64,000 bases of DNA from Bacteroidota bacterium (GCA_018267475.1 JAFDYI010000017.1:1-64000), one strand, 5' to 3'; shown: positions 1 through 64,000, counted from the first letter of the stretch. Program-made: numbers and translations. Notes: generated by a model not told the origin, from the letters alone.

Positions 1-97
1 TGATGGAAAAACGTACAGTCAGCACGGGTCCTTATTGCTATTACGATAAAGAGTTTAGGTGCCTAATCACACGCGAAAAAAACGACGCTACACCCTG

Positions 98-1159
98 CTA
101 TACAGAAGAGAATCTAGATTTTAGTTTTAAAAAGGGTTTTTCTATCACATAGTGAGAGAATAAAGCCATTATCAAGATAGAAACTAGATTATTTGGGAAT
201 TTAAAAAACCAGCTATCTATCCAACAATTAGTGAACAGTTGCTGCCACAAATAAATACTGTAGGATAAGATGCCTATGTAATTCATCACGGGGTTATTTA
301 AAAACACGAACCAAAGTCTTTTTTTCCCAAAGATAGAATACATCATTACTACCGCCACAGAAAGATTAACCAACGTACCGTAGGATAAACCAATGGCATG
401 ATACCAGTAGCTGAAAACAGGCCCCGATATAAAGCCAGGTAATAAAGGAATGGTAATAATAAGTAGAAGGGCAGCGTAAAAAACAGGTATCCAATAGTTT
501 TGTAGGCGCGCTACAATTTCTTTTTGATATAAAGCAAAGAGGCAACCCATAACAATAGCATCTATCCTGGCAAAAAACCAAAAATCGTATATCCACCAAT
601 CGGGGGAGGTAGATAGGGCAGCCCTAATGCATGGAACTATAATAATAACAAGCCAGGCAACGGTTTTTCTTAGTCTGGCACCTCCCATAAAAACAAAAGG
701 CCACAGTAAATAAAACTGCTCTTCTATGCTAAGCGACCAAGCGTGTGAGGTATTCCAGTCTTTAATCCAGTTGAAGTATTTGGTGTAGGTAAGGGCAGTA
801 AGCCACTCGTATTTATGAAGGTGTATCACATTAAAGCATTGCAACACAAAATATACTAGGAGTAAAAAATAGTAAGCCGGAAAGATGCGCAGCGTTCTTC
901 TAATATAAAAGTTTTTTAGGGAAATTTTTTGGCAAACCGACTCTTCTTTAAGAAGTAAAGAGGTGATTAAAAACCCTGATATGATAAAAAACACATTTAC
1001 ACCAAAAGACCCATCTTGAATAAAATTAATGAAAATCTGCACCCAATAATTTTTGGGTGCTTGTTCAAAAATATGATACTGACCTGAAAGGTGATGGCAA
1101 ATCACCAAAACAATGCTTATAGCCCTTAAACCATTAAGACTGGGATACTTGGTAGTCAT
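98..1159 (-). CDS. OafA-type membrane acyltransferase (acyltransferase family 3)
   Basis: This 353-residue multi-pass membrane protein belongs to the acyltransferase-3 family, which transfers acetyl or other acyl groups to sugars of surface polysaccharides. The N-terminal NGLRA motif (residues 9-13) is followed by the catalytic-type His pair at 22-23. An Arg-rich YIRRTLRIFPAY segment lies near residue 87, and SWSLSIEEQFYLLWP near 141-155 is a family hallmark. About ten hydrophobic segments follow, and no fused SGNH domain is present. It is the last gene of the minus-strand run, 33 bp downstream of the acyl-CoA dehydrogenase stop. The acceptor sugar cannot be told from the sequence. Family assignment is firm. 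Confidence 0.88.
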   Translation of the reverse strand: MTTKYPSLNGLRAISIVLVICHHLSGQYHIFEQAPKNYWVQIFINFIQDGSFGVNVFFIISGFLITSLLLKEESVCQKISLKNFYIRRTLRIFPAYYFLLLVYFVLQCFNVIHLHKYEWLTALTYTKYFNWIKDWNTSHAWSLSIEEQFYLLWPFVFMGGARLRKTVAWLVIIIVPCIRAALSTSPDWWIYDFWFFARIDAIVMGCLFALYQKEIVARLQNYWIPVFYAALLLIITIPLLPGFISGPVFSYWYHAIGLSYGTLVNLSVAVVMMYSIFGKKRLWFVFLNNPVMNYIGILSYSIYLWQQLFTNCWIDSWFFKFPNNLVSILIMALFSHYVIEKPFLKLKSRFSSV

Positions 1160-1192
1160 CTTGTTTAAGGTGCTTGCTTGCCTTTTGAAATT

Positions 1193-2365
1193 TTATTTTA
1201 AAATTTCGCGGGCTATTACTAGTTTTTGTATTTCGCTGGTGCCTTCGCCAATGGTACATAGTTTAGCATCGCGGTAGTATTTTTCGGCCGGAAAATCTTT
1301 TGTAAATCCATAGCCGCCAAAAATCTGTACACTTTCGTTTCCGCAGCGTACCGCTACTTCCGAGGCATAGTATTTTGCAATGGCCCCTTCTTTGGTAATT
1401 TTATGTCCGCTATTTTTTAGAGTTGCTGCTTGAAAAGTTAATAGTTCGGCCGCTTCTATTTCGGTAGCCATATCGGCTAATTTAAAGCCAATAGCCTGAA
1501 ATTGAGCAATGGGTTTGCCAAACTGTTCGCGTTCTTTGGCGTATTTCAGTGCGCACTCGTAGGCGCCTTTGGCAATACCTAAAGATACAGATGCGATAGA
1601 GATGCGCCCTCCGTCTAATACTTTCATGGCTTGTATAAAACCTTCTCCTTCTTTGCCCAGCATTTGTGATTTGTGTACGCGGCAGTTTTCAAAAATAAGT
1701 TCGGCTGTTTCGCTGGCGCGCATACCCAATTTGTTTTCCTTTTTACCTGATTTAAAGCCGGGCGTACCTTTTTCAATAATAAAAGCACTCATGCCATGGC
1801 TATCTCCTTTGTTTCCGGTGCGTACTATCACTACGGCTACATTGCCGCTAATAGCGTGTGTAATAAAGTTTTTGCTTCCGTTTATTACGTAGTGGTCGCC
1901 TTCTTTTACAGCAGTGGTATGCATGCCTCCCGCATCAGAGCCGGTACCTGTTTCGGTTAGCCCCCACGCGCCTATCCACTCGGCGGTAGCTAATTTCGGT
2001 AAGTATTTTTTCTTTTGTTCTTCGTTTCCAAACTGCAAAATATGACCGGTGCAAAGGGAGTTGTGGGCAGCTACTGAAAGGCTTATAGAGCCGCATATTT
2101 TTCCTAATTCCGTTACTACGGTAACGTACTCGGTGTAGCTAAGGCCGGAGCCGCCGTATTCGGTAGGTACTAATACGCCCATAAAACCCAACTTACCTAA
2201 TTCTTTAAAAACTTCTATCGGAAAGTGCTGGCTTTCGTCCCATTCCATTAGTTTGGGTAAGATGTGTTTTTTTCCAAAATCGCGGATAGAAGTCGCAATC
2301 ATTTGTTGGTCTTCGGATAGTGTAAAGTTTAATCCGTGGTTGTTTTCTAATACTGTATGAGACAT
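1193..2365 (-). CDS. Acyl-CoA dehydrogenase
   Basis: This 390-residue flavoenzyme of the acyl-CoA dehydrogenase family catalyses alpha,beta-desaturation of acyl-CoA with FAD. It has the full N-terminal, middle beta and C-terminal helical domains. The WGLTETGTGSD segment (about residues 133-143) is the FAD/substrate loop of the family, and FGGYGFTKDFP then GEGTSEIQ near the C-terminus carry the usual catalytic-base region. Length is standard. Its start overlaps the 3' end of apt by 19 bp, so the two are probably co-transcribed. Chain-length or branched-chain specificity cannot be decided here. Confidence 0.93.
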   Translation of the reverse strand: MSHTVLENNHGLNFTLSEDQQMIATSIRDFGKKHILPKLMEWDESQHFPIEVFKELGKLGFMGVLVPTEYGGSGLSYTEYVTVVTELGKICGSISLSVAAHNSLCTGHILQFGNEEQKKKYLPKLATAEWIGAWGLTETGTGSDAGGMHTTAVKEGDHYVINGSKNFITHAISGNVAVVIVRTGNKGDSHGMSAFIIEKGTPGFKSGKKENKLGMRASETAELIFENCRVHKSQMLGKEGEGFIQAMKVLDGGRISIASVSLGIAKGAYECALKYAKEREQFGKPIAQFQAIGFKLADMATEIEAAELLTFQAATLKNSGHKITKEGAIAKYYASEVAVRCGNESVQIFGGYGFTKDFPAEKYYRDAKLCTIGEGTSEIQKLVIAREILK

Positions 2366-2877
2366 TGTATATGGTTTGAATGGTTAATTAATTTTTGTTT
2401 TCCGTTTAAAAAAGCAAGCTCGGCTACAAAGGTAAAGCCTAAAACAGTTGCTCCGCATTTTTTAACAATTTGTGCGGCAGCTTGGGCGGTACCTCCGGTA
2501 GCTAATAAATCGTCGTGAATAAGAACATTCCAATCTTTTTTTATTACTCCCTCATGTACTTCTATGGTAGCGCTGCCGTATTCCAATTGGTATGTTTGAG
2601 GAATTGTTTTTCCGGGCAGCCTTCCTGCTTTTCGCGCCAAAATAAAAGGTACGTTTAGTTTGTTAGCCAGCAGCATACCAAATAAAAAGCCACGGCTTTC
2701 AATACCTAAAACGGCATCGGGTTTGGTTTGGGTAAAGGAGTGGCAAAAGGCATTGGTTATTTCATTGCACAGGTTTGGGTCTAAAAAAATAGGGGTAATA
2801 TCTTTAAACAAAATGCCGGGCTTAGGAAAATCGGGCACGTTGCGTATGGCGGCTTCTATTTTTTTTATAAGTTCCAT
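2347..2877 (-). CDS. apt: Adenine phosphoribosyltransferase
   Basis: This enzyme of purine salvage makes AMP from adenine and PRPP. The protein is 176 residues from the chosen ATG and starts MELIKKIEAAIRNVPDFPKPGI, as is usual for Apt. The PRPP-binding stretch VLIHDDLLATGGTAQAA and the SRGFLFG segment are intact. An in-frame codon farther upstream (2892) is rejected because a TATATTTG promoter element occupies 2890-2897. The gene overlaps the following acyl-CoA dehydrogenase by 19 bp and sits downstream of mreBCD, from which this promoter can separate it. Confidence 0.95.
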   Translation of the reverse strand: MELIKKIEAAIRNVPDFPKPGILFKDITPIFLDPNLCNEITNAFCHSFTQTKPDAVLGIESRGFLFGMLLANKLNVPFILARKAGRLPGKTIPQTYQLEYGSATIEVHEGVIKKDWNVLIHDDLLATGGTAQAAAQIVKKCGATVLGFTFVAELAFLNGKQKLINHSNHIQCLIQY

Positions 2878-2889
2878 GAAACAGGGAGG

Positions 2890-2897
2890 CAAATATA
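2890..2897 (-). promoter_or_regulatory. TATATTTG -7 element for apt
   Basis: This is an exact match to the Bacteroidota -7 consensus TAnnTTTG, read on the minus strand, 12 nt before the apt ATG. It excludes the longer apt start. Confidence 0.7.
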
Positions 2898-2956
2898 TAA
2901 AAATAAACCTATTTTTTGCTTTTTTGTAGCGAACGAAAAGGTTGTTTTTTATGCCT

Positions 2957-3481
2957 TTATTCTAAACGACTAACACCTGACCGGTAAAACAAAAATTGCA
3001 TTAAATAAATAAAGCTAAAGGTAGCTAAGGTGCTGCAAAACACGCGAAGCAGGGTTCTTAAAACTTCATGAAAGCTAAATGCCTCAATAAAAAATAAAAC
3101 AAAATGGTGCACAAAGATAAGCATCAGCGCGTACGAGGTAAACCAAGCCACTCCCATATAGGTAATAGTAGGCTTTAATTGTTCGTCATATCCCTCACGT
3201 GGAGCAAATAGTTTTAGCACTCCGGTACGCACAAAAGCCATAGCCAAACACGCCGATGCGTGCATGCCTTGTGTATCATAAAACATATCAATAGTTAGAC
3301 CTAGTACAAAGGAAATAAGAAGGGCCAAGGGTTTTGATGTGTTAAAGGGAAGAAGCAGTATAAACAACACATACGGAAAAAAAATAAAATAACGCCCCAG
3401 GTTGATGTTTTTTACTATCAACACCTGAAGTAAAACTAAAAATATAAAACGGGCTGTATTTTTTAATACATCACTTATCAT
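2957..3481 (-). CDS. mreD: Rod shape-determining protein MreD
   Basis: This 174-residue integral membrane protein has about five hydrophobic segments and follows mreC with an 11-bp overlap. MreD is part of the elongasome that directs lateral peptidoglycan synthesis with MreB and MreC. The sequence is poorly conserved, as in all MreD proteins, so the call rests on membrane topology, length and the mreB-mreC-mreD order. The next downstream gene is apt. The penicillin-binding protein 2 and rodA genes that often follow mreD are not in this window. Confidence 0.85.
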   Translation of the reverse strand: MISDVLKNTARFIFLVLLQVLIVKNINLGRYFIFFPYVLFILLLPFNTSKPLALLISFVLGLTIDMFYDTQGMHASACLAMAFVRTGVLKLFAPREGYDEQLKPTITYMGVAWFTSYALMLIFVHHFVLFFIEAFSFHEVLRTLLRVFCSTLATFSFIYLMQFLFYRSGVSRLE

Positions 3482-4322
3482 CTTTTTCGTGTTTTTGCGA
3501 TGTTTTTTCTAAAGAATCTTGTTCGTTTTTAAACACATTTTTAATCACATATACGTGGTTTATTTTTTTAAAATCGGTGCTTAGACGTATTTTTACAGTA
3601 TAAAAAGCATCGCCGCTTTTTCGTTCAAAATTTTTTACCCAGCCCACCATAATTCCTTCTGGAAAGATAGAGGAAAGGGCGCTGGTAACAACGGTATCCC
3701 CCACTTTTATTTTAGCATGGATAGGAATGTCGGTAAGGGTGGCGCTGGAGTAGTCGTCGTCTTTCTCCCAACTTAAAGGGCCGTAAGAGCCATTTTTTTT
3801 GAGCATGCAGTTTACTTTTACATCTTTGTGCAAGATGGATAGGGCAGAGGAAAAATTTTTAGATACATCTTTTATTACCCCCACAATTCCTTCGGCGTTA
3901 ATAACGGCCATATCGTGTGTAATGCCTTGTTCAGAACCTATATTAAGGGTAAGGTAGTTGCTGCGCAAATTAGTACTGTTGCTAATTATTTTTGCGGCAT
4001 TATATATATATTTTTGTTTGTATAAAGTGTCGTTTTTTACTAAAGAGGCTACCTGAATAAACTCGTAAGAGCGCGAGCGAATGATATTGAGTAGGCCGGC
4101 GTTTTCTTTCGACAGTTTGTCGTTCTCTTCTTTTAAAGAAAGGTATTCTTTACTGTTAGATATAGTTTGGTAGGTTCGCGCGGATACGGCGTTGGAAGAG
4201 TTGATAATGCTGGCACTTTGAAAATTTCGGTTTTTAGAAATTAAAATAACACACACAATTTGCAAAAACACAAAAAGAAAGTAGTAATAGTTGCGTGCTA
4301 TAAAACCAAGTAGTGTACGCAT
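3471..4322 (-). CDS. mreC: Rod shape-determining protein MreC
   Basis: This 283-residue bitopic protein has an N-terminal membrane anchor (about residues 10-28), a coiled-coil segment (about 55-80) and a periplasmic beta domain (GITHDMAVINAEGIVGVI and VGDTVVTSALSSIFPEGIMVGWV). It scaffolds the elongasome in the periplasm. It lies 96 bp downstream of mreB and overlaps mreD by 11 bp. A highly charged tail (residues 265-283) ends the protein. Confidence 0.93.
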   Translation of the reverse strand: MRTLLGFIARNYYYFLFVFLQIVCVILISKNRNFQSASIINSSNAVSARTYQTISNSKEYLSLKEENDKLSKENAGLLNIIRSRSYEFIQVASLVKNDTLYKQKYIYNAAKIISNSTNLRSNYLTLNIGSEQGITHDMAVINAEGIVGVIKDVSKNFSSALSILHKDVKVNCMLKKNGSYGPLSWEKDDDYSSATLTDIPIHAKIKVGDTVVTSALSSIFPEGIMVGWVKNFERKSGDAFYTVKIRLSTDFKKINHVYVIKNVFKNEQDSLEKTSQKHEKDDK

Positions 4323-4418
4323 TTAACCCAATTATAAAGGATAGATAAAAAGGACTCCTTGTTTTTAATTATATGGCTTGGCGCAAGCCTGCTTCTTAAC
4401 CCTGAAATGTTAGCCATC

Positions 4419-5441
4419 TTATTTAATTAAGAAAGGGAAGCGATGTGTGTTTTTTAAAGCAATACCGGTGCCACGAGCTACAGCACGAAGGGGATCTTCG
4501 GCAATGTGTACCGGCAATTTTGTTTTCATAGAGATGCGTTTGTCTAGGCCGCGCAGCAAAGAACCACCCCCGGCTAAATAAATTCCGGTGCGATAAATAT
4601 CGGCAGAGAGTTCGGGGGGTGTCATTTCTAAGGCGTTCAAAATGGCTTCTTCTATTTTTGAGATCGATTTATCAAGGGCGTGAGCTACCTCTACGTAGCT
4701 TACGTGAATTTCTTTTGGAATACCGGTCATCAAATCGCGGCCATGCACCGGAAAATCAGCAGGAGGGTTGTCTATTTCGGTAAGAGCAGCACCTACTTCT
4801 ATTTTTACACGTTCTGCGGTCCGCTCGCCAATTAAGATGTTGTGTTGGCGGCGCATGTATTCTTCTATATTAGCGGTAAAGTCGTCGCCGGCAATACGTA
4901 CGGATTTGTCGCACACAATACCCCCTAAGGCAATAACGGCAATTTCGCTGGTGCCGCCGCCTATATCTATAATCATGTTTCCTACGGGTTCTTCTACATC
5001 AATGCCCATACCCAGTGCGGCCGCCATAGGTTCGTGTATCATATATACTTCTTTAGCGCCGGCGTGTTCGGCACTATCGCGTACGGCTCGTTTTTCTACT
5101 TCGGTAATGCCGCTGGGTATGCAAATAACCATACGCAACGAGGGTTGAAACAATTTGCGGCCTGGGTTTATCATGCGTATCATACCCTTTATCATTTCTT
5201 CAGCCGCTTGGAAATTGGCAATTACGCCATCTTTTAGCGGGCGAATTGTTTTGATGTTTTCGTGTGTTTTACCGTGCATCTGCTGGGCTTGCTTTCCTAC
5301 CGCAATTATTTTTCCGGTGCTGCGATCAATAGCTACAATGCTGGGCTCATCTACTACCACTTTATCATTGCTTATGATAATGGTGTTGGCGGTGCCTAAA
5401 TCAATGGCTATTTCTTGCGTTAAAAAATTTAAAAATCCCAT
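4419..5441 (-). CDS. mreB: Rod shape-determining protein MreB (bacterial actin)
   Basis: This 340-residue actin homologue forms membrane-bound filaments that guide cell-wall elongation. It has the phosphate-1 motif IDLGTANT near the N-terminus, IIDIGGGTSEIAV (phosphate 2) around residue 157, and the adenosine motif YLAGGGSLLRG near residue 288. The N-terminal MGFLNFLTQ segment may be the membrane-binding helix. It heads the mreBCD cluster. A 119-bp gap separates it from purH and contains a near-consensus -7 element. Confidence 0.97.
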   Translation of the reverse strand: MGFLNFLTQEIAIDLGTANTIIISNDKVVVDEPSIVAIDRSTGKIIAVGKQAQQMHGKTHENIKTIRPLKDGVIANFQAAEEMIKGMIRMINPGRKLFQPSLRMVICIPSGITEVEKRAVRDSAEHAGAKEVYMIHEPMAAALGMGIDVEEPVGNMIIDIGGGTSEIAVIALGGIVCDKSVRIAGDDFTANIEEYMRRQHNILIGERTAERVKIEVGAALTEIDNPPADFPVHGRDLMTGIPKEIHVSYVEVAHALDKSISKIEEAILNALEMTPPELSADIYRTGIYLAGGGSLLRGLDKRISMKTKLPVHIAEDPLRAVARGTGIALKNTHRFPFLIK

Positions 5442-5479
5442 ATTATTTGGTTATATAATTTTATGAATTATTGATTGTG

Positions 5480-5487
5480 CTAAGATA
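5480..5487 (-). promoter_or_regulatory. Possible -7 element (TATCTTAG) for mreBCD
   Basis: TATCTTAG on the minus strand lies 38 nt upstream of the mreB ATG and differs from TAnnTTTG at one position. It is the best promoter candidate in the purH-mreB gap. Confidence 0.4.
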
Positions 5488-5560
5488 GAAAGTTTTGCAT
5501 TACAAAACAGAGGAAAAGAGTCTCTATTATTATTACAATAGATCATGCGATGTTTTCTTT

Positions 5561-7090
5561 TTAGTGTTTAAAGTGTCTAACGCCCGTCATAACCATCGCT
5601 ATTTGATGTTGGTTGCAATAGGCAATACTGTCTTTATCTTTAATACTTCCTCCGGGTTGTATGACCGCTTTAATACCTGCTTTGTCGGCTATTTCTACAC
5701 AGTCGGGAAAAGGAAAAAAAGCGTCGCTGGCCATTACGGCCCCCTGCAAGTCAAAGCCAAAGCTTTGGGCTTTGTTAATGGCTTGTTTTAGGGCATCTAC
5801 GCGCGAGGTTTGTCCGGTGCCGCTGGCTAATAATTGATTGTTTTTGGCTAACACAATGGTGTTTGATTTGGTGTGTTTTACTAATTTATTAGCAAACAGC
5901 AAATCGTTTGTTTGCTGGGCGTTGGGTGTGGTAAGGGTTGCGGGTTTTAGGTCTTTTTCGGTTTCGGTTTTTAGGTCGCGGTCTTGTGCTATCACACCGT
6001 TTAGCAGGGTGCGAAATGTTTTTGGATTGTTTTTCTTTTTCTTTTTTATTAAGATAATTCTATTTGGCTTTGTTTTTAGTATTTCTAAGGCTTTTTCGTG
6101 ATAGGCAGGAGCAATAATGACTTCAAAAAACAGTTTATTGACTTCTGTTGCTGTTGCTTCATCAACGCTTGTGTTGCAAATTAAAACACCTCCAAAAGCC
6201 GATACCGGGTCGCCGGCCAGCGCTTCTTTCCAGGCTTCTATAAGAGTAGGGCGTGAGGCTACGCCGCAGGCGTTATTGTGTTTTAAAATAGCAAAGGTGG
6301 TTTCAGAAAATTCTTCTATTAAGTCAACGGCGGCATCTACATCTAGTAAGTTGTTGTAGGAAAGTTCTTTCCCGTTTAATTTTTCAAAAACTTCATCTAA
6401 GTTTCCGTAAAAAACACCTTGCTGGTGCGGGTTTTCGCCGTAGCGTAATGTTTGTGAATGTTGAATGCTTTGTTTAAAGAAAGTATCGGTGCTGCCTGCG
6501 TTGAAGTAATTGAAAATAGCCGTATCATAATGAGAAGAAGTGTTGAACGCCAGCGTAGCCAGCATTTTTCTGTCGTGTAAAGTAGATGCGCCCTCTTGCT
6601 CTATTAAAATTTTTTGGAGTAAAAGGCTGTATTCATTTCGCGAAGAAACAATAAGTACATCGTTAAAATTTTTAGCCGCAGCGCGTATTAGAGAGATACC
6701 GCCAATATCAATTTTTTCAATAATATCGGCCTCCGATGCCCCTTTAGCAACCGTTTCTTCAAAAGGGTACAAATCAACCACAACCAAATCAATAGTTGGA
6801 ATTTTGTGTTGTTGCATTTGGGTTACATCGCTTTGTAGCTCTCGCCTGCCCAGTATTCCGCCAAAAATGGTTGGGTGCAGGGTTTTCACACGTCCGCCCA
6901 AAATTTCAGGAAAAGCGGTGAGGCTTTCTACGGCTGTTACGGGTATTTTTAAATTTTCTATAAAAGTTTGTGTGCCCCCGGTGCTGTATATCTGCACGCC
7001 TAATTGGTGTAATTTTTTAACGATAGGCTCTAATCCATCTTTGTAAAAAACAGAAATAAGGGCGCTTTTTATGGTTTTTTGCGTAGTCAT
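5561..7090 (-). CDS. purH: Bifunctional AICAR formyltransferase / IMP cyclohydrolase
   Basis: PurH catalyses the last two steps of IMP synthesis. The 509-residue protein has the N-terminal MGS-like cyclohydrolase domain (IKSALISVFYKDGLEPIV, TGGTQTFIE, ILGGRVKTLHP) and the C-terminal transformylase domain with ILKHNNACGVAS, close to the usual KHxNPCG motif but with Ala for Pro. FPFPDCVEIADKAGIKAVIQPGGSIKD near the end is typical. A short lysine run (about residue 350, IKKKKKNNPK) is an oddity that could be prone to slippage. The ATG at 7090 is preferred over 7108 because a -7 promoter element spans 7106-7113. Confidence 0.96.
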   Translation of the reverse strand: MTTQKTIKSALISVFYKDGLEPIVKKLHQLGVQIYSTGGTQTFIENLKIPVTAVESLTAFPEILGGRVKTLHPTIFGGILGRRELQSDVTQMQQHKIPTIDLVVVDLYPFEETVAKGASEADIIEKIDIGGISLIRAAAKNFNDVLIVSSRNEYSLLLQKILIEQEGASTLHDRKMLATLAFNTSSHYDTAIFNYFNAGSTDTFFKQSIQHSQTLRYGENPHQQGVFYGNLDEVFEKLNGKELSYNNLLDVDAAVDLIEEFSETTFAILKHNNACGVASRPTLIEAWKEALAGDPVSAFGGVLICNTSVDEATATEVNKLFFEVIIAPAYHEKALEILKTKPNRIILIKKKKKNNPKTFRTLLNGVIAQDRDLKTETEKDLKPATLTTPNAQQTNDLLFANKLVKHTKSNTIVLAKNNQLLASGTGQTSRVDALKQAINKAQSFGFDLQGAVMASDAFFPFPDCVEIADKAGIKAVIQPGGSIKDKDSIAYCNQHQIAMVMTGVRHFKH

Positions 7091-7105
7091 ACTGGTAAAA
7101 GAGGG

Positions 7106-7113
7106 CAAAATTA
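7106..7113 (-). promoter_or_regulatory. TAATTTTG -7 element for purH
   Basis: This exact TAnnTTTG match on the minus strand lies 15 nt before the purH ATG at 7090 and overlaps the alternative upstream start. Confidence 0.6.
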
Positions 7114-7246
7114 ACCAAATAGAAATGCTTTAAAACACAAATAACAAAATGTTGAAAAATGCTTACTTTGTTGAAAAACGGCTTTTTGCACACGGTTAAA
7201 ATAAAAATAATTCGCTTGATTTTCAGTAGTTTATGTTTTTATTTAG

Positions 7247-7265
7247 TATTATGTATTGCATAATA
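7247..7265. promoter_or_regulatory. Inverted repeat TATTATG-N5-CATAATA, candidate PadR operator
   Basis: This perfect 7-bp inverted repeat with a 5-bp spacer sits 15 bp upstream of the padR -7 element, in the -33 region. PadR-family repressors commonly bind ATG...CAT-type palindromes in their own promoter, so autoregulation is a reasonable inference. Confidence 0.5.
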
Positions 7266-7279
7266 GCAAATAAAACACA

Positions 7280-7287
7280 TATCTTTG
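7280..7287 (+). promoter_or_regulatory. TATCTTTG -7 element for the padR-pspC unit
   Basis: This exact Bacteroidota -7 consensus is 23 nt upstream of the padR ATG. Confidence 0.7.
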
Positions 7288-7310
7288 CATCGCATTATTA
7301 AAAGAAAAAA

Positions 7311-7661
7311 ATGAAATCAAATATCAACACCGAAAACACACAATCGCAAATGCGTAAAGGCGTATTAGAGCTGTGCACCCTATCGGTACTGGCAAATGGC
7401 GAGGCGTATCCTACCGAAATTATAGAACAACTAAAGGAGTCTAAAATGGTGGTAGTAGAAGGCACCCTATACCCCCTGCTTACCCGATTAAAAAACGCGA
7501 ATTACCTAACGTATCACTGGGAAGAATCTACTTCGGGGCCGCCGCGCAAATACTACCGGCTAACCGAGCAAGGCGAAAAACTATTAAACGAATTAGAACA
7601 TACCTGGGACGAAATGGTACAAGCCGTAAACAAACTTTTAAAAAGCAATAAACGTAAATAA
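7311..7661 (+). CDS. PadR-family transcriptional regulator
   Basis: This 116-residue winged-helix protein (PadR N-terminal domain, short subfamily) has the typical core MRKGVLELCTLSVL, YPTEIIEQLKES, VVEGTLYPLLTRLKNANYLT and PPRKYYRLTEQGEKLL. These proteins are usually repressors that respond to envelope stress or small ligands. The gene is 20 bp upstream of a PspC-domain membrane protein, a pairing frequently seen in Bacteroidota, so it probably controls its own operon. An inverted repeat overlaps its promoter. Confidence 0.92.
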   Translation: MKSNINTENTQSQMRKGVLELCTLSVLANGEAYPTEIIEQLKESKMVVVEGTLYPLLTRLKNANYLTYHWEESTSGPPRKYYRLTEQGEKLLNELEHTWDEMVQAVNKLLKSNKRK

Positions 7662-7681
7662 CTTTTTTAATACCCAAAACA

Positions 7682-9301
7682 ATGAATAAAACCATCAACA
7701 TAAACCTTTCGGGAATGGTGTTTAATATAGAAGAAAACGCCTACCAACTGCTAAAAGACTATCTGCAAGCGATAAAAAACAAATTTAAAAACGAAGAGGG
7801 TTGCGATGAAATTATAGCCGACATAGAAGCCCGCCTGGCCGAGTTGCTAAAAGTTAATATCCACGCCGGTAAGCAAGTACTGATAGAAAACGATATTACC
7901 CAAGCCATTAACATTATGGGCAAGCCCGATGATTTTGGAGAGAGCACACCAGAAGAAAAACAAACACAAACAGAGGGTAAGCAAAACAAAACGCGCCGTG
8001 TGTTTCGCGATGGCGATAACAAAACCTTAGGAGGCGTATGCTCAGGCATTGCCGCTTACTTTGATACCGACCCCTTGTGGATTCGGGTTTTATTTTTGGT
8101 TTTGTTTTTTGGCTTTGGCACCGGCTTTTTTATCTACATTATTTTATGGATCATTATACCCGAAGCAAAAACTACGGCGCAAAAATTAGAAATGCGCGGC
8201 GAGCCTATTGATATGCACACGATAAGCAAAACGGTAAAAGAAGAAGCAGAACAACTAAAAAACCGCTTGCAAAATCTGGGAGAAGATATGCGAAAATCAA
8301 ATGTTGGAGGGAAAGTAGGAAATTTACTGTATCAAATTTTCCATGCGTTTTTTAACATCATATCCAAGGTAGTTGGATTGGTTTTTACCCTTGTAGGCCT
8401 TTGCGTTTTTGCTCTTATTCTTTGCATTCTTTTTAATGTAGGAAAAGTGTTTAACCTAAGCATACACGATTTTTTTTACTCTTTTGTAGGAGCCGATTTT
8501 TCTGTTTTTTATATTAAAACCGGACTGTTTTTATTTTTAGGCATTCCTTTTATAATGCTGATGTATAAAGGAACAAAACTGTTGTTAAGCATTAGAGGCA
8601 CCTACCTTTGGTTAAACATTACTGCAGGCACTCTGTGGTTTATGGGTTTGGTTATGTGCCTCTATGTATTTATGCATGTAGCAGCCGATTTTTCGGAAGA
8701 AACAGCTTTAAAACAACGCATTCCTTTATTAAACACAACAACCGATACCTTAATTATACAATCAGAAGCCAGCGAGCTGAATACCGATGTGGTAAGTGGT
8801 TTTGATTGGGATAGAAGTCATTGGTATATTAACACCAGCAAGCAGCCCAACGAATGGTGGGGCAAAGCCAAACTCACCATCATTCCTTCCGAAAACGACA
8901 GCCTGTATGCCTTCGTAATTAAATCGGCGCACGGAAAAGAAAAACAAGAAGCCGCCGAGCGCGCCAAACGTATTTGGTACAACTATAAAAACCAAAACGA
9001 CACCTTGTTACTGGATAAATACTTTGGTTTTACAAATCAAAACAAGTACCGAAACCAGGAAGTAGAAATTCTTTTAAAAGTACCTAAAAACAAAATTATT
9101 TTTTTAGACGAAACACTACGCGACATGCTGTTTGACACCGAAAATATAAACGAAATTACAGACGAAGAAATGATTAATAAATACTGGCAGATGACTCCTA
9201 ACGGACTTAACTACCTGGCGCCCCTAGAGCCGGCAAAAACTCCGGAGCCGGCAGCCGCACCAAGCCCTCAAAAAGCGCCTAAAAAACCAGCGTGCAATTA
9301 G
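7682..9301 (+). CDS. PspC-domain membrane protein
   Basis: This 539-residue protein has a soluble N-terminus (about 1-105) rich in charged residues and a PspC domain (about 107-165: FRDGDNKTLGGVCSGIAAYF followed by a long hydrophobic helix). Further membrane segments lie around 220-345, and a C-terminal domain runs to a Pro/Ala-rich tail (PAAAPSPQKAPKKP). PspC proteins sense or protect inner-membrane integrity. Its partner is the PadR regulator directly upstream. What the C-terminal part does is not evident. Confidence 0.85.
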   Translation: MNKTININLSGMVFNIEENAYQLLKDYLQAIKNKFKNEEGCDEIIADIEARLAELLKVNIHAGKQVLIENDITQAINIMGKPDDFGESTPEEKQTQTEGKQNKTRRVFRDGDNKTLGGVCSGIAAYFDTDPLWIRVLFLVLFFGFGTGFFIYIILWIIIPEAKTTAQKLEMRGEPIDMHTISKTVKEEAEQLKNRLQNLGEDMRKSNVGGKVGNLLYQIFHAFFNIISKVVGLVFTLVGLCVFALILCILFNVGKVFNLSIHDFFYSFVGADFSVFYIKTGLFLFLGIPFIMLMYKGTKLLLSIRGTYLWLNITAGTLWFMGLVMCLYVFMHVAADFSEETALKQRIPLLNTTTDTLIIQSEASELNTDVVSGFDWDRSHWYINTSKQPNEWWGKAKLTIIPSENDSLYAFVIKSAHGKEKQEAAERAKRIWYNYKNQNDTLLLDKYFGFTNQNKYRNQEVEILLKVPKNKIIFLDETLRDMLFDTENINEITDEEMINKYWQMTPNGLNYLAPLEPAKTPEPAAAPSPQKAPKKPACN

Positions 9302-9327
9302 CTACAAACGCTATCGCATAAAATACG

Positions 9328-9335
9328 TATCTTTG
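9328..9335 (+). promoter_or_regulatory. TATCTTTG -7 element
   Basis: This exact consensus is 13 nt before the ATG at 9349. The secreted protein gene therefore has its own promoter and need not depend on the padR-pspC unit. Confidence 0.65.
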
Positions 9336-9348
9336 TATAAACACAGAA

Positions 9349-10362
9349 ATGCAAAACAGATATAAAATAATAAGTTTGCTTTTTTTGTTGAAGTTTTGCT
9401 GGATATCTGCACAAACCAATAATGCAAGCACTATGAACGACAAACTGAGGCCTGCTATACAAAAAATAATAGATGAAATTGCTAAAACCAACATGCTGAA
9501 AACAGAAGGGGTGGGTGAAGCAGGGGTGCGTACCGCCCAGTGGGAGAGGTTTGAACAACTAAAAAAAGAAGCTACGTTACAAGAAATAAAATACCTTACC
9601 GATTACCCTAATGCGGTGGTGCGTGGCTATGCTTTTTGGGCTTTGGTAGAGCAAGATAGTGCGGAGGTGTTTTCTGTGTTGCAGCAACATCTAAGCGATA
9701 ATGAAAAGCTAAGCGTGTTTGAGGGCTGCTTAATCAGCCAATATTATGTAGGGGAATATTTTTTAAACAAAGCCAGCCACCATCTTAACGCTGCACAAAA
9801 AGCAGAAATTGATAGCGCACTTTTGTTTAAAGAAGCGATTATCCTCCCTCAAAAATACGCACTCCTTGAAAAGTTGAAACCGAAACAAGCCTATTACAAC
9901 CGAATAAAAGAAATAGCCCAAACCGAAAAAAAACCGGAGGCTCTTTTGGCCCTATCCCGATTTAAAAATAAAGAAGACATACCCCTTGTGAGCACCCTTT
10001 TTGATACAGAAGACAGCGAATACAACGGCCTACGCGCCGCCATTGCCTTTCCGGATACCGCTTTTTATCCGTTCTTAATAAAAGTATTTGAAAGAGAATG
10101 GGCAAAAGTTTTTTACAACTATAAAAAGTGGAAAGCCTTATATCAAGCCTTGGCGTTGCAAAAGCCCTCTGAAAAAATAGTTACCCTGTTTGAAAGAGCT
10201 ATTAAAACAAAAGATGATTTTAGATATCAAATATTAGGCGAATACCTGTTATTAGGCATTACTAAATACCCGAATGCTTTATACGAACCTCTAAAAACGC
10301 AAATAAAATTAGACGAGCATCACCTACGCGATTTAAAATACGAATTAGAACAGGAAGAGTGA
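9349..10362 (+). CDS. Secreted protein of unknown function, HEAT-like helical repeats
   Basis: I do not recognise a named family. The 337-residue protein begins with a signal peptide (hydrophobic KIISLLFLLKFCWISAQ, likely cut after Ala-20 or Gln-21). The rest is predominantly helical, with segments such as YPNAVVRGYAFWALVEQD and ALLALSRFKNKEDIPLVSTLF that resemble HEAT-type repeats. No catalytic motif is visible. It has its own promoter and lies just upstream of the polyene-type operon on the same strand, but 200 bp apart, so a link is unproven. Confidence 0.7.
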   Translation: MQNRYKIISLLFLLKFCWISAQTNNASTMNDKLRPAIQKIIDEIAKTNMLKTEGVGEAGVRTAQWERFEQLKKEATLQEIKYLTDYPNAVVRGYAFWALVEQDSAEVFSVLQQHLSDNEKLSVFEGCLISQYYVGEYFLNKASHHLNAAQKAEIDSALLFKEAIILPQKYALLEKLKPKQAYYNRIKEIAQTEKKPEALLALSRFKNKEDIPLVSTLFDTEDSEYNGLRAAIAFPDTAFYPFLIKVFEREWAKVFYNYKKWKALYQALALQKPSEKIVTLFERAIKTKDDFRYQILGEYLLLGITKYPNALYEPLKTQIKLDEHHLRDLKYELEQEE

Positions 10363-10375
10363 AAGGGCCTGTGGG

Positions 10376-10383
10376 TATATTTG
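10376..10383 (+). promoter_or_regulatory. TATATTTG element before a 33-codon ORF
   Basis: This exact TAnnTTTG match lies 20 nt upstream of a small ORF (10404-10505) in the gap before the polyene-type operon. It could drive a small peptide or a non-coding transcript. Confidence 0.4.
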
Positions 10384-10403
10384 TGATAGCGCATAAAAAC
10401 AGG

Positions 10404-10505
10404 ATGTGGTTGCAAAGTATAATGGAGCGAAAAACCTCCATGATATTATTTAAAAGAGAAGAGGTGGACTTGGATAACAGCCACCCCCTTTTTATAGATT
10501 GCTAA
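10404..10505 (+). CDS. Possible 33-residue small ORF upstream of the polyene operon
   Basis: The ORF runs from ATG 10404 to TAA 10503-10505 and gives a 33-residue peptide starting MWLQSIMERKTSM. Support is only positional: an exact TATATTTG element 20 nt upstream and location in an otherwise empty 200-bp gap. A short hairpin (ATGGAG at 10422-10427 with CTCCAT at 10436-10441) lies within it, so the transcript may equally be a structured leader or small RNA. No family is recognised, and it may be spurious. Confidence 0.25.
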   Translation: MWLQSIMERKTSMILFKREEVDLDNSHPLFIDC

Positions 10506-10544
10506 TAATTTTAACATTTTTCTGAAATTTTATTTTTTTTGGCG

Positions 10545-10552
10545 TATATTTG
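10545..10552 (+). promoter_or_regulatory. TATATTTG -7 element of the polyene-type operon
   Basis: This exact consensus is 12 nt before the first ATG (10565). It shows that the TTG at 10550 cannot be the start. No other convincing -7 element occurs at the tightly packed junctions downstream, so this is probably the main promoter for the 15 genes. Confidence 0.7.
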
Positions 10553-10564
10553 CAGCCAGTTTTT

Positions 10565-10822
10565 ATGACAAAGCAAGAAATTATTGAAGCTACCAATCGC
10601 TTTTTGGTAGAAGAGTTTGAGGTAGATGCCGCAAAAATAGTGCCCGAAGCCCCTTTAAAAGAAACACTGGGCTTGGACAGCCTCGATTATGTGGATTTGG
10701 TAGTAATTATTGAAAGTAATTTTGGCTTTAAAGTAGTGGCCGAAGATTTTATACATATTCAAACATTTCAGCAATTTTACGATTACTGCTACACTAAAGT
10801 AGCCCAAAAAGCAAGCGCCTAA
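10565..10822 (+). CDS. Acyl carrier protein 1 of the polyene-type operon
   Basis: This 85-residue acyl carrier protein has the phosphopantetheine attachment motif LGLDSLDYVDL, in which Ser is the modified residue. It carries the growing or finished acyl chain as a thioester. It is the first gene of the operon and lies 11 bp before the LpxL-like acyltransferase, which suggests it presents the chain to that enzyme. A second carrier protein is encoded at 14352-14606. The two-carrier arrangement is typical of aryl polyene and flexirubin clusters. Confidence 0.92.
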   Translation: MTKQEIIEATNRFLVEEFEVDAAKIVPEAPLKETLGLDSLDYVDLVVIIESNFGFKVVAEDFIHIQTFQQFYDYCYTKVAQKASA

Positions 10823-10833
10823 AACCCAACGCC

Positions 10834-11739
10834 ATGCAGCAACAAAAGTGGCAAGGGAAAAGTTCGGGAGGGGTACTAGGTTATAGAATTTTTGTTTTTC
10901 TGCTAAAAAATACGGGGCTTCGTTTTTCTTATTTTTTTCTGCACATCATCACTTTTTTTTACTTCCTTTTTTCAAAGGCAAATAGAAGCACCTATTATTA
11001 TTTTAAAAAAATACAAGGCTACCCTACGCTCAAAGCCATTATGAGTATCTATCAATGTTATTACGTTTTTGGACAAACCCTGTTAGATAAATTTGCCTTT
11101 CTATCGGGTGCGGTAAAAACGAAATTTTCTTTTGTAAGAGAAGGGCAAGAGGAACTTATCCACATTCATAAGCAAAAAAAAGGTTGTATTTTAGTAAGTG
11201 CACACACCGGCAATTGGGAAGTAGCCGGTCAGTTTTTGAATGCGTACGATAAACTAAAATTTAATATGCTGGTGTATGACAACGAGGCCGAACAAATGAA
11301 AAAATACGTAGGCGATGTATTAAAAAACAAGCAGATAAATTTAATTTCTATGCGCCACGGCGATATTGGTTATTTAGTAGAACTGCACCGCGCCTTTAGC
11401 GAGCAAGAGTGGTTGGTTATGCACGGCGACCGCTTTACCTCCGGGGCGCCCTTTATAGAAAAAACATTTTTAGGAAAAAAAGCTAAATTTCCGATAGGCC
11501 CCTTTATACTGGCAGCAAAATTTGGAGTACCCGTTTTATTTTCTTGCTGCATGAAAGAAAGCAGGTATGGGTATAAATTTTATGCCCAGCAAGGAAGCCT
11601 ACAACCCAAAGCGCGGGGCGAAAGGGCTACACAAGAAACGGTAGAAATACTCTCAAATGAGTATATTGCCTTTTTAGAAAAAATAGTTAAAAAATATCCG
11701 CTCCAATGGTTTAATTTTTACGAATTTTGGGAACATTAA
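10834..11739 (+). CDS. LpxL/HtrB-like lysophospholipid acyltransferase
   Basis: This 301-residue protein of the lipid A lauroyl/myristoyl acyltransferase family has one N-terminal hydrophobic region (about 22-50) and the catalytic HX4E motif HTGNWE at residues 124-129. Further blocks include LGKKAKFPIGPFILAAKFGVPV around 210-231. Relatives in aryl polyene-type clusters are thought to attach the polyene chain or an additional acyl chain to a lipid anchor at the inner membrane. It lies between the first carrier protein and the first dehydratase. The actual acceptor is unknown. Confidence 0.88.
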   Translation: MQQQKWQGKSSGGVLGYRIFVFLLKNTGLRFSYFFLHIITFFYFLFSKANRSTYYYFKKIQGYPTLKAIMSIYQCYYVFGQTLLDKFAFLSGAVKTKFSFVREGQEELIHIHKQKKGCILVSAHTGNWEVAGQFLNAYDKLKFNMLVYDNEAEQMKKYVGDVLKNKQINLISMRHGDIGYLVELHRAFSEQEWLVMHGDRFTSGAPFIEKTFLGKKAKFPIGPFILAAKFGVPVLFSCCMKESRYGYKFYAQQGSLQPKARGERATQETVEILSNEYIAFLEKIVKKYPLQWFNFYEFWEH

Positions 11740-11746
11740 ACACAAC

Positions 11747-12190
11747 ATGAATTTTTTAGTAAACAAACAACATATTTCCGAATACATTCCGCAAAAGCCA
11801 CCCATACAAATGATTGATGCGATAATAAAATACGAAGAAACACGTATGGTTACCCAATTCGAAGTTTTATCTAATAACATCTTTGTTCAAAATGGCTTGT
11901 TTTGCGAACCCGGCATTACAGAAAACATGGCCCAAACGGCAGCGGCCAAAGCGGGATACGAAACAAAACTAAAAAAAGGGCCTCCCTTTATTGGGTTTAT
12001 AGGCGCCATAAAAAATTTAAAATTGTTTTTTCTCCCCAAAGTAGGCAGCATTATTACTACTACGGTAGAGGTAAAAACCGAGGTGATGGGCATTACCCTT
12101 ATTGAAGCATTTTCTGAGTGTAATAACAAAAAAATAGCAGCTTGTGAAATGAAAATTGTAATACAAAACACAACCCATGTCAGCCAATAG
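11747..12190 (+). CDS. ApeP-like hotdog dehydratase subunit lacking the catalytic His
   Basis: This 147-residue FabZ-type hotdog protein contains YIPQKPPIQMIDA (FabZ-like entry strand) and FCEPGITENMAQ, where Glu-59 aligns with the catalytic acid of FabZ. The usual GHFP segment is absent and there is no His between residues 39 and 58. It therefore has one half of a dehydratase active site. The other hotdog protein in this operon (18751-19134) has the complementary residue, so the two probably work as a heterodimer like ApeI:ApeP. It overlaps the thioesterase gene by 14 bp. Confidence 0.85.
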   Translation: MNFLVNKQHISEYIPQKPPIQMIDAIIKYEETRMVTQFEVLSNNIFVQNGLFCEPGITENMAQTAAAKAGYETKLKKGPPFIGFIGAIKNLKLFFLPKVGSIITTTVEVKTEVMGITLIEAFSECNNKKIAACEMKIVIQNTTHVSQ

Positions 12191-12611
12191 AAGCCTAACT
12201 ACAAGCACTGATATCATAGTAAAATTTAGCGATTGCGATGCGCTGCAAATGGTGTGGCACGGTAACTACATCAAATATTTTGAAGATGGAAGAGAAGATT
12301 TTGGCCGAAAATTTAATTTAGGCTATTGGGATATATATCAACAATCGGGCTTGGCGGTACCACTGGTGCATATAGCCTGCGATTTCAAAAAATTTGTTTT
12401 TTTAAATGAAGTAGTTACGGTGCAATCTACTTTTATAGATACGCCTGCTGCAAAAATAATTTTTGAGTATAAAATTTTTAATTCAAAAAAAGAATTGATT
12501 TGTACAGGGGAAAGCACACAAGTATTTGTACATGCTCAAACAAAAGAATTGGTATTGGTTACGCCTCCTTTTTACAATAGTTGGAAGGAAAAAATATTTT
12601 CGGGAGCATGA
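12177..12611 (+). CDS. 4HBT-type acyl thioesterase
   Basis: This 144-residue hotdog thioesterase of the 4-hydroxybenzoyl-CoA family has the signature KFSDCDALQMVWHGNYIKYFEDGRE near residues 15-40, which contains the catalytic-type Asp. Relatives in aryl polyene clusters are thought to edit or release carrier-bound intermediates. Its start overlaps the upstream dehydratase and its stop overlaps the ketosynthase ATG (ATGA), indicating translational coupling. Confidence 0.9.
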   Translation: MSANRSLTTSTDIIVKFSDCDALQMVWHGNYIKYFEDGREDFGRKFNLGYWDIYQQSGLAVPLVHIACDFKKFVFLNEVVTVQSTFIDTPAAKIIFEYKIFNSKKELICTGESTQVFVHAQTKELVLVTPPFYNSWKEKIFSGA

Positions 12612-13729
12612 CGTCGGCTTACATACAACACTCTAATATCATTAGCCCGTTGGGATTTAACACCGCAGAAAATTTTACTTCTGTTTGTCAAGGAATATCC
12701 GGAGTAAAAGACTACAGTTCTTCCTCGCAAAAAAAATATTATGCAGCCGCTTTAAACAACACGCTTTTAGATGCGTTTTTTTGTTCGCAAACAAAATGTA
12801 ATCCTCTTTATTATACTCGTGCTGAAAAAATGAGCATATTATCAGCACAAGATGTAATCAATACTTCCAATATAGAGGTGTCAAACCCGCGTACTTTATT
12901 TATTTTTTCTACTACCAAAGGAAATGTGGAGCTATTAGAAAATAAATCGGCATATATTCCGGAAAACAGAATATATTTATACGAAACAGCGCACGCCGTA
13001 AGTCTTGCTTTAGGGTTTAAAAACAAACCTTTAGTAATATCAAACGCTTGTATATCAGGGCTTTTAGCCCTTATCGTAGCCAAGCGGTTAATAGAAAATA
13101 ATCAATACGATTCTATAATAATAACAGGAGTAGATGTGCTTTCTGATTTTATTTTATCAGGCTTTAATTCTTTAAACGCGCTAAGCACAGAGGCTTGTAA
13201 GCCTTTTGATAAAGATAGGAGCGGTATTAATTTAGGAGAGGCCGCAGCAACCGTACTCCTTTCTAAGGAAAGGAAAGAAAAAAGCGTGCGTATGGAGGCA
13301 GCTTATTCCAGCAATGATGCCAACCATATTTCCGGTCCCTCGCGCACAGGAGAAGGTTTGTATCAATGTTTGCAAAAAATACAAACTAAAAACACCCCTG
13401 ATTTTATTAACGCCCACGGCACCGCCACCATATATAATGATGAGATGGAGGCTGTTGCTTTTAGCCGTGCGGGGTTACAAGGTGTGCCCGTTGCCAGTTT
13501 TAAAAATTATTACGGACATACATTGGGTGCAGCCGGAGTGGTAGAAAGCATTTTGTGTGTAGAAAGCCTTAGGCAAGAAAAAATGATTGCCTCAAAAGGG
13601 TTTGAAAAACAAGGAACCTCCGTGGCTTTGAACGTAATACAAAATACACATCACAAAAAAAGTACCAGTTGTATAAAAACAGCTTCTGGTTTTGGAGGGT
13701 GCAACGCCGTTGCGCTATACACGATATGA
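12608..13729 (+). CDS. Beta-ketoacyl-ACP synthase with intact triad
   Basis: This 373-residue ketosynthase of the KAS II fold performs decarboxylative chain extension. The triad is complete: Cys-148 in NACISG, His in NAHGTATIYND, and His in YYGHTLGAAG. The start is set at ATG 12608, which overlaps the thioesterase stop as ATGA. The upstream in-frame codons would run into that gene. It may act as the priming or alternative ketosynthase, since a second active ketosynthase with its own chain-length partner lies downstream. Confidence 0.93.
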   Translation: MTSAYIQHSNIISPLGFNTAENFTSVCQGISGVKDYSSSSQKKYYAAALNNTLLDAFFCSQTKCNPLYYTRAEKMSILSAQDVINTSNIEVSNPRTLFIFSTTKGNVELLENKSAYIPENRIYLYETAHAVSLALGFKNKPLVISNACISGLLALIVAKRLIENNQYDSIIITGVDVLSDFILSGFNSLNALSTEACKPFDKDRSGINLGEAAATVLLSKERKEKSVRMEAAYSSNDANHISGPSRTGEGLYQCLQKIQTKNTPDFINAHGTATIYNDEMEAVAFSRAGLQGVPVASFKNYYGHTLGAAGVVESILCVESLRQEKMIASKGFEKQGTSVALNVIQNTHHKKSTSCIKTASGFGGCNAVALYTI

Positions 13730-14349
13730 ATACGGTTATACACTCATATACACGGTTAAAAAACGAGGGCTTATGGCATAATAAAAATCTTTGTGCAGCC
13801 GCATCGGAAAATAAAGAACTTGTAAAAACACTGGACGAATTATATAAAGAAATGGTTTTAGAGTATCCTAAGTTTTATAAAATGGATAGCTTGTGTAAGG
13901 CGGGTATTTTGTGCGCAGAGCCTTTGTTGAAAAACACAGATACCAACCCTTCTTTTGATAAGCAAAAAATCGCATTAGTATTTTCTAATAAAAATGCCAG
14001 TCTGCAAACAGATTGCGCCTATGAACACACACGCAACACGTTTCCAAGCCCATCGTTGTTTGTATATACCCTGCCCAATATCGTTATCGGAGAGGTAGCT
14101 ATTAAACATAAAATTACCGGCGAAAATATTTTTTTTATCGAACCTTCTTTTAATGCCCAGTTGTTGTACCACTATGCCGAAATTTTGTTGCAAGAAAACG
14201 ACTTGGTGCTTTGTGCTTGGCTTCATATTACGGATAATGCCTTAGATGGTTTTTTTTACACGGTAATGAAAGAACCGATAGATACCGAAAAAAAGAGTAC
14301 TTTTATACAACATAAAGCAGAAAATATACATAAACTTTATATGCAATAA
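13726..14349 (+). CDS. Inactive ketosynthase-like protein
   Basis: This 207-residue protein resembles the N-terminal ketosynthase fold only (VYTLPNIVIGEVAIKHKITGENIFFI). It has no Cys at the position where the active ketosynthases carry it and no C-terminal half with the two His residues. Short proteins of this kind recur in aryl polyene and flexirubin clusters and may be structural partners of a ketosynthase or dehydratase. Its ATG overlaps the stop of the preceding ketosynthase (ATGA), and the second carrier protein starts 2 bp after its end. The role is unproven. Confidence 0.8.
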   Translation: MNTVIHSYTRLKNEGLWHNKNLCAAASENKELVKTLDELYKEMVLEYPKFYKMDSLCKAGILCAEPLLKNTDTNPSFDKQKIALVFSNKNASLQTDCAYEHTRNTFPSPSLFVYTLPNIVIGEVAIKHKITGENIFFIEPSFNAQLLYHYAEILLQENDLVLCAWLHITDNALDGFFYTVMKEPIDTEKKSTFIQHKAENIHKLYMQ

Positions 14350-14351
14350 CT

Positions 14352-14606
14352 ATGGAACATTTAATTGAAGATTTGAAAAAACAAATTATAGAACAGCTAA
14401 ACTTAGAAGAGGTAAAACCCGAAAACATTGATGCCTCTGCTCCTTTGTTTGGAGCCGGATTAGGGCTTGATTCTATTGACGCGTTAGAACTAATCGTGCT
14501 TTTAGAAAAAAAATACGGAATAAAAATAGCCGATCCGCAAGAGGCAAAAGATATTTTTGTGTCGGTGCAATCTATGGCGAAATATATTTCTTTGCACAAA
14601 AAATAA
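14352..14606 (+). CDS. Acyl carrier protein 2 of the polyene-type operon
   Basis: This 84-residue acyl carrier protein has the attachment motif GLGLDSIDALEL, with Ser as the phosphopantetheine site. It abuts the downstream ketosynthase directly (TAA then ATG), so it is probably the carrier used by the ketosynthase and chain-length-factor pair during elongation. Confidence 0.94.
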   Translation: MEHLIEDLKKQIIEQLNLEEVKPENIDASAPLFGAGLGLDSIDALELIVLLEKKYGIKIADPQEAKDIFVSVQSMAKYISLHKK

Positions 14607-15788
14607 ATGGTGTTTGTAACCGGCATAGGCATTGTTTCGGCTATTGGAAAAAACGCGAATGAAACCCTTTCTTCTTTAAAAGAATTGCGCACGGGTATTG
14701 GCGCCATAAAACAATTACACACAGTACATAAAAGTACAATGGTAGCGGGCGAGGTAAAACTTTCAAACGAAGAATTAACCTGCTTTTTAAAAACAAAAAG
14801 TTACGACCGCACTACTTTGCTAAGCTTAATGGCTGCGCAAGAAGCGTTGCAACAGGCAAACATAAAAACAAATTCGGGGCATAAAACAGGGTTTGTTTCG
14901 GCAAGCAGTGTAGGCGGTATGTGCCGTAGTGAAAAAGAGTATCAAAATTTTATAGAAGGCAAGCCCTATACTCGTTTTATAGACACGCACTACACAGGAG
15001 TTCATGCGCAGGAAGTGGCAAAACATTTTGGAATCACCGATTATGTTACTACCATAAGTACCGCCTGCTCTTCTTCTGCTAATGCTATCATGCTGGGCGC
15101 CCGCTTAATAAAAAATAAAATATTGGATAGGGTAGTGGTGGGAGGTGCCGACGCACTTTGTTGCTTTACTCTTAATGGATTCAATTCTTTGATGATTTTA
15201 GATAAAGAGTGGTGCAAGCCCTTTGACCATAATAGAAGAGGGTTAAATTTAGGAGAAGGTGCGGCTTATTTAGTATTAGAATCGGAGGAGGTAGTAATGC
15301 AAGAAAACAAAAAAACGTTAGCCGTAATAAGTGGCTACGGTAATGCCAACGACGCCTACCATCAAACGGCTTCTTCTCCTCAAGGAGTAGGGGCTACTCG
15401 GGCTATGCAACAAGCCCTGGTAAGCGCAAAATTACAACCTAAAGATATACGCTACATCAACGCGCACGGAACGGGTACTGCCAATAACGATTTATCAGAG
15501 GCAACGGCTATAAAAAATGTTTTTGGAGAAAGCATTCCTAAATTTAGTTCTACCAAATCATATACGGGGCACACATTAGCTGCCGCTGCTAGCATAGAAG
15601 CGGTTGTTTCTATTTTATCTATGAAAGAAAAAAGTATTTTTCCTAATTTGAATTGTATAGAACCAATGCAAGAAACAAATTTATTTCCGGAAACGACATT
15701 GCAGCACAATCAAGAATTAACACACGTGCTATCCAACTCGTTTGGCTTTGGAGGGAACTGTTCTTCTCTTATTTTTAGTAAAAAGTAA
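14607..15788 (+). CDS. Beta-ketoacyl-ACP synthase (ApeO-like elongating ketosynthase)
   Basis: This 393-residue KAS II-type enzyme has a complete catalytic set: Cys-154 in STACSSS, His in NAHGTGTANND and His in YTGHTLAAAAS. It is followed 5 bp later by a ketosynthase homologue lacking the Cys. That arrangement matches the KS:CLF heterodimer (ApeO:ApeC) described for aryl polyene synthesis. It would extend the chain on the carrier protein encoded immediately upstream. Confidence 0.93.
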   Translation: MVFVTGIGIVSAIGKNANETLSSLKELRTGIGAIKQLHTVHKSTMVAGEVKLSNEELTCFLKTKSYDRTTLLSLMAAQEALQQANIKTNSGHKTGFVSASSVGGMCRSEKEYQNFIEGKPYTRFIDTHYTGVHAQEVAKHFGITDYVTTISTACSSSANAIMLGARLIKNKILDRVVVGGADALCCFTLNGFNSLMILDKEWCKPFDHNRRGLNLGEGAAYLVLESEEVVMQENKKTLAVISGYGNANDAYHQTASSPQGVGATRAMQQALVSAKLQPKDIRYINAHGTGTANNDLSEATAIKNVFGESIPKFSSTKSYTGHTLAAAASIEAVVSILSMKEKSIFPNLNCIEPMQETNLFPETTLQHNQELTHVLSNSFGFGGNCSSLIFSKK

Positions 15789-15793
15789 AAAAT

Positions 15794-16786
15794 ATGTACA
15801 TCAACGGTAAAGCCTGCATATCACACCAAAACAGCGTAGAAGAAGATTTTTTCATAGAACAAGCGGCTCTATCCTCTAACCCTCTTGCAAAAGCACAAGA
15901 GCCTCTTTACAAAAATTATATTTCAAGTACTCTACTGCGCCGCATGTCGCATGGCGTAAAAATGGGTGCAACAGCAGCTACTATTAGTTTACAAAAAGCA
16001 GGTGCTGAAACGGTAGATGCTGTTATTACAGGCACCGGGCTGGGTTGTTTTGAGGATACAGATGTGTTTTTGAGAGAACTCATTACCAACCAAGAGCAAA
16101 CTTTGTCTCCTACCGCTTTTATACAATCCACACACAATACCATAGCCGGGCAGATAGCTTTAATTTTTAAATGCCATGGCTATAACCTTACCTACACGCA
16201 GCAAGGTCATTCGTTTGAAAACGCTTTGTTTGACGCACATTTGTTCTTAAAAGAGAATGAACAAGCAAAAGTATTGGTAGGAGGTGTAGATGAAATAACC
16301 GATTCGTATGGTCAGCTATTTGAAGCCGAAGAAGCGTTCAAAAAAAACAAGGTAGCTTTAGGAGAGGGGGCGGTTTTTTTTGTGCTAAGCAATACCAAAA
16401 CCGTTAATACAAAAGCAAAAGTAGAGGGTATAAGTATGTTTTTGTATTCTAAAGAAATAGAGTGGCAAAAAAAAATTACCGATTTTTTAAAAGAAACAAA
16501 TACCACAATATCTGAAATTGATGTAATACTTTCCGGGAATTACAAAAAAGAAGATGTGTTAAATGAGGAGTTAGAAAAAATAGCTCCTTTGGCGAATATA
16601 GTTTCTTTTAAAAAATGGTGTGGCGAGTATTTTACCGCAAGTTCTTTTGCTTTATGGCTGGCTGCTTTAATAATAGAACAACAAAAAATACCACAGCAAA
16701 TTAAAACAGTAAGCGTAAAAAAAGTATTGGTTGTAAATCAATACCAATACTCGGAGTGTTCATTTATTTTAATATCGGCATGTTAA
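15794..16786 (+). CDS. Chain-length-factor-like ketosynthase partner (Cys replaced by Gln)
   Basis: This 330-residue ketosynthase homologue lacks catalytic residues. Where active enzymes have the nucleophilic Cys this protein reads YTQQGHSF, placing Gln-137 at the Cys position, as in KS-beta/chain-length factors of type II polyketide synthases. The C-terminal His motifs are also lost (FKKWCGEYFTASSF). It presumably pairs with the ketosynthase just upstream and sets chain length. Its stop overlaps the start of the deacetylase gene. Confidence 0.88.
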   Translation: MYINGKACISHQNSVEEDFFIEQAALSSNPLAKAQEPLYKNYISSTLLRRMSHGVKMGATAATISLQKAGAETVDAVITGTGLGCFEDTDVFLRELITNQEQTLSPTAFIQSTHNTIAGQIALIFKCHGYNLTYTQQGHSFENALFDAHLFLKENEQAKVLVGGVDEITDSYGQLFEAEEAFKKNKVALGEGAVFFVLSNTKTVNTKAKVEGISMFLYSKEIEWQKKITDFLKETNTTISEIDVILSGNYKKEDVLNEELEKIAPLANIVSFKKWCGEYFTASSFALWLAALIIEQQKIPQQIKTVSVKKVLVVNQYQYSECSFILISAC

Positions 16787-17553
16787 ACCATAAAAAGAAT
16801 ATAATTCTATTGGTAGTATTGCTTGTGGCCCTTTTAGCCGGCGTTTATTTTTTAAAATACAATCCTTGGATTTTATTAATCCCGTGTTTTGTTTTTTTGT
16901 TTATAGAAGTTTCCGGAGCCTCTATGCTTGCTGCAAATTTTCATTTTATTTCAACATGTACCGGCGGCACTAAAGAAAAAAAAGTAGCGCTTACTTTTGA
17001 TGATGGCCCGCATGGGGCAGAAACAGAAAAGGTATTAACAGTATTAAAAAAACACGAAGCTTCCGCCACTTTTTTTTGTATTGGAAAAAAAGCAGAACAA
17101 GACAGGGAGTTGATTTTAAAAATAGATAAGGCGGGACATCTTATAGCGAATCATAGTTACACACATTCTTTTTTTTTTAATTTACAAAACACGAAAATGC
17201 TGCAAGAAGAAATAGACAAAACTAATGCCTGTATAGAAGGTATAATCGGTAAAAAACCTTTGTTTTTTAGGCCGCCCTATGGGGTAGCTACACCGGCTTT
17301 GGGGAGAGCTATAAAAAACACAAACATGAGCTCTATAGGTTGGGATATCCGCCCGTTTGATACATCGATACAAAACCCGGAAAAGATTGTGAAAAAAATA
17401 ACAAATGAAATAAAACCGGGGAGCATTATTTTATTGCATGATAGAATACGAAATAGTGATAAAACAGTAGATTTGCTTTTACAATTTTTATCAAAAAATA
17501 ACTATCAAGTAGTTTCGTTAGACAACCTTTTAAATACACCAGCTTATGCGTAA
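16780..17553 (+). CDS. Polysaccharide deacetylase family protein (NodB fold)
   Basis: This 257-residue protein has an N-terminal membrane anchor (about 6-45) and a complete NodB-type catalytic domain. The metal and catalytic motifs are TFDDGP with Asp-74 and Asp-75, HSYTH with His-125 and His-129, RPPYG, IGWDIRPFD and IILLHD. Such enzymes remove N- or O-acetyl groups from sugars. The start at 16780 overlaps the preceding stop (ATGTTAA), and its end overlaps the LolA gene by 8 bp, so it is firmly inside the operon. This hints that the product carries an acetylated sugar. Confidence 0.9.
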   Translation: MLNHKKNIILLVVLLVALLAGVYFLKYNPWILLIPCFVFLFIEVSGASMLAANFHFISTCTGGTKEKKVALTFDDGPHGAETEKVLTVLKKHEASATFFCIGKKAEQDRELILKIDKAGHLIANHSYTHSFFFNLQNTKMLQEEIDKTNACIEGIIGKKPLFFRPPYGVATPALGRAIKNTNMSSIGWDIRPFDTSIQNPEKIVKKITNEIKPGSIILLHDRIRNSDKTVDLLLQFLSKNNYQVVSLDNLLNTPAYA

Positions 17554-18172
17554 TTTATTTTTAGTACTATTTTTTTTAAACGGCATATTGTTTGCGCAAA
17601 AAACATTTAGGCCCCTAAAAGATACCTTGGCTTTTAAAGAAAAAATTGCTCAAATGGCTATTAAAACCAACACCTTAGAGAGCGATTTTACTCAGATAAA
17701 AACATTAAGTATGTTGTCTGAAAAAATGAGCAGCAAGGGGCACTTTTGTTTTAAAAAAACAAATCTTTTGCGATGGGAATACAGCACCCCCTATCGCTAT
17801 ATTATTGTGATAAACAAAGATAAAATGCTGATAAAAGATGACGTTAAGCTAAAAAAATACGACATAAACAGCAATAAAATTTTTAAAGAAATAAACAACA
17901 TTATGATTTCTTGCATTGATGGCAACGTATTAAATACCGGGAAATTTAAAGCTTCGTATGCAGAAAACGAATGGAATTATAAAATAGACCTTATACCTAT
18001 TGCAAAAGAGATGAGAGAAAGCTTGAAGCAAATAAATATGTATTTTGATAAAGCGGTGTCTTCGGTAACGAGAATAGAAATGATAGAATCGAGCGAAGAT
18101 TTTACCACGATAGATTTTACAAATAAAAAAATAAATGGCGACCTATCTCTTGAAAAATTTACTCTTAAGTAG
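17546..18172 (+). CDS. LolA-like outer-membrane lipoprotein carrier protein
   Basis: This 208-residue secreted protein has a signal peptide (MRNLFLVLFFLNGILFAQ) and a LolA-type half-barrel pattern (LESDFTQIKTLSMLSEKMSSKGHFCFKK, LLRWEYSTPYRY). LolA-like proteins in aryl polyene-type clusters are believed to shuttle the lipid product across the periplasm. It overlaps the deacetylase by 8 bp and the following lipoprotein gene by 38 bp. Confidence 0.88.
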   Translation: MRNLFLVLFFLNGILFAQKTFRPLKDTLAFKEKIAQMAIKTNTLESDFTQIKTLSMLSEKMSSKGHFCFKKTNLLRWEYSTPYRYIIVINKDKMLIKDDVKLKKYDINSNKIFKEINNIMISCIDGNVLNTGKFKASYAENEWNYKIDLIPIAKEMRESLKQINMYFDKAVSSVTRIEMIESSEDFTTIDFTNKKINGDLSLEKFTLK

Positions 18173-18758
18173 TATGCTCGTCGGCTTTATGAGTTGCGCC
18201 GTTCCGCTCCGATACAAAAGAGTAACCAGCGCACCGCCAATGAAAGTACTTTTAAATAGAGATAGTGTAAGTTTGTATAAGATGCAGGTGTATTTGTTTC
18301 GCCGTTATTACACTGGTATTTTAATGGATAAAAAAATAAATAATACAAATAGATTGGTTTTTGTTACCGAGTTGGGAATGAAAATTTTTGATATAAAATT
18401 AGTTGCCGATAGTGCTGAGGTGGTGTACTGCTTTAGCCCATTAAACAAACCTAAAATAACAAATATATTAAAAACAGATTTACAATTTTTGTGGCTAAAA
18501 TCATCCTCCGTAAATCCAGATAAAATGTATGAAAATAAAAACAAAGAGCAAATTTATATTGTAGAAAAAAACAAAAAAAAATATTGGTATTATATTTCAG
18601 AAAACAAAATAAATAAAACCCGAGCAAAAGAAGGAGCATTTACAAATAAAAAAGGGCATTATAGCTACACCTTAAATAATGAAATAGAGCATGCCGTTTT
18701 AAAACACAAAGGGTTGCTTCGCCTAAAAATAGAGTTGCAAAAAATACACCATGAATAA
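18135..18758 (+). CDS. Lipoprotein of unknown function in the polyene-type operon
   Basis: I do not recognise a named family. The 207-residue protein has a short hydrophobic N-terminus ending in a lipobox-like VGFMSC, so Cys-21 is the probable lipidation site. The mature part is basic and beta-rich, without visible catalytic motifs. It overlaps the LolA-like gene by 38 bp and the second dehydratase by 8 bp. Its place beside LolA suggests an outer-membrane receptor of LolB type for the product. That is inference from position and lipidation only. Confidence 0.72.
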   Translation: MATYLLKNLLLSSMLVGFMSCAVPLRYKRVTSAPPMKVLLNRDSVSLYKMQVYLFRRYYTGILMDKKINNTNRLVFVTELGMKIFDIKLVADSAEVVYCFSPLNKPKITNILKTDLQFLWLKSSSVNPDKMYENKNKEQIYIVEKNKKKYWYYISENKINKTRAKEGAFTNKKGHYSYTLNNEIEHAVLKHKGLLRLKIELQKIHHE

Positions 18759-19134
18759 AAAAATGATTGAAGATTTTTACACAAAAAAGCAGCCTGTGGA
18801 GCCGGCGCCTCCCTATTCTTTTTGTGATACGATAGAATTAAATACGGAGCACCCTATATACAAAGGGCATTTTCCCGATATGCCTGTGGCTCCGGGTGTA
18901 GTGCTTATTCAACTCATACAAAACATGTTATCCGATGCTCTTGGCGCACCTATACGGCTGCGAGAATCGGATAATATTAAATTTTTAGCTGTAGTTAGCC
19001 CTTCTGTAGAGCGCACCTTAACAATATCAGGAGTCTTTTCAAAGCAGGGAACAAGAATAGAGACCGCAGCCACTATTAGCGGCGCGCAAACGATATATGT
19101 AAAGTTTAAAGGAATTTTTGAAATAATATCATGA
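18751..19134 (+). CDS. ApeI-like hotdog dehydratase subunit with His but without the catalytic Glu
   Basis: This 127-residue FabA/FabZ-type hotdog protein has the canonical KGHFPDMPVAPGV motif with catalytic His-40. Fourteen residues later, where FabZ has the catalytic Glu, it has Gln-54 (VVLIQLIQ). It is therefore the complement of the dehydratase encoded at 11747-12190, which keeps the Glu but lacks the His. Overlaps of 8 bp and 4 bp with its neighbours show coupling within the operon. Confidence 0.87.
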   Translation: MNKKMIEDFYTKKQPVEPAPPYSFCDTIELNTEHPIYKGHFPDMPVAPGVVLIQLIQNMLSDALGAPIRLRESDNIKFLAVVSPSVERTLTISGVFSKQGTRIETAATISGAQTIYVKFKGIFEIIS

Positions 19135-20321
19135 CTTCAAAAGCCTCACTAGATAACTTGTTTGAAGAGCTTCGTTGTTGTGTGTTGATACCGACCTACA
19201 ACAATGAAAAAACACTTGAAAAAGTACTTACAGAGGTTCTTACATACACACATCACGTGTTGGTGGTAAACGATGGCTCTACCGATAGTACAAAAATAAT
19301 TTTAGAGAGGTTTAAAGAGCGTGTTTTTGTTGTGTCTTATGAAAAAAATCAAGGAAAAGGATTTGCCTTACAGACAGGGTTTCGTTTTCTTGTAGAAAAA
19401 AAATATCGCTATGCTATTAGTATAGATAGCGATGGGCAACACTATCCCTCTGATTTAGAAAAATTTTTACGTTTAATAAAAGAAAAGCCCGACTCGCTTA
19501 TTATTGGCGCCCGTAATATGGAGCAAGATAGCGTGCCCGGTAAAAGTAGTTTTGGAAACAAATTTTCTAATTTTTGGTTTCATTTAGAAACAGGGATTAA
19601 AATGCCCGATACGCAATCGGGCTACCGTTTGTATCCAATAGAAAAGTTAAAACCTATTTTTTTTCATACACAACGTTTCGAGTTTGAAATAGAAGTAATA
19701 GTAAGAGCTGCTTGGGAAAACATACCTGTAATTCCGGTGGCGGTAGGCGTTTTTTACCCAAATAGTAAGGACCGTGTATCTCATTTTCGGCCTACTAAAG
19801 ATTTTCTAAGAATAAGCGTGTTAAATTCTGTTTTAGTTGTACTGGCTGTATTTTGGTATCGGCCTAAAAAGTTTTTTTTAGAATTAAGTTTAAAAAAAAT
19901 AAAAAACTATTTATATACAGCTTTCGCAGATAAAAACGAATCTATTCTTAAAAAAACACTTTCGGTAAGCGTGGGTATTTTTTTTGGCCTTTTACCTATA
20001 TGGGGCTACCAACTTATTGCAGCCATTGCCATCGCTTATTTGTTTAAATTAAATAAAGCCATTGTTATTATTGCTGCTAACATTAGCTTGCCTCCTATGA
20101 TTCCCTTTATCTTGTACTCTAGTTTAAAGGTAGGCGAATTGATTACCCATACATCAACTTCATTTTCTTTGAGTGATGTTAATTTTAATATCATAAAAAA
20201 CAATATGCAAGTATATTTGTATGGTTCATGCGTTTTAGCTATAACCGTTTCTGTGGCAATAGGACTATTGACCTTTTTAGGATTATTTATAAAGAAAAAA
20301 ATAGTAAAAAAAAATACATAG
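19131..20321 (+). CDS. GT2 glycosyltransferase fused to a DUF2062 membrane domain
   Basis: This 396-residue fusion has a GT2 domain in residues 15-235 (CVLIPTYNNEKTLEKVL, VVNDGSTDST, SIDSDGQHYPSDL with the DxD motif). A DUF2062 domain with several membrane helices fills residues 260-390 (SVGIFFGLLPIWGYQL, NKAIVIIAANISLPPMIPF). It probably adds a sugar to the lipid product or its anchor on the inner leaflet. It directly abuts the exporter gene and overlaps the dehydratase gene by 4 bp (ATGA). The same fusion is common in Bacteroidota flexirubin-type clusters. Confidence 0.9.
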   Translation: MTSKASLDNLFEELRCCVLIPTYNNEKTLEKVLTEVLTYTHHVLVVNDGSTDSTKIILERFKERVFVVSYEKNQGKGFALQTGFRFLVEKKYRYAISIDSDGQHYPSDLEKFLRLIKEKPDSLIIGARNMEQDSVPGKSSFGNKFSNFWFHLETGIKMPDTQSGYRLYPIEKLKPIFFHTQRFEFEIEVIVRAAWENIPVIPVAVGVFYPNSKDRVSHFRPTKDFLRISVLNSVLVVLAVFWYRPKKFFLELSLKKIKNYLYTAFADKNESILKKTLSVSVGIFFGLLPIWGYQLIAAIAIAYLFKLNKAIVIIAANISLPPMIPFILYSSLKVGELITHTSTSFSLSDVNFNIIKNNMQVYLYGSCVLAITVSVAIGLLTFLGLFIKKKIVKKNT

Positions 20322-23300
20322 ATGTTGGCATATCGCATATATCTCTTTTTTGCTAAACGGAAAGTAGCATTGACATTGCTTTTAGCGACAATTATTTCCT
20401 GTTGTGTTTTTTTCGCATTAAAATTAAAAAAAGAAGAAGATATTACACGCTTTATTCCGAAAGATAAAAGCGCGCGAGGTATTAGCGATATTTTTAATAG
20501 CTTAAAAATAAAAGACAAGATAGCGATAAACATATACAACCAAGATAGCACCGAAACGGCTACTGAAAACATCAAATTTTCGGTAGATACATTGGCTCAA
20601 ATGCTTCAACAAAAATTTGGGAACTCATACATAAAAGAAATGAGGTACAAAATAGCAGAAGAAAAAACGGCCGACTTGTACGAGGTGCTTTACACGTATT
20701 TACCGCTTTTTTTAGATGAGGCAGATTATATTTTATTACAAAATAAAATACAAAAAGATTCTATTTATCAAACCATACAAAACAATTATAAAACATTGCT
20801 TTCTCCTAGTGGAATGATATTGGGTAAGTATATAAAAAAAGATCCTTTAAGCATCACTCCTTTAGTCTTAAAAAAAATAAAAAACCTGCAATACGACGAA
20901 AATTTTGAGTTGAACGATGGATACATTTTTACTAAAAATAAAAAAAATGTATTGTGTGTTATTACTCCTAAGGTGGCATCTGGAGATTACAATGCCAACA
21001 AGCCATTTTTTTTGTACTTAGATAGCATCATACCTGTAATAGAAAAAAAACATCATACCGTTATAGAATATTTTGGAACGGCCGCAGTTTCTCTGTCTAA
21101 TTCGGAGCAAATAAAAAAAGACAGCATTCTTACCTCCACTATTGCGATAATAGCTATTGTACTCCTTTTGTTTTTGTATTTCAGACAAATTTTAATTCCA
21201 ATATACATTATTCTTCCGGTAGCTTTTGGGGCGGTATTTTCTTTAGCAGTTATTTATTTGCTAAAGGGACAGATATCGGCAATAGCTATGGGCGCAGGCT
21301 CTATTGTTTTAGGTATTGCCATTAATTATTCGTTGCATTTTTTCACGCACTTTAAACACGAAGATTCGATAGAGCGTGTATTAAAAGACCTTACGCTGCC
21401 CATGCTGGTGGGTTGCGCTACTACTGTTGGAGCCTTTTTTTCTTTGCACTTTGCTAAGTCGCAGGCCCTGCATGATTTCGGTTTGTTTGCCGGCTTTAGT
21501 TTAATAGGAGCCGTTTTGTTTTCTATACTTGTGCTGCCGCATTTGTTAAGAAAAAATAAACACAATAAAAATAAAATAGCTGAAAAAGATTCTCGCGTAT
21601 CTGTATTAGAAAATATTATTTCATACTCCTTTCATAAAAACAAATGGATTCTTTTTACTTTCTGTGCCTTTACCATTTTATTTTTTTTCAGTTCAAAAAA
21701 AGTATGCTTTGAGAGCGATATGAATCAAATAAATTATGAAACAGAAAAATTAAAAACGGCAGAGCAGCACTTAAACACACTCAACAAATTTTCTTTACGC
21801 TCGGTATATGTGTTAGCAAATGGAAAAAATATAGAAGAAGCTCTTCGCGCTCACGAGCGCGCAGTCAGCTCATTACAAAAATTAAAAGAAAAAAATATTG
21901 TAGCCAAATACTCTTCTATTACCGGTTTATTGGTGTCTGATTCGCTACAAAAAATACGCATAAAAAGATGGAACGATTTTTGGACCATACATAAAGACAG
22001 CGTGAAAATATATTTAACTTCTTACGGAGAAAAAGCACACTTTAATCAACAGGCCTTCGCTTCTTTTTTTGCGTTATTAGATAAAAAATTTACTACTACA
22101 GCCCTTTCAGAAAACCCCGTTTTAAAAGACTTAACAGCCGATTGGATATCAGAACACAACAACACCATATCTATCGTTTCTTTTTTAAAAGTATCAGAAA
22201 AAATAAAACAAACGGTTTACAAAACTTTTGAAAACACTTCACAAATCATAGTATTTGATAAGTATTACTTAACACAAAAATATGTAGAACTTATAAGTGC
22301 TGACTTCAATACTATTTTACTTATTACCGGACTGTTGGTTTTTGTGGCTATGTTGCTTAATCATGGCCGTATAGAGTTGGCTATTATCAACTTTCTGCCC
22401 ATGCTTATTACTTGGGTGTGGATTTTGGGTATTATGGGCTTGGCGGGTATAAAATTTAACATCATCAACATCATTATTTCTACGTTTATTTTTGGGCTTG
22501 GCGATGATTATAGTATTTTTATTATGGACGGATTATCATCGGAGTATAAGTACGGAAGAAAAAATTTGTCTTCTTACAAATCATCTATATTTCTTTCTGC
22601 GCTTATTACTACTATTGGTTTAGGCGTATTGTTGTTTGCTAAACACCCTGCTTTAAAGTCTATTGCGCTTATTACTATTATAGGTATGGTTACCGTTGTT
22701 TTTATCTCTTTTATTGTACAGCCTCTTTTATATAACGCGCTTATTTTAAATCGCACAAAAGAAAAAAAACCACCTATTACAGCAAAAAATTTTTTTATGA
22801 TATGGCTTGGTTTTTTTATTTTTTTCTTTGGAAGTTTTGTGATACGATGGGGTGGGGCCTTTATCTTTAAACTATATCCCGGAAACAAATCTCAAAAAAA
22901 ACTTCGTTTCCATGTTCTGTTTATGAATACGTGCAAGTTTATTATTTATTTTTTTACTAATGTAAAGAAAAACATTATAAACAAAGAAGCCGAAACATTT
23001 AGCAAACCGGCTGTTATTGTTTGCAACCACCAATCGTTTATTGATTTAGCCTTGCTTCCTACTCTGTTCCCAAAAATGACGATGTTTACGAAAGTATCGG
23101 TGCAAAAATCTTTTTTCTTTGGTAAAATAGTACGCATGGCCGATTTTTATCCGTCTGATTGGGGAGCCGAACAATCGATAGATAAAATACGAGAACAGAT
23201 GAAAGATGGATACTCGGTAGTTGTTTTTCCGGAGGGCACACGCTCTACCACCGGAAACATTTTACGCTTTCATAAAGGCGCTTTTTTCTTAGCCGAAAAG

Positions 23301-24164
23301 CTGCAAGCCGACATCATTCCTATTGTGCTGCACGGGGCTGATTATTGCTTACCCAAAAATGATTTTTATTATAGAGAAAGCCAACTTACCTTAAAAATTT
23401 TACCCCGCATACAACCCGGCCAAACCGACTATAGAACGGTAGCTAAAAACACAAGGGCGCTGATGCAGCAAGAGCTAAATGATACAAAAGCACAAGTAGA
23501 AAATACGTTGTTTTATCGCCCGGAACTTATTAGAAACTACATTTACAAAGGCTGCGTATTGGAATGGTACTGCCGCATCAAAACAAAACTAGAAAACAAT
23601 TATAAACAATTCGATGAAATAATTCCGAAAGAAGGAAAAATTATAGATGTAGGTTGCGGGTATGGTTTTCTTTCTTTAATGCTGAGCTTAACCGGGAGAA
23701 ACAGAACGATTTTAGGAATTGATTACGATGAAGATAAAATTTTAATTGCAAATAATTGCGTTTCTAAACCCAACCATTTGCGTTACCTGTGCGCTGACGT
23801 TACTTCCTACCCTTTTGAAAGTGCCGACGTTTTTATTATAAGCGACGTGCTACATTATCTGTCTGCTGCCGAGCAGGAAGCTCTTATAGAACGCTGTATC
23901 CATAAATTAAATAAAAACGGGGTGCTTATTATTAGAGATGGTGACGCCTCTTTGTTAGATAAGCATCGATTTACAAAACTCACCGAATTTTTTTCAACTA
24001 AAATTTTTAATTTCAATAAAACCAATCAGAAATTAAATTTTTTCCCTTCGTCTATGGTGGTAAATATGATAAATAAACACACCTTTCTTTCGTACCAAAA
24101 AATACACGACAGTTCTATTACTTCTAATTATATTTTTGTAATTAAAAAAAGCGCCAGCATCTAA
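20322..24164 (+). CDS. Trifunctional MMPL exporter / PlsC acyltransferase / SAM-dependent methyltransferase
   Basis: This single 1280-residue reading frame has three parts. Residues 1 to about 860 form an RND/MMPL-type exporter with two sets of membrane helices and two large periplasmic loops (GAGSIVLGIAINYSLHFFTH and FGLGDDYSIFIMDG mark the two halves). Residues about 880-1070 form a PlsC-type acyltransferase with CNHQSFID (HX4D, near 900) and FPEGTRS (near 969). Residues about 1100-1280 form a class I methyltransferase with IIDVGCGYGFLS (near 1110) and DYDEDKI. The same three-part fusion is known in Bacteroidota flexirubin-type clusters. It probably acylates, methylates and flips the product. 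It ends 2 bp from the oppositely oriented radical SAM gene. Confidence 0.93.
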   Translation: MLAYRIYLFFAKRKVALTLLLATIISCCVFFALKLKKEEDITRFIPKDKSARGISDIFNSLKIKDKIAINIYNQDSTETATENIKFSVDTLAQMLQQKFGNSYIKEMRYKIAEEKTADLYEVLYTYLPLFLDEADYILLQNKIQKDSIYQTIQNNYKTLLSPSGMILGKYIKKDPLSITPLVLKKIKNLQYDENFELNDGYIFTKNKKNVLCVITPKVASGDYNANKPFFLYLDSIIPVIEKKHHTVIEYFGTAAVSLSNSEQIKKDSILTSTIAIIAIVLLLFLYFRQILIPIYIILPVAFGAVFSLAVIYLLKGQISAIAMGAGSIVLGIAINYSLHFFTHFKHEDSIERVLKDLTLPMLVGCATTVGAFFSLHFAKSQALHDFGLFAGFSLIGAVLFSILVLPHLLRKNKHNKNKIAEKDSRVSVLENIISYSFHKNKWILFTFCAFTILFFFSSKKVCFESDMNQINYETEKLKTAEQHLNTLNKFSLRSVYVLANGKNIEEALRAHERAVSSLQKLKEKNIVAKYSSITGLLVSDSLQKIRIKRWNDFWTIHKDSVKIYLTSYGEKAHFNQQAFASFFALLDKKFTTTALSENPVLKDLTADWISEHNNTISIVSFLKVSEKIKQTVYKTFENTSQIIVFDKYYLTQKYVELISADFNTILLITGLLVFVAMLLNHGRIELAIINFLPMLITWVWILGIMGLAGIKFNIINIIISTFIFGLGDDYSIFIMDGLSSEYKYGRKNLSSYKSSIFLSALITTIGLGVLLFAKHPALKSIALITIIGMVTVVFISFIVQPLLYNALILNRTKEKKPPITAKNFFMIWLGFFIFFFGSFVIRWGGAFIFKLYPGNKSQKKLRFHVLFMNTCKFIIYFFTNVKKNIINKEAETFSKPAVIVCNHQSFIDLALLPTLFPKMTMFTKVSVQKSFFFGKIVRMADFYPSDWGAEQSIDKIREQMKDGYSVVVFPEGTRSTTGNILRFHKGAFFLAEKLQADIIPIVLHGADYCLPKNDFYYRESQLTLKILPRIQPGQTDYRTVAKNTRALMQQELNDTKAQVENTLFYRPELIRNYIYKGCVLEWYCRIKTKLENNYKQFDEIIPKEGKIIDVGCGYGFLSLMLSLTGRNRTILGIDYDEDKILIANNCVSKPNHLRYLCADVTSYPFESADVFIISDVLHYLSAAEQEALIERCIHKLNKNGVLIIRDGDASLLDKHRFTKLTEFFSTKIFNFNKTNQKLNFFPSSMVVNMINKHTFLSYQKIHDSSITSNYIFVIKKSASI

Positions 24165-24166
24165 AT

Positions 24167-25189
24167 TCATTCGCCTGCCCAAACTTTTGTCCCCTCGGTG
24201 CAATTTTTGCAAATGTCTATTTCTTTACGAGATTGTAAAATTAATGCGCGAAACGTGTTGTAATCTTTGCCGCTCCATATTTTAGCAAAAGAAGTTTGCG
24301 CCGTGTTTCCTAATCGGTGCTGAGCATCTTTATCAAAACAACAAGGCACCACCAGCCCGTCCCACGTAATTACGCTGCCGCTCCACATACGCCAGCATTG
24401 ATTTAAAAGTTTGTTTTTTATGGAGTAACTCCCGTCTTTATTTTTTTTATAGCGGCTGTACAATATAGCGTCTGGTATTAAAGGGTTTCCATTTTTGTAC
24501 TCATATACTTGCGCCGTTTTAAATTTTATTTCATCAACCCCCATGTCTTTAGCTATTTTTTTTGCATCTTCTATTTGATGTTCATTAGGCTTTACCACTA
24601 AAAATTGAAAAACCACATAAGGCGTTTTACTTTTTAATTTTTTCTTCCACGCTATGATATTTTTAGTTCCTTCCAACACTTTGCTTAAATGCCCTCCTAT
24701 TCGGTATTGTTCATAGCTTTCTTGTGTAGTGCCATCAATAGATATAATGAGCTTGTCTAAACCCGACTGTATGGTTTTTTTTGCATTTTCATCGTTTAGG
24801 TAATGCGCGTTGGTAGAGGTAAATGTAAATATATTTTTTTGCGAAGCATAGTGTACCATATCCAAAAAATGAGGATTGAGGTAGGGCTCTCCTTGAAAAT
24901 AAAAAGTAAGATAAATTAAATGAGTATGTAGTTCGTCTATTATTTTTTTAAAAAACAAAGGCTCCAGCATGCCTGTAGGGCGCGAAAAAGAGCGTAATCC
25001 ACTGGGGCATTCAGGGCATCGCAGATTGCAACTGGTAGTGGGCTCTATATTTAAGGATAGAGGCATACCCCAATGCTTGTTTTTTTTTGTGATGCGTGAG
25101 AGGTGATACGAAGTCCAAATTTTGAAAGCATTAAACATTTTTTTAATGCTCATTTTTTTTGCCACACGTATGTTCTCTTTCCAGCTCAA
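24167..25189 (-). CDS. Radical SAM/SPASM domain protein
   Basis: This 340-residue radical SAM enzyme has the cluster motif CNLRCPEC (Cys-54, Cys-58, Cys-61) and a C-terminal SPASM region with CCFDKDAQHRLGN and CKNCTEG, which bind auxiliary iron-sulfur clusters. The codon at 25189 is TTG, immediately after the YfhO stop. An ATG at 25153 (residue 13) is the alternative start. I keep the longer form because the residues between resemble the basic N-terminus I recall for related proteins, but this is uncertain. The substrate is unknown. It converges on the polyene-type operon with a 2-bp gap. Confidence 0.9.
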   Translation of the reverse strand: MSWKENIRVAKKMSIKKMFNAFKIWTSYHLSRITKKNKHWGMPLSLNIEPTTSCNLRCPECPSGLRSFSRPTGMLEPLFFKKIIDELHTHLIYLTFYFQGEPYLNPHFLDMVHYASQKNIFTFTSTNAHYLNDENAKKTIQSGLDKLIISIDGTTQESYEQYRIGGHLSKVLEGTKNIIAWKKKLKSKTPYVVFQFLVVKPNEHQIEDAKKIAKDMGVDEIKFKTAQVYEYKNGNPLIPDAILYSRYKKNKDGSYSIKNKLLNQCWRMWSGSVITWDGLVVPCCFDKDAQHRLGNTAQTSFAKIWSGKDYNTFRALILQSRKEIDICKNCTEGTKVWAGE

Positions 25190-27742
25190 CTACGTGTTTT
25201 TTCTATAAGCCATAAACATACCTCCAAAAGAAATAAGAAGTACTAAAAAAGAGCCCACTAACGAAATTTTTTCTCCCACAAAATATACGGCAGGCTCAAA
25301 AGAAAAGGTTACTATATGCTTGCCTGCCGGTATTTTCATGGCGCGCAGTACAAAGTCGGCATTTACATAAGGGTTTTCTTTCCCGTCAATAGTGGCTACC
25401 CAACCTTTCGGATAATAAATTTCGGAAAACACAGCCAGTTGGTCGGTTTTTGCTTGCGTTTCGTACACCAACTTATTGGGTAAATAGCTATTTAGTTTTA
25501 TATAGGATTCAGCGTCGTAATGGGGTTTAAAGGCGCCTAATACCTCATCAAACTTTTTGTTAATGATAGCGGTTTCTTTAGTGTTTATTTGGGCTAATTT
25601 TAAAATTTCATCGTCGGCGCTATTTACCGATATGATATCCTTTACAAACCACGCGTTTCCATTTGCCATTGGGTTTATTAATGGAGGTGCATCTTCATTT
25701 ACAATTACATACTTGGTATTAAGCATGTTTAGCGTTTGCGTTTTGCTAAACGCCTCTCGTAAGGAAGAATCGCTAATGCCGCCTTTGCGCAAGCTTTGCA
25801 TTAACACCGCCATATCTGGGTCTAAACGAAAAGACATTAGTTCGTGATAGCGTTTTAACTTAGCACCGTGATATCCGCCTATTGATTTGTGCCAATATGA
25901 AACGGAAGCGTCATTAAAAGGGTTTCCTAATTTTAGCACGCGGTAATCGGGCGATGCGTCTTGCAAAATAAATTCATCTGCCTTTGATTTTGGAAAAGGA
26001 GCTTCCATCTGTGTTTTAGCCACAAAATTACCGCTATTCAAATAACGGCGCGCTATCGGAAGCATATCCGCCAGCACAAAAACAGCCATAACAGCAAAAA
26101 ATAATTCTTTGGTTATTTTTTTATTTAAATAAAACCATAAAGCACCAAAAGTCAGTAACACAAAAATAAAAGTACGTATAGCATCTGATTTAAAAATTTC
26201 TTTTCGCGCCACTTCGGCCTGCTCTAATACCGGGGCATAGGCATTTTCTATTTGAGCCGTTGATACAGAGGGATCTTGCCTTTGAGCCTGTACTACTAAA
26301 GAGCCTAATTCGCCCTCTGCCTGAAAGTTGTTGAATAAAGTAGGAACTAAATAGTTAAGTAAGGCAAAACCTCCTACAATGCTTGCGCTTATAATAAGCA
26401 CTTTTTTGGTACTTGTATTTTTTTTCCCTATTGTTACAGGGGTGTTATCGCTTGATTGTAAAATTTTATCTAAAGCTAAAACAGCCAGCATAGGCAACGT
26501 TAGTTCGGCTATAACTAATATCATAGATACGGCTCTAAATTTATTATAACCCGGAAGCAGACTAAAAAAGATATCGGTAAACCACATCATGTTTTTGCCC
26601 CAAGCCAGCATGATGCTGATAAGGGTGATGGATAAGAGCGCCCATTTTATTCGGTCTTTTATTAAAAACATACCCAGTACCGCTAGAAAAATAACAACAG
26701 CACCTATATATACGGGGCCTAGTGTAAACATTTGGTTCCCAAAATAAGACATCATGCTACCGGCGTATTGGCGCATCTGGGGGTCTGCTATAGACTCTAA
26801 TGCTTTTTGGTTGTGTGCCGATATAGGTTCAGATACTCCGCCTTTAAAATTAGGAATGAGTAAAGTAAACGATTCGTTTATTCCGTAGCTCCATTGGGTG
26901 GCATAGTCTTTGTCTAAACCACTGGTTTTATTGCCGGCGTTGCTTTGCCCGCGCTCATCAATGGTAAGGTCGGAGGTGCCGCGGGTAGTGTATTTCCCGT
27001 ATTCATAAGTAGCCCACAAGTTGGCCGTATTGGGCAGCACTCCTATAAGAAGAGCTCCCATCAAAAACATCATACGTTTAGCAAAATCGGGAAGCGTTTT
27101 TTCTTTAAAGGAGCCTATGGCTTCGGTTATCACAAAGGCAGCTACAATCATAAAAAAATAATAAGTTATTTGCACGTGGTTGGCATACAACTCTAAGGAG
27201 GTAAAGAGGGTGGTAAGAGCGGCTCCCAACACATAATTTTTTCGCAAAATAAGAATGATGCCGCCCAGCAAAGGAGCCATATATGCTATAGCGTGGGCTT
27301 GGGTATTGTGTCCTACTTCTAAAATAATAAAAAAGAACGAAGAAAAGCCATAGGCTAAGGAGCCTACTGCCGCCAGCCAAGGGTTTACACGCAAGCAGAG
27401 CATCAATACAAAGAAACCTAAAAAATATAAAAACACCATGCCTATAGGGTGAGGTAGCCCCAACTGTAAAATTTTATCTACGTATTGCATTAAATTACCA
27501 TGATAGCGTACCGATATTTGATAAGCAGGCATACCACCAAACATGCTGTTGGTCCACAGAGGTTCTTCGCCTCCGTGTTGCTTACGAAAATCTGCAATTT
27601 CTTGCGCAGTTCCTTTATAGTGCATGACATCGCTTTGTTGTATTTGCTTTTTCCCATCGAGCAAAGGTGAAAAATAAAGCAAAGAAACTATTAAAAACAC
27701 GGCTACAGCCGCCAGATAAGGAAGTGCTTTTTTAATATTCAT
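25190..27742 (-). CDS. YfhO family membrane protein
   Basis: This 850-residue protein has about thirteen membrane helices over residues 1-570 and a C-terminal soluble domain. The first periplasmic loop contains QSDVMHYKGTAQEI and EPLWTNSMFGGMPAYQI, as in the GT-C-like YfhO family. YfhO proteins in Gram-positive bacteria glycosylate lipoteichoic acid. In Bacteroidota their acceptor is unknown. It ends directly at the start of the radical SAM gene, so both are probably on one transcript. A near-consensus -7 element lies at 27771-27778. Confidence 0.88.
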   Translation of the reverse strand: MNIKKALPYLAAVAVFLIVSLLYFSPLLDGKKQIQQSDVMHYKGTAQEIADFRKQHGGEEPLWTNSMFGGMPAYQISVRYHGNLMQYVDKILQLGLPHPIGMVFLYFLGFFVLMLCLRVNPWLAAVGSLAYGFSSFFFIILEVGHNTQAHAIAYMAPLLGGIILILRKNYVLGAALTTLFTSLELYANHVQITYYFFMIVAAFVITEAIGSFKEKTLPDFAKRMMFLMGALLIGVLPNTANLWATYEYGKYTTRGTSDLTIDERGQSNAGNKTSGLDKDYATQWSYGINESFTLLIPNFKGGVSEPISAHNQKALESIADPQMRQYAGSMMSYFGNQMFTLGPVYIGAVVIFLAVLGMFLIKDRIKWALLSITLISIMLAWGKNMMWFTDIFFSLLPGYNKFRAVSMILVIAELTLPMLAVLALDKILQSSDNTPVTIGKKNTSTKKVLIISASIVGGFALLNYLVPTLFNNFQAEGELGSLVVQAQRQDPSVSTAQIENAYAPVLEQAEVARKEIFKSDAIRTFIFVLLTFGALWFYLNKKITKELFFAVMAVFVLADMLPIARRYLNSGNFVAKTQMEAPFPKSKADEFILQDASPDYRVLKLGNPFNDASVSYWHKSIGGYHGAKLKRYHELMSFRLDPDMAVLMQSLRKGGISDSSLREAFSKTQTLNMLNTKYVIVNEDAPPLINPMANGNAWFVKDIISVNSADDEILKLAQINTKETAIINKKFDEVLGAFKPHYDAESYIKLNSYLPNKLVYETQAKTDQLAVFSEIYYPKGWVATIDGKENPYVNADFVLRAMKIPAGKHIVTFSFEPAVYFVGEKISLVGSFLVLLISFGGMFMAYRKNT

Positions 27743-27770
27743 TTTTTTAATTCAGTTAAAAACTTTTGTG

Positions 27771-27778
27771 CGAATATA
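27771..27778 (-). promoter_or_regulatory. Possible -7 element (TATATTCG) for the YfhO-radical SAM unit
   Basis: This minus-strand TATATTCG lies 28 nt before the YfhO ATG and has one mismatch to TAnnTTTG. It is the best candidate in the 183-bp gap after the aldehyde dehydrogenase. I see no other feature in that gap. Confidence 0.4.
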
Positions 27779-27925
27779 CTAAGAAGCTGTCAGAATTTAT
27801 GTTGATTTTTTTAGTATATCCATTCTTTAAGTGATGCAACATAGGTATAGGTTCAATATACCCTTCCGCCCATACTTGTTAAGGATAGTGCCTTATTTTT
27901 AACTAACTATCTCTGATACGGCGCT

Positions 27926-29401
27926 TTATTGTAAATAAGGCATTAAACCGTGCAGGCCGCCTTCGCGCCCAAAGCCACTTTCTTTGTAGCCGCCAAAGGG
28001 GGAGCTGGGGTCAAACTTATTGTAGGTATTGGCCCACACCACGCCGGCGCGCAGTTTGCTGGTCATGTTAAAAATTTTAGAACCTTTGTCCGTCCATACA
28101 CCGGCGCTTAACCCGTAGGGTATGTTGTTGGCTTTTTCTATTACTTCTTCTATCGTACGGAAGGTTTGTACAGCCAGCACCGGCCCAAAAATTTCTTCTT
28201 GTACAATGCGGTGCGATTGTGAAGTGTGTAAAAACAAAGTGGGCTTGCAGAAATATCCTTTTTTAGGAAGTACACAGGCGGATTGAAAAATTTCTGCTCC
28301 TTCGTTTACCCCTATTTTTATATAAGAACTAATTTTATCTAATTGCTCTTTTGAGTTGATAGCCCCTATGTCGGTATTTTTATCCAGGGGGTTGCCTACT
28401 ATAAGTGTGTTCATACGGTCTTTTAGTTTCCGAATCAACTCATCGGCAATTCCTTCTTGTACAAACAGGCGAGAGCCTGCGCAGCATACATGCCCTTGAT
28501 TAAAAAAGATACCATTTACAATACCTTCTACAGCTTGGTCTATGGGGACATCTTCAAATACAATATTGGCGGCTTTTCCTCCTAGTTCAAGAGTTATTTT
28601 TTTGTTGCTTCCTGCTATTGTTTTTTGAATTATTTTTCCTACGTCGGTGCTTCCGGTAAAAGCTATTTTATTTACGTCGGGGTGCTGCACCATGGCGGCT
28701 CCTGTTTTGCCAAAGCCGGTGATGATGTTTACCACACCTGGAGGCAGGCCGCTGTCTTGTATTATTTCGGCTAATTTTAATGCGGTAAGAGGGCTTGTTT
28801 CGGCTGGCTTTAGTACTACTGTATTGCCGGCAGCTAAGGCAGGTGCTATTTTCCACGCGGCCATAAGCAAGGGAAAGTTCCACGGAATGATTTGAGCCGC
28901 AACTCCCAATGGTTGGGGGTTTTTACCCGGAAAAGCGTATTGCAACTTATCGGCCCAGCCGGCATAATAAAAAAAGTGGTTGGCAGCCAAAGGCACGTCT
29001 ATATCGCGGCTTTCACGAATGGGTTTTCCTCCATCTATACTTTCTATTACCGCTAATTCGCGAGCGCGTTCTTGCATTAAACGGGCAATACGAAAAATAT
29101 ATTTGGCGCGCTCTTTGGCGGGCATTTTTTTCCATGTTTTGTTGTAGGCATTGCGCGCTGCTTTTACGGCGGCATCTACATCTTTTTCGTTGGCTTCGGC
29201 TACTTCGGCTATTTTTTCTTCGGTAGATGGGGAGGAGGTGGCAAAATATTTTTTGCTGTTGGGTTTTACAAAGGCTCCATTAATGAACAAACCATATTGT
29301 TTTTGCAAACGAATGTGTTTTGTATCTTCCGGCGCCGGGGCGTAGGCCCAAGTGCTTGAGCTATTTGATGCAGCTGGTGTGTTGGTATTTTCTTTACTCA
29401 T
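27926..29401 (-). CDS. Aldehyde dehydrogenase
   Basis: This 491-residue NAD(P)-dependent aldehyde dehydrogenase has the whole set of family motifs: IIPWNFPLLMAAWKIAPALAAGNTVVLKPAE, FTGSTDVG, LELGGKAAN with the catalytic Glu, NQGHVCCAGSR with the catalytic Cys, and EEIFGPVLAVQTF. The N-terminus has a Ser/Ala-rich extension of about 25 residues. It is the last gene of a unit with lipA (43 bp upstream) and an outer-membrane protein gene. Substrate cannot be inferred. Confidence 0.93.
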   Translation of the reverse strand: MSKENTNTPAASNSSSTWAYAPAPEDTKHIRLQKQYGLFINGAFVKPNSKKYFATSSPSTEEKIAEVAEANEKDVDAAVKAARNAYNKTWKKMPAKERAKYIFRIARLMQERARELAVIESIDGGKPIRESRDIDVPLAANHFFYYAGWADKLQYAFPGKNPQPLGVAAQIIPWNFPLLMAAWKIAPALAAGNTVVLKPAETSPLTALKLAEIIQDSGLPPGVVNIITGFGKTGAAMVQHPDVNKIAFTGSTDVGKIIQKTIAGSNKKITLELGGKAANIVFEDVPIDQAVEGIVNGIFFNQGHVCCAGSRLFVQEGIADELIRKLKDRMNTLIVGNPLDKNTDIGAINSKEQLDKISSYIKIGVNEGAEIFQSACVLPKKGYFCKPTLFLHTSQSHRIVQEEIFGPVLAVQTFRTIEEVIEKANNIPYGLSAGVWTDKGSKIFNMTSKLRAGVVWANTYNKFDPSSPFGGYKESGFGREGGLHGLMPYLQ

Positions 29402-29444
29402 AAAGTGATTCCTTTTTTGGGATAGAACGAAATAGGGTATGGGT

Positions 29445-30311
29445 TTAAAGCACGTGTTTTTCGGCGTGATAAGAAGATCGCACTAAGGGGCCGCTTTCTA
29501 CATATAAAAAGCCCTTGCTAAGAGCCGCTTGCCGATAGCGTGCAAACTGGTCGGGGTGTACAAACTCAGCTACGGGCAGGTTTTTGGGTGTGGGTTGCAG
29601 GTATTGGCCAATAGTAACTACATCGCAATGTACGGAACGGAGGTCGTCCATAGCTTCTATTACTTCATCTTCGGTTTCGCCTAATCCTACCATGATGCCC
29701 GACTTGGTTCGTATGCCGGCTTCTTTTACGCGGCGCAGCACTTCCAGGCTTTGCTCGTATTTGGCTTGTATGCGCACCTGCGGGGTAAGGCGTTTTACGG
29801 TTTCTATGTTATGCGAGATGATGTCGGGTTTTACATCTATAACGCGTTGCAGGTTTTCCCATTTTCCCATAAAGTCGGGTATTAGGGTTTCAAATTTGGT
29901 GCTGGGGCTTTCTTTGCGAATGGCTTTTATGGTTTCTGCCCATATTATAGAGCCGCCGTCTTTTAGGTCGTCTCTATCTACCGAAGTAATTACACAGTGT
30001 TTTACTTTCATTAGTTTTACCGAGTTGGCCACCCGCATGGGTTCGTCCCAGTCGGCTGGCAAGGGTTTGCCGGTAAATACAGAGCAAAAGCCGCAAGAGC
30101 GGGTGCAAACGTTTCCTAAAATCATAAAGGTAGCTGTGCCTGCGCCCCAACATTCGCCCATATTGGGGCAGTTGCCACTTTGGCAAATGGTGTGCAATTT
30201 GTGTGTATCTACAATGTTGCGCACTTTTAAGTACTCTTGGCCGGTAGGCAATTTTACGCGCAGCCATTCGGGTTTGCGTGGTTTGGTGCTTGTGGTTGTT
30301 TCTTCACTCAT
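29445..30311 (-). CDS. lipA: Lipoyl synthase
   Basis: This 288-residue radical SAM enzyme inserts two sulfur atoms into octanoyl-protein to make lipoyl cofactors. Both iron-sulfur sites are intact: the auxiliary cluster Cys-43, Cys-48, Cys-54 ([12 protein letters not shown]) and the SAM cluster Cys-69, Cys-73, Cys-76 (CTRSCGFC). The C-terminal RSSYHAE supplies the conserved Ser ligand. It lies 12 bp after a beta-barrel protein gene and 43 bp before an aldehyde dehydrogenase. Confidence 0.97.
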
Positions 30312-30323
30312 CTGCTAAAATTT

Positions 30324-31079
30324 TTAAAACCAACGTTTGCCAAATATAAAGGCCACATAAGGTGTTACATAAAACATTTCTGCTTTGTTGTAGGCCATTT
30401 CTTGTATGGTGTCGGGCAAAAAATCTAGAATAACGCCGGTTTCTATACACTTAATAAGGTTTACGCGCCGGCCAAACTCAAAGCTAAAGCCCAATTTGCT
30501 ATACAAGCCGGCGCGCAGTTTTAGGCTTTGTAAGCCTTCAAAAAAAGAGGCGCCGCCAATAATGTTGTTTTGATTGTGAATAGTGGGGTCGTAGGCCTCA
30601 TCTTTGGTGATGTAGCTGCCGGGATTGTTGGGGTCGGGGTAGGCAATTTGCAGGTATATAGGCTTGGCAAAACAGAGTAATGCCCCTACATTGTATATCA
30701 TACGCACCTCTATGCTTTTACGTTCGGCGCGCTCATACAGGCTACGCTGTATGCCAAAACCCGCCCGTACAAAAAGCAAACCATATAATTTTCCGTATTT
30801 GTAGCTTTTTCCGCCCTCGTACGATTTTATGGTGGTTTCTTTTGGGCTCTTCATATTGGTGGCCTCTATCTCTATCAAGGTTTTTAGTTTGCCTGTTTTG
30901 TGCCAAAACCTCCGAAAGTTGGCACCAAAGCCTCTAGAGTGGGCAAAAATACCGCCGGTAGCCTCGTTTCTAAACATAACATTCACATCTTGGCCGGCAT
31001 CTATAGCCTGCTGTGAACTTTGAGAAAGAGCACAGGTACTAAAGAAAAAAAATAAGAGTATGAAAAAAGGATAGCGCAT
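30324..31079 (-). CDS. Outer-membrane beta-barrel protein of unknown function
   Basis: This 251-residue exported protein has a signal peptide (FFILLFFFFSTCALSQ) and alternating amphipathic strands (YGKLYGLLFVRAGFGIQ, LRAGLYSKLGFSFEFG, FYVTPYVAFIFGKRWF). The C-terminal aromatic ending is usual for outer-membrane barrels. No named family is recognised with confidence. It heads the transcript that includes lipA, with a good promoter 15 nt upstream. Confidence 0.78.
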   Translation of the reverse strand: MRYPFFILLFFFFSTCALSQSSQQAIDAGQDVNVMFRNEATGGIFAHSRGFGANFRRFWHKTGKLKTLIEIEATNMKSPKETTIKSYEGGKSYKYGKLYGLLFVRAGFGIQRSLYERAERKSIEVRMIYNVGALLCFAKPIYLQIAYPDPNNPGSYITKDEAYDPTIHNQNNIIGGASFFEGLQSLKLRAGLYSKLGFSFEFGRRVNLIKCIETGVILDFLPDTIQEMAYNKAEMFYVTPYVAFIFGKRWF

Positions 31080-31094
31080 ATTTTATAGGAGAAG

Positions 31095-31102
31095 CAAAGG
31101 TA
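31095..31102 (-). promoter_or_regulatory. TACCTTTG -7 element for the barrel protein-lipA-aldehyde dehydrogenase unit
   Basis: This exact TAnnTTTG match on the minus strand is 15 nt before the ATG at 31079. Confidence 0.65.
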
Positions 31103-31220
31103 CAGTTTTTAACGCAAACCTAAAAAAAAGTCTTTTTTTAATACCCTTGTGCCAACCAAGGAAGCAGCAGCATTAGGAAAAGGGGGCTTAAGGGGTTTGT
31201 AAAAATGTCGGCTAAAAAAA

Positions 31221-31586
31221 CTACATTCCTTTTTTTGCAAATAGGGCAAATAAGGTTAAGCAGAGCAATAGGTTCAGCAATATGTTTACGCTTGCAATTA
31301 AATAGTCTCCTCGGCGCAACAACTCAAAGGTTTCAAAACTAAACGTTGAAAAAGTAGATAATCCCCCACAAAAACCGGTAATAAGCAACAGTTTGATGGA
31401 AGATGGTGCAGAAAAACTGGTTCCTACATACAGCCACGCCAGCGCAAAAATAAGGCAGCTTAATACATTGCTGCAAAGGGTTGCTAAAGGCAAATCAAGG
31501 GATAGTTTGGTAAATAGCACCGAAAATAAAAAACGTACTACACTGCCGGCACCGCCGCCTATAAAAACAAAAAAATAAGGAAACAT
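31221..31586 (-). CDS. crcB: Fluoride channel CrcB/Fluc
   Basis: This 121-residue small membrane protein with four helices has the family motifs GGGAGSVVRFLFS near the N-terminus and GFCGGLSTFSTFSFE in helix 3, which line the fluoride pore. It exports fluoride as a dual-topology dimer. It is a single gene with its own promoter. No fluoride riboswitch is apparent in the 30-nt leader. Confidence 0.94.
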   Translation of the reverse strand: MFPYFFVFIGGGAGSVVRFLFSVLFTKLSLDLPLATLCSNVLSCLIFALAWLYVGTSFSAPSSIKLLLITGFCGGLSTFSTFSFETFELLRRGDYLIASVNILLNLLLCLTLFALFAKKGM

Positions 31587-31615
31587 AACGGTTGTATTTA
31601 ATTAAATAGGTATGA

Positions 31616-31623
31616 CAAAAGTA
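31616..31623 (-). promoter_or_regulatory. TACTTTTG -7 element for crcB
   Basis: This exact TAnnTTTG match on the minus strand is 29 nt before the crcB ATG. Confidence 0.55.
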
Positions 31624-31824
31624 TGCAAATAAATGAATTTCTGTTCTCAGGTTACTTATTCTTTGTATAGATGTTTCGGTTGGATGGGCTTTCGTTCTAC
31701 AAAAAAATATATTTTAACCCTTGATAGGGAAGAAACAAAAAATTAAGTTTGTAAAACAGAATAAATAGCGGTAAATTGGTAGAATAAAAAAAATCCGTTC
31801 CTTTGCGGTTTGAAAAAATAAAAT

Positions 31825-34410
31825 ATGGGTAAAAATTTGGTTATAGTTGAGTCGCCGGCAAAGGCCAAAACCATTGAAGGTTTTTTGGGAAAAGATTTTA
31901 CAGTAAAGTCAAGCTTTGGGCATATCCGCGATTTAGTAAAAAAAGGATACGGCGTGGACATAGAGCGTAATTTTGCTCCTACTTACGAAATTTCAGAAGG
32001 CAAAGAAAAAGTAATTGCCGATTTAAAAAAACTAAGTAAAGGAGCCGATATGGTTTGGCTTGCATCTGATGAGGACCGCGAAGGAGAAGCTATTTCGTGG
32101 CATTTAGCTGAAACCTTAGAACTTAATCCGAAAAAAACCAAACGTATTGTTTTTCACGAAATAACAAAATCAGCCATACAAAAAGCCATTGAAAACCCAC
32201 GCAGTATCGATATTAATTTAGTAAACGCCCAGCAAGCCCGCCGCGTACTAGATAGGCTAGTGGGTTTTGAACTTTCACCTATTCTGTGGCGAAAAATACG
32301 CCCCAGCTTATCTGCAGGCCGGGTACAATCGGTGGCGGTTCGCCTTATCGTAGAGCGCGAGCGCGAAATACAAAATTTTAAATCTACCTCTGCCTACAAA
32401 GTAGCCGCTATTTTCAATACAGGAAAAGCCCTTCTAAAAGCCGAGTTAGATACTCGTTTTAATACCGAATCGGAGGCACAATCTTTCTTAGAAAAATGCA
32501 AAGCGGCTTCTTTTACTATTGAAAGTTTAGAAACCAAACCAGCCAAACGCTCGCCGGCAGCTCCCTTTACTACTTCTACCTTACAACAAGAGGCTGCGCG
32601 TAAGCTCAGCTTTTCTGTTTCTCAAACCATGGTAGTGGCTCAACGCCTGTACGAGGCCGGTAAAATAACCTATATGCGTACCGATAGTGTAAACCTATCA
32701 GATACAGCGATGGCACAAGCCAATAAAGCTATTAAAGCCAATTACGGGGATAAATACTATCAACCGCGCAAATTCAAAACCAAATCGAAAGGAGCGCAAG
32801 AGGCGCACGAGGCCATAAGACCAACCTATATAGACAGACAGTTTATTGAGGGCGACCGAAACGAACAGCGTTTGTACGATTTAATTTGGAAACGTACCAT
32901 AGCCTCGCAAATGAGCGATGCCGAACTAGAAAAAACAACGGCAAAAATAAAAATATCCACCTCAAACGAACGCTTTGTTGCACAAGGAGAAGTATTGAAA
33001 TTTGATGGGTTTTTGAAAGTATATATGGAAGGCACCGACGATGAAAATGATGAAGAAAACGCATCTATGCTGCCGCCCATAAAACAAGGAGATAAGCTGC
33101 AAGCCGATGAGATTACCGCCACTCAGCGCTTTACCCATCACCCGGCGCGCTACACCGAAGCCAGTCTGGTAAAAAAATTAGAAGAATTGGGTATTGGCCG
33201 CCCCTCTACCTATGCGCCTACCATCTCTACTATTCAAAAAAGAAATTATGTAGAAAAGGGAGACAGAGAAGGCACGCCACGCGCCTATACTCATTTAGCG
33301 CTGGTAAAAAATAACTTGAAAAAAGAAGTTAAAACAGAAAATACCGGTGCCGAAAAAGCCAAACTTTTTCCTACCGATATAGGCACGGTAGTAACCGATT
33401 TTTTAATTCAGTACTTTCCCGATATTTTAGATTTTCATTTTACGGCTAAGGTAGAAGAAGAGTTTGACGAGATTGCCGATGGCAAATTAGATTGGACTAA
33501 AATGCTGAAAGAGTTTTACAAACCTTTTCATAAAACGGTAGAAAAAACAATTGATAACTCTGAGCGAGCCAGTGGCGAGCGCGTGTTGGGCATTGACCCC
33601 GAAAGCGGAAAAAATGTATTTGTACGTATTGGGCGCTTTGGACCCTTAGCACAAATTGGGGAAAGTGGCGACGAAAACGACAAGCCTCGTTTTGCCAGCT
33701 TACGAAAAGAGATGCGTATGGAAACCGTAACACTGGAGGAAGTGTTGGATTTATTTAAACTACCTTTAAGCTTAGGAAATTACGAAGGTAAGGAGATAAT
33801 AATAGGGGTAGGCCGTTTTGGCCCATATATAAAATACAACGAGCAGTATATCTCTATTCCGCGAGGCGAAGACCCCTTAAGCGTTGACTTGGAACGCGCC
33901 GAGCAACTTATAAAAGAAAAGCAACAAGCCGATGCGCCGGTAGCTACCTTTCAAAAAATGCCGGTTACCAAAGGGAAAGGACGCTTTGGCCCTTTTATTA
34001 AATGGAACAATATGTTTATTAACGTACCGCGTGCGTACAATTTTGATGCGCTTTCGCAAAAAGATATTAATGAGCTGATTGAGAAAAAAGTGGAAAAAGA
34101 AGCCAACCGCTACATACAACAATGGGATACTGAAAAAATTTCGATTGAAAACGGGCGCTGGGGGCCTTTTATACGCTTTGGTAAGCACATGCTGAAAATA
34201 ACAAAAGATGCCAAAGGAAATAAATACACAGCCGAAGATGCAGCTACACTTTCGCTAGAAGAAGTAAAACGCATGATTACCGAGCAAGTGCCGGACGCTT
34301 TTTCCAATAAAAAAGGCGCTGCTAAAAAGGCAAGTATTCCTGCAAAAAAAGCAAGTACAAAAAAAGCGGTTAAAAAAACAGCAGCTAAAAAAACAGCAAA
34401 GAAAAAATAA
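31825..34410 (+). CDS. topA: DNA topoisomerase I
   Basis: This 861-residue type IA topoisomerase relaxes negative supercoils. The Toprim domain starts LVIVESPAKAKTIEGFLG and includes SDEDREGEAISWH. The catalytic Tyr is Tyr-283 in YMRTDS. In place of C-terminal zinc fingers it has four TopA-type repeats (GRFGPLAQIG, GRFGPYIKYN, GRFGPFIKWN, GRWGPFIRFG). A Lys/Ala-rich tail (last 30 residues) probably aids DNA binding. A TTCCTTTG near 31798 is a weak -7 candidate. It converges with a small membrane protein gene, with 1 bp between stops. Confidence 0.97.
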   Translation: MGKNLVIVESPAKAKTIEGFLGKDFTVKSSFGHIRDLVKKGYGVDIERNFAPTYEISEGKEKVIADLKKLSKGADMVWLASDEDREGEAISWHLAETLELNPKKTKRIVFHEITKSAIQKAIENPRSIDINLVNAQQARRVLDRLVGFELSPILWRKIRPSLSAGRVQSVAVRLIVEREREIQNFKSTSAYKVAAIFNTGKALLKAELDTRFNTESEAQSFLEKCKAASFTIESLETKPAKRSPAAPFTTSTLQQEAARKLSFSVSQTMVVAQRLYEAGKITYMRTDSVNLSDTAMAQANKAIKANYGDKYYQPRKFKTKSKGAQEAHEAIRPTYIDRQFIEGDRNEQRLYDLIWKRTIASQMSDAELEKTTAKIKISTSNERFVAQGEVLKFDGFLKVYMEGTDDENDEENASMLPPIKQGDKLQADEITATQRFTHHPARYTEASLVKKLEELGIGRPSTYAPTISTIQKRNYVEKGDREGTPRAYTHLALVKNNLKKEVKTENTGAEKAKLFPTDIGTVVTDFLIQYFPDILDFHFTAKVEEEFDEIADGKLDWTKMLKEFYKPFHKTVEKTIDNSERASGERVLGIDPESGKNVFVRIGRFGPLAQIGESGDENDKPRFASLRKEMRMETVTLEEVLDLFKLPLSLGNYEGKEIIIGVGRFGPYIKYNEQYISIPRGEDPLSVDLERAEQLIKEKQQADAPVATFQKMPVTKGKGRFGPFIKWNNMFINVPRAYNFDALSQKDINELIEKKVEKEANRYIQQWDTEKISIENGRWGPFIRFGKHMLKITKDAKGNKYTAEDAATLSLEEVKRMITEQVPDAFSNKKGAAKKASIPAKKASTKKAVKKTAAKKTAKKK

Positions 34411-34411
34411 A

Positions 34412-34612
34412 TTACTGGTCTTCGTTTTTTTTCTTTTTACTCATTACAATATAAACAATGGGTAAAATACCTAGTGTATTGACTAAGGCTATACAAATAA
34501 ACCAGGCTAACTGATTGTTTCGGCCTGCTTTCCAAAGAGCTATTAGTTTCCAAACAAGTTCCCAAGCAATTAATACTATGATAAGCGGTATAAAAAAGGG
34601 TAGGTTTTCCAT
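34412..34612 (-). CDS. Small two-helix membrane protein (DUF5652-like)
   Basis: From the ATG at 34612 the product has 66 residues. It contains two hydrophobic helices (FFIPLIIVLIAWELVWKLIALW and WFICIALVNTLGILPIVYIV) and a Lys-rich tail. The pattern WKLIALWKAGRNNQLAWFI...NTLGILPIVYI matches the small DUF5652 family of unknown role, which resembles the PLD nuclease N-terminal type of two-helix membrane protein. An in-frame codon at 34639 gives a longer form, which is less likely. It is convergent with topA. Confidence 0.75.
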   Translation of the reverse strand: MENLPFFIPLIIVLIAWELVWKLIALWKAGRNNQLAWFICIALVNTLGILPIVYIVMSKKKKNEDQ

Positions 34613-34696
34613 AACAGAGAAGTTTTTTGTGTGATACAAAGTTATGCAATAGAACTAAATTGTTTAAAAAAATACTTTTCTCTTTTCCTTTTAGGG

Positions 34697-35371
34697 CTAC
34701 TTTAACAAATCGGGGCGGCGTTGTTGGGTGCGTTCTATACTTTGTTCGTGTCGCCATTTTTCAATATTGGCGCTATGCCCACTCATCAATACATCGGGTA
34801 CCCCCCAGCCATTGTATTCTTGCGGGCGCGTATATACCGGCGGGGCTATTAAATTATCTTGAAAGGAATCGGTAAGCGCAGAGGTTTCATCGTTTAGCAC
34901 GCCGGGTATTAAGCGTATGATGCCATCGCACAGTACTGCTGCTGCCAGTTCGCCGCCGCTTAGTACATAATTACCAATAGAAATTTCTTTTGTAATAAGA
35001 TGTTGGCGCACTCGCTCATCTATGCCTTTGTAGTGTCCGCAAAGTACGATGATGTTTTTTAAGGTAGAGAAATAATTACAGGCTTTTTGCTCTAGCAGCT
35101 CGCCATCGGGCGAGGTATAAAGTATTTCGTCGTAGCTGCGTTCTTTTTTCAGGTGGTTGATACAGTTAGCAATAGGTTCTATCATCAGCACCATGCCGGC
35201 GCCTCCGCCAAAGGCATAATCATCTACTTGTTTTTGTTTGTATGTGCTGTAATCGCGTAGGTTTACCAGATTCACTTCTACCACTCCTTTTTGTATAGCG
35301 CGTTTTAGTATGCTATGTTGAAAGGGGCTTTCCAGCAGTTGCGGGTGTATGGTAATAATATCGATGCGCAT
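34697..35371 (-). CDS. trmD: tRNA (guanine-37-N1)-methyltransferase
   Basis: This 224-residue SPOUT-class enzyme methylates G37 of tRNAs to prevent frameshifting. Motifs include [31 protein letters not shown], the trefoil-knot SAM site [14 protein letters not shown], and the C-terminal [20 protein letters not shown]. It begins 3 bp after the stop of the DUF2480 gene and is likely translated from the same mRNA. In many bacteria trmD sits with rpsP, rimM and rplS. Here it does not. Confidence 0.96.
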
Positions 35372-35374
35372 GGG

Positions 35375-35881
35375 TTAGCGATTTTTTTTATATAAAGGTA
35401 CGGTGCTGCACGGCTCGCCAAACATAAGGCTTTTTACTACCGGTTTTAGTTTTTCTGTAAGGGCTACATAAGCTGCAACAGGTATGGGTTTATGGCTGCA
35501 GCCTTTTATTACTACACGCGCATCTTGATATAAAGAAACATCTAAAGCGTGTATTTTTTCTGCAAACAAAAATGCTTCTAAATTTTCTAAGGTACCAAAT
35601 ACTGTTTTTTTTGCAAGGCCTTGCAGGTAGGAGGTAAGTAGCATGTAAGCCCAGGTGGGCACTAAGGCGTCGGCGCTGCAAGTAAGGGCTACGTAGCTGT
35701 TTTGATATTGTTGCCAAGAATGGTTTTGTGCTTGAGTTCTAAAATCTTTTTCTTTTAAAACCAATTCTTGAAAAAGCCACGGTTTTATATCCAGCAACAT
35801 ACGGGGTGTATTGTCGTACCAATCTTCTAAATTTAAGGTTACAATACCGCTTTGCGCTACCTTATTTACAATTTCTTGCAT
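35375..35881 (-). CDS. DUF2480 family protein
   Basis: This 168-residue cytosolic protein matches the Bacteroidota-specific DUF2480 family, whose function is unknown (IVTLNLEDWYDNTPRMLLDIKPWLFQELVLKEKDFR, YVALTCSADALVPTWAYMLL, VVIKGCSHKPIPVAAYVAL). The conserved Cys residues in TCSAD and KGCSH could bind metal. It is followed after 3 bp by trmD. The -7 promoter element ends 4 nt before its ATG, so the mRNA is probably leaderless. Confidence 0.85.
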   Translation of the reverse strand: MQEIVNKVAQSGIVTLNLEDWYDNTPRMLLDIKPWLFQELVLKEKDFRTQAQNHSWQQYQNSYVALTCSADALVPTWAYMLLTSYLQGLAKKTVFGTLENLEAFLFAEKIHALDVSLYQDARVVIKGCSHKPIPVAAYVALTEKLKPVVKSLMFGEPCSTVPLYKKNR

Positions 35882-35885
35882 AGGA

Positions 35886-35893
35886 CAAAGGTA
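35886..35893 (-). promoter_or_regulatory. TACCTTTG -7 element for DUF2480-trmD, leaderless
   Basis: This exact TAnnTTTG match on the minus strand is separated from the ATG by only 4 nt. Transcription would start at or next to the start codon. Confidence 0.65.
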
Positions 35894-36025
35894 GCTTTTT
35901 TTACCAAAAAGACGATACCCGTGTGTTTGCTATGAGTATTCACATCTATTTTTCTGCGACGCAACTGCCGCAACATTTTAAGAAAAAGGAGATGCGTTGC
36001 ACTAAAAAGCAGGTATAGAAAATGA

Positions 36026-37297
36026 TTATTTGAACAAGGGACGTTTGCTCATCAGCGTATTTACCTTTTTGCGTATTTTTTCTAATTCCTTGGGTTTGTC
36101 TTTATTACGCAAAGAAGCATCAATTAGCTCTACTACTTTAATGCATTCTTTTTCTTTTAAGCCACGCGATGTAATAGCCGGGGTGCCGATGCGTATGCCC
36201 GAAGTTACAAAAGGAGACTTATCATCAAAAGGAACCATGTTTTTATTTACGGTAATATCGGCCTCTCCAAGCGCTTTTTCGGCTTCTTTTCCGGTAATAT
36301 TTTTGTTCCGTAAGTCAATAAGCATACAATGGTTTTCGGTGCCTCCCGACACAATTTTGTATCCTAAACTCATAAGTTTTTGCGCCATAGCGTGCGCATT
36401 TTTTACTACTTGCACGCAATAGTTTAGATACTCATCGCTTAGCGCTTCGCTATAGGCCACTGCTTTAGCGGCAATTACGTGCTCTAGAGGGCCGCCTTGT
36501 GTGCCAGGAAAAACAGCCGCATCTAAAAGAGCGCTCATCATTTTGATTTCGCCTTTAGGCGTGGTTTCCCCAAAGGGATTAGGAAAATCATTTCCCATCA
36601 TAATCATGCCGCCTCTTGGGCCGCGCAGTGTTTTATGTGTAGTGGTTGTAACAATGTGGCAATGCGGCAAGGGGTCGTTTAGCAAGCCTTTGGCTATTAG
36701 GCCAGATGGGTGCGAAATATCGGCCATAAGCAGGGCGCCTACCTCGTCGGCAATTTTTCTAAAGGCTTTGTAATCCCAATCGCGACTATAAGCTGAGGCG
36801 CCGCAAATAATTAATTTTGGTTTTTCAGTTTGAGCTATTTTTTTGATGCTATCGTAGTTGATGCGCCCTGTTTTTTCATCTACTCCATAAAAAGTAGCGT
36901 GATATAATTTTCCGCTAAAATTTACAGGAGAGCCATGTGTTAGGTGCCCTCCATGAGATAGGTTAAAACCTAAAATAGTATCTCCGGGTTTTAAGCAAGC
37001 AAGCATTACCGCAGCATTAGCTTGCGCGCCTGAGTGAGGCTGCACATTTACCCATACAGCACCAAATAATTCTTTAGCGCGATCAATAGCTATTTGCTCT
37101 ATTTGATCTACAATTTCGCAGCCGCCATAGTAGCGTTTTTGCGGCAAGCCTTCTGCATATTTATTGGTAAGCACGCTGCCCATAGCTTTCATCACATCGT
37201 TGCTTACATAGTTTTCTGAAGCGATAAGTTCTAAGCCGCGCGTTTGACGGTTTTGTTCTTTTTTTATCAGCGAAAATATTGGAGTGTCTTTTTTCAT
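36026..37297 (-). CDS. glyA: Serine hydroxymethyltransferase
   Basis: This 423-residue PLP enzyme interconverts serine and glycine with tetrahydrofolate. Motifs include [64 protein letters not shown] and the PLP-lysine motif [15 protein letters not shown]. Length is normal. It is a single gene with a -7 element upstream (37319-37326). Confidence 0.97.
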
Positions 37298-37318
37298 CGT
37301 GTTTTTATTTTTATGGTG

Positions 37319-37326
37319 TAAAGATA
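37319..37326 (-). promoter_or_regulatory. TATCTTTA -7-like element for glyA
   Basis: This minus-strand TATCTTTA lies 21 nt upstream of the glyA ATG and has one mismatch to TAnnTTTG. Confidence 0.5.
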
Positions 37327-37383
37327 TTTAAAATTATGATGCGTGTATTCTCGTTTTTTTGAATTACTTTTTTAGATGGTTGG

Positions 37384-39375
37384 CTATTTCCCTGTTATTT
37401 TTACTTCAGTACGCCTGTTTTTTGCTTTATTTTCAATAGAGGTGTTAGGCACTATGGGCTTGCTGTCGCCATATCCTTTGTAGCTTAAACGCAGGGTAGA
37501 GATGCCGGCTTTTGCTACATAATCATACACTGCTTTTGCCCGGTTTTGAGAGAGCAGCTGATTGGCTTTTTTATTTCCATCGCTATCGGTATGCCCTCCT
37601 ATTTCTATTTTTATGGTTTTATTTTTGGTTAAAAAAGACACTAATTTATCTAATTCTGTTTTCGATTCAGGTTTTAAATCATATTTATCTACATCAAAAA
37701 ATACGTTTTTTAATTCGATAGAAACGCCTGTATCTATGGGCTGTAAAGCAATGTTTAGTTGAAAGGGCTTGCTATAATCAGCGGCTATATCTTTTAATGA
37801 AAAATTATCTGAATAAAACAGGTAGTTTTCTTTAGCGACATTCATCATGTAATTTTTTTGAGCAGGCAGTACTACTAAAAAATTCCCGTTGTAATCGGCG
37901 TATGCTTTGGTAACTAATTGCTGTGTGCTTAAATCAAAAATATGAACTACTGCCGGAAGTGCTTGTTTGGTTTTGGCATCGGTAATTTTACCTTGAGCAT
38001 AGGTAATGGGCTGAGGCGCTAACTCTTGTGGTAAATCAAAACTATACAAATCGGTACCACCAAAACCGCCGGGCTTATCGCTATGAAAGTATGCTTTTTT
38101 TCCATCAGGACTTACAATCAAGCTGCTTTCGTCCCCATTGGTATTGATGGGGTATCCTAAGTTAATAGCCTCGCCCCAAGTGCCGTCAGCTTGTTTGCGA
38201 CACATATAAATATCCAAACCTCCCATGCCAATGCGACTATCTGAAACAAAGTATAAGGTTTGATTATCGGGGTGGATAAATGGCGCCTCTTCTCTTCCGG
38301 GCGTGTTGATGTTGTTGCCTAATTTAGTAACATTAGTAAAAACACCGTCATCGCCGGCAGTGCTTACATAAATATCTTGATTTTTTACACCTCCGCCTCC
38401 TCTATTGCCTCGTACAAAATATAAGGTTTTGTTGTCGGACGAAAAAGAAGGCTGGCTCTCCCAATCAAAAGTACAAACGGGGGGGCCTAGGTCAAAAGGT
38501 TTAGTCCATTTATTGTCTCCTACTTTTTGTGAAAATAAAATATCACAACTTCCCATACTTGGTTTTCCTGTTGCCGGAATCAATCCTTTTTCTTCGGCGG
38601 TAGTGGGCATCTCTTCGCAACCTACAAAAAATAAAAACTGCCCATCAACCGATACACTAGGTGAGCCCTCGTTGCACGGACTATTTACATACTTCATAAG
38701 TTGAGCGGGTTGCCATGCTCCATCTTGATTGTGAGAAAAATAAAAATCTTCTTGCCCGTTTTGAGAGCCATCACAACTTTTAGTGTGTAAAATGTGGCGA
38801 GTGAAATAAAAATATTTACTATCGGCGGTAACAGAGGGCAGGTATTCGTCGTTGTCTGTATTGATAGCGGCGCCCATGTTTTTCGGATTAAAAGGTTTTG
38901 GGTTTTTTACTTGTTGCGAAGCAAATTGCGAGCAAGCCAATAGATAGTTGGCTCTGTTTTTTATGTCCGGGTTTATTCGGTCAAATGTTAGGAATTTTTG
39001 AAAATTAGGAATGGCATCGTCGTAATGTGCGGTGTAGTATTGTATTTCTCCTAATTGATAAAAATTATTGGGAAAAAATTTAGGATTTGTTTGTACTGCT
39101 TTTTTTAATTGATGGATAGCTTCTTCGGGTTTGTTTCTGTCTATATAAATATAACTTAGGCCCATCATGGCTTCTACAAAATTAGGGTCTTCATATAAGG
39201 CTTTTAAAAAACATTTTTCAGCATCGGCATCTTTTTTTGATTCAAAAAATTTACGAGCTTCTTCTATGTGTTTGATGGCCTTTTTATTGGTAGAGGTATA
39301 ATTACCGGGTGGCATGTATTGCTGGGCAAACGTAATGTGTGCTATAAAAAGTAAGAGCCATTTTATTTTTTTCAT
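37384..39375 (-). CDS. PorE-like outer-membrane protein: TPR, PD40 propeller, carboxypeptidase-regulatory-like and OmpA domains
   Basis: This 663-residue exported protein starts with a signal peptide (MKKIKWLLLFIAHITFAQQ). TPR-like helices (about 25-150) follow, then PD40/beta-propeller repeats (about 170-445, for example LPSVTADSKYFYFTRH and SPSVSVDGQFLFFVG). A carboxypeptidase-regulatory-like fold (about 450-530) comes next, and an OmpA peptidoglycan-binding domain (about 555-663: IEIGGHTDSDGNKKANQLLSQNRAKAV) ends the protein. This domain order matches PorE of the type IX secretion machinery, although many paralogues share it. It lies 15 bp downstream of the giant SPOR protein gene, so the two are probably one operon. 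Confidence 0.88.
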   Translation of the reverse strand: MKKIKWLLLFIAHITFAQQYMPPGNYTSTNKKAIKHIEEARKFFESKKDADAEKCFLKALYEDPNFVEAMMGLSYIYIDRNKPEEAIHQLKKAVQTNPKFFPNNFYQLGEIQYYTAHYDDAIPNFQKFLTFDRINPDIKNRANYLLACSQFASQQVKNPKPFNPKNMGAAINTDNDEYLPSVTADSKYFYFTRHILHTKSCDGSQNGQEDFYFSHNQDGAWQPAQLMKYVNSPCNEGSPSVSVDGQFLFFVGCEEMPTTAEEKGLIPATGKPSMGSCDILFSQKVGDNKWTKPFDLGPPVCTFDWESQPSFSSDNKTLYFVRGNRGGGGVKNQDIYVSTAGDDGVFTNVTKLGNNINTPGREEAPFIHPDNQTLYFVSDSRIGMGGLDIYMCRKQADGTWGEAINLGYPINTNGDESSLIVSPDGKKAYFHSDKPGGFGGTDLYSFDLPQELAPQPITYAQGKITDAKTKQALPAVVHIFDLSTQQLVTKAYADYNGNFLVVLPAQKNYMMNVAKENYLFYSDNFSLKDIAADYSKPFQLNIALQPIDTGVSIELKNVFFDVDKYDLKPESKTELDKLVSFLTKNKTIKIEIGGHTDSDGNKKANQLLSQNRAKAVYDYVAKAGISTLRLSYKGYGDSKPIVPNTSIENKAKNRRTEVKITGK

Positions 39376-39390
39376 AGGTAGTAAGTTATG

Positions 39391-42300
39391 TTATCTGTTA
39401 AAATACTGCTGAGCTTCGGCACCATATAGTTTTTTCCCGTCTTTAAATACAGTAACGAAAGCATCTTTTATTCCTAAAGCAACTATTTCTTCTTTTAATT
39501 TTTGTGCAAAACGCGCTTCTGAAAAAGAGCCAACGGTATAAAGATATAGATCGTTTACTAAATTATTTTTTATAGACCATGTTTTTACTTGTAACCAAGT
39601 GTCAGCCACATCTTGCGGCACTTGTTTTCTGTATGCGCCTATTTGTACTTTAAAAGTAATGCCTGTTTCGTCGGTTTTTACTCCGTTTTCTGCGGTTGGC
39701 GTGGGGTCGGTAGCGTTATTAGAGAACGGTTGTATGTTGTTGGGCAACGCGTTGTTTGTTTCTTTAGGCGTGTTGATTGGAGTGTTGATTATATTGTTTT
39801 CGTTAGGAAAAACAATAGGGTTTTCTTTTGGAAATTGTATGTTTTTGTCGTTATTTATTTTATCAATGGCTTCTGTAGTTTTAATACGTATGCCGTTATG
39901 GTAAGCGCTTACAAAGGCATCAGAAATACCTAACGCATTTACTTTTACTCTATCGGTTTTTACTTTATCTAAGTTGTTGTATATTCCTGCGGTGTAACGG
40001 TAGTTGCCATTGGGTAGTTGCTCTCTGTAAATAGGTTTTAGATGGCGCAATTGAGCACTGCTTACATTACTGGTAAACACACCTATTTGCACGGTAAGCA
40101 ACAAACCGTTCATGGTATTTAAAGCACTCGTTTGTACTGGTTGCACCGATTCGGCTATTTGAGTATTTGTAGGGATGTTGCTGTTTTCTGTAATGCCGGC
40201 GCTAGATGAGGTTGCGTCTGCTACTCGCTCGTTTTGTGGTGTATTAGCCAGAGCTGCTGCTAAATCAATTCGTTTGCCGTTGAGGTAGGCCACCACAAAA
40301 GCGTCTTGATATCCTAATTTTCGTAAATCGTTTTTTACTGCGTTGGCGCTGGTATATTTATCAAACATACCCGCTTGATAACGAATAAACCCTTGAGGAG
40401 TCGTTTCTCCTCCTATGGGAGTAAGCCCTCTAAAGGCATCGGTAGGAATGGGGTTTTTAAACGCCCCTATTTGCACCCTAAACACCAAACCATCAGGCAT
40501 TTTTTCGTTAATAGGAATTGGTTTTTTTGCTGAATAAGCATTGTTGTTTTCTATTTCAAAACCTTTGGTTCCTAGGTATTTGATAGCGTCGCTAGAGGCT
40601 TTGCTTTGTGCATTGTTAGTTGCGTTTTCCGCGTTGGTAGTTATACCTTGTGTACTGTTATCGGTACCTTGTGTATCCCTGTTTGCGCTTTGCGTGTTGT
40701 TGTTCGCGCCCTGTGTATTATTACCGACACCTTGTTTGTTGTTGTTTGTGCTTTGCGCATTGTTAGTTGTGTTTTCCGCGTTGTTAGTTACATTTTGTGT
40801 GTTATTACTAGCATCTTGCGTGTCGTTGTTGTTTGTGTTTGATGTGTTGTTGATAGCATTTTGTGCTGCTGTTTCACCAAGTAATTTTAGTGCCTGTTCT
40901 TGTTTTGCTAAAGCTTCTTTTTGTTTTTCATCGGCATTGCTTAATCCTCCTACTTTAGATGCCATAGAGCCGTTAGCTTCTGCTTCTTCTCGTAATTGTT
41001 GCGCCTCTTTGTTTAGAGTAGCTGCTTCGTTAGCCAATTGCTTTGCTTGAGTACCCTTATTTGAATTAGCTGCAAGCGAATTTATTTTTTTGTTATTATC
41101 TACAAAAAATTGGTTGTCCATATTCAATTGCTGTTTAGTAGCCGTGTATCGCAACTGAGTAGCTTGTTGCTCTAAACCGGATATTTTGTTAAAGGTATTT
41201 TGTTTTTCAGTTCCCGTTAAGTTTTTGGCTTGTGTTCTTAATTCTTTTGCTTGAGTTGTTATCGCATCTGCTTGCTGTAATTGTTCATCAATAGCTTGCT
41301 GTTGTTTATTGTTGCTGGCGCCTTGCGTATTATTGTCGGTGCCTTGTGTGTTGTTAGTTATACCTTGCGTATTACTGCCAGTGTCCTGTGTGTCCTTGTT
41401 CGCGCTTTGTGCATTGGTAGTTGCCCCTTGTGTATTGTCGTTTGTTCTTTGTGTATTGTTAGTTGCACTTTGTGTGTTATTGCTAGCGTTTTGTGTGTTG
41501 TTAGTTAGGCCTTGTGTATTATCGTTTGTGCTTTGTGTATTATTAGTTACACTTTGTGTGTTATTGCTAGCGTTTTGTGTGTTGTTAGTTACGCCTTGTG
41601 TATTATTTCCGGCGCCCTGTGTGTCGTTGTTTGCGCTTTGCGTGTTGGTATTTATACCCTGTGTATTATTACCGGCACCTCGTTTGTTGTTGTTTGTGCT
41701 TTGTGTATTGTTAGTGACACTTTGTGTGTTATTACTAGTATCTTGCGTGTCGTTGTTGCTTGTGTTTGATGTGTTGTTGATAGCATTTTGTGCTGCTGTT
41801 TCACCAAGTAATTTTAGTGCCTGTTCTTGTTTTGCTAAAGCTTCTTTTTGTTTTTCATCGGCATTGCTTAATCCCCCTACTTTAGATGCCATAGAGCCGT
41901 TAGCTTCTGCTTCTTCTCGTAATTGTTGCGCCTCTTTGTTTAGAGTAGCGGCTTCGTTAGCCAATTGCTTTGCTTGGATACCCTGATTTGAATTAGCTGC
42001 AAGCGAATTTATTTTTTTGTTATTATCTACAAAAAATTGGTTGTCCATATTCAATTGCTGCTTAGTAGCCGCGTATCGCAACTGAGTAGCTTGTTGCTCT
42101 AAACCGGATATTTTGTTAAAGGCGTTTTGTTTTTCAGTCCCCGTTAAGTTTTTGGCTTGTGTTCTTAGTTCTTTTGCTTGAGTTGTTATTGCATCTGCTT
42201 GCTGTAATTGTTCATCAATAGCTTGTTGTTGTTTGTTGTTGCTGGCGTCTTGCGTATTATTGTCGGTGCCTTGCGTGTTGTTAGTTACACCTTGTGTATC

Positions 42301-45081
42301 CTTGTTTGTGCTCTGCGTGTTGTTCGTTATACCTTGTGTGTCCTTGTTCGCGCTTTGCGCATTGGTAGTTGCCCCTTGTGTATTGTCGTTTGTTCTTTGT
42401 GTATTATTGCTAGCGCTTTGTGTGTTGTTAGTTACGCCTTGTGTATTATCGTTTGTGCTTTGTGTATTGTTAGTTGCACTTTGTGTGTTATTGCTAGCGT
42501 TTTGTGTGTTGTTAGTTACGCCTTGTGTATTATCGTTTGTTCTTTGTGTATTGTTAGTTGCACTTTGTGTGTTATTGATAGCGTTTTGCGTGTTGTTAGT
42601 TACACCCTGTGTACTACTACCGGTGCCTTGCGTATTGTTGTTTGCGCCTTTTGTATTGTTAGTCACACCCTGTGTATTACTACTCGCACCTCGCTCGTTG
42701 CTGGCATCATTTGGTTCTTTGTTCTCTAAAGCAGGAGTATTTACAATAGTCGCAGCGAAATCGGCTTGACTTTTTAAGTTTTCGGCTTCTTCTTGTAGAG
42801 AGGTTATTTTGTTTTTTATGTTTTCTAGCTCTTTTTGCTTATCCGCCAAATCGGTTTCTTGATCTTGCTTTTGAGTTTTTAAATTTTCTTGTAAATCTTT
42901 ATCTTTAGTTTCGTTTATCTGCTTTTCTAAATCTTTTATGCTGGTTGTTATATTGTCAACATCTTGTGTGGTTTGTTTCAAAGTGCTTTCAGTAGTTTTT
43001 AACTCTTGTTCTTTATTTTCAGCATCTTGCTTTATGCTTTCTAAAAGGGCGTTGCTATTACTTTTTTGTTTAGAAACTTCTTCTAACTGTTTTTGTAAGG
43101 CTTCTAATTTTGCTAGTGCTTTTGTGTTATTTTTTGTTTTTTCTGCTTCCTCTAATGCTTTCGCATATTGTAAATTTAATTCGGCTTCTTTTTGTTTGTT
43201 TTCGGCATCTATAGCCAATTGTTTCGCTATATTATTGGCAGTGGCTGCTTGCGCTGTATATAACGCGGCATCGTCTTTTGTAGCTTCGGCCTGAGCTTGC
43301 AGTTCTTGTTTTGCTTCGGGCGCCGTTTCGTTTTTTCCTTTTTCAAGCAGTTTTTTATATTCTTGTTCTTTTTGACGCGCCTGCTCTTGCTTGGAATTGG
43401 CGGCGGTATAGGCTGTTTTTGAATCTTGTTTTAAGCTATCTGCATTTTGTTGCAACTCTTTAGCATCATCATAAGCCATTTGCACCAACTCTTTATTGTT
43501 TACCGGTTTGTTATTTCCGATATTCTGCCCGTTGTTGGTTGCGCCTTGCCCGTTGTTGGTTGTATCTTGCCCGTTGTTAGTTGCACCTTGCCCGTTGTTG
43601 GTTATAGGTTGTGTAATATTATTTGTGCTTGTTCCAGCTGTGTTGCTTACCGGGTTGTTGGGATCTACACCAAAATCGGAAGCATTGACCGTCATCTTCG
43701 CTTTTTCTTCTATAAGGCTTATCATGTTTTGATAATCATCTTCCCCGTTTGCATCGAAGTAATTGGTGAATGTCAGTTTTTTATTATCGTATCCTAAATT
43801 TTGCTTATACGGTTTATAGGTATATGCCACCGGAATATTTACGCCTTCTGATTGCGTGGGCATATTAGGTGTTTCTACCGTAAAAATAAAACGACCGCCG
43901 TTAGGCAACTTTAGTAAATAGTTACCCTGCTCGTCTGCCGAAAAAATCCCTACGTTGTCGCCCGTTTCTATATTTTTTACACTAATTCTTGATTGCACGC
44001 TTTGGTTAGGTTCTTTTTTTAGTACGAAGCCTTTTATGTAAGCAAATTCGGCAGGACGTTTTTCGGTTAGTATTTTTAGCACATTTATTTTGCCCCAGGC
44101 ACTTTGGCGGTTGGTAGAAAAATACGCTATTTTTTCTAAAGAGTCGGTTACAAATAAAATATCATCGTTGGGTGAATTGATAGGGAACTCTAAGTTTATA
44201 GGCTCTTTCCATTTATCATTACTGGGGTCCCACTCGCTTTTAAAAAGATCGTAGCCCCCCATGCTGTTATGCCCCTTAGAGGAGAAATACAAAACTTTTC
44301 CGTTGGGGTGCAAAAATGGGTAGTCTTCATCAAATTCGGTATTTACGGGAGCCCCTATACTTTTAGGTTTAGCCCACTCGCCATTAGGAAGTTTTTTTAC
44401 TTCATAAATGTCTTTGTTGTCTCCGCTCCCGTAGCTGGCATAAAACAGCCGTTCGTTATTTTTCGGAAGGTATATAATGGATTTATCTTTCTTTTTTTTA
44501 TCGCTCGAGCTAACAAATTCATCGGGTTTTATTAGTAATTTTCCTCCTACGTTTTGTAAATCATAGCTACGGAAATAATCGCTTTGTTTTAATTCTTTAT
44601 TTTCCAACACTACCAATTCCGACAAATTAGATAGTAAACGTTTTCCGTTTTTGCATGCCTGTATTTCTCTATCTACCTGCATCTTTTTTATCATAGTAGC
44701 AGAGGCTATATCTTTGTAATCGGTATAGTACTTTATTGCTTCGTCAAATCTGTAGTTAATATGGTATGCTTTTGCCAGATAAAAAAGCGCTTCTTTTTCA
44801 TTTTCTTTTGCTGTTTTTGCAGATAGTTGCAGATAAGGCAAACACTTTTTTTTGTTTTCATTATTGTATAAATAACAAACCCCTAAACGGTAATTGTATA
44901 TGGGGTCTCGTGGGTAGTTGGCTACCAGTTGCCCATACAGCTTGCCACCGGTATCGTAATCTTCTTCTTCAAAAGATTTTTCAGCTTGTTTTTTTAAATC
45001 CGTTTCGTTTTTATATTGAGAAAATCCTGCCTGAACAGTTAAAAACAAAATAAATACTATAACCGCTTTGCTGCGAAACAT
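39391..45081 (-). CDS. Giant exported protein: TPR/PD40 front, Asn-Thr-Gln heptad repeats, duplicated helical modules and three SPOR domains
   Basis: The product has 1896 residues from ATG 45081. The upstream in-frame codon at 45111 lies inside the promoter. After a signal peptide (VIVFILFLTVQAGFSQ) come TPR-like helices (about 20-180), PD40 repeats (about 190-350) and a carboxypeptidase-regulatory-like fold (about 350-430). A coiled coil fills about 535-780. Heptad repeats of the form NNTQxxx alternate with two near-identical helical modules (heptads about 800-948, module 949-1104, heptads 1105-1258, module 1259-1414, heptads to about 1497). Three SPOR-type domains (starting near 1528, 1658 and 1808; VFRVQIGAFKN, LTVQIGVFTS, TFKVQIGAYRK) end the protein and would bind peptidoglycan. 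The front half resembles the PorE-like protein encoded next to it. Confidence 0.85.
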   Translation of the reverse strand: MFRSKAVIVFILFLTVQAGFSQYKNETDLKKQAEKSFEEEDYDTGGKLYGQLVANYPRDPIYNYRLGVCYLYNNENKKKCLPYLQLSAKTAKENEKEALFYLAKAYHINYRFDEAIKYYTDYKDIASATMIKKMQVDREIQACKNGKRLLSNLSELVVLENKELKQSDYFRSYDLQNVGGKLLIKPDEFVSSSDKKKKDKSIIYLPKNNERLFYASYGSGDNKDIYEVKKLPNGEWAKPKSIGAPVNTEFDEDYPFLHPNGKVLYFSSKGHNSMGGYDLFKSEWDPSNDKWKEPINLEFPINSPNDDILFVTDSLEKIAYFSTNRQSAWGKINVLKILTEKRPAEFAYIKGFVLKKEPNQSVQSRISVKNIETGDNVGIFSADEQGNYLLKLPNGGRFIFTVETPNMPTQSEGVNIPVAYTYKPYKQNLGYDNKKLTFTNYFDANGEDDYQNMISLIEEKAKMTVNASDFGVDPNNPVSNTAGTSTNNITQPITNNGQGATNNGQDTTNNGQGATNNGQNIGNNKPVNNKELVQMAYDDAKELQQNADSLKQDSKTAYTAANSKQEQARQKEQEYKKLLEKGKNETAPEAKQELQAQAEATKDDAALYTAQAATANNIAKQLAIDAENKQKEAELNLQYAKALEEAEKTKNNTKALAKLEALQKQLEEVSKQKSNSNALLESIKQDAENKEQELKTTESTLKQTTQDVDNITTSIKDLEKQINETKDKDLQENLKTQKQDQETDLADKQKELENIKNKITSLQEEAENLKSQADFAATIVNTPALENKEPNDASNERGASSNTQGVTNNTKGANNNTQGTGSSTQGVTNNTQNAINNTQSATNNTQRTNDNTQGVTNNTQNASNNTQSATNNTQSTNDNTQGVTNNTQSASNNTQRTNDNTQGATTNAQSANKDTQGITNNTQSTNKDTQGVTNNTQGTDNNTQDASNNKQQQAIDEQLQQADAITTQAKELRTQAKNLTGTEKQNAFNKISGLEQQATQLRYAATKQQLNMDNQFFVDNNKKINSLAANSNQGIQAKQLANEAATLNKEAQQLREEAEANGSMASKVGGLSNADEKQKEALAKQEQALKLLGETAAQNAINNTSNTSNNDTQDTSNNTQSVTNNTQSTNNNKRGAGNNTQGINTNTQSANNDTQGAGNNTQGVTNNTQNASNNTQSVTNNTQSTNDNTQGLTNNTQNASNNTQSATNNTQRTNDNTQGATTNAQSANKDTQDTGSNTQGITNNTQGTDNNTQGASNNKQQQAIDEQLQQADAITTQAKELRTQAKNLTGTEKQNTFNKISGLEQQATQLRYTATKQQLNMDNQFFVDNNKKINSLAANSNKGTQAKQLANEAATLNKEAQQLREEAEANGSMASKVGGLSNADEKQKEALAKQEQALKLLGETAAQNAINNTSNTNNNDTQDASNNTQNVTNNAENTTNNAQSTNNNKQGVGNNTQGANNNTQSANRDTQGTDNSTQGITTNAENATNNAQSKASSDAIKYLGTKGFEIENNNAYSAKKPIPINEKMPDGLVFRVQIGAFKNPIPTDAFRGLTPIGGETTPQGFIRYQAGMFDKYTSANAVKNDLRKLGYQDAFVVAYLNGKRIDLAAALANTPQNERVADATSSSAGITENSNIPTNTQIAESVQPVQTSALNTMNGLLLTVQIGVFTSNVSSAQLRHLKPIYREQLPNGNYRYTAGIYNNLDKVKTDRVKVNALGISDAFVSAYHNGIRIKTTEAIDKINNDKNIQFPKENPIVFPNENNIINTPINTPKETNNALPNNIQPFSNNATDPTPTAENGVKTDETGITFKVQIGAYRKQVPQDVADTWLQVKTWSIKNNLVNDLYLYTVGSFSEARFAQKLKEEIVALGIKDAFVTVFKDGKKLYGAEAQQYFNR
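40804..41362 (-). repeat. Second copy (C-terminal side) of a 927-bp-spaced internal duplication
   Basis: About 560 bp here are nearly identical to 41731-42289, with only scattered substitutions and no length change. The offset is exactly 927 bp (309 codons) at several anchors, such as the segments starting at 40871 and 41798, and at 41281 and 42208. Confidence 0.92.
41731..42289 (-). repeat. First copy (N-terminal side) of the 927-bp-spaced internal duplication
   Basis: This copy is the partner of 40804-41362. Each encodes the same helical module of about 155 residues (IDEQLQQADAITTQAKELR through LKLLGETAAQNAINNTSNT) flanked by heptad repeats. Confidence 0.92.
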
Positions 45082-45108
45082 AAAAAAGGCAATATGACTT
45101 TTACCAAC

Positions 45109-45116
45109 CAAAGGTA
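45109..45116 (-). promoter_or_regulatory. TACCTTTG -7 element for the giant SPOR protein-OmpA operon
   Basis: This exact TAnnTTTG match lies 27 nt before the ATG at 45081. The plus-strand text CAAAGGTACTACTTAT (45109-45124) recurs identically at 46696-46711, in front of another minus-strand gene. Confidence 0.65.
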
Positions 45117-45263
45117 CTACTTATAGTTTATAACGCGAGTTACACATTATTTTAATAGCATTTTTTGTGCCAAACCCCAACTTTTAAGCCCTTTGCTGTT
45201 AATTGTATTTGCTACAAAAGGGGCTGCTCTAATGTGTTTTTTCCGAATTTTGTGCCTATCTCT

Positions 45264-45941
45264 ATGAGGTTTTATGTTTTTATACTGTTTTTTACTACAA
45301 AAAGCTTTTGCCAAACGCAGAATGCGGATAGCTTACTACACGCCCTAAACGGAAAAAAAAGAATAGATGCCTGCTACAATTCCCGCAATGCTTTTATCAA
45401 TCACGGCTTGGTAGTTATGCAAAATGTGCGCTTGGGCGTTTCGTTTGATAAAAAAATTTCGTTAGGATTGAGTTATTCGTGGCTTACAACAAAAATTACC
45501 GACACGAAAACTTTTTACGATGACAACATTAATAATAAGGTGTCCGTACCACGCCGCCTTTCATTATATTACGTAGGATTATATGCAGAATATACGTATT
45601 TCACCTCTCGCCGTTGGAAATTTAGCATACCGATGCAGTTTGGTATTGGAAAAATAGCGTATAACTATACTTACAACCACCAATCTTTTTCTGATAATCA
45701 AGGTTATTGTTTTGTGTACGAGCCCGAGGTAGATGTTCGCTTTAAGATATGGAGATGGGTAGGATTAGAGGCCGATGTGGGCTATCGCATTTTTATTCAA
45801 AAAGACCCATTGGCAAAAAAAACGTTCAACTCTCCCTTGTTTTCTTTTGGGGTATTTGTTTCTTGGGACGAAGTGGCGCTGCTCTTATTTCCAAAAAACG
45901 CATGGATTCAAAAAAAGTTCGCCCCCAGCGATTGGGATTGA
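45264..45941 (+). CDS. Outer-membrane beta-barrel-like protein of unknown function
   Basis: The ATG at 45264 is chosen over the upstream 45165 because it places a signal peptide (MRFYVFILFFTTKSFCQ) at the N-terminus, giving 225 residues. The rest shows alternating amphipathic strands (VRLGVSFDKKISLGLSYSWL, LYYVGLYAEYTYF, GLEADVGYRIFI) typical of a small outer-membrane barrel. A GAATTTTG 11 nt upstream is a weak -7 candidate. Its last 34 bp overlap the end of the convergent gene 45908-46666. No named family is recognised. Confidence 0.75.
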   Translation: MRFYVFILFFTTKSFCQTQNADSLLHALNGKKRIDACYNSRNAFINHGLVVMQNVRLGVSFDKKISLGLSYSWLTTKITDTKTFYDDNINNKVSVPRRLSLYYVGLYAEYTYFTSRRWKFSIPMQFGIGKIAYNYTYNHQSFSDNQGYCFVYEPEVDVRFKIWRWVGLEADVGYRIFIQKDPLAKKTFNSPLFSFGVFVSWDEVALLLFPKNAWIQKKFAPSDWD

Positions 45942-46666
45942 GGGCTAAAAGGCTTTTTGTACCAATTGTTGGCCGAAAAAGTAAAATGAGCAGCCATTAA
46001 AAAAAAAGTAGCCAAGCCGCATTGCAAAATAAACAGATGAAGCCAAGCTGCGGCCCTATACATACTAAAATAACCTGCTCGCATATCGGTAGAAATAATT
46101 TTGTTAGGTAACAAAGCGGTTTCTAAAAGCGATAAAACAACAAAGCAAGCCAGTAGGGTTTCAAAGTTGCGGGCGGGCAAGCAGCGCAACAGCCTGTCGT
46201 TATGGTAGGGGGTGCCCCAGCTGTGCACTAAATAATAGTTTCCGTGCCATGTTTCGGCGAAAAATAGCGCTTGTTGCCGGCTCTCTTTTTTTGTAAAAAA
46301 ATGCTCGGACGATAAAATTTTAAAGTGCGTACTTGTTTTCCTGTACCGCGTATTTAAGTCTTGTATTTTTAAGTGGACTTCATAAGGAATTTCTCCTTTA
46401 TACGTAGTTGCCGGCAAAAAACGAAACCGATATTTAATGCATGTTTTTTTTATCTGTTCTTGCGTAAAAAGACCTTGTTCCGGCATCTCGTCGTCATCAA
46501 AAAACTCAAAAGAGGTGTTGTATTGTTTTAAGTTTTCCAATACATTTTTTTTGTGAAAACGGTTGTTCAAAAACAAACGTTTAACATCATTAAGTAAGGC
46601 TTCTTCGTGCGGAGTGTTGCTTTTTTCTTGCAATAGCGCAGTTTCTATGCTAATGGTTTTAGGCAT
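45908..46666 (-). CDS. Uncharacterised protein with two C-terminal membrane helices
   Basis: I do not recognise a family. The 252-residue protein has a charged, probably cytosolic N-terminal half (about 1-160) and then two hydrophobic segments (LLACFVVLSLLETALL and AAWLHLFILQCGLATFFLMA). No signal peptide or catalytic motif is seen. It converges with the barrel-protein gene and overlaps it by 34 bp, so its last 11 codons are antisense to that gene. A good -7 element lies 29 nt upstream. Confidence 0.7.
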   Translation of the reverse strand: MPKTISIETALLQEKSNTPHEEALLNDVKRLFLNNRFHKKNVLENLKQYNTSFEFFDDDEMPEQGLFTQEQIKKTCIKYRFRFLPATTYKGEIPYEVHLKIQDLNTRYRKTSTHFKILSSEHFFTKKESRQQALFFAETWHGNYYLVHSWGTPYHNDRLLRCLPARNFETLLACFVVLSLLETALLPNKIISTDMRAGYFSMYRAAAWLHLFILQCGLATFFLMAAHFTFSANNWYKKPFSPQSQSLGANFF

Positions 46667-46695
46667 GGCTCTACACCGTTATACGGTTGTGCTTG

Positions 46696-46703
46696 CAAAG
46701 GTA
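46696..46703 (-). promoter_or_regulatory. TACCTTTG -7 element for the gene 45908-46666
   Basis: This exact TAnnTTTG match on the minus strand is 29 nt before the ATG. The 16 bp from 46696 are identical to the 16 bp from 45109. Confidence 0.6.
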
Positions 46704-46772
46704 CTACTTATTAACCGAATCAAAAAAAGAACGGTTTTGACAGATACCTGCGCGCAGCTATGTTACAAATAG

Positions 46773-46780
46773 TATCTTTG
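46773..46780 (+). promoter_or_regulatory. TATCTTTG -7 element for the aspartate kinase operon
   Basis: This exact consensus ends 7 nt before the ATG at 46788, so the mRNA leader is at most a few nucleotides. Confidence 0.7.
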
Positions 46781-46787
46781 TCGGGCT

Positions 46788-48059
46788 ATGTTAAAAGTTT
46801 TTAAATTTGGAGGGGCTTCCGTAAAAAATGCCGATGCAGTGCGCAATGTAGCATCGGTGCTAGCCTTATTTCCACACGATGAGTTGGTGCTGGTGGTATC
46901 TGCTATGGATAAAACTACTAATAAATTAGAGGCTTTGGCAGATGCTTTTTTTCACCGAAAAGAAAGCACACTATCTATTTATCACGAACTTAAGCAGTTT
47001 CATTTTGATGTGATACACCATTTATTTCCCAACAAACAAGATGCTATTTATACTGAATTGGAAAATGATTTTGTAGAACTACTTTGGGCTATTGAAGATG
47101 AGCCTGCTTCTTTGTATTGTTTTCACTACGACCAAATTGTGAGTATGGGTGAAGTGTTTTCTTCGCGTATTGTAGCAGCTTATCTACGCAACGCGCTGAA
47201 GGTATGTTGTTGGGTAGATGCTAGAGGTATTATTCAAACAGATAACACGTACCAAGAAGGGATTATAGATTTTGAACGTACCCAGCAAGCAGCACAAAAA
47301 GAAATAGTGCCGCTGCTGAAAAAAAACCGAATGGTACTTACACAAGGTTTTATAGGAGGAACCAGCGAAAACTACACGACCACCCTAGGTAGAGAGGGTT
47401 CTGACTATACTGCCGCCGTGCTGGCCTACAGCTTAAATGCCGAAAGCGTAACGATATGGAAAGATGTGCCCGGGGTACTTAACGCCGACCCAAAATGGTT
47501 TCACCCTACACAAAAAATAGATGAGCTTACCTACCAAGACGCCATTGAGCTGGCCTACTACGGTGCTACCGTTATACACCCAAAAACGATAAAGCCTTTG
47601 CAAAACAAAGAAATCCCGCTGTATGTAAAGTCATTTGTAAGCCCTTCGGAGCCCGGAACCATCATAAAAAATACCAACAAACAGCTTCCTGTAGCCTCTT
47701 TTATTTTTAAAGTAAATCAGTTGCTTATCACGCTTTCTCCAAAAGATTTTTCGTTTATTGCCGAAGAAAATTTAAGTAAAATTTTTTCTCTATTTCATCA
47801 GCATAGAGCAAAAATACACACGATGCAACTATCAGCTATCAGTTTTTCGGTATGTACCGATAATGATGCACAAAAAATTCCCGCCCTCTTAGCTGACTTG
47901 CAAAAAGAATATAAAGTGTGGTATAATCAAAATGTAGAATTGGTTACGATTCGATATTACAACCAAAGTACGATAGACCGCGTATGTGTGGGAAAAGAAA
48001 TTTTGTTAGAACAAAAAAGCCGATATACCGTGCAGCTGGTAGTACGAAACACAAAATAA
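46788..48059 (+). CDS. lysC: Monofunctional aspartate kinase
   Basis: This 423-residue enzyme phosphorylates aspartate, the first step to lysine, threonine and methionine. The N-terminal kinase domain has KVFKFGGASVKNADAV, LVVSAMDKTTNKLE, GFIGGTSENYTTTLGREGSDYTAA and VPGVLNADPKWF. The C-terminal region (about 300-420) has the size for ACT-type regulatory domains but is divergent. No homoserine dehydrogenase domain is fused. It is followed by a DUF4286 gene (9-bp gap) and rsmA, which probably share its promoter. Confidence 0.92.
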   Translation: MLKVFKFGGASVKNADAVRNVASVLALFPHDELVLVVSAMDKTTNKLEALADAFFHRKESTLSIYHELKQFHFDVIHHLFPNKQDAIYTELENDFVELLWAIEDEPASLYCFHYDQIVSMGEVFSSRIVAAYLRNALKVCCWVDARGIIQTDNTYQEGIIDFERTQQAAQKEIVPLLKKNRMVLTQGFIGGTSENYTTTLGREGSDYTAAVLAYSLNAESVTIWKDVPGVLNADPKWFHPTQKIDELTYQDAIELAYYGATVIHPKTIKPLQNKEIPLYVKSFVSPSEPGTIIKNTNKQLPVASFIFKVNQLLITLSPKDFSFIAEENLSKIFSLFHQHRAKIHTMQLSAISFSVCTDNDAQKIPALLADLQKEYKVWYNQNVELVTIRYYNQSTIDRVCVGKEILLEQKSRYTVQLVVRNTK

Positions 48060-48068
48060 AACCAAATT

Positions 48069-48368
48069 ATGTACCTATATAACGTAACCATAAATGTAGA
48101 AAATAGCATTCACGACCAATGGCTGGTATGGATGCAAACCGAGCACATACCCGAAGTAATGCAAACGGGCTGCTTTATAGAGAACCGCATACTGAAAGTA
48201 TTAAACGTAGAAGATGAGGGCACAACCTATTCTATACAATATACTTTTTTAAGCATGAGTAATATAAATGAATATCAAGAAAAATATGCAAAATCTCTCC
48301 AACAAAAAACACAGCAAAAGTTTGAAGGGAGATTAGTAGCGTTTCGTACTTTGTTACAGATAATATAA
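48069..48368 (+). CDS. DUF4286 family protein
   Basis: This 99-residue protein of the small DUF4286 family is common in Bacteroidota. It has a ferredoxin-like alpha/beta pattern (YLYNVTINVENSIHDQWLVWMQTEHIPEVM, FIENRILKVL, TYSIQYTFLSMSNINEYQ). Function is unknown. It lies next to rsmA and shares one base with that gene's ATG. Confidence 0.88.
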   Translation: MYLYNVTINVENSIHDQWLVWMQTEHIPEVMQTGCFIENRILKVLNVEDEGTTYSIQYTFLSMSNINEYQEKYAKSLQQKTQQKFEGRLVAFRTLLQII

Positions 48369-49129
48369 TGGAACCCGTAAAAGCAAAAAAACACTTAGGA
48401 CAGCACTTTTTAAAAGACGAAGAGATTGCTCGACGTATTGTGCAGTCTTTGCAGAACAACGGATTACCCTTGTTAGAAATTGGGCCCGGCACGGGCGTAC
48501 TTACCAAGTACCTGATAGAAAAAGAATCTTTTATAGCACTGGATATTGATGAAGAGTCTATTTTGTATCTAAAAAAAACATTCCCACATCAAGAGCAGCA
48601 GATTAAGTATGGCGATTTTTTAGCGATAGATACAAAATCCTTATTTCCTGAAAAATTTTCTATCATTGGCAACTTTCCTTACAACATATCTTCTCAAATT
48701 ATGTTTAAGGTGTACGAACAACGCAACCAAGTAGAAGAGGTGGTGGGTATGTTTCAAAAAGAAGTGGCCGAGCGCATAGCTGAAAAAGAAGGAAAAAAAT
48801 CGTATGGTATTTTAAGTGTATTATTGCAGGCCTATTACGATATTGAATATCTGTTTACTGTAGAACCTCATGTTTTTGTGCCTCCCCCAAAAGTAAAATC
48901 AGCCGTTATACGATTAAAAAGAAATTCAACACAAAAAATAGATTGCGATGAAAAACTATTTAAAACGGTAGTAAAAGCCGCCTTTAACCAGAGAAGGAAA
49001 ATGCTCCGCAACAGCTTAAAATCGCTTGTAAAAGACGAACAGTTGTTTACGCATCGCTATTTTACGCTTCGTCCGGAACAACTTAGCGTAGCCGATTTTA
49101 TTACGCTTACAAAAATGATAGAGCGGTAG
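48368..49129 (+). CDS. rsmA: 16S rRNA (adenine-1518,1519-N6)-dimethyltransferase
   Basis: This 253-residue KsgA/RsmA enzyme dimethylates two adjacent adenosines near the 3' end of 16S rRNA. Motifs include KKHLGQHFLKDE at the N-terminus, the SAM motif LLEIGPGTGVLTKYL, and the catalytic NFPYNISSQIMFK (usual NLPYN with Phe for Leu). The C-terminal rRNA-contact domain contains FNQRRKMLRNSLK. The start overlaps the DUF4286 stop by one base (TAATG). Confidence 0.96.
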   Translation: MEPVKAKKHLGQHFLKDEEIARRIVQSLQNNGLPLLEIGPGTGVLTKYLIEKESFIALDIDEESILYLKKTFPHQEQQIKYGDFLAIDTKSLFPEKFSIIGNFPYNISSQIMFKVYEQRNQVEEVVGMFQKEVAERIAEKEGKKSYGILSVLLQAYYDIEYLFTVEPHVFVPPPKVKSAVIRLKRNSTQKIDCDEKLFKTVVKAAFNQRRKMLRNSLKSLVKDEQLFTHRYFTLRPEQLSVADFITLTKMIER

Positions 49130-49161
49130 GGTGCTTGCTTTTTTAGATGAAAAATATTTTG

Positions 49162-49169
49162 TATCTTTG
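49162..49169 (+). promoter_or_regulatory. TATCTTTG -7 element for the YdeI-family gene
   Basis: This exact consensus is 96 nt before the ATG at 49266, which leaves an unusually long leader for this genome (about 90 nt). Confidence 0.6.
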
Positions 49170-49183
49170 GTATGATGCTTGGG

Positions 49184-49237
49184 TTATCGTCTGTTGGTTT
49201 TCTGCCCAACTGTTAAGCAGCCAACCGTTGGCGATAA
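49184..49237 (+). promoter_or_regulatory. Nested inverted repeats in the leader of the YdeI-family gene
   Basis: Three nested complementary pairs can fold into one imperfect hairpin: TTATCG 49184-49189 with CGATAA 49232-49237, GTTGG 49193-49197 with CCAAC 49221-49225, and CTGC 49202-49205 with GCAG 49217-49220. The segment also contains the palindrome CCAAC-C-GTTGG. It lies between the promoter and the ATG, so it would be transcribed. Confidence 0.4.
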
Positions 49238-49265
49238 GCACATAGAGCGCTAAAAGGTACACTAT

Positions 49266-49844
49266 ATGACTAAAGAAAATACCATTCCGATAATAGAATT
49301 CAAAACGGGCGACATGTTTGAAGCTTGGCTCGTAGAGAATCACGCAAATTCAAAAGGGCTTTGGGTTAAAATATTTAAGAAAGATTCTGGAGAAAAGACG
49401 ATTAACTACGCAGAAGCTCTTGATACCGCTCTTTGCTATGGTTGGATAGATGGCCAAAAACAATCTTTTGACGGCAAAGCGTGGTTGCAAAAGTTTACCC
49501 CCAGGAGGGAAAAGAGCATTTGGTCTAAAGTAAACATGGGACACGTTAATAGATTAATAAGTGAAGGAAGAATGAGGCCAGCAGGTTTTAGAGCTGTTGA
49601 AAAAGCCAAAGCGGATGGTAATTGGGAAAAGGCATACGATTCTCAAAGTAAAATGACGATACCCGAAGACTTTTTAAAAGAACTTAGTAAAAATAAAAAA
49701 GCGGAAGCATTTTTTAAGACGCTCAACAAGGCCAATCTTTTTTCAATTAGTTTTCGGTTACAAACCGCAAAAAAACAAGAAACGAGAGAAAAACGGATGA
49801 CAGAAATTATTAAAAAATTGGCAAAAGGCGAAAAACTTCAATAA
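49266..49844 (+). CDS. YdeI/OmpD-associated family protein
   Basis: This 192-residue protein has the YdeI-type core (ALCYGWIDGQKQSFDGKAWLQKFTPRREKSIWSKVN, RMRPAGFRAVEKAKADG) and a basic C-terminal helix. Members are soluble, and their function is not settled. The gene stands alone with its own promoter and a long, potentially structured leader, and converges with the gene at 49895-50338. Confidence 0.88.
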   Translation: MTKENTIPIIEFKTGDMFEAWLVENHANSKGLWVKIFKKDSGEKTINYAEALDTALCYGWIDGQKQSFDGKAWLQKFTPRREKSIWSKVNMGHVNRLISEGRMRPAGFRAVEKAKADGNWEKAYDSQSKMTIPEDFLKELSKNKKAEAFFKTLNKANLFSISFRLQTAKKQETREKRMTEIIKKLAKGEKLQ

Positions 49845-49894
49845 ACGATTCAATGTGAATTTATGAAATACTGCCTTTATAGCTTGAATCCACC

Positions 49895-50338
49895 CTATTT
49901 TAAAGGCTGCTTTCTTACTAAAGCCGCATTGCCGCGTATCTGAGCATTCCAGTTGTTATTAAAAATACGAGGCAAGTACCTCCTGTACAAATACATGCGG
50001 GCATTGGTGTGTACGTTTTCTTCGCCTTCTTTGCTTACAGCATGAAATTCGTAGATGTTTACATTAGGATGTTCATCCATAAAATATCGAATAATTTCGG
50101 AGATGGTATTCATTACGGTGTAAACCTCGCCGCGGTTGGTAACAATATATTCTTCGCCGTCAAACTCATCGTTAATAACCCCGAAAACAATGGTAGCATG
50201 TAGAATGTTATCTTGCTTTCTGCCAAAGCGCACCTCGTAGCGCAAACCGCTATCGGTATTAAAATAAAAGATCCCCGCCGATTTTATAGCCGGAAACTCA
50301 ATATCATAACAGCGATTACCGAATTTATCAATAAACAT
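49895..50338 (-). CDS. Uncharacterised 147-residue protein
   Basis: I do not recognise a family with confidence. The protein is soluble, of alpha/beta appearance (YDIEFPAIKSAGIFYFNTDSG, YEVRFGRKQDNILHATIVFGV, VYTVMNTISEIIRYFMDEHPNVNIYEFHAVS) and ends in a basic RMYLYRRYLPRIF segment. It shares a 33-bp divergent promoter region with purM, where both -7 elements lie in one palindrome. Confidence 0.65.
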   Translation of the reverse strand: MFIDKFGNRCYDIEFPAIKSAGIFYFNTDSGLRYEVRFGRKQDNILHATIVFGVINDEFDGEEYIVTNRGEVYTVMNTISEIIRYFMDEHPNVNIYEFHAVSKEGEENVHTNARMYLYRRYLPRIFNNNWNAQIRGNAALVRKQPLK

Positions 50339-50350
50339 AAAATATCGATG

Positions 50351-50367
50351 TAAAAGTAATACTTTTG
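50351..50367. promoter_or_regulatory. Back-to-back divergent -7 elements in one palindrome (gene 49895-50338 and purM)
   Basis: The palindrome AAAAGTA-A-TACTTTT spans 50352-50366. It yields TACTTTTG on the plus strand (50360-50367), 4 nt before the purM ATG, and TACTTTTA on the minus strand (50351-50358), 12 nt before the opposite ATG. Confidence 0.6.
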
Positions 50368-50371
50368 TGCC

Positions 50372-51571
50372 ATGAGCGATAAATATAATTTACGCGGCGT
50401 TTCGGCCGGAAAAGAAGAGGTACACCAAGCTATTGCCCACCTTGATAAAGGCTTGTTTCCAAAGGCTTTTTGTAAGATATTGCCTGATATAGCGGCACAA
50501 GATGCCCACTACTGCAACATTATGCATGCGGATACGGCAGGCTCCAAGCCCAGTCTGGCCTATGTATATTGGAAAGAAACCGGCGACTCCTCTGTATGGA
50601 AAAACATTGTGCAAGATGCGCTCATTATGAATATAGACGACCTTATTTGTGTGGGGGCTACTGATAATATCGTGGTATCTTCTACCATTGGGCGCAATAA
50701 AAATTTAATTACGGGCGATGTAATTGCACATCTTATACAGGGTACGAACGAATATATAAACGAACTAAATAAACTGGGAGTAGGCATCACCCTTGCCGGA
50801 GGCGAAACAGCCGATGTAGGTGATATTGTGCGCACGCTTGACGTGGGATTTACCGCTTTTGTGCGTATGAAAAAAACCGATGTGATTGATAACGCCCGCA
50901 TCGAAGCCGGTGATGTAGTAGTGGGCTTATCCTCTTTTGGGCAAGCTACCTACGAAAAAGAATATAATGCCGGCATGGGCAGCAACGGACTAACCTCTGC
51001 CCGTCACGATGTTTTTTCTAAATATGTAGCTCAAAAATATCCCCAATCGTATGACGCCCAGTTGCCTCAAGAAGTGGTTTACACCGGAAGTCTAAAACCC
51101 ACTGATAAAATTTTAATTGAGCATACGGGTGTAAACGGCATACATATAAAACAAGAAATAGATGCCGCAAAACTAGTGCTTTCACCTACGCGTACCTACG
51201 CACCGGTAGTAAAAAAAGTGCTCTCCGAACTAAAAAAAGAGATACACGGTATGGTGCATTGCAGCGGCGGTGCCCAAAGTAAGGTGCTTCATTACGTAGA
51301 AAATGTACACATTATTAAAGATAATTTGTTTGCTACACCCCCTCTTTTTAAGTTGATACAAGAACAATCAAAAACAGATTGGCAAGAAATGTACAAGGTG
51401 TTTAATATGGGGCATCGTTTAGAGTTTTATGTACCGCAGCAAGTAGCAAACCGCATTATAGCCATAGCACACAGCTTTAATATAGAAGCGCAAATTATAG
51501 GTAGGGTAGAATCATCAGCCAAAAAACAAGTTACGGTAGTAACGGACAAAGGTACTTTTATGTACTATTAA
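50372..51571 (+). CDS. purM: Phosphoribosylformylglycinamidine cyclo-ligase (AIR synthetase)
   Basis: This 399-residue PurM-type enzyme of purine synthesis closes the imidazole ring with ATP. Its features are IMNIDDLICVGATDNIVVSSTIGRN, GVGITLAGGETADVGD, DVVVGLSSFGQATYEKEYNAGMGSNGLTSARHDVF and MVHCSGGAQSKVLHYV near 290-305. It is longer than the E. coli enzyme, as is common for the Bacteroidota form. The promoter ends 4 nt before the ATG, implying a leaderless mRNA. Confidence 0.88.
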   Translation: MSDKYNLRGVSAGKEEVHQAIAHLDKGLFPKAFCKILPDIAAQDAHYCNIMHADTAGSKPSLAYVYWKETGDSSVWKNIVQDALIMNIDDLICVGATDNIVVSSTIGRNKNLITGDVIAHLIQGTNEYINELNKLGVGITLAGGETADVGDIVRTLDVGFTAFVRMKKTDVIDNARIEAGDVVVGLSSFGQATYEKEYNAGMGSNGLTSARHDVFSKYVAQKYPQSYDAQLPQEVVYTGSLKPTDKILIEHTGVNGIHIKQEIDAAKLVLSPTRTYAPVVKKVLSELKKEIHGMVHCSGGAQSKVLHYVENVHIIKDNLFATPPLFKLIQEQSKTDWQEMYKVFNMGHRLEFYVPQQVANRIIAIAHSFNIEAQIIGRVESSAKKQVTVVTDKGTFMYY

Positions 51572-51639
51572 TGGCTTCTGCATTTTTTATCTTGATGCTT
51601 CGACAGGTTCCGCATCTGTTAAATAAAAATGGCCGAAAA

Positions 51640-51864
51640 TTAGTTAGAGAGGGTATCTTTTTTCTCGGGCATTGGGATTGCGCAAGCTGAAGTACCACAA
51701 CAACCTATGTTTCCTAAAGCTTGTACTAAAAAAAACAAAGCTACCCCGCCCGCTAAAACATCGCGCATGGAAACCGCCTGATAAGCTACTATAATACCCA
51801 GCAACAGCCTTACTACTCGTACAAAATGCCAATTATATAGCAACGTTTTTTTTATCGTATTCAT
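51640..51864 (-). CDS. YgaP-type DUF2892 membrane protein
   Basis: This 74-residue protein has two membrane helices (VRVVRLLLGIIVAYQAV and GGVALFFLVQALGNIGCCG) and a C-terminal GCCGTSAC cluster of Cys residues. The DUF2892 fold forms the membrane part of YgaP, a rhodanese. Here the rhodanese is a separate gene overlapping its start by 4 bp. A role in sulfane-sulfur handling is likely from this context. Confidence 0.85.
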   Translation of the reverse strand: MNTIKKTLLYNWHFVRVVRLLLGIIVAYQAVSMRDVLAGGVALFFLVQALGNIGCCGTSACAIPMPEKKDTLSN

Positions 51865-52178
51865 GATTCGTATTTTTGTAGGCTAAACCAGCTGCCCCCG
51901 TTATACACTTGCGTATAGCCTTGTGCTTTTAGGCTCACCTTAGCTGATGCGCTGCGCATACCTGAGGCACAGCAAGTAATAATTACCTGTTCTTTATTCT
52001 TTACTTTTTTTGATACTTCCGCAAGTTGGTTGAGCGGGATATTTATAGAGTTATTTAGATGCCCGCCTGCGTATTCTCCTTTAGTGCGTACATCAATAAT
52101 AACAGCGCCCTTTTCTATCAATTCACCCCAATTTACTTTCGGGCCTATACCTAAAATGTTTTTTAAAATTTGTAGCAT
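51861..52178 (-). CDS. Rhodanese-like protein (upstream partner of the DUF2892 gene)
   Basis: This 105-residue single-domain rhodanese has VIIDVRTKGEYAGGHLNNSINIPL followed by the active-site loop TCCASGMRSASA, where the Cys in CASGMR would carry persulfide. It lies between another rhodanese (16-bp gap) and the DUF2892 membrane protein, so the three probably work together on reactive sulfur species. Confidence 0.92.
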   Translation of the reverse strand: MLQILKNILGIGPKVNWGELIEKGAVIIDVRTKGEYAGGHLNNSINIPLNQLAEVSKKVKNKEQVIITCCASGMRSASAKVSLKAQGYTQVYNGGSWFSLQKYES

Positions 52179-52194
52179 TTTTATTTTTTTTAAA

Positions 52195-52467
52195 TTAGTA
52201 GCATGCGTTTACCTCTATCCACGAGCCTCCATTTTCACAAGCAATACCTTGCTGTTGCAAAAACGACGTAGCTTGCTGACTTCGGTTGCCCGATGCGCAG
52301 CAAAGCACTATATTGTGCATACCCCTAAGTTCTTCTACTCGCGTAGGAAGTTCTTGTAAGGGGATATTGATGCTATTCGCTACATGCCCTCCCCTATACT
52401 CGGCTACGGTTCTTACATCTACTATGGTGGCTTGCCCAGATTTGATGATTTTTTTTATATGCTCCAT
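52195..52467 (-). CDS. Rhodanese-like protein (upstream copy)
   Basis: This 90-residue single-domain rhodanese contains TIVDVRTVAEYRGGHVANSINIPL and the loop LCCASGNRSQQA. It is a diverged paralogue of the neighbouring rhodanese. It follows the DUF6132 gene by 7 bp. Confidence 0.92.
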   Translation of the reverse strand: MEHIKKIIKSGQATIVDVRTVAEYRGGHVANSINIPLQELPTRVEELRGMHNIVLCCASGNRSQQATSFLQQQGIACENGGSWIEVNACY

Positions 52468-52474
52468 TTTTGAT

Positions 52475-52669
52475 TTATTTTTTATTTTTAAAAAGTCCGG
52501 CTAAAAGCATGCCTACAAATGCTCCGTATAAAGAGCTATTAACAGGGCTTGAAGTGATGGCACAAGTGCCCGAGGTACAACCTAAAAAATACCAGTAAGC
52601 CCAGCCCAAAAGGGCGCCTATTACCAGTCCTATGGCTTCTATTTTATATTTTATTATAATGTTTTTCAT
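52475..52669 (-). CDS. DUF6132 family small membrane protein
   Basis: This 64-residue protein has two membrane helices around a Cys-containing loop (WAYWYFLGCTSGTCAIT). It is typical of DUF6132, which in Bacteroidota travels with rhodanese genes. The CTSGTC pair could bind sulfur or metal. It is the first gene of the four-gene run. A weak -7-like CAACTTTG lies at 52704-52711. Confidence 0.85.
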   Translation of the reverse strand: MKNIIIKYKIEAIGLVIGALLGWAYWYFLGCTSGTCAITSSPVNSSLYGAFVGMLLAGLFKNKK

Positions 52670-52760
52670 CCATTCGTTTTAAGAGCACATTTTTTTCACG
52701 GTGCAAAGTTGCAAAAGAAAAAACAGTGATATTGTAACATTTGTTGGATAAGTATTTTAT

Positions 52761-53390
52761 TTACTTTAGTATTAAAAGCTCAATGCTATTACGCCCCAGT
52801 CGTACTATCTTTTTTTCTTCCATAATACGCAATAAACGGCTTATAGCTTCGCGGTGGGCGTGCAGTTCATCAGCAATTTGTTGGTGTGTGATGGATAGTG
52901 TTTGTGTATTCAGCGCTTTAGAACGCTCTTGCAAATAATGCAAGAGTTGCTTATCCATATTTTGAAACGAAATAATATCAATAAGCTGCATAAGCTCTTC
53001 AAAGCGCTGGTTGTAATTGTTACTTATGTAGGCGCGCCACTGTGGGTAACGAAACCAATGCTCGGTTTCCTGTATCGGTATTTGCAGTAGTTCTACAGCA
53101 TCTTCGGCTATTGCTTTTATCATGCTTTTTTTTTCTGCTTGACAACAAACAAGCGACATAGCGCAGGTTTGCCCTGCGTGTAGATGGTATAAAAACACTT
53201 CGTCGCCTTTTTCGTTTTGACGAATAACCCGTACGCTGCCTTTTAGTACAACAGGAATAAAAAAAAATTCATCTCCCGTTTTAATTATAATGTCGTCTTG
53301 CTGAAATAATTTAACACGGGCTTTTTTTTCTATTTCGGCACATAAAACAGCATCACTAAAAAGGTTTTTTATGTAGGGGTTTGCGGGCAT
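52761..53390 (-). CDS. Crp/Fnr-family transcriptional regulator
   Basis: This 209-residue regulator has an N-terminal cyclic-nucleotide-binding-type beta barrel (IIKTGDEFFFIPVVLKGSVRVIRQNEKGDEVFLYHLHAGQTCAMS) and a C-terminal winged helix (LSITHQQIADELHAHREAISRLLRIMEEKKIV). The CC pair near residue 85 could be redox-active, but no Fnr-type iron-sulfur ligand set is visible. It lies upstream of the rhodanese/DUF6132 genes on the same strand and is the likely regulator of that cluster. Confidence 0.92.
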   Translation of the reverse strand: MPANPYIKNLFSDAVLCAEIEKKARVKLFQQDDIIIKTGDEFFFIPVVLKGSVRVIRQNEKGDEVFLYHLHAGQTCAMSLVCCQAEKKSMIKAIAEDAVELLQIPIQETEHWFRYPQWRAYISNNYNQRFEELMQLIDIISFQNMDKQLLHYLQERSKALNTQTLSITHQQIADELHAHREAISRLLRIMEEKKIVRLGRNSIELLILK

Positions 53391-53407
53391 TTTCTTAGTA
53401 CGAAAAG

Positions 53408-53415
53408 TAAAGGTA
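53408..53415 (-). promoter_or_regulatory. TACCTTTA -7-like element for the Crp/Fnr gene
   Basis: This minus-strand TACCTTTA lies 17 nt before the ATG and has one mismatch to TAnnTTTG. Confidence 0.5.
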
Positions 53416-53490
53416 CTTGTTTTGTGATAAAACCGATATGCGCAAATTTAAAAAATTCATTTTCAGTGTATTATAGTTTTTATTTGGAAT

Positions 53491-53518
53491 AAAAAAAGGA
53501 CTGAAATCAATTCAGCCC
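53491..53518 (-). terminator. Intrinsic terminator of tRNA-Ser
   Basis: Read on the minus strand, GGGCTGAA pairs with TTCAGTCC (one G-T pair) across a short loop and is followed by a run of T. It begins 9 nt after the tRNA 3' end. Confidence 0.8.
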
Positions 53519-53527
53519 TTAGAAGTG

Positions 53528-53612
53528 CGGAGAGAGAGGGATTCGAACCCCCGGAGGTTTGACCCTCAACGGTTTTCAAGACCGTCGCAATAGACCACTC
53601 TGCCATCTCTCC
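53528..53612 (-). tRNA. tRNA-Ser (UGA anticodon)
   Basis: This 85-nt class II tRNA has the acceptor stem GGAGAGA/TCTCTCC, discriminator G, anticodon loop CTTGAAA with anticodon TGA, a long variable arm and the T-loop GGTTCGAATCC. The CCA end is not encoded. The -7 element TACTTTTG ends only 5 nt before the mature 5' end. Confidence 0.96.
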
Positions 53613-53617
53613 GGGGG

Positions 53618-53634
53618 CAAAAGTAATACTTTTT
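53618..53634. promoter_or_regulatory. TACTTTTG -7 element of tRNA-Ser inside a palindrome
   Basis: The minus-strand TACTTTTG spans 53618-53625. It is part of the 15-bp palindrome AAAAGTAATACTTTT (53619-53633), identical to the one at 50352-50366. The plus-strand arm reads TACTTTTT and could act as an extra upstream promoter. Confidence 0.55.
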
Positions 53635-53677
53635 TTCAATCTCAAAATCGAATAGCAAAAAATAGTGCGCTTTTTTG

Positions 53678-53685
53678 TACCTTTG
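53678..53685 (+). promoter_or_regulatory. TACCTTTG -7 element for the GWxTD gene, leaderless
   Basis: This exact TAnnTTTG match is 4 nt upstream of ATG 53690. Start codons at 53687 and 53690 are adjacent, and transcription would begin at or within them. Confidence 0.65.
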
Positions 53686-53689
53686 TATG

Positions 53690-55171
53690 ATGAAAAAGAA
53701 TTATTGCCTTTTTGTTTGCGCCGTTTTATATTCTTTTTTTGCGCATAGCAATGTAAAGGCTTATTTTAACTACGCCGTTTTTTATGCCCCGGATAAAGGA
53801 GCTTACGTAGAAACCTATTTGTCCATAGCAGGGCCTTCCGTTTTCTTTAAAAAACAAGCTAACAACGCCTATCAAGGTAAGGTGCATATAGAAATTATTT
53901 TTTCTAAAAATAACAAGATAGCGGCTGCTAACAAATACAACTTATCCAGCCCCGAGAGTAAAGACACGGCTCAAAAACCTAATTTTATTGACGTGCAACG
54001 ATACCCTTTAGATTCGGGTACATACATCGCTGAAATAAAAATAAGCGATGCTAACAGTGCAGAGGCTCCTTTGTCTAGTACGCTAAGTGTTGTTATTGCT
54101 CCGCAAACAAACGACATCAGCTTGTCTGATATTGAATTGGCCGAATCCTGCACCCGCACCGTATCTAAAAACAACACCAGCAAAAGCGGATATGATATAG
54201 TGCCTTACCCTTTTACCTCATACAACGAAAACGCTACCCGACTTATTTTTTACGCAGAAGGATATAATGCCCTAAAAACTTTAGGAGCTGAGGCTAAATT
54301 TTTATATAACTATTACATAGAAGCTGCCGAAACCAAAGAGTCTTTGCATAATTATGCTGAATTTTCTAAACAAACGGCTAAAGACGTAAATCCGCTTATC
54401 GGGCAGTTTGATGTAACGCAATTACCCAGCGGAACCTATAATTTGGTAGTAGAAATTCGCGACAGCAAAAATCAACTACGCGCACAAAGAAAACTAAAAT
54501 TAGTGCGCTTTGCCCCTAAGGGTGTAAAAATTCCTTTAGCCGATTTGAAAACGATAGATACTACCGGAGGCTTTTTAAATCAAGTAAGCAACCCCGACAC
54601 GCTTAGAGATTACATCGCCTGTTTGTGGCCTATTTCTTCTACTTCAGAAAGGCAATGGCAAAGCAACCAAATAAGAAGCAATGATGTAAAAAAAATGCAA
54701 CAGTATATGTATGCTTTTTGGCAAAACAGAAACCCATCAAACCCACAACTGGCTTGGACAACGTATAGAACGGCCGTACTTAGAATAAACAAAATGTATC
54801 GGTGCGGTACGCTGCCGGGCTATATGTCAGACAGAGGGCGCGTGTACTTACAATATGGAGCACCCGATGCAGCCCAACAAGTGGCTACCGAGCCCGACTC
54901 ATACCCTTACGAAATATGGCAATATTATCGTATAAAAGACCCTGCTACCGGACAATTTCAAAGCAACAAAAAATTTGTTTTTATGAATCGCGAGTTAGAC
55001 GGGCACTGCTACCACCTTATACACAGCGACGCGCGAGGTGAGTTGCGCGACGACCGCTGGCAAGTAAAATTAAAACAGCGTAACAATCCTACTTACAATT
55101 TTGATGACAACGCCCCTGCTCAAAGCAGTTATGGAGATTGGGCTAAAGAAATATACAACAACCCACGTTAA
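53690..55171 (+). CDS. GWxTD domain-containing exported protein
   Basis: This exported protein of about 493 residues has a signal peptide (NYCLFVCAVLYSFFAHSNVKA) and beta-sandwich-like stretches through the first 280 residues. The C-terminal GWxTD-type region reads MSDRGRVYLQYGAPDAA, YPYEIWQYYRI and KKFVFMNRELDGHCYHLIHSD. The family is frequent in Bacteroidota and its function is unknown. Met codons at 53687 and 53690 are both possible. The stop overlaps the next gene's ATG (TAATG). Confidence 0.88.
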   Translation: MKKNYCLFVCAVLYSFFAHSNVKAYFNYAVFYAPDKGAYVETYLSIAGPSVFFKKQANNAYQGKVHIEIIFSKNNKIAAANKYNLSSPESKDTAQKPNFIDVQRYPLDSGTYIAEIKISDANSAEAPLSSTLSVVIAPQTNDISLSDIELAESCTRTVSKNNTSKSGYDIVPYPFTSYNENATRLIFYAEGYNALKTLGAEAKFLYNYYIEAAETKESLHNYAEFSKQTAKDVNPLIGQFDVTQLPSGTYNLVVEIRDSKNQLRAQRKLKLVRFAPKGVKIPLADLKTIDTTGGFLNQVSNPDTLRDYIACLWPISSTSERQWQSNQIRSNDVKKMQQYMYAFWQNRNPSNPQLAWTTYRTAVLRINKMYRCGTLPGYMSDRGRVYLQYGAPDAAQQVATEPDSYPYEIWQYYRIKDPATGQFQSNKKFVFMNRELDGHCYHLIHSDARGELRDDRWQVKLKQRNNPTYNFDDNAPAQSSYGDWAKEIYNNPR

Positions 55172-56205
55172 TGAACCCTACCGTAGCAGTTGTTATTTTA
55201 AATTACAACGGAAAAAAACTTCTTCAACAATTTTTACCTACCGTAATCGCTTGTAGCCAAAGCGCTGTTATATATGTGGCCGACAATGCCTCTACCGACG
55301 GCTCGGTTTTGTTTTTGCAAACCAATTTCCCTACGGTACAAATTATTTCTTTGCCAAAAAATTATGGGTTTGCAAAAGGATACAACGAAGCCCTAAAGCA
55401 CATTAAAGCCGATTATTTCGTGCTCTTAAACTCCGATGTAGAAGTAAGCCCGCTGTGGATAGAACCCATTATAAAAGTAATGGAACAAGACGTTTCAATA
55501 GCGGCTGCACAACCTAATATATTAGCGTATCATCAAAAAGACACCTTTGAATACGCCGGTGCGGCCGGCGGTTTTATTGACACGTACGGCTATCCTTTTT
55601 GCAGAGGGCGTATTTTTAATACCTTAGAAAAAGATATACAGCAATACCATCAAACTATTGAAATTTTTTGGGCCACCGGAGCTTGTATGTTTGTACGAGC
55701 CTCTGTATATGAGCAATTGCAAGGATTTGATGATTTTTATTTTGCGCACATGGAAGAAATTGACCTGTGCTGGCGCATAAAAAATATCGGAAAAAAAATA
55801 GTGGCCGTACCCCAATCGTTAGTATATCATGTGGGAGGAGGCACTTTAAACAAGCTGAGCCCCAGAAAAACATTTTTAAATTTTAGAAACAGCCTACTAT
55901 CGCTTACCAAAAATAATGCTCAGGGAGTTTTGTTTTTTAAAATTGTTGTTCGCTTGTTTCTTGATGGAATTGCCGGAATTAAATTTTTATTAGAAGGCAA
56001 CATAAAGCATACATGGGCTATTATACAAGCCCATTTTTCGTACTACAAGCGCTTGCGTACAGTATTGCATCAGCGCCAAATTTTTAAAAACACGTCGCAC
56101 TACAAGCCAAACCATACACAAATATATAAAGGAAGTATAGTGTGGGATTATTTTGTTAAAGGCAAACGATATTTTACGGATATAAAAGAAAAAATTAGCG
56201 GCTAA
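55171..56205 (+). CDS. GT2 glycosyltransferase, rhamnosyltransferase-like
   Basis: This 344-residue GT2 enzyme begins VAVVILNYNGKKLLQQFLPTVI, with VADNASTDGS, the acceptor-site VLLNSDVEVSP and FDDFYFAHMEEIDLCWRIKNIGK. It lacks long membrane segments in the catalytic part. It is translationally coupled to the GWxTD gene upstream and overlaps the convergent glycosyltransferase by 11 bp at the 3' end. Donor and acceptor are unknown. Confidence 0.92.
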   Translation: MNPTVAVVILNYNGKKLLQQFLPTVIACSQSAVIYVADNASTDGSVLFLQTNFPTVQIISLPKNYGFAKGYNEALKHIKADYFVLLNSDVEVSPLWIEPIIKVMEQDVSIAAAQPNILAYHQKDTFEYAGAAGGFIDTYGYPFCRGRIFNTLEKDIQQYHQTIEIFWATGACMFVRASVYEQLQGFDDFYFAHMEEIDLCWRIKNIGKKIVAVPQSLVYHVGGGTLNKLSPRKTFLNFRNSLLSLTKNNAQGVLFFKIVVRLFLDGIAGIKFLLEGNIKHTWAIIQAHFSYYKRLRTVLHQRQIFKNTSHYKPNHTQIYKGSIVWDYFVKGKRYFTDIKEKISG

Positions 56206-57364
56206 GCGGCTGCCATACGCTGTTTTTCACCCCCTTGCAGTAGCGAAAAAAACCAACAACTAAGGCCGCATTCATTAATATAAAATGGTTGAGTGAATGC
56301 AGTAGCGCTATTTTTATGTTCATTTTTTGAAACAATAGAAACAAAACAGGTACAAATAACCCAATAAGTTCTAAAAGAAATATCCAAATAAAAAAAATGT
56401 GTTTACTCAATAAAAATGCGGCACACACAAAGTTTAATAAAAACAAAAAGGGTGTAAACCAGCGCAACACCTTGTGCGAATAATACGCAAAACCCAATGC
56501 CGAAAAAGGGTTTAACATCTTTTTAAAATAAAACAAATTTTGAAAGTTTCCGGTAGCGATGCGTACCTTGCGTTTATATTCCTCATTGGTTTTAGCAAAA
56601 ACATCTTCGTAAGCAAGGGCATCAGCCGCAAATAAAATTTCCTCACCACAACTAAGCACTTGGGCGGCCACAAAAAAATCATCTACCACAAAAGTAGGAG
56701 GCACAGGGTAAAAAGCCGTTTTTTTTATAGCATAGCAGCCCCCTTCTACCCCTATAACCAAACTCCAACAAATGCTTTCGGCATGTTTTAAAAAATTTTC
56801 GTACGAAAAATAATGAAGTTCATTTTGCACACTGGTCTCTTGGTTTAAGGCACGCTTTTGTATGTTTCCGCAAACTATTTTTATGGTTTCTTTTTTTAAT
56901 GGTTTTACAAGCTCTAACAAGGTTTTTTCTGAAAAAAACACATTGGCGTCCGTCATAATAAAAACAGGCTCTGTGGCCTTGTCGCTTAACATGTTGATGA
57001 TATTTATTTTTCCGGTACGCTGGCGGCATTCCAGTAGTTCTATTTGGGGAAACCGAGCTTGCTGCTGTTTAATAAGGGCTACTGTGCCATCAGTACACGC
57101 ATCGGTGCCTATGTACATTTTTATTTTTTTGTTTGGATAAGTAGTATTAAACGTGCTTTCTATTTTTTGTACTATTACTTTTTCTTCGTTGTAGGCTGCA
57201 CAAATAATGGCGATAGGAGGTAGCTCTTCTTCTAAAAAAAAAGAATGATTTTTTTTATTTCTTCGTATTTTTAATAAAAAAAATAAAAAAACAGGGTACA
57301 AAAAATAGCTGTGTAGCATAAAAAACAAAGACAAATAAAAACATATTTTTAGTGCCGCTATCAT
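56195..57364 (-). CDS. Membrane-bound GT2 glycosyltransferase
   Basis: This 389-residue protein has an N-terminal membrane helix, a GT2 catalytic domain (PIAIICAAYNEEKVIVQKIEST, IGTDACTDGTVALIK, IMTDANVFFSEKTLLELVKPL) and three or four C-terminal membrane helices from about residue 285. The architecture is that of processive or polyprenyl-linked glycosyltransferases. It directly abuts the upstream GT4 gene and is probably co-transcribed with it and the LptF/LptG-type permease. Confidence 0.92.
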   Translation of the reverse strand: MIAALKICFYLSLFFMLHSYFLYPVFLFFLLKIRRNKKNHSFFLEEELPPIAIICAAYNEEKVIVQKIESTFNTTYPNKKIKMYIGTDACTDGTVALIKQQQARFPQIELLECRQRTGKINIINMLSDKATEPVFIMTDANVFFSEKTLLELVKPLKKETIKIVCGNIQKRALNQETSVQNELHYFSYENFLKHAESICWSLVIGVEGGCYAIKKTAFYPVPPTFVVDDFFVAAQVLSCGEEILFAADALAYEDVFAKTNEEYKRKVRIATGNFQNLFYFKKMLNPFSALGFAYYSHKVLRWFTPFLFLLNFVCAAFLLSKHIFFIWIFLLELIGLFVPVLFLLFQKMNIKIALLHSLNHFILMNAALVVGFFRYCKGVKNSVWQPLSR

Positions 57365-58558
57365 TTACAAGCTTTGATAAAAAGAGTATAGTTTTTGAAT
57401 TAATGCGGTGTTTTCAAAATTTTGTTCTACAAAAATACGGGCTTCTTGTTGTATTTGTTTTCTTAATGGTTCCTCGCTTAGTAGTTGTATTACCGCATCA
57501 GCAAAAGCATCGGGGGTGTCGGCCAGCAAGCAATTTTTTTTATTTGTTACGGCAATGCCCTCGGCTCCCACAGAAGTAGAAACAATAGCATTGGCATAGG
57601 CCATTCCCTCTATCATTTTTATGCGCATACCACTTCCTGATAGCAGGGGCACTACCATTACGGTATAGCGGCTATACACGTTTTTTGCATGCGCTGCTTG
57701 GCCTACTACCACTACGCCCGGTTTAGTAAGCATTTTTATTTTTTCGCTCATGCCTTTTCCTATTATATGAAAAGTAGCATTTGGTATTTTTTGCACTACC
57801 TTATCCCACACTTGGTGTATAAACCAAAGCACAGCCTCTTCGTTAGGAAGCCAATCCATACTGCCAAAATGAAATATACTAAAAGGTATTTTTTCTACTT
57901 CATCGCGCTTGTATTGCTGCAACTGCAAACCGGTGGGCGATACGTGGCATGGTTTATGAATACCCCATTTTTGAAAATAAGCTGCATCAATTGCGGTTAT
58001 AGGCACTATGGCTTCTACCTGATTTAAAACTTGCAGTTCCAATTTTTTTAATCGTTTTGTTTGTAAACGCAAATATGTTTTTTTTAAAAAACCGCTTGTG
58101 TTTTCTATCATGCGCTCCCAAATAAGGTGTTCTACATTATGGGTGCGCACTACTATTTTGGCTTGACTGTATTTTTTAATAACAGGAATGTAGTTTCCTA
58201 AAAAAATACTTTCCAATTGAATTATATCAAAATTTTTTTCTTGAAGAAGTGCCTGTATTTTTTGCTCCATCTCTATAAAATAAAAACGAGATACAAAATA
58301 AGATTGAGAAGAAAACAGATTAAACAAAGCCCCTAAAAAAGAAGTGTCGGTATTTTTATAAACCGAAGTATAACGGCTTTTTTCTTTAAAGCTAGTTTCT
58401 ACTTCCGTATCGGGTTTAAAATGCTTTTTCGTGTTGATGCAAAGCAAGGTAAGTTCTACCCCATTATTTAGTAAGCCACAAGCCATATTGTAAACAGCAA
58501 TAGAGCTTCCATCGTTGGGCGGATAAGGGGGTTTATTGGTTATTTGCAGTATCCGCAT
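57365..58558 (-). CDS. GT4-type glycosyltransferase
   Basis: This 397-residue GT-B enzyme has an N-terminal MRILQITNKPPYPPNDGSSIAVYNMACGL and a C-terminal GT4 region (FHFGSMDWLPNEEAVLWFI, HIIGKGMSEKI, VVPLLSGSGMRIKMIEGMAYANAIVSTSVGAEGI). These are usual in surface polysaccharide or lipopolysaccharide core synthesis. It overlaps the LptF/LptG-type gene by 26 bp, which ties it to the export of lipopolysaccharide. Confidence 0.93.
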   Translation of the reverse strand: MRILQITNKPPYPPNDGSSIAVYNMACGLLNNGVELTLLCINTKKHFKPDTEVETSFKEKSRYTSVYKNTDTSFLGALFNLFSSQSYFVSRFYFIEMEQKIQALLQEKNFDIIQLESIFLGNYIPVIKKYSQAKIVVRTHNVEHLIWERMIENTSGFLKKTYLRLQTKRLKKLELQVLNQVEAIVPITAIDAAYFQKWGIHKPCHVSPTGLQLQQYKRDEVEKIPFSIFHFGSMDWLPNEEAVLWFIHQVWDKVVQKIPNATFHIIGKGMSEKIKMLTKPGVVVVGQAAHAKNVYSRYTVMVVPLLSGSGMRIKMIEGMAYANAIVSTSVGAEGIAVTNKKNCLLADTPDAFADAVIQLLSEEPLRKQIQQEARIFVEQNFENTALIQKLYSFYQSL

Positions 58559-59990
58559 TTTTTTTTCTTACTATTATTTTTTTAAAAAAATCAACATATA
58601 AAGCGGCATCAAATAGGGGGGAGTCGTTAGCTGCTTTTAAAGACAACCAAATGCCGATGGGTAAATATACCGAAGGAGCCATCCACATACCTATTACGTC
58701 ATTCATTTTATCTTCTTTCACCATTTTTTCGCAGGTAAAGGATATAACGTGATAAACAATAAACATAAAAACCGATATTACTACAGGCATACCAAAACCT
58801 CCTTTGCGGACAATAGCGCCCAGCGGGGCGCCCACAAAAAACAAAATAATGCAAGCACAGGCAATAGTAAATTTTTTATGCCATTCTACTGAAAAATTAG
58901 CTTGCCCCTTTATTTCATTAGTTTCTTCTTGTTCTTTGTTTGAAAGAAAGGAATCGGCATTACGAGTTAAATTCAAGGCACTTTCTATCATTTTTTTTCG
59001 GTCTTCTAAAGGCATTTTTTTAAGATAGGCTTCTAACGATATTTTAGGTGTTACGCCAAGCGAATCGTTGCGTTTTATTTGCGCCCAACTTTTTGCAAAA
59101 TAATATACTTGTACAAATTGCTTATACGTTTGCGAATAGGTTTCGGCTCGGTATTTAATAACGGTATCGGTATATTGACTGAGCAGGCGTATATTCATCA
59201 TTTCAGCATTGTTTTTAAACAAAGCTTCGTCGGTTTGTTGCATTTTTATCTGGCTAATATCTATTTTTATTTCTTGTTCTTTGAAGTGCATGATGCTGTT
59301 GGGGCGGGTTCGCTCTTCGCCGGCTTTATTTATAGGTTGTTCATAATGCGTGCCGTTATATAAAACAATGTTTAAAAACTTTTTATCGGGGGTGGTGGTA
59401 ATGGCACCGTCTTTGGCATACATTTGTACTACATTGCCTCTATTGGCCGTATGGTCGTATATCAATACATTATGAATGGTAATACCATCTTTTTCTTTGC
59501 TGCCAATACGAATGCTGTACCCATCTATTTGGTTGTAAAAAATACTTTCTTTTATGTTTATAGCGGGCTTAGAGCTGCGCACATCATGTAGCAAGCGACT
59601 GGCTTTTAGCTGAATATACGGCATGGTATAATTGCTGAATAGAAAACAAAAAACAGCCAAGCCAAAAATAAAAATCAAAATAGGGCGCATAATACGCAAT
59701 AATGATAAACCGGCCGATTTCATAGAAGCTAACTCGTAATTTTCGCCCAAATTACCAAAAGTCATAATAGACGAAAGCAATACAGCCAAGGGCATGGAAG
59801 GGGGTAAAAAAGTAATAAACATATAGCCAAACATCTTAATAAGGGTGATATTATCAACCCCTTTTCCGGCTATTTCGTCAATATAGGTAAAGATAAATAT
59901 CATAAAAAAAATGAACATACCTATAAAAAGAGTAGCCAAAAAAGGTGGAATGTATTTTTTTATAAGGTAGCTATGCAGGGTTTTTATCAT
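58533..59990 (-). CDS. LptF/LptG-family lipopolysaccharide export permease
   Basis: This 485-residue YjgP/YjgQ family protein has N-terminal helices (KYIPPFLATLFIGMFIFFMIFIFTYIDEIAG), a long periplasmic beta domain and C-terminal helices (VGAPLGAIVRKGGFGMPVVISVFMFIVYHVI). It forms the membrane part of the Lpt ATP-driven bridge that moves lipopolysaccharide to the outer membrane. The first gene of a three-gene minus-strand unit, it has a clean -7 element 14 nt upstream. I cannot say whether it is LptF or LptG. Confidence 0.93.
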   Translation of the reverse strand: MIKTLHSYLIKKYIPPFLATLFIGMFIFFMIFIFTYIDEIAGKGVDNITLIKMFGYMFITFLPPSMPLAVLLSSIMTFGNLGENYELASMKSAGLSLLRIMRPILIFIFGLAVFCFLFSNYTMPYIQLKASRLLHDVRSSKPAINIKESIFYNQIDGYSIRIGSKEKDGITIHNVLIYDHTANRGNVVQMYAKDGAITTTPDKKFLNIVLYNGTHYEQPINKAGEERTRPNSIMHFKEQEIKIDISQIKMQQTDEALFKNNAEMMNIRLLSQYTDTVIKYRAETYSQTYKQFVQVYYFAKSWAQIKRNDSLGVTPKISLEAYLKKMPLEDRKKMIESALNLTRNADSFLSNKEQEETNEIKGQANFSVEWHKKFTIACACIILFFVGAPLGAIVRKGGFGMPVVISVFMFIVYHVISFTCEKMVKEDKMNDVIGMWMAPSVYLPIGIWLSLKAANDSPLFDAALYVDFFKKIIVRKKNADTANNQ

Positions 59991-60004
59991 AATCTTTAGC
60001 TTTG

Positions 60005-60024
60005 CAAAGATATTATTATCTTTA
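60005..60024. promoter_or_regulatory. Divergent -7 pair between the lptF/G-type gene and a GT2 gene
   Basis: The inverted repeat CAAAGATA-ttat-TATCTTTA gives TATCTTTG on the minus strand (60005-60012), 14 nt before the permease ATG. It also gives TATCTTTA on the plus strand (60017-60024), 18 nt before the GT2 ATG. Confidence 0.6.
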
Positions 60025-60042
60025 CTGACTTGAAATTTTTAT

Positions 60043-60792
60043 ATGATTAACGGAAAAAAAGTAATAGTAGTGTTGCCGGCCTACAATGCGGCTAAAACAT
60101 TAAAGCGCACCTATGAGGAAATTCCTTTTGACATAGTAGATGACGTGGTGTTAGTAGATGATTTTAGCAAAGACAATACCAGCGATGTAGGCAAGCAAAT
60201 AGGCATTAAACACGTAATACGCCATGAAATAAATAAAGGCTACGGAGGCAATCAAAAAACATGCTATAACAAAGCTTTAGAGTTAGGCGCCGATATTGTT
60301 ATTATGCTGCACCCCGACTATCAATACACGCCTAAGCTTATTCCCTCTATGGTTTATATAATGGCTAACGATTTATATCCGGTAGTATTGGGTTCGCGCA
60401 TTTTAGGGAAGGGGGCTTTAAAGGGTGGAATGCCTTTTTATAAGTATGTGTTTAACCGTTTCCTTACCTTATCACAGAACATCTTAATCAATCAAAAACT
60501 ATCCGAATATCATACCGGATACCGGGCTTTTACTGCCGACGTGTTGCGCAGCATTAATTACGAGGCCAATAGCGATGATTTTGTTTTTGACAATCAAATG
60601 CTTTCGCAGATATTTTATGCCGGCTTTGATATTGCCGAAATTACATGCCCTACTAAGTATTTTGACGAAGCCTCTTCTATTAACTTTAGAAGAAGTATGA
60701 AATACGGCATGGGCGTACTGGGCACTTCATGGGTTCATTTTTTTAATAAAATAGGGCTCATGAAGTCAGAAATTTATAAAACTAAAAAATAA
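60043..60792 (+). CDS. GT2 glycosyltransferase, dolichyl-phosphate-mannose-synthase-like
   Basis: This 249-residue soluble GT2 enzyme contains VIVVLPAYNAAKTLKRTYEEI, VVLVDDFSKDNTSDVG, IVIMLHPDYQYTPKLIPSM and SEYHTGYRAFTADVL. The overall pattern is that of polyprenyl-phosphate sugar transferases without the C-terminal membrane anchors. It is monocistronic, in front of tRNA-Ala. Confidence 0.92.
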   Translation: MINGKKVIVVLPAYNAAKTLKRTYEEIPFDIVDDVVLVDDFSKDNTSDVGKQIGIKHVIRHEINKGYGGNQKTCYNKALELGADIVIMLHPDYQYTPKLIPSMVYIMANDLYPVVLGSRILGKGALKGGMPFYKYVFNRFLTLSQNILINQKLSEYHTGYRAFTADVLRSINYEANSDDFVFDNQMLSQIFYAGFDIAEITCPTKYFDEASSINFRRSMKYGMGVLGTSWVHFFNKIGLMKSEIYKTKK

Positions 60793-60807
60793 GAAAAGAA
60801 ATTTTAG

Positions 60808-60815
60808 TATCTTTG
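60808..60815 (+). promoter_or_regulatory. TATCTTTG -7 element of tRNA-Ala
   Basis: This exact consensus is 19 nt before the tRNA 5' end. Confidence 0.7.
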
Positions 60816-60833
60816 CGCGTTCTTTTAAAAAAA

Positions 60834-60908
<75 letters not shown>

Positions 60909-60917
60909 CTCCACAGA

Positions 60918-60950
60918 AAAGCTCCGAAATTATCGGGGCTTTCTTTTATT
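60918..60950 (+). terminator. Intrinsic terminator of tRNA-Ala
   Basis: A 10-bp stem AAAGCTCCGA/TCGGGGCTTT (one G-T pair) with a 5-nt loop is followed by CTTTTATT. It starts 10 nt after the tRNA. Confidence 0.85.
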
Positions 60951-61034
60951 ATGATGAGTCGAAGCTCTTTTTTACTCGGTTATTAAAGCCATGCCCCCCC
61001 TTCGCGAAAACGAGTTGAAAAAAAAGAGATTATT

Positions 61035-61943
61035 CTACCGTTTTAAACAACGAATCTTTTTTTCTAAAAAATTCATAAGCTCTTTGGGTAACAAGCCTAT
61101 TAGTGCTATAAGTGCAATAGCGTAAAACAAGCCCACATACAAAGTAAGAGCAAAAGCGATTTGGAGCAAGCCGGCAAATAGAATAAAAAGAAACCGAAAC
61201 AATCCATTCTGTAAAGGGATAAACAGTAAAACGGGAATTAGTATTTCTGCCCAGCGAACCCCAAAGCTTAAATACGGCAACAAAACAGTATGTGGTAATA
61301 ACATTTTGCCAAGGGGCAGCACCATTTGATCAAGGCTTAGAGCGTAATATATAGCGTTGCCATTTTCTGTCCACTCTGCCCCACTTTTTAAAATGCCGGT
61401 AAAAAAATACAAAGAAAAAAGCAACAACATATAACCACAAGTAGCTACTGAAAAAATTTCTTTTTTAGGCAGTTCTTTTTTCTTTTTACTATCCAAAGAA
61501 TAAAAAGAAGCCCAGGGCAAAAAAATACCCCAAAACAATAATAAGCGCAGTAAATCATCGCCGGCTTGCAGTATTAGCGTATTTCTATTTTGCAACGATA
61601 CTAAAAAAAGCCAGGCTAAAAAGGCGGTTATATTGGTTCGGTATCCTACCAGTAAAAGAAAGTATATACAAGCGCTAAGTGAAAAGATAAAAACAGCAAA
61701 GGGGTACGTATCGCTAATTTGAAAAAAAGAAAAATACCCAGGCTTCCAATACGATAGCTCTACACTAAAAGGAACGGATCCTTTTTGGGTGTAGTACTCG
61801 GTTAATGAAGCCGCTCTGTTTATCAAATCAAGCAGCAAAATACCCCCCACCCCTATGCGCATTAAGCTTAGCGCGCGCGCATCTAAAGCGTATCTTTGTT
61901 TTAACACAATAAAAAAACAATATAGCTTTCTTTTTACCCCCAT
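61035..61943 (-). CDS. HTTM domain membrane protein
   Basis: This 302-residue membrane protein has about seven helices and HTTM-type features (ARALSLMRIGVGGILLLDLINRAASLTEYYT, WKPGYFSFFQIS, LLLVGYRTNITAFLAWLFLVSLQNRNTLILQAGDDLLRLLLFWGIFLPW). The HTTM domain is named for its similarity to vitamin-K-dependent gamma-carboxylases, but bacterial members are mostly uncharacterised and this protein has no C-terminal lumenal domain. It begins 2 bp after the stop of the tsaC-type gene. Confidence 0.88.
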   Translation of the reverse strand: MGVKRKLYCFFIVLKQRYALDARALSLMRIGVGGILLLDLINRAASLTEYYTQKGSVPFSVELSYWKPGYFSFFQISDTYPFAVFIFSLSACIYFLLLVGYRTNITAFLAWLFLVSLQNRNTLILQAGDDLLRLLLFWGIFLPWASFYSLDSKKKKELPKKEIFSVATCGYMLLLFSLYFFTGILKSGAEWTENGNAIYYALSLDQMVLPLGKMLLPHTVLLPYLSFGVRWAEILIPVLLFIPLQNGLFRFLFILFAGLLQIAFALTLYVGLFYAIALIALIGLLPKELMNFLEKKIRCLKR

Positions 61944-61945
61944 AA

Positions 61946-62914
61946 TTATTTAGCTGCCGCTCGTTGCAAACGGTCGTTTATAGCGCGTCCCAAAAAGGAG
62001 TCTGGAAATTTTTCAGATACAATCACCTCTACATCGCTTTCATCAAAGTAGCGAAGGGCTGCAAACAAGCCGTGCGCCGCTTCTTTTATATTTTTTTTAG
62101 GCGATAAAATTTTTTCTACACTCGCATATTGGCCTCCGTATGATTGATAAAAAGAAATAATGCCTACTTTTTTATCCGCGTGCGTTTTTAAAAAAGAAGC
62201 TATATCGGCTATAAATAATGGTTTTTTTGGGGCATAGTGGCTTTTAATCATACCCGGAGCTTTTGGGTTAGATGAATTATTGGTTTGCACTTGTACCGGC
62301 CCTGCTACGCGCTCTATATCTTCAACAGCAAGTCCGCCTAACCGGTACACCACAAGGCCTTCGTCAAATCCTACAATAGTAGATTCAAGGCCTACCTCGC
62401 AAACACCTCCATCTAAAATGTACGCTACTTGATGCTGCAACTGAGCCCAAACGTGTTGCGGTTGTGTAGGGCTAATGTAGCCAAAGGGGTTGGCGCTGGG
62501 TGCGGCTAACGGAAAATCTATGCTTTTTAGTAATTGTAAAGTAAGTGCATGGTTCGGAATGCGTACGGCCACTTGAGGCAAGCCCGAAGTAATAACATCG
62601 GGAATGGTGTTTTTTTTGGGAAGTAACAAGGTAAGCGGCCCCGGCCAAAAAGCTTGTGCTAATTGCTGTGCCCACAAAGGAAAATCAAGCACCCATGCTT
62701 TTATTTTTTCAATACTGTTGCTATGAATAATTAAAGGATCGAAATAAGGACGGTTTTTGGCTTCAAAAATTTTTAACACGGCTTGTTCGTTCAAAGCATT
62801 GGCCGCTAAACCATATACCGTTTCGGTAGGAATAGCCACCAAACCACCCACCTGTAAGATTTGTTTGGCGTTTTCAATATCTATACCGATTTTAGGAGCC
62901 TTGTTGTGAGTCAT
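61946..62914 (-). CDS. L-threonylcarbamoyladenylate synthase (Sua5/YwlC type)
   Basis: This 322-residue enzyme makes threonylcarbamoyl-AMP for the t6A37 modification of ANN-decoding tRNAs. The N-terminal YrdC-like domain has GGLVAIPTETVYGLAANAL, IFEAKNRPYFDPLIIH, KNTIPDVITSGLPQVAVRIPNH, FPLAAPSANPFGYISPT and LESTIVGFD. The C-terminal Sua5 domain follows a linker with the usual APGMIKSHYAPKKPL. The only in-frame Met near the start is at 62914, so its ATG shares bases with the divergent ispE ATG. Confidence 0.93.
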   Translation of the reverse strand: MTHNKAPKIGIDIENAKQILQVGGLVAIPTETVYGLAANALNEQAVLKIFEAKNRPYFDPLIIHSNSIEKIKAWVLDFPLWAQQLAQAFWPGPLTLLLPKKNTIPDVITSGLPQVAVRIPNHALTLQLLKSIDFPLAAPSANPFGYISPTQPQHVWAQLQHQVAYILDGGVCEVGLESTIVGFDEGLVVYRLGGLAVEDIERVAGPVQVQTNNSSNPKAPGMIKSHYAPKKPLFIADIASFLKTHADKKVGIISFYQSYGGQYASVEKILSPKKNIKEAAHGLFAALRYFDESDVEVIVSEKFPDSFLGRAINDRLQRAAAK

Positions 62915-63749
62915 GATTTCATTTCCAAATGCAAAGATAAACCTTGGTTTGAATATTGTAGAAAAACGTGCGGACGGTTTTCACAATATAGAAACTGTTT
63001 TTTACCCCATTGCCTGGTGCGACGTTTTAGAAGCAGTAGAAAATACTCGTTTTTCTAAAGGAGAAGAAAAAGTACATCTTTCTTTGTCGGGCTTGGAGGT
63101 GGCAGGCAATTCGCAAGATAATTTGCTGATAAAGACCTATACCTTGTTAGACGAAATGTATTCATTACCTCCTCTTTTGATGCATATACACAAGGCCATA
63201 CCCATGGGGGCGGGCTTGGGCGGGGGCTCTGCCAACGCGGCTTTTTTTATAAAAATGATGAACGAAAAATTTTCTTTAAATATCGCAATACACCAACAAA
63301 AAAAAATAGCCGCACAGTTGGGGAGTGATTGCGCTTTTTTTATTGACAACAAGGCGGTTTTTGCTCAAAATACCGGTTCTGTTTTTTCTGAATCAGATGT
63401 ACGTTTAGCTCATTATTATGCCGTAGTCGTATATCCCAATGTGCACAGCAATACGGCAAAAGCGTATCAAAACTGTACACCTGCTGTGCCTACAAAAAGA
63501 ATACCTCATATTTTAAAACAAGATAGCGGCACGTGGAAAAACGAATTAAATAACGATTTTGAATCCATACTTTTCGCCCAATATCCTCAAATAAAAAAAA
63601 CAAAAGAAACATTGTATTTGCATGGAGCTGTGTATGCGGCTATGAGTGGAAGTGGCAGCGCAGTGTTTGGGCTTTTTAAAAAAGAGGTAGATACAACGGC
63701 GTTAAACTTCGATTCGCAATACCTTGTTTGGCAAGGAAAATTATTTTAA
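62913..63749 (+). CDS. ispE: 4-diphosphocytidyl-2-C-methyl-D-erythritol kinase
   Basis: This 278-residue GHMP kinase of the non-mevalonate isoprenoid route starts MISFPNAKINLGLNIVEKRADGFHNIETVFYP, as in other Bacteroidota IspE. It has the ATP loop PMGAGLGGGSANAAFF, DCAFFID and the C-terminal MSGSGSAVFGLF. The start cannot be moved downstream without losing the conserved NAKINL motif. The start codon overlaps the opposite tsaC-type start by 2 bp. Confidence 0.95.
   Translation: MISFPNAKINLGLNIVEKRADGFHNIETVFYPIAWCDVLEAVENTRFSKGEEKVHLSLSGLEVAGNSQDNLLIKTYTLLDEMYSLPPLLMHIHKAIPMGAGLGGGSANAAFFIKMMNEKFSLNIAIHQQKKIAAQLGSDCAFFIDNKAVFAQNTGSVFSESDVRLAHYYAVVVYPNVHSNTAKAYQNCTPAVPTKRIPHILKQDSGTWKNELNNDFESILFAQYPQIKKTKETLYLHGAVYAAMSGSGSAVFGLFKKEVDTTALNFDSQYLVWQGKLF
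62932..62939 (-). promoter_or_regulatory. TATCTTTG -7 element for the tsaC-HTTM unit inside ispE
   Basis: This exact TAnnTTTG match on the minus strand lies 17 nt upstream of the tsaC-type ATG. It falls within the ispE codons for the conserved NAKIN motif. Confidence 0.6.
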
Positions 63750-63848
63750 AAAGAGGATTTTTCACCCTACTTTTTCTTGTTTTTATCTCTTTTTGCGCAT
63801 TCATTTTTATAAATAGATGCGCTAATTACAGCACTTTTATCATATTGA

Positions 63849-63877
63849 TTTTAAACTAATTATACTTTAGTTTAAAA
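63849..63877. repeat. Perfect 11-bp inverted repeat downstream of ispE
   Basis: TTTTAAACTAA (63849-63859) and TTAGTTTAAAA (63867-63877) are separated by 7 nt. It lies in the 251-bp tail of the window, which otherwise shows no gene. It could be an operator or an AT-rich terminator stem for a gene beyond the edge. Confidence 0.55.
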
Positions 63878-64000
63878 ATTACATGCATTATAAAATAAAT
63901 GCTTTGTTTTTCTAATTAGCCCTTAGCGCTTTAATTTTGTTAGGCTATGTGTAGATGTGTTCATAAATATAAAGCACAAAACAACGCCATGCCGCACTCT

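Follow-up and report, generated by a model that had tools for sequence, protein, structure and literature searches.

A divergent ApeI:ApeP-type dehydratase pair with a probable shared active site in a polyene-type operon of a Bacteroidota bacterium

Described dehydratase pairs and the operon at 10550-24164

The active sites of the dehydratases FabA and FabZ are composed of residues from both subunits of a dimer and contain a Glu/Asp-His dyad (PMC2698920). FabA and FabZ are homodimers with two complete sites, and each chain carries both residues. The ApeI/ApeP dehydratase of aryl polyene synthesis is stated to have a single active site (PMC8041823). The corresponding complex of Xenorhabdus doucetiae was crystallised as a heterodimer (PDB 6QSR, 'The Dehydratase Heterocomplex ApeI:P'). 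In this complex, as in the ApeI/ApeP pair of Escherichia coli CFT073, ApeP carries the glutamate and lacks the histidine, and ApeI carries the histidine along with an aspartate at the FabA position (GHFPVQPLLPGVAQIDW). In Acinetobacter baumannii the histidine is found only in ApeI and the glutamate only in ApeP. There, ApeI forms one protein with the acyl-ACP synthetase ApeH, and the ApeH(I)/ApeP pair serves as dehydratase in a working in vitro synthesis of aryl polyenes (PMC8041823). Among the Bacteroidota, the flexirubin cluster flxA-flxY of Chitinophaga pinensis encodes the two dehydratases FlxF and FlxS (PMC3992019).

The window, that is the whole stretch of 64,000 nucleotides of Bacteroidota DNA that was analysed, contains at positions 10550-24164 a run of genes located on the same strand, in which neighbouring genes often overlap. 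This operon is of the type II polyene kind and comprises, in addition to the two dehydratase genes described in the next section, the following features:

10550-10822, + strand: acyl carrier protein 1 (PP-binding, E 9.1e-9)
10834-11739, + strand: LpxL-type lysophospholipid acyltransferase, ApeD-like (Lip_A_acyltrans, E 2.3e-11)
12177-12611, + strand: hot-dog thioesterase, ApeK-like (4HBT_2, E 1.5e-15)
12581-13729, + strand: ketosynthase with the cysteine and both histidine motifs (domain search, alignment)
13669-14349, + strand: open reading frame without a Pfam match and with a probable start near 13717, tentatively assigned as a short remnant of the KS/CLF type (suggestive alignment position)
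14352-14606, + strand: acyl carrier protein 2 (PP-binding, E 1.3e-9)
14607-15788, + strand: FabF-type ketosynthase, ApeO-like (domain searches, alignment)
15794-16786, + strand: chain-length-factor-like ketosynthase without the catalytic cysteine (Ketoacyl-synt_2, E 1.3e-12; TQQGHS aligned to STACSS)
16756-17553, + strand: polysaccharide deacetylase-like protein with a counterpart in the flx cluster (domain search; flx gene content from PMC3992019)
17546-18172, + strand: LolA-like carrier (LolA, E 1.1e-18)
18135-18758, + strand: putative outer-membrane lipoprotein at the ApeN position (no Pfam match; N-terminal lipobox-like sequence)
19131-20321, + strand: family 2 glycosyltransferase with DUF2062 (domain search)
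20322-24164, + strand: fused MMPL exporter, acyltransferase and methyltransferase (domain search)

The gene content of the operon agrees with that of the flx cluster of C. pinensis (PMC3992019) and of the ape cluster of E. coli. A set of ketosynthases, acyl carrier proteins, a thioesterase, two dehydratases, a polysaccharide deacetylase, a LolA protein, a glycosyltransferase and an exporter are encoded together, and the ketosynthases include two complete proteins and one ketosynthase-like protein devoid of the active-site cysteine. The protein of about 210 amino acids encoded at 13669-14349, between a ketosynthase and an acyl carrier protein, may represent a shortened ketosynthase/CLF-like subunit. 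The region 20322-24164 specifies one protein of 1280 amino acids; in the E. coli cluster each of its functions has a gene of its own.

In this comparison by gene content, the locus differs from the flx cluster by the lack of ketoreductase, ammonia-lyase and ligase genes, and neither a ketoreductase nor an ammonia-lyase gene was detected within 10550-24164. An ApeQ-like ketoreductase gene (42% identity of the protein to E. coli ApeQ) is located at the end of contig C4 of the same genome, followed by a ketosynthase gene and, approximately 2 kb further, by an aromatic ammonia-lyase gene (together C4:240-5776, locus L173), indicating that the pathway is split over more than one locus. Two other genes with a FabA domain were found in the genome, encoding an LpxC-FabZ fusion (contig C3) and a FabA-like protein (contig C9). 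The latter (C9:24240-24780, corresponding to 10242-10781 in locus L174) is a complete FabA-type dehydratase with the GHF histidine and a glutamate at +14. Its gene lies between a ketosynthase and an acyltransferase gene and near a ketoreductase gene in a second, fatty-acid-like cluster, and the protein narrowly passes the Pfam ApeP-like model.

Active-site residues of the two dehydratase subunits

The two dehydratase genes and the codons of the residues considered here are positioned as follows:

11747-12190, + strand: ApeP-type dehydratase subunit of 147 amino acids, Glu59 kept and histidine loop deleted (translation, conservation, NCBIfam, AlphaFold2, Foldseek)
11921-11923, + strand: codon of Glu59, which would provide the acid of the proposed shared site (computed from the translation; invariant in relatives)
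18751-19134, + strand: ApeI-type dehydratase subunit of 127 amino acids, His40 kept and Gln54 in place of the FabZ glutamate (translation, Pfam, conservation, AlphaFold2, Foldseek)
18868-18870, + strand: codon of His40, which would provide the histidine of the proposed shared site (computed from the translation; conservation)
18910-18912, + strand: codon of Gln54, a residue of the predicted inert pocket (computed from the translation; conservation)

Both reading frames are intact. An earlier note on this DNA had stated that the protein encoded at 11747-12190 keeps Glu59 but contains no histidine between residues 39 and 58, and the translation confirmed this: Glu59 is located in the motif ITENMAQ, and the only histidines are His9 and His143. 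The GHFP loop that bears the histidine of FabZ is missing. In an alignment of 170 ApeP-type relatives the residues Glu59, Ala62 and Gln63 are invariant (170/170), and the histidine loop is represented by a deletion of four to five residues with respect to the FabZ protein of the same genome. No conserved histidine is present in the loop, since each loop column contains this residue in at most 12 of the 170 sequences. A histidine does occur at column 44 in 38 of the 170 relatives and was considered as a residue that might restore a full site in ApeP. This candidate was rejected because the column is located upstream of the deleted loop, pairs with a non-catalytic histidine of Campylobacter jejuni FabZ (DHVFMGHFP) and holds asparagine in most of the relatives. 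As a separate observation, two tandem ApeP-type paralogues, both having the glutamate and lacking a FabZ-type histidine, are encoded beside a single ApeI in many genomes of the flexirubin type from families f4 and f5, for example at L162 13885-14806 and L161 13945-14884.

In the protein encoded at 18751-19134, His40 is part of the GHFP motif (YKGHFPDMPVAPGV / GHFPDMPVAPGV) and Gln54 follows exactly 14 residues later, at the position of the FabZ glutamate, as had also been noted before; this is the position of the aspartate in FabA. All 98 ApeI-type relatives have the GHF histidine, whereas the residue at +14 is variable and comprises glutamine (82 sequences), aspartate (7), glutamate (6) and glycine (3). 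Aspartate was found in the enterobacteria E. coli, Moellerella and Cedecea, in Cupriavidus, Caballeronia and Pseudoalteromonas and in the solved Xenorhabdus protein, glycine in Acinetobacter and one member of the Saprospiraceae, and glutamate in a small number of Bacteroidota, among them Reichenbachiella. Six changes between acid and non-acid residues, and eight over all residues, were deduced on the ApeI tree; these counts are only rough because the tree, built from 130 columns, is poorly resolved with many open forks. In two genomes (G413 and G416) the ApeP and ApeI genes are adjacent or overlapping (L157 6969-7799 and L150 6628-7472, respectively), and the ApeI proteins keep glutamate at +14, possibly representing a separate subtype.

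Single-chain AlphaFold2 models showed a confident hot-dog fold for the ApeP-type protein (pLDDT 92.6) as well as for the ApeI-type protein (pLDDT 91.0). Glu59 is located in the central helix 54-75 of the former model, whereas in the latter Gln54 lies within the central helix 49-64 and His40 in the loop preceding it. The protein encoded at 11747-12190 thus combines the features of an ApeP subunit, namely a hot-dog fold, a glutamate in the central-helix motif xE..AQ and the absence of the FabZ histidine, and that encoded at 18751-19134 the features of an ApeI subunit, a short hot-dog protein with the histidine motif GHFxxxPxxPGV.

Kinship and co-occurrence of the two subunits

Neither protein contains the histidine and the glutamate of FabZ in one chain, and both scored far below the FabZ family models of NCBIfam, with best values of 34.4 and 26.7 bits against cut-offs of 113 and 155. 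The ApeP-type protein matched NCBIfam FabZ with an E-value of 1.8e-8 and the ApeI-type protein Pfam FabA with an E-value of 1.4e-4, the latter being under the family cut-off. The two proteins likewise remained under the thresholds of PF22817 (ApeP-like) and PF22818 (ApeI-like), although 20 of 59 ApeP relatives matched the former and 20 of 22 ApeI relatives the latter at E<0.1. Profile comparison yielded probabilities of 94.6% for E. coli ApeP and 96.5% for E. coli ApeI. A search of the PDB sequences with the window proteins returned only weak FabZ matches, with 6QSR_A matching the ApeI-type protein at an E-value of 0.19 and no match to 6QSR_B. In Foldseek comparisons the ApeP-type model matched 6QSR_B with a TMq of 0.84 at 15% identity, and the best matches of the ApeI-type model were FabZ/FabA chains, 6QSR_A being absent from the best 50. 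The pair is therefore connected to 6QSR via the E. coli homologues, profiles and folds, at low sequence identity to the characterised subunits.

The relatives came from a sample of 87 genomes of the same family, a phylum-wide sample of 392 genomes, 80 genome contigs and nine proteobacterial clusters. The genes for ApeP and ApeI were detected in an identical set of 38 of the 392 Bacteroidota genomes, counts that are not phylogenetically independent; the hypergeometric probability of this overlap is about 1e-53 when shared ancestry is ignored. In the family sample all 30 genomes with ApeI also encode ApeP, and ApeP occurred alone in three fragmented assemblies. The genome of the window contains one gene each for ApeP and ApeI, 6.5 kb apart. 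The joint occurrence also holds for several genomes with unlinked genes, which lie on separate contigs or at a distance of about 670 kb (in genome G053, for instance, at 189 kb and 857 kb of the same contig). A natural fusion of ApeI and ApeP was not found among the loci examined; the one open reading frame matched by both models turned out to be the complete FabA-type protein on contig C9.

Assignment of the catalytic site and alternative explanations

The two dehydratase proteins almost certainly work as a pair, and very probably they are ApeP and ApeI of the flexirubin type of the Bacteroidota, the two subunits of a heterodimeric 3-hydroxyacyl-ACP dehydratase, in which His40 and Glu59 would constitute one working site and the other pocket would be inert. 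According to this model, the ApeP-type and ApeI-type subunits would pair 1:1 as two hot-dog folds, so that His40 of the 18751-19134 subunit would meet Glu59 of the 11747-12190 subunit across the interface and the two residues would form a single FabZ-type site. The second pocket, containing Gln54 of ApeI and no histidine from ApeP, is predicted to be inert, each subunit alone would be devoid of activity, and the pair is proposed to dehydrate 3-hydroxyacyl-ACP during chain building of the aryl polyene. An invariant histidine in ApeI and an invariant glutamate in ApeP together with a variable +14 position are expected if catalysis depends on this His-Glu pair only and the constraint on the other pocket is relaxed. 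The use of an ApeI:ApeP heterocomplex in aryl polyene systems, to which the earlier note had referred, is borne out by 6QSR, with the same invariant histidine and glutamate. The further proposal of that note, an active site shared at the heterodimer interface, is supported by this structure, by the published data on FabA/FabZ and ApeI/ApeP (PMC2698920; PMC8041823), by the co-occurrence of the genes and by the variation at +14, and for the most part corresponds to what was known.

A homodimer of the ApeI-type protein might be active with Gln54 or another residue substituting for the acid, and ApeP might serve as a structural or ACP-docking partner. The strong retention of glutamine in the Bacteroidota would fit such an arrangement, and the solved protein and most proteobacterial ApeI proteins, which carry aspartate, could make up a full site alone. 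On the other hand, an invariant glutamate and AQ motif in ApeP would be needless in a mere scaffold, and no genome was found to have ApeI without ApeP. Moreover, the Acinetobacter ApeI has glycine at +14 and its pair with ApeP is active in vitro (PMC8041823), so that complete separation of the two residues between the subunits has in effect been demonstrated to be functional; the A. baumannii protein examined here (L138) is from another strain of the species than that of the published study. The activity of an ApeI homodimer is therefore regarded as very unlikely.

Even less is to be expected of the assumption that the pair is non-catalytic and that dehydration is carried out in trans by complete FabZ enzymes such as the LpxC-FabZ fusion or the FabA-like protein, although the genome does encode these two proteins and that on contig C9 keeps both GHF and the glutamate. 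A loss of catalysis would not preserve the histidine and glutamate halves, which are invariant throughout the phylum. E. coli possesses FabA and FabZ, and its ape cluster nevertheless keeps ApeI and ApeP. Just as improbable is a pairing of the hot-dog proteins with other partners, such as tandem ApeP-type subunits or the neighbouring thioesterase. The tandem ApeP paralogues of many flexirubin-type genomes and the distance of 6.5 kb between the window genes would be compatible with this arrangement, but the window genome has only one gene of each type, a dimer of ApeP-type proteins would remain without the histidine, and the solved relative is an ApeI:ApeP heterodimer.

With the shared His40-Glu59 site as the favoured assignment, the inert pocket need not be without function. 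Glutamine is kept in 82 of 98 ApeI sequences overall and in the Bacteroidota too strongly for an unconstrained site, which suggests that Gln54 may have a secondary role. Since the acid of ApeI is lost across most of the sampled Bacteroidota, the dependence of the subunits on each other appears to be mutual. A more speculative scenario, which we regard as rather doubtful, is that this loss and that of the histidine loop in ApeP led to an obligate heterodimer and that Gln54 in the second pocket was recruited to a new and conserved function, such as polyene binding or setting the order of the ACPs.

A site shared at the interface is an established property of ApeI:ApeP, and the window pair represents a divergent Bacteroidota version of it. 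Apparently new is the loss of the ApeI acid across most Bacteroidota sampled, for which no description was found; the ApeI proteins of 6QSR and E. coli still have aspartate. The natural variation of the +14 residue (Gln, Asp, Glu, Gly) offers an easy way of testing the predicted inertness of the second pocket, and annotation should take into account that neither subunit is a complete FabZ. These data extend the range of an already described heterodimeric dehydratase to a large branch of the Bacteroidota and provide a clean example of reciprocal loss, in which each subunit keeps its own half of the active site.
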